From Pseudomonadota bacterium (lineage in GTDB: Bacteria; Pseudomonadota; Gammaproteobacteria; Acidiferrobacterales; Acidiferrobacteraceae), in NCBI GenBank assembly GCA_021795255.1, contig JAJYPQ010000182.1, positions 1 through 7,299 of the forward strand: a DNA stretch of 7,299 nucleotides. The letters run 5' to 3'. The position numbers and the translations under genes are program-made. Below, one piece after another: positions 1-7,299 of this stretch. Below the pieces are notes generated by a model. That model was not told the origin of the DNA. It searched no databases and was given only the letters and a program-made list of their open reading frames with translations. The first letter of the stretch is position 1. Every line of letters starts with the position of its first letter.

Positions 1-124
1 TGGTCGCCAGGGCGTCAATAAAGTGATTAGCGGTACTACCGGTACCAACACCGATCACGCCTCCCTTGGGCACAAACTCCAATGCCGCAAGAGCTACCGC
101 TTTCTTCATATCGTCTTGGTTCAT
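1..124 (-). CDS. rpiA: Ribose-5-phosphate isomerase A, N-terminal part (cut by window edge)
   Basis: Converts ribose 5-phosphate to ribulose 5-phosphate in the non-oxidative pentose phosphate pathway (cytoplasmic). Only the first 41 codons are present, reading leftward from an ATG at 124-122. The translation begins [17 protein letters not shown] and continues with [17 protein letters not shown], the phosphate-binding GVGTGST(A)xHFIDAL segment typical of RpiA. It aligns without gaps, as I recall it, to the start of the E. coli enzyme. No strong Shine-Dalgarno is seen, only a weak CAGG about 15 bases upstream. The gene is divergent from ilvA, a pairing common in gammaproteobacteria, but the two are now separated by a mobile element whose left end lies 99 bases upstream of this start codon. 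Confidence 0.93.
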
Positions 125-223
125 GGTTCGCAGGATACCTGGGGTTTTTGCTGAAGAAAAGGTCGCGTGCCCGGCGGACGCCAGGCTGTGAACCACGGCT
201 TAGGCAAACCGACAGGGACGGTA
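125..223. other. rpiA upstream region between rpiA start and mobile element
   Basis: 99 non-coding bases that remain of the original rpiA-ilvA intergenic region on the rpiA side. An rpiA promoter would have to lie here or inside the element. On the minus strand TATCCT (about 137-132) resembles a -10 box but is too close to the ATG and has no convincing -35, so no promoter is called. The last 8 bases (216-223) form half of the imperfect direct repeat flanking the element. Confidence 0.5.
216..223 (+). repeat. Left copy of imperfect 8-bp flanking direct repeat (possible target site duplication)
   Basis: GGACGGTA abuts the outer end of the left inverted repeat. The right counterpart is GGGCGGCA at 2700-2707. 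Six of eight positions agree and both differences are transitions. The location and length fit a target duplication that has since diverged, but chance similarity in GC-rich sequence is not excluded. Confidence 0.45.
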
Positions 224-241
224 GGTAGTGTCTCAGTTTGA
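224..241 (+). repeat. Left terminal inverted repeat (IRL)
   Basis: GGTAGTGTCTCAGTTTGA is the exact reverse complement of 2682-2699 over all 18 bases. Beyond it the two ends diverge at once (A on the left, G on the right in outward-in reading). It marks the left end of the element. Confidence 0.95.
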
Positions 242-253
242 ATTTGAGAGATG

Positions 254-282
254 ATGTCAAATACGCCGCCCCGCGCTACAAT
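254..282 (+). promoter_or_regulatory. Candidate sigma70-type promoter of the passenger operon
   Basis: ATGTCA (254-259, 4 of 6 to TTGACA) and TACAAT (277-282, 5 of 6 to TATAAT) are separated by exactly 17 bases. The predicted start of transcription is about 288-290, on or beside the ATG at 289, so the first passenger gene would be read from a leaderless or nearly leaderless mRNA. No Shine-Dalgarno lies before that ATG, which is consistent. Inferred from hexamers only. Confidence 0.45.
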
Positions 283-288
283 CCGCGT

Positions 289-540
289 ATGTCTAACCGT
301 TCAAGTAAGCCCAAGAGACCGCGCGACCTCAGCCAACTTGCCAAGCGGATAGTGGATATATTGACCGGTGTGGTCGAGGATCAACCCCACGACGAAGGCA
401 AAAATCCTGCGGCTGTTGCCCTTGGCCATTTAGGAGGAAAGAAGGGTGGCAAAGCTAGGGCAGCAACGCTGAGCGCAAAAAGAAGGAAAGAAATAGCGGA
501 GGTAGCGGCACATAGCCGCTGGGGGAAGAAGCGTGGCTAA
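289..540 (+). CDS. Small basic GGKKGGKAR-motif protein, passenger gene 1 (histone/RNA-binding-like, function unknown)
   Basis: An 83-residue, strongly basic protein. Residues 9-24 (KRPRDLSQLAKRIVDI) and residues 46-78 (LGHLGGKKGGKARA then LSAKRRKEIAEVAAHSRW) match a widespread small-protein type that I remember being annotated variously as histone H1-like or RNA-binding; I do not know an experimentally proven function. The Gly/Lys-rich turn followed by an Arg/Lys helix resembles KGG-type motifs and suggests nucleic-acid contact, but that is inference. ATG 289 is chosen because family members typically begin just before the KRPRD segment, and because the frame upstream runs into the inverted repeat with only a TTG at 238. 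There is no Shine-Dalgarno. The 3' end overlaps the proteinase start by 8 bases, implying co-expression and translational coupling. No membrane segment or signal peptide. Confidence 0.8.
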   Translation: MSNRSSKPKRPRDLSQLAKRIVDILTGVVEDQPHDEGKNPAAVALGHLGGKKGGKARAATLSAKRRKEIAEVAAHSRWGKKRG

Positions 541-1417
541 CCTGGCCTTATTTGATAAGACTATTTTCGATGCGGTCAGTAAGAGCGAGCAGGAGATCGA
601 GAATAAGCTGGGATGCGATCTTTTGTATTTCTATGGCGATATACGCTCAGGCAGGCTGAGCTATTTTCGCAATTATGTTGAGAAGCTGGCAGCCCAAACC
701 AGCAAAAGGGAAACGCTTGGCATCTGCCTGACAACGCCCGGTGGCGAAGCGGAGGTCGTTGAGAAAATGGTAGATATCATTCGGTATCACTACCCTAACA
801 GGGTTTATTTCATTGTGCCTAGCGCTGCTTTGTCTGCCGGAACTATTTTTTGTATGTCAGGCGATAAAATTTACATGGACTACTCCTCCTCCTTAGGTCC
901 AATTGATCCACAGGTTCCGGACAAGGAAGGAAAATATTTGGTCCCAGCACTTGGATACCTGGACAAGGTGGAAGACCTTGTTCAAAAATCAAAAAATAAC
1001 ACTATATCTGCCGGCGAGTTAGCGATCTTAATAAGGCAAGATTTGGCCATGCTCCGTTTTTACGAGCAGGCTCGGGATTTGTCCAAGGCGCTGTTAAAAG
1101 ACTGGTTGACGAAATATAAATTCAAAGATTGGGCATTACACCGCACAAATAATCCAGGCACTCCCGTCACTCTAGACGAAAAGGAGGCTCGGGCGGATCA
1201 AATAGCTAAGCAGTTATCCGATAACAAGGTGTGGCACTCTCATGGTCGCATGATAGGTATGGATAAGCTTAGGGCGATGCTGCGCCTTGAAATAGACGAT
1301 TTTGGGACAGATACTTCATTGAGAGACAATATAAGGCTTTATAGCGACACCTTATCGGACTATTTGGGGCGTCACGGGTACGACTTTTTCATGCATAATC
1401 GGAATATTGGCCTTTGA
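533..1417 (+). CDS. SDH-family Clp-fold serine proteinase, passenger gene 2
   Basis: A 294-residue protein with the crotonase/ClpP-like fold of the SDH_protease family (formerly DUF114; relatives of ClpP and SppA). Visible landmarks: LTTPGGEAEVVEKMVDIIR (66-84), the oxyanion-type glycine turn and following helix; VPSAALSAGTIFCMSGDKIYM (95-115), where Ser101 in the SAGT motif is the likely nucleophile; SSSLGPIDPQV (118-128), the conserved LGPIDPQ segment with Asp125; and a C-terminal WHSHGRMIGMDKL stretch (234-246) whose His235/His237 are candidates for the general base. No signal peptide or membrane segment is apparent, so it should be cytosolic. The start is GTG at 533, preceded by GGGGAAGAAGC inside the end of gene 1; the 8-base overlap argues for coupling. 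Base composition is AT-rich beside ilvA. Substrate unknown. The proteolysis assignment is by family only, with no triad demonstrated here. Confidence 0.88.
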   Translation: MANLALFDKTIFDAVSKSEQEIENKLGCDLLYFYGDIRSGRLSYFRNYVEKLAAQTSKRETLGICLTTPGGEAEVVEKMVDIIRYHYPNRVYFIVPSAALSAGTIFCMSGDKIYMDYSSSLGPIDPQVPDKEGKYLVPALGYLDKVEDLVQKSKNNTISAGELAILIRQDLAMLRFYEQARDLSKALLKDWLTKYKFKDWALHRTNNPGTPVTLDEKEARADQIAKQLSDNKVWHSHGRMIGMDKLRAMLRLEIDDFGTDTSLRDNIRLYSDTLSDYLGRHGYDFFMHNRNIGL

Positions 1418-1418
1418 C

Positions 1419-1424
1419 AGGAGA
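1419..1424 (+). promoter_or_regulatory. Shine-Dalgarno of passenger gene 3
   Basis: AGGAGA with a 5-base spacer to ATG 1430. It is the clearest ribosome binding site in the element and is the main reason to accept the short 67-codon gene as real. Confidence 0.75.
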
Positions 1425-1429
1425 ATCTT

Positions 1430-1633
1430 ATGAGCCTCTCGGATGAATTGGTGCACCTAATTCCTGAAAAAAATCAAGAGGTTAGGTATAATAATGCCCA
1501 ATTAGAGTTGGCTGATGAAATTGAAAAGACACTGGAGACCGTAGGCATTCAGCTGCAACAACGTTTTGACATACCCCTTTCGGCGCGCATAACCTCTATG
1601 CCCATGAAAGTGACTGTTATACTTGACCGATAA
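1430..1633 (+). CDS. Unrecognised 67-residue protein, passenger gene 3
   Basis: I do not recognise this protein. It starts at ATG 1430, eight bases after the end of a strong Shine-Dalgarno sequence AGGAGA... (1419-1424, 5 bases of spacing to the ATG), and only 12 bases after the proteinase stop, so it belongs to the same operon. Residues 1-35 are acidic and likely helical (SDELVHLIPEKNQEVRYNN, then LELADEIEKTLE). The C-terminal third (about 46-67, ending KVTVILDR) looks like two beta strands. There is no membrane segment or cysteine pair. The good ribosome binding site and AT-rich codon use shared with the proteinase support real translation. A partner, inhibitor or adaptor of the proteinase is conceivable, but nothing in the sequence proves it. 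The last codons overlap the candidate transposase promoter. Confidence 0.72.
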   Translation: MSLSDELVHLIPEKNQEVRYNNAQLELADEIEKTLETVGIQLQQRFDIPLSARITSMPMKVTVILDR

Positions 1634-1651
1634 AGCATAGCATGGTTTAAA
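1623..1651 (+). promoter_or_regulatory. Candidate sigma70-type promoter of the transposase
   Basis: TTGACC (1623-1628, 5 of 6) and TTTAAA (1646-1651, 4 of 6) with a 17-base spacer, beginning inside the last codons of passenger gene 3. Transcription would start near 1658-1659, at the transposase ATG, again giving a leaderless or almost leaderless message. This would give the transposase a supply independent of the passenger operon. Hexamer-based inference only. Confidence 0.45.
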
Positions 1652-1658
1652 TGGGGGC

Positions 1659-2690
1659 ATGAACCGCCTCCCTATTTCTATTCGCACGCAAATCTTAGGC
1701 CTTCTCGTCGAAGGCAACAGTATGCGTGCCACGTCCCGGCTGGCGGGTGCGAGCATTAATACCGTGACCAAGTTGCTGGTGGACGTGGGAACCGCTTGCA
1801 GTGAGTACCAAGACCAGGCCTTTCGAAATCTCCCCTGTAAGCGCATCCAGTGTGACAATATCTGGTCTTTCTGCGCCATGAAAGAAAAGAGCGTCTCGGA
1901 AGAAAAGCATAGAATGATAGGGCTAGGTGACGTTTATACCTGGACCGCGATCTGTGCCGATACCAAGCTTGTCCCGAGTTTCCTGATTGGTCACCAGGAT
2001 GCATCCTTTGCAAAGATCTTTGTGGAAGATCTGGCGGGACGGCTCGCAAACCGCGTCCAGCTCACCACAGATGGCCACAAGCCCTATCTGCAAGCCGTAG
2101 AGACTAGCTTCGGGGCCAACGTAGACTATGCCATGCCGGTGAAGTTTTACGGCGAGGCACAAGGAAAATCGGCGGAGCGCAAATTTAGCCCAGGGCAGTG
2201 TTTTGGGGCGGTTAAGGGAGCGGTTTGCGGTAGTCCTGAGGAAGCCCCTATCTCCACGAGCTATGTAGAGCGTCAGAACCTTACCATGCGGATGGGGATG
2301 CGCCGCTTCGCGCGACCGACCAATGGATTCAGCAAAAAGATCGAGAACCTAGAACACGCCGTGGCGCTGCACTTCATGTATTACAACTTCGGGCGTATCC
2401 AGAAGACCCTGCGGGTGACCCCGGCGATGGAAGCGGGGGTATCGGATCATGCATGGTCCTTGGAAGAGATTGCGGCGCTAACCGATCCGCACCTCGTCGT
2501 GTCGAGAAGTGTATGGACGGTTACGTGGGAACAGGGGGGCTTTTCGTTCGGCCCGCAGTATGAGGCCGATGCACTAGCTTACGCTCTGGATCTTCTCAAA
2601 GGAGGCAAGAAAGTTTACAGCATTTCGCGCGGCAATTCGGTCATTTACAGTGAAACCGACATCGTAAAGAAACTACAGGGCTCAAACTGA
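1659..2690 (+). CDS. IS1-family-like DDE transposase
   Basis: A 343-residue transposase with no frameshift. Residues 1-45 form a helix-turn-helix (ILGLLVEGNSMRATSRLAGA, then SINTVTKLLVDVG) for end binding. The catalytic core shows the expected acidic residues: Asp66 in IQCDNIWSF, Asp138 in QLTTDGHKPYL, and Glu204 in TSYVERQNLTMRM, followed by the HFMYYNFGRIQKTLRVTPAMEAG block (238-260) typical of these proteins. The usual VDEIW is CDNIW here, so the residue after the first Asp is Asn instead of Glu. Residues from about 276 to 343 form an extension (strand WTVTW, helix EADALAYALDLLKGG, strand KVYSIS) beyond the conserved core. The ATG at 1659 has GGGGG only 2-3 bases upstream, a poor ribosome site spacing. 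The stop codon (2688-2690) lies inside the right inverted repeat, so the gene's end and the element's end are fused. It looks intact and potentially active. Confidence 0.9.
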   Translation: MNRLPISIRTQILGLLVEGNSMRATSRLAGASINTVTKLLVDVGTACSEYQDQAFRNLPCKRIQCDNIWSFCAMKEKSVSEEKHRMIGLGDVYTWTAICADTKLVPSFLIGHQDASFAKIFVEDLAGRLANRVQLTTDGHKPYLQAVETSFGANVDYAMPVKFYGEAQGKSAERKFSPGQCFGAVKGAVCGSPEEAPISTSYVERQNLTMRMGMRRFARPTNGFSKKIENLEHAVALHFMYYNFGRIQKTLRVTPAMEAGVSDHAWSLEEIAALTDPHLVVSRSVWTVTWEQGGFSFGPQYEADALAYALDLLKGGKKVYSISRGNSVIYSETDIVKKLQGSN

Positions 2691-2699
2691 GACACTACC
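2682..2699 (-). repeat. Right terminal inverted repeat (IRR)
   Basis: The reverse complement of this segment equals the left repeat at 224-241 in all 18 positions. The last three codons of the transposase (Ser, Asn and stop, in part) run into it. It marks the right end of the element. Confidence 0.95.
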
Positions 2700-2707
2700 G
2701 GGCGGCA
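2700..2707 (+). repeat. Right copy of imperfect 8-bp flanking direct repeat
   Basis: GGGCGGCA immediately outside the right inverted repeat, matching the left flank GGACGGTA (216-223) at 6 of 8 positions in direct orientation. Confidence 0.45.
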
Positions 2708-2763
2708 TCATCTGTGGCTGCGCTCCAAGCGCTCTGCTAGACTCAAACATTCAGGCCGAACGC
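2708..2763 (+). promoter_or_regulatory. ilvA upstream region with possible extended -10 promoter
   Basis: What remains of the ilvA upstream region. TGC followed by TAGACT (2735-2743) resembles an extended -10 box (TAGACT is 4 of 6 to TATAAT), putting a start near 2750; the -35 region is poor. A small inverted repeat GCGCT-CCA-AGCGC (2720-2732) sits just upstream. AGG at 2753-2755 is a weak ribosome site for the ATG at 2764. No terminator separates the transposase stop from ilvA, so readthrough from the element is possible. Confidence 0.35.
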
Positions 2764-4269
2764 ATGACACGCAACTATCTCAAACGCATCCTGGGTTCTC
2801 GCGTCTATGATGTCGCCATCGAAAGCCCGCTTACGGTGGCGGCCGGACTGTCGCGCCGCCTAGGGCGCTCGGTACTCCTAAAGCGCGAGGACATGCAGCC
2901 CGTGTTCTCGTTCAAGCTTCGTGGCGCGTACAACAAAATGGCCCATCTTGACCCTGAGGAACGAGCGCTCGGGGTCATCACCGCATCCGCCGGAAATCAC
3001 GCCCAAGGCGTGGCGCTCGCCGCTCGCCGGCTCGCGATCCGCGCCGTTATCGTGATGCCCACAATGGCCCCCCAAATCAAGGTCGATGCGGTACGGGAAC
3101 TCGGCGCGGAGGTCGTGCTGTGCGGCGAAAACTATGATGCCGCCTATGCCCATGCGCGCTACCTCAGCGCGGAACACAAACTGCCCTTTATCCATCCCTA
3201 CGACGACCCCGATGTCATCGCAGGCCAGGGTACGATCGGAATGGAGATCCTGAAGCAACACCCCGCGGATATCGAGGCGATCTTCGTTCCGGTGGGCGGG
3301 GGCGGGCTCATCGCTGGGGTCGCGGCTTACGTCAAGGCCCTGCGACCGCAAATCCGAATCGTGGCCGTCGAACCGATGGACGCCGACGCGTTCGCCCGGT
3401 CACTCAAACTGGGTACGCGCGTGACCCTCGACAAGGTCGGAACGTTCGCCGACGGGGTCGCCGTCCGCCAAGTCGGACAGGAGCCTTTTCGCATCGCTCG
3501 CCGCTTGGTCGACGAGGCCTTAGTAGTGAGCAATGATGCCATCTGCGCCGCCATAAAAGACATCTTCGAAGACACGCGCTCGATCGTTGAGCCCTCCGGG
3601 GCGCTGGCCGTTGCCGGCCTCAAGGCCTACGCCGCGCGCCACGCGACGTCCGGGACCCTGGTGGCTATCACCTCGGGCGCCAATATGAACTTCGACCGGC
3701 TAAGGCACGTGGCGGAACGGGCCGAAATCGGGGAGCGCCGCGAGTTCCTTTTTGCCGCCACCATCCCGGAGACACCGGGAAGCTTCCGCAAGTTTTGCGC
3801 CATCATAGGCCAGCGGAACATCACCGAATTCAACTACCGGTTTGCCGATAGCCGTGTAGCCCATGTGTTCGTGGGAATTCAGGTGCCGGTGGGCGAGGGC
3901 GCGCACGACCTTCTCGCGTCTCTCGCGACACACGGGTACGAGGTGCTCGATCTGACCGACAACGAGATGGCCAAACTCCATATTCGCCACCTGGTCGGCG
4001 GTCGCTGCCCGGTCGACGACGAACTGATCTACCGTTTCGAATTTCCGGATCGCCCGGGCGCACTGATGAACTTTCTCAACGCCATGGGAGAGACCTGGAA
4101 CATCAGCCTCTTTCATTACCGCAACCACGGGGCCGATTACGGCCGGGTGTTGGTCGGTATGCAGGTGCCCATGGCGGAACGCGGGCGGCTCCCGGCGTTT
4201 CTTGAGGCGCTCGGGATCGACTACCAGGAAGAAACCGACAACGCCGCCTACCGGCTCTTTTTGCGCTAA
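2764..4269 (+). CDS. ilvA: Threonine ammonia-lyase, biosynthetic (threonine deaminase)
   Basis: A PLP enzyme that deaminates threonine to 2-oxobutanoate, the first committed step to isoleucine. Its 501 residues match the long biosynthetic form. Catalytic domain, residues about 1-320: PVFSFKLRGAYNKM, with Lys51 as the PLP Schiff-base lysine; SAGNHAQGVALAA (75-87), contacting substrate and cofactor; PVGGGGLIAG (176-185), the PLP phosphate loop; and TSGANMNFDRLR (303-313). The C-terminal part, about 326-501, holds two ACT-like regulatory subdomains: FLFAATIPETPGSFRKF (328-344) with ITEFNYRF, and YRFEFPDRPGALMNFL (423-438) with ISLFHYRNHGADYGRVLVG. This architecture in the family gives isoleucine inhibition and valine activation. 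ATG 2764 is preceded by only a weak AGG. The gene is divergent from rpiA as in many gammaproteobacteria, now split from it by the element, and converges with the minus-strand operon. Confidence 0.96.
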   Translation: MTRNYLKRILGSRVYDVAIESPLTVAAGLSRRLGRSVLLKREDMQPVFSFKLRGAYNKMAHLDPEERALGVITASAGNHAQGVALAARRLAIRAVIVMPTMAPQIKVDAVRELGAEVVLCGENYDAAYAHARYLSAEHKLPFIHPYDDPDVIAGQGTIGMEILKQHPADIEAIFVPVGGGGLIAGVAAYVKALRPQIRIVAVEPMDADAFARSLKLGTRVTLDKVGTFADGVAVRQVGQEPFRIARRLVDEALVVSNDAICAAIKDIFEDTRSIVEPSGALAVAGLKAYAARHATSGTLVAITSGANMNFDRLRHVAERAEIGERREFLFAATIPETPGSFRKFCAIIGQRNITEFNYRFADSRVAHVFVGIQVPVGEGAHDLLASLATHGYEVLDLTDNEMAKLHIRHLVGGRCPVDDELIYRFEFPDRPGALMNFLNAMGETWNISLFHYRNHGADYGRVLVGMQVPMAERGRLPAFLEALGIDYQEETDNAAYRLFLR

Positions 4270-4321
4270 ACGACGACCGGACAGCCCCGGGATCGGCCTT
4301 GGGCGGGACGGCGCGGTTTCC
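4270..4321. other. Short convergent intergenic gap
   Basis: 52 bases between the ilvA stop and the stop of the convergent hypothetical gene. It is GC-rich with short GCCC/GGGC complements, but there is no stable stem followed by a T-tract in either direction, so no intrinsic terminator is called. Confidence 0.5.
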
Positions 4322-4657
4322 TTAGGAGCGCTGCCGCAAAGCCAGGGCCTCTTCGTTAAACGCGCCGTCTATGGCATGCACGGTGCGTTCCATGCGCCGC
4401 AGATCCGCGACCGGCGCATCGTCGCGCATGGCGCGAAGGCGAAGGGGACCCAAGGAGGTCGTGGCCTCGGCTCGGGTAATCGAGGCGTCGACCGCGGTCG
4501 CGCTGGCATGGGTGGCAATGGCGGCGACGATCTCGCCCGAAAGCGCGTCCTTATGGCTCTTGGCAAGGGCCTTCTTTATAGTCTCATCGCACGTTCCATC
4601 CCATATCTCATAGCCTGAATTCTCGTTCAGGTACGTGAATAGCTCGTTTAAGGTCAT
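4322..4657 (-). CDS. Hypothetical protein, last gene of the ssrS-ygfA operon
   Basis: A 111-residue protein I do not recognise. It starts at ATG 4657, 17 bases after the stop of the GST-like gene, with a weak GAGAGA-type ribosome site, so it is probably the last gene of the same transcription unit. The N-terminus (MTLNELFTYLNENSGYEIW) looks helical and acidic. The middle (about 40-70) is Ala/Thr-rich helix, and the C-terminus (about 72-111) has alternating Arg and Asp/Glu charges with heptad-like hydrophobics. There are no membrane spans or metal motifs. The plus strand over the same bases also stays open for long stretches because of high GC. The in-operon position and the codon pattern continuous with the upstream gene favour the minus-strand reading. 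Confidence 0.6.
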   Translation of the reverse strand: MTLNELFTYLNENSGYEIWDGTCDETIKKALAKSHKDALSGEIVAAIATHASATAVDASITRAEATTSLGPLRLRAMRDDAPVADLRRMERTVHAIDGAFNEEALALRQRS

Positions 4658-4674
4658 AAGCGTCTCTCGATCGG

Positions 4675-5343
4675 TTAAGCTGCTATGAGCCCGTCGCGCA
4701 GATTGACGCTACAGGCATCCTGAACCCTTTCAAAATAATACATAAGATCGATAGGGAGCGTGACGCCGTCTAAGAGCTGAAGCGGAAAAAGATCCGCTGC
4801 CAACAAAACGTCGGCCGCCGAAAAATCACGCGCATAGAACCTATGCTTCGCGACATAAGCGCCCAAATCCTTGAGGTGCGTCAAAGATTCCAGCTGGTCG
4901 TAGACCGCGTACCTGTCGTTCGCCAAATCTTCGAGGCTGGCACCAAACCGCGCTTGCACGGAGGCCTTATAAGAGGCGAGATGCGCCTCGTTATCGCCGA
5001 TCCCGAAATAGGCCGGACGGATCGGCGCATACAGTCGCTCAAGTAGACTGTCGACTGCGGCGCGCCAGTCGCCTAGCGCCCGCCATTGCTCCGGCGCCAA
5101 CGGGGCAAAGAGGGTCGGGACCGGATAGCGGCGCTCGATCTCCTCTAAAATCCCGGCTTCGCCCACGTCCAGGCGGCCATCGTCCCACGAGACCATGGGC
5201 ACCGAGCGTGCCACGCCCAACTCAAAAAACGTCTCATCGTCGTCGTAGTCCGGAACTATGAGTTCGTACGGGAGAGATTTAAAGGATAAGGCCAGCCGGA
5301 CACGTTCGGAGGCCGGCTCGAACCAAAAATGATAGAGCTTCAT
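4675..5343 (-). CDS. Glutathione S-transferase-like protein
   Basis: 222 residues with a GST layout. The N-terminal thioredoxin-like domain (1-76) starts MKLYHFWFEPASERVRLAL, with Ser12 at the position where many bacterial GSTs carry a catalytic Ser or Cys. It contains the cis-proline motif RSVPMVSWDD (Pro49) and GEAGILEEIERRYP (61-74), the equivalent of the D/E-S-x-I-xxYL segment that holds the glutathione gamma-glutamyl group; Ala63 replaces the usual Ser, so glutathione binding may be altered. The all-helical C-terminal domain (about 85-215) includes FSAADVLLAADLFPL, matching the family's N-capping-box helix region. It starts at ATG 5343, overlapping the EVE gene stop as ATGA (4 bases). 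The substrate cannot be told from sequence; stringent-starvation-like or detoxifying roles are both possible. Confidence 0.83.
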   Translation of the reverse strand: MKLYHFWFEPASERVRLALSFKSLPYELIVPDYDDDETFFELGVARSVPMVSWDDGRLDVGEAGILEEIERRYPVPTLFAPLAPEQWRALGDWRAAVDSLLERLYAPIRPAYFGIGDNEAHLASYKASVQARFGASLEDLANDRYAVYDQLESLTHLKDLGAYVAKHRFYARDFSAADVLLAADLFPLQLLDGVTLPIDLMYYFERVQDACSVNLRDGLIAA

Positions 5344-5801
5344 GGGCTATCGGCAAGACTGCGGATGATGTGCCACTCATCGCTCGTGACCGGCAGCACC
5401 GAAAGCCGATTGCCGCGCGCCAAGAGCTGCATGCCGGCGAGTGCGGGACAGGCCTTGAGTTCCGCCAATGTGACAGGCTTCTGGTAGCGTTCGCGAAACG
5501 CCACGTCGACCAGTGACCAGATCGGGTTGTCAGCCGTCGAGCGACTATCGTAGTGATGGTTATCGGGATCAAGGGCCGTGAGATCGGGGTACTGCTCGCG
5601 CACGATCTCGACTTCGCCTACGACCGCGGGTACGGCGCAACTCGAATGGTAAAAAAATGCGCGATCGCCGCAGGCCATGGCGCGCATAAAATTGCGTGCC
5701 TGAAAGTTACGCACGCCGTCCCAGGGTTCGGGACGGCCCTTTTTGACGAGATCGTCAAGAGAAAAGGAGGAGGGCTCGCTCTTAAAAAGCCAGTATCGCA
5801 T
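5340..5801 (-). CDS. EVE domain-containing protein
   Basis: A 153-residue single-domain protein of the EVE family (bacterial homologues of thymocyte nuclear protein 1, PUA-like fold). Landmarks: MRYWLFKSEPSSFSLDDL (1-18), WDGVRNFQARNFMRAM (27-42), GDRAFFYHSS (45-54), and the end RLSVLPVTSDEWHII (132-146). EVE domains are thought to recognise modified bases in nucleic acids; for this housekeeping subtype the target is not established. Its start codon shares one base with the metallophosphoesterase stop (TGATG at 5803-5799), and its stop overlaps the GST gene start by 4 bases, so it sits in the middle of a translationally coupled run. Its linkage to ygfA, rpiA and ilvA looks like conserved chromosomal context, not a defence island. 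Confidence 0.92.
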   Translation of the reverse strand: MRYWLFKSEPSSFSLDDLVKKGRPEPWDGVRNFQARNFMRAMACGDRAFFYHSSCAVPAVVGEVEIVREQYPDLTALDPDNHHYDSRSTADNPIWSLVDVAFRERYQKPVTLAELKACPALAGMQLLARGNRLSVLPVTSDEWHIIRSLADSP

Positions 5802-6586
5802 CAGTCTTCCCGTACGCTCAGGCGCTGGATCCCACGACTACGGCCGGTCTTGCTATCGATATCGATGACGACCCCACAGACTGTGGCCGGTCCTTCTGCC
5901 GCCTCCAAGCGTTCCGGCAGCTTCAGCACCATACGCTTCAAGACCTTCTCTTTATTCATGCCGATCACAGAGTCATAGCACCCGGTCATACCGACGTCCG
6001 AAATATAAGCCGTACCCCCCGGCAAGACGCGCTCGTCCGCTGTGGGAACATGAGTATGGGTCCCTACGACCGCGCTCACCTGACCGTCCAAGAACCAGCC
6101 CATGGCCATCTTTTCGCTCGTCGTTTCGGCATGACAATCCACCAAGACGACCTTGATGGCTTCGGGTTTTCCAGCCAAAGCCGCCTTAGCGCACGCAAAA
6201 GGACAATCGAGGACCGGGTGCATAAAAGCGGTCCCCATCACATTGAGCACCGCGAACGGCTCGCCGCGCGCGCTCTGTCCGATATACCAACCACTTCCGG
6301 GGGTTCCCAGCGGGTAGTTATGCGGCCGCAAGAGACGCGGCTCGCGGGCCACGAGATCAAGCGCTTCGCGCTTATCAAAAACATGATTGCCCGTGCTCAA
6401 TACATCGATTTTGTGGGCAAGACACTCCCGCAAAATCTTATCGGTTACCCCGAATCCGCCGGCGGCGTTTTCGATGTTCACCACCACCACATCGATCTTA
6501 AAACGTTCACGCAAGGTCGGCAGGCGGTCTAACAGCACTCGGCGCCCCGCCTCCCCGACAACATCCCCCACAAACAACAGATTCAT
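5801..6586 (-). CDS. TIGR00282/YmdB-type metallophosphoesterase
   Basis: 261 residues of the family that includes B. subtilis YmdB, a dinuclear-metal phosphodiesterase reported to hydrolyse cyclic nucleotides and to affect biofilm and RNA turnover. All expected metal and active-site residues are visible: Asp8 (FVGDVVGEAGR), Glu39 and Asn40 (VVNIENAAGG), Asn67 and His68 (STGNHVFDK), His152 (VDCHAETTSEK), and His177 and His179 (VGTHTHVPTADE). The C-terminal ISDVGMTGCYDSVIGM block (195-210) is also family-typical. The length is normal. ATG 6586 overlaps the ygfA stop as ATGA and has the ribosome site GGAGAA (6596-6591) upstream; the stop shares a base with the EVE start. Not to be confused with the unrelated macrodomain protein called YmdB in E. 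coli. Confidence 0.94.
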   Translation of the reverse strand: MNLLFVGDVVGEAGRRVLLDRLPTLRERFKIDVVVVNIENAAGGFGVTDKILRECLAHKIDVLSTGNHVFDKREALDLVAREPRLLRPHNYPLGTPGSGWYIGQSARGEPFAVLNVMGTAFMHPVLDCPFACAKAALAGKPEAIKVVLVDCHAETTSEKMAMGWFLDGQVSAVVGTHTHVPTADERVLPGGTAYISDVGMTGCYDSVIGMNKEKVLKRMVLKLPERLEAAEGPATVCGVVIDIDSKTGRSRGIQRLSVRED

Positions 6587-7164
6587 AACATTCTCCGGGG
6601 ACGATACAGCCTCTTTTCCGTCAAAACCGCATCCAAGCGCACATCGTGCCTATCATAGGGCACCCTCACAAGCTGCTGACACTCGAAGGCAAGCCCGATG
6701 AGGAGCGGTTTGCTGTGCTTTTTCCGCGATAAAAACGCAAAGGTACGGTCATAGTGCCCCCCGCCCTGACCCAATCTCAAGCCGCGTCCATCGAAGCCCA
6801 CCACCGGCACCAAGACCACGTCCAGCTGCGAGCCCTGGAGCTTCCGTCCCCATCTAGGCTCCATTATGCCATAACGGTTAGGGGCCAGGGACGCGCGCCA
6901 GGGAAGAAACGCGAGCGGGGAATTGGGGCGCCGATTCACGACCGGCAGATACAGCGCACAGCCGGCGCGCGCTAGGGCCGACATCAGGGGTCTTGGATCG
7001 AGCTCGGAACCATACGGAAGATAGGCCGCAACGCGCCGCGCGCGGCGCAACAAAAGCTGCCCGCGATGCGCGACACGGACAGCCCCGCGCCAACGCAGCG
7101 CCGGACGAAGATCCGTTCGCCGCCCACGCAACACCTGCCGCCAGCCTTGCTTCTCATGGGCCAT
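6583..7164 (-). CDS. ygfA: 5-formyltetrahydrofolate cyclo-ligase (MTHFS)
   Basis: ATP-dependent conversion of 5-formyltetrahydrofolate to 5,10-methenyltetrahydrofolate in one-carbon metabolism. With the start at ATG 7164 the protein is 193 residues, the normal family length. Signature segments: RRVAAYLPYGSELDPRPLM (43-61), NRYGIMEP (96-103), the substrate/ATP site VLVPVVGFDGRGLRLGQGGGHYDR (117-140), LIGLAF (155-160), and HDVRLDAVLTE (173-183). The open frame continues 44 codons further up to 7296, but that stretch is 6S RNA sequence, so the upstream start is rejected. No good Shine-Dalgarno precedes 7164. The first ~40 residues are unusually Arg-rich. The 3' end overlaps the metallophosphoesterase start by 4 bases. 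In gammaproteobacteria this gene is often transcribed together with ssrS. Confidence 0.93.
   Translation of the reverse strand: MAHEKQGWRQVLRGRRTDLRPALRWRGAVRVAHRGQLLLRRARRVAAYLPYGSELDPRPLMSALARAGCALYLPVVNRRPNSPLAFLPWRASLAPNRYGIMEPRWGRKLQGSQLDVVLVPVVGFDGRGLRLGQGGGHYDRTFAFLSRKKHSKPLLIGLAFECQQLVRVPYDRHDVRLDAVLTEKRLYRPRRML
6591..6596 (-). promoter_or_regulatory. Shine-Dalgarno of the metallophosphoesterase gene
   Basis: GGAGAA on the minus strand, 4 bases before ATG 6586, lying inside the last codons of ygfA. It supports the start chosen for the phosphoesterase. Confidence 0.6.
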
Positions 7165-7177
7165 GGGGATGACAAAC

Positions 7178-7299
7178 GAAGATAGAGGCGCCCTCCACCT
7201 GTGCCGTAACCATTCTTTGCCTCGAACCAAAGGTTCAAGTGGGACACGTCCAGGTGCATCAGGCTTTCCGTTCGAGACGGACATGCACAACAGCACCCA
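7178..7299 (-). ncRNA. ssrS: 6S RNA, 3' portion (5' part beyond window edge)
   Basis: 6S RNA mimics an open promoter and binds sigma70-RNA polymerase in stationary phase. Read on the minus strand, the segment resembles the 3' half of E. coli 6S RNA as I recall it: GTGCATGTCCGTC, then GAACGGAAAGCCT, then GTGTCCCACTTGAACC, then GGTTACGGC and a closing GGCGCCTCTATC-type tail. The conserved small hairpin is present at 7239-7221 (CTTGAACC-TTT-GGTTCGAG, 8 pairs with one U-G). The location directly upstream of ygfA is the standard one. About a third to two fifths of the RNA, including the 5' strand of the closing stem, lies outside the window, so the 3' end is approximate (within about 10 bases). 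Confidence 0.85.

Follow-up and report, generated by a model that had tools for sequence, protein, structure and literature searches.

A cargo-bearing IS1-like element with a ClpP/SppA-fold protease and its small partner as putative defence cargo

The window, the whole 7,299-nt stretch of gammaproteobacterial DNA analysed here, contains at positions 224–2699 a 2476-bp unit that, judged from its sequence, is a complete cargo-bearing IS1-like element, or 'transporter IS' (tIS), with one transposase and passenger genes unrelated to transposition enclosed by perfect 18-bp inverted ends. Our overall reading, which we consider likely, is that of an IS1-like element probably assisted by a small basic protein, KGG, and carrying a protease and its partner as possible defence cargo. 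The four frames of the element (KGG, protease, 67-aa partner and transposase) all lie on the forward strand.

Ends and insertion site of the element

The left inverted repeat, GGTAGTGTCTCAGTTTGA, occupies positions 224–241 of the forward strand and the right one 2682–2699 of the reverse strand, the two 18-nt arms being 100% complementary. Relatives with perfect 8-bp target duplications (e.g. L081 and L167) terminate at either side in exactly this 18-mer, indicating that the repeat in the window is not due to chance; a chance inverted repeat was also ruled out by controls with shifted duplications and shuffles (see below). The first-pass annotation had described perfect repeats around an intact DDE transposase, and the complementarity of the arms and the conservation of a likely catalytic triad bear this out. 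The flanking octamers, GGACGGTA (216–223) and GGGCGGCA (2700–2707), are candidate copies of a decayed target duplication. They agree at 6/8 positions (P about 0.007 when 8-mers are drawn at random from the flanks), and the duplication in the window is thus either decayed or absent. We propose that the transposase would act at the ends and move the whole unit; given the 6/8 agreement, mobility of the window copy itself is putative. In a plasmid collection, 11 plasmids matched DNA of the element, none of them across more than 80% of it.

The flanking genes are the start of rpiA (2–124, reverse strand) and ilvA (2764–4269, forward strand). These are divergent neighbours, 77–293 bp apart, in 11 of the 12 gammaproteobacterial genomes from which ilvA loci were fetched; in the twelfth, G503, we saw no rpiA next to ilvA. 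The distance between them is 2639 bp in the window, or 163 bp without the element. We give practically no credence to the alternative that the protease operon had long been established at this junction and a transposase arrived beside it, because the genes would not fit into so short a gap and the two ends of the unit match the termini of relatives exactly. The first-pass annotation had asked whether the same genes occur at this junction without transposase or repeats; the junction was empty in the 11 genomes, contradicting a protease native to it.

Affiliation of the transposase

The DDE transposase (1659–2690, forward strand, 343 aa) is matched by its best relatives over about 80% of its length, roughly residues 1–276, and its last ~67 aa have no counterpart in them. 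Residues D66, D138 and E204, conserved in 50/50 aligned sequences including that of the window, are likely the catalytic triad. Membership in the IS1 family, worded here as IS1-like, rests on matches under the curated cut-offs, to NF033558 (E 9e-11, 42.1 bits, cut-off 100) and PF03400 (18.2 bits, cut-off 24.1); the record of the relative L001 names its transposase IS1 family. IS1 ends carry a GGnnnTG motif, and the IS1 target duplication is 8–9 bp. The window end, GGTAGTG, fits this motif, as do 51/51 left ends tallied in a search that had itself demanded GG, and L303, from a second and more distant set, ends in GGTAGTC, outside the motif. Relatives have exact 8-bp duplications, these being a search criterion accompanied by the shifted and shuffled controls. 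Two sequence searches, including that for transposase relatives, scored 8000 candidates each. At E 0.001, the transposase was matched in 91 of 200 genomes of a single acidobacterial class, a count that takes in partial and distant IS1-like matches.

Extra genes are the rule among bounded relatives

Requiring GG ends, 16-bp arms with at most four mismatches and 8-bp duplications, we could bound 51 of 77 transposase loci by inverted ends and an exact duplication. When the duplication was shifted by 1, 3 or 5 nt, 2, 1 and 0 of the 77 loci were bounded, as was 1 of 385 shuffles; by this measure, the 51 may include one or two false cases. A more distant set yielded 15 further bounded elements, the controls applying to the 77-locus set only; any ends (8–10 bp, near the transposase) were also allowed there, and this wider search bounded no element. 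The other 26 of the 77 loci were not bounded, some of them being contig ends or decayed copies, and our statements on length are therefore valid for bounded copies only; one of the 26, L084, was nevertheless bounded by looser ends in a separate search. Of 20 acidobacterial loci with distant transposases (40–48% identity), 13 were bounded, all at 2.1–4.4 kb, and 7 were not, and no bounds were found for L188, L189 and L197 (36–47% transposase identity).

The 64 full-length relatives with similar ends and exact 8-bp duplications measure 1852–5278 bp, and their hosts include Alpha- and Gammaproteobacteria and Acidobacteriota. In each of them, 1027 bp or more fall outside the transposase match, and no copy of the size of a bare IS was present among them. 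Extra genes are thus the rule in this element group, so that the earlier description of cargo in an IS1-type element stands as to its presence but not as to its being exceptional. Four of the relatives, L034, L081, L095 and L107, enclose the same kind of genes between like ends with exact duplications at unrelated loci, in agreement with the initial proposal of an IS1-like element carrying a protease as cargo.

KGG is a core gene of the group

The KGG protein (289–540, forward strand, 83 aa) is small and basic, is named after its GGxxGGxARA motif and has no Pfam family. Its frame is open over 238–540, and the ATG at 289, base 66 of the element, was taken as the start. Of 49 closer elements, 47 have a homologue, which in 41 is on the strand of the transposase; among 15 more distant ones, 13 lack the full-length gene. 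A search of 289 genomes with a profile built from motif-chosen members of those same elements gave 22 near-full-length matches in 21 genomes, all of them transposase-positive, as compared with 36/289 overall (hypergeometric, 1e-22); 18 of the 22 lay at most 5 kb from a transposase on the same contig. A further 15 weaker, partial matches include five genomes (G011, G090, G101, G254 and G263) without a transposase match. The best PDB match of the profile had an E of only 1.1. Recurrence with the transposase across the group rules out the first view of this gene as cargo and identifies it, as far as such comparison goes, as a core gene. KGG is small and basic, and its gene lies close to the left end; the protein may bind the ends or the transposase and tune or help transposition, a role that we liken to that of InsA in the transposition of IS1. 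This small protein family is a candidate transposition factor.

A recurring frame with exchangeable cargo

The commonest order is left end, KGG gene, cargo, transposase and right end, with cargo also to the right of the transposase in some relatives. Between the window and L229 (72% transposase identity), DNA homology is found over the left end and KGG (71%) and over the transposase (73%), with none between, and the nearest transposase relative of the window carries different cargo. On the transposase tree, six SDH-bearing elements require 6 changes, and on the protease tree seven IS-borne proteases require 7. Both trees are quick ones in which many branches are weak; if only starred branches are counted, the SDH changes required on the transposase tree fall to 4. 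In these comparisons, ends, transposase and KGG are shown to form a recurring frame whose cargo differs between close relatives, the protease pair being one among several cargoes.

By element count, cargo includes proteasome-like genes (7), SDH proteases (5, plus the window and L084), PD-Lambda-2-like pairs (4), P63C (4) and RmrA-like genes (3), besides RosmerTA-, SoFic- and restriction-modification-like genes. Matches to PADLOC models, counted inside elements only, were to RmrA (L166, L183), PD-Lambda-2_B (L171, L172, L177, L246), SoFic (L255), HEC-04 (L232), REase_II (L084), MTase_II (L247) and PDC-S13 (L179), and 9 of 20 cargo proteins tested singly had no PADLOC match at 1e-5. Cargo could alternatively be passive DNA caught by chance between two ends and useless to the element, as would suit the many cargo ORFs matching no Pfam family and the elements L257 and L238, which beside KGG and transposase have no cargo ORF of at least 60 aa and none of 100 aa, respectively. 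We find this improbable, because particular cargo families turn up again and again on scattered transposases and certain gene pairs or trios recur jointly (L172/L177/L246/L305, L166/L183, L179/L251 and L185/L286).

The protease and its partner

The SDH-type protease (533–1417, forward strand, 294 aa) matches PF01972 above its gathering cut-off (E 6.5e-11, 42.2 bits against 31.3) in agreement with its first description as an SDH-family Clp-fold proteinase; its score with the NCBIfam equivalog NF047768, 51.4 bits, is under the cut-off of 250. Foldseek retrieved SppA (E 1.6e-6) and 1510-N (E 9e-6) with modest TM-scores of 0.43–0.59, and a profile match to 1510-N (E 1.5e-4) extends across the region with the serine. 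Residues S101 and K145 are invariant in a 28-sequence alignment, and the protease is probably of the Ser-Lys type, K145 lying outside the aligned part and being assigned by its invariance and spacing only. The fold is common to SppA, NfeD 1510-N and ClpP, from which the window protease differs in an extra helical C-terminal part and in having a partner protein.

The partner (1430–1633, forward strand, 67 aa) is predicted, with low confidence (pTM 0.35), to form a long helix (residues 3–38) and a flexible tail. It had been called an orphan, which we reject because 91 of 98 loci have a small ORF after the protease, compared with a background of 155/724; this count and the protease tree leave out L001 and 10 viral loci that were near-identical or truncated. 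Alignment A4, comprising 38 of 75 partner ORFs, had been chosen partly by motif score, and the motif was therefore recounted without that choice. A partner profile matched mainly repeat-rich helical proteins in the PDB (PPR best, E 7e-16, no single stretch passing), which we took as helix bias. On the recurrence after the protease, the 67-aa protein belongs, as far as its sequence tells, to the family of partners of this protease, as a divergent member. The G+C content of the protease and partner genes is 0.46 and 0.43, versus 0.54 for KGG and transposase.

Among the first suggestions was that the protease regulates the transposase by proteolysis. More broadly, it could serve the element by controlling the level of transposase or of KGG, and the same-strand order KGG-protease-partner-transposase in the window and in L034, L081, L095 and L107 would agree with this. 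We disfavour this explanation, to which we give a low probability, since the pair is common without this transposase (a screen of 108 loci, those from genomes being the best 80 of 412, gave matches to the window transposase with E of 1e-5 or lower in 7) and the protease is missing from most bounded elements. Moreover, cargo is opposite in strand to the transposase in L001 and several others.

A possible role in defence

Seven phage records contain partial matches to the protease, none above 80% of the query, and 17 of 5426 E. coli genomes contain most of the protease pair, two more having the partner portion only. In all four E. coli records inspected, the pair lies directly after a lambdoid immunity-region repressor (LexA/CI-type, prophage), which suggests phage defence. 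According to PMC12894663, lambda keeps rexAB directly after the repressor of its immunity region. The protease pair resembles these repressor-linked exclusion genes in position. We know of no exclusion phenotype for the pair.

We hold it about evenly balanced whether the cargo, a ClpP/SppA-fold protease with a helix-tail partner, acts as a stand-alone anti-phage or abortive-infection module. In such a module, the partner would keep the protease inactive or sense infection, and the protease, once released, would cleave a phage or host protein; cargo of this kind would pay for the upkeep of the element by protecting the host. Neither the protease nor its partner matched any PADLOC family up to E 1. 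The titles and abstract openings of the papers listed in our literature searches contain no description of the present IS1 cargo group and no anti-phage role for SDH proteases.

Less probable, though compatible with defence, is that the pair is an addiction (toxin-antitoxin) module stabilising the element. Its two genes lie close together on one strand, the second being small, and HigB- or Gp49-like toxins lie beside HTH proteins in the elements L171 and L185; in addition, toxin-antitoxin pairs are reported as integral to Tn3-family transposons in PMC7157771. The prophage position of the pair, the site of exclusion genes in lambda, speaks against this reading.

As a broader and tentative proposal, held with less than even confidence, the GGTAGTG-ended IS1-like elements may be a large clade of miniature defence carriers, in which KGG and transposase would frame a slot for swapped immune or toxin-antitoxin modules, and two peptidases of unrelated fold, one ClpP/SppA-like with the helix-tail partner and one proteasome-like, would recur as cargo because they are the cores of undescribed defence systems. 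If so, an IS family usually seen as minimal would have a common cargo-bearing branch moving small defence modules, and the slot between the KGG gene and the transposase would be a place to seek unknown defence genes, whatever lies there being a candidate.

Comparison with known systems

The group resembles the IS1 family in the record name of L001, the NF033558 match, the GGTAGTG ends and the 8-bp duplications of relatives. It differs from single-ORF IS1 elements in its length of 2–5 kb, no bounded full-length copy having less than 1 kb beside its transposase, in the KGG gene near the left end of most closer copies and in the window transposase, which reaches none of the curated IS1 cut-offs. 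ISfinder includes IS1-family members (the ISMhu11 group) of up to several kb, and some elements of the present group may therefore be catalogued already.

Transporter IS are best known from IS1595. The tIS concept, as worded in PMC3129680 and PMC7986276, is of passenger genes unrelated to transposition. The present elements share with tIS the single transposase, the inverted ends and such passengers. Rather than scattered single cases, they make up an entire clade in which an additional core gene is conserved, the cargo is exchangeable and none of the bounded copies is bare. Tn7-like transposons, according to PMC8649781, are likewise mobile units whose cargo varies and includes defence systems; the present elements are far smaller, with one IS1-like transposase and mostly one or two cargo modules.

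The element in the window and its insertion site

Two perfectly matched inverted arms of 18 bp (224-241 and 2682-2699), as described in the first-pass annotation, enclose four frames, all on the + strand: an open frame for a small basic protein (ATG at 289, stop at 540; hereafter KGG, after its GGxxGGxARA motif), an SDH-type protease of 294 aa (533-1417; PF01972, 42.2 bits, cut-off 31.3), an open frame for a 67-aa protein (1430-1633) and an IS1-like transposase of 343 aa (1659-2690; NF033558, E 9e-11, below cut-off). The element is flanked by the divergent genes rpiA and ilvA, which are 77-293 bp apart in 11 of the 12 gammaproteobacterial genomes with fetched ilvA loci (the best of the 254 genomes, out of 274, that had a match); no rpiA was seen beside ilvA in the twelfth, G503. 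The arrangement raised in that annotation as contrary to its reading, with the accompanying genes in this position without a transposase, was not found in these genomes. The window distance is 2639 bp, or 163 bp after subtracting the element. The flanks, GGACGGTA and GGGCGGCA, are identical at just 6 of 8 positions, so the target duplication of this copy is decayed at best. The last ~67 transposase residues (2487-2690) lie outside the part matched in relatives, where matches stop near residue 276; they have no Pfam match and are possibly a fused small gene.

A group of IS1-like elements with shared ends

Transposase matches at E 0.001, counts that include fragments and distant matches, occurred in 36 of 289 genomes from the class of L107 (an alphaproteobacterial locus), 91 of 200 from that of L082 (acidobacterial), 10 of 274 from that of a Pseudomonas and 6 of 57 from the order of G503, whose ilvA is the closest. 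For many of the better matches, we searched the surrounding DNA for an exact 8-bp duplication together with 16-bp inverted arms that begin with GG and have at most 4 mismatches. This bounded 51 of 77 loci, comprising 49 full-length elements (1852-5278 bp) and two short derivatives, as compared with 2, 1 and 0 of 77 when the duplication was shifted by 1, 3 and 5 nt, and 1 of 385 shuffles. Bounds were also found for 13 of 20 loci with more distant transposases (40-48% identity) and 2 of 4 gammaproteobacterial loci, the controls applying to the 77-locus set only. In each of the 64 full-length bounded elements, the DNA not covered by the transposase match amounts to 1027 bp or more, and none of these elements has the length of a bare IS. 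Besides KGG and transposase, L257 lacks any cargo ORF reaching 60 aa, and L238 any reaching 100 aa. The short derivatives, L195 (6919-7931; 1013 bp) and L196 (544 bp), have matching ends, exact 8-bp duplications and a transposase remnant only, as though they had moved in trans or suffered deletions once inserted.

KGG accompanies the transposase in most of the closer elements

The first-pass annotation had counted the small basic protein as cargo. Instead, a relative is encoded by 47 of the 49 elements, all except L184 and L258. It is an ORF of 61-109 aa on the transposase strand in 41 of the 47, starting at element base 63-76 in 22 of these (66 in the window) and elsewhere between bases 5 and 932; five elements carry it on the opposite strand (49-94 aa), and in L182 it is just a motif inside a longer P63C protein. 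In the second bounding set of 15 elements, which includes the distant transposases, only L305 and L306 have a full-length KGG. Since the sequences behind the KGG profile came from this element set and had been chosen by motif, we examined all 289 genomes from the class of L107. Near-full-length matches numbered 22 and fell in 21 genomes, every one of which also had a transposase match; for 18 of the 22, a transposase match was on the same contig at a distance of no more than 5 kb. The count leaves out 15 weaker partial matches, among them some in five genomes (G011, G090, G101, G254, G263) with no transposase match. We read KGG as a core gene of the closer element group. The window copy matches no Pfam family. 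InsA of IS1 is a DNA-binding regulator, and KGG may perhaps act likewise. The P63C cargo proteins of L182, L190 and L229 hold a GG-x-ARA...EIA..AA-like motif resembling the KGG end.

Cargo is diverse and exchanged

Annotation with Pfam and PADLOC identified RosmerTA RmrA (L166, L183), PD-Lambda-2_B (L171, L172, L177, L246; in L171 the duplication is inexact and a HigB-like toxin lies alongside), SoFic (L255), HEC-04 AAA (L232), a BglII-type restriction enzyme with methylase (L084), an MmeI-type R-M system (L239), a methylase with an Mrr-like end just below cut-off (L247), BRO-N (L179, L251; with PDC-S13 in L179), AlbA_2 (L186), nSTAND1 (L187), HTH plus Gp49-like toxin (L185), P63C (L182, L190, L229), DUF3800 (L252), a trypsin-like protein (L248) and proteasome-like peptidases above cut-off (L240, L241, L250, L258). 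RosmerTA, PD-Lambda-2 and SoFic are anti-phage systems. Tested singly with PADLOC, 11 of 20 cargo proteins matched at 1e-5 and nine did not; the L186 protein matches pAgo models only in part, which may be misleading. Several elements had no cargo recognised by Pfam or PADLOC. Our impression, with strong examples though not a statistic, is that the cargo is enriched for defence; the counts cover genes inside the elements. By blastp clustering, proteasome-like (Ntn) peptidases occur in seven acidobacterial elements (L237, L239, L240, L241, L250, L258, L260), a second peptidase fold among the cargo, unrelated to the SDH protease.

The transposase nearest to that of the window (72%) is in L229, whose cargo is P63C-type; at the DNA level the two are alike across the left end plus KGG gene (71%) and again across the transposase (73%), with no homology in the middle. 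Likewise, L186 and L187, two elements in one genome, are 78-79% alike in the left part and transposase and differ in cargo (an AlbA_2/HATPase and an nSTAND protein, respectively). On a transposase tree of 65 rows, every cargo label needed as many changes as shuffled labels: six for SDH (6 rows), seven for proteasome-like (7 rows), four for PD-Lambda-2-like (4 rows), four for P63C (4 rows) and three for RmrA-like cargo (3 rows), of which starred branches alone force 4, 3, 3, 4 and 2, respectively. On the protease tree, the seven IS-borne rows need seven changes. G+C in the window is 0.46 for the protease and 0.43 for its partner, as compared with 0.54 for KGG gene and transposase.

The protease pair

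The protease belongs to a large family: of 8000 candidates scored, 7195 reached E 1e-3 or better. Scanning genomes with an alignment of 28 sequences yielded 412 relatives, the best 80 of which supplied the scan loci. Of 108 protease loci screened, seven had a match to the window transposase at E 1e-5 or better (L001, L034, L081, L084, L095, L103, L107). Five of them are bounded by exact 8-bp duplications and by ends like those of the window element: L001 (CTCGGCTT), L034 (GATGCGTC), L081 (TAAAAGTC), L095 (GTGGAGCG) and L107 (TCACGCTG); the last four are relatives of the sort that the first-pass annotation had proposed to look for. L084 has a decayed transposase, yet retains ends and an exact duplication (GACCGGTA); it failed the stricter search for GG-starting 16-bp arms with an exact 8-bp duplication. 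L103 is located at the end of a contig. L084 (164-4938) carries two cargo modules, the BglII-type pair and the SDH protease pair. L004 (4773-6300), from a Methylosinus plasmid, is perhaps a decayed element: the protease and a small gene lie there together with a fragment resembling KGG and a weak match to the transposase over 21 residues. On a Rhizobium gallicum plasmid, L003 (2045-6070) has multiubiquitin, ThiF and DUF6527 genes followed by a distant SDH protease and small downstream gene, which suggests a link between SDH protease and bacterial ubiquitin-like conjugation.

The 67-residue protein, initially regarded as an orphan, belongs to a recurrent arrangement: in 91 of 98 distinct loci the protease gene is followed on the same strand by an ORF of 45-95 aa, against a background of 155 of 724 other long ORFs. 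Of the 91 small ORFs, 42 have a DT[ILV]G motif towards the end, versus 1 of 169 ORFs of this size following other genes; in the alignment the motif sits inside G-x-x-x-K-x-x-Y-x-L-P-x-x-D-T-I-G, from which the window version diverges. The low-confidence model of the window partner has a single helix with a flexible tail. The protease was modelled confidently (pLDDT 89.7), its fold being nearest to SppA and 1510-N protease at modest TM-scores. S101 and K145 do not vary across the 28 aligned sequences, and their invariance and spacing point to a putative Ser-Lys dyad.

Most of the pair is present in 17 of 5426 E. coli genomes, and the partner part alone in two more. In all four E. coli records inspected, the pair lies directly behind a LexA/CI-type repressor, the same place that rexAB occupies in lambda (PMC12894663). 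Because of this position and the company that the pair keeps as cargo, phage defence is its most likely function, with about an even chance of being correct; an addiction module comes next.

Relation to known mobile elements

Insertion sequences with passenger genes are an established idea (PMC3129680, PMC7986276). A search of open papers yielded no account of this IS1-like group. Defence cargo is known in Tn7-like transposons (PMC8649781), and several of these IS1-like elements resemble them in this respect.
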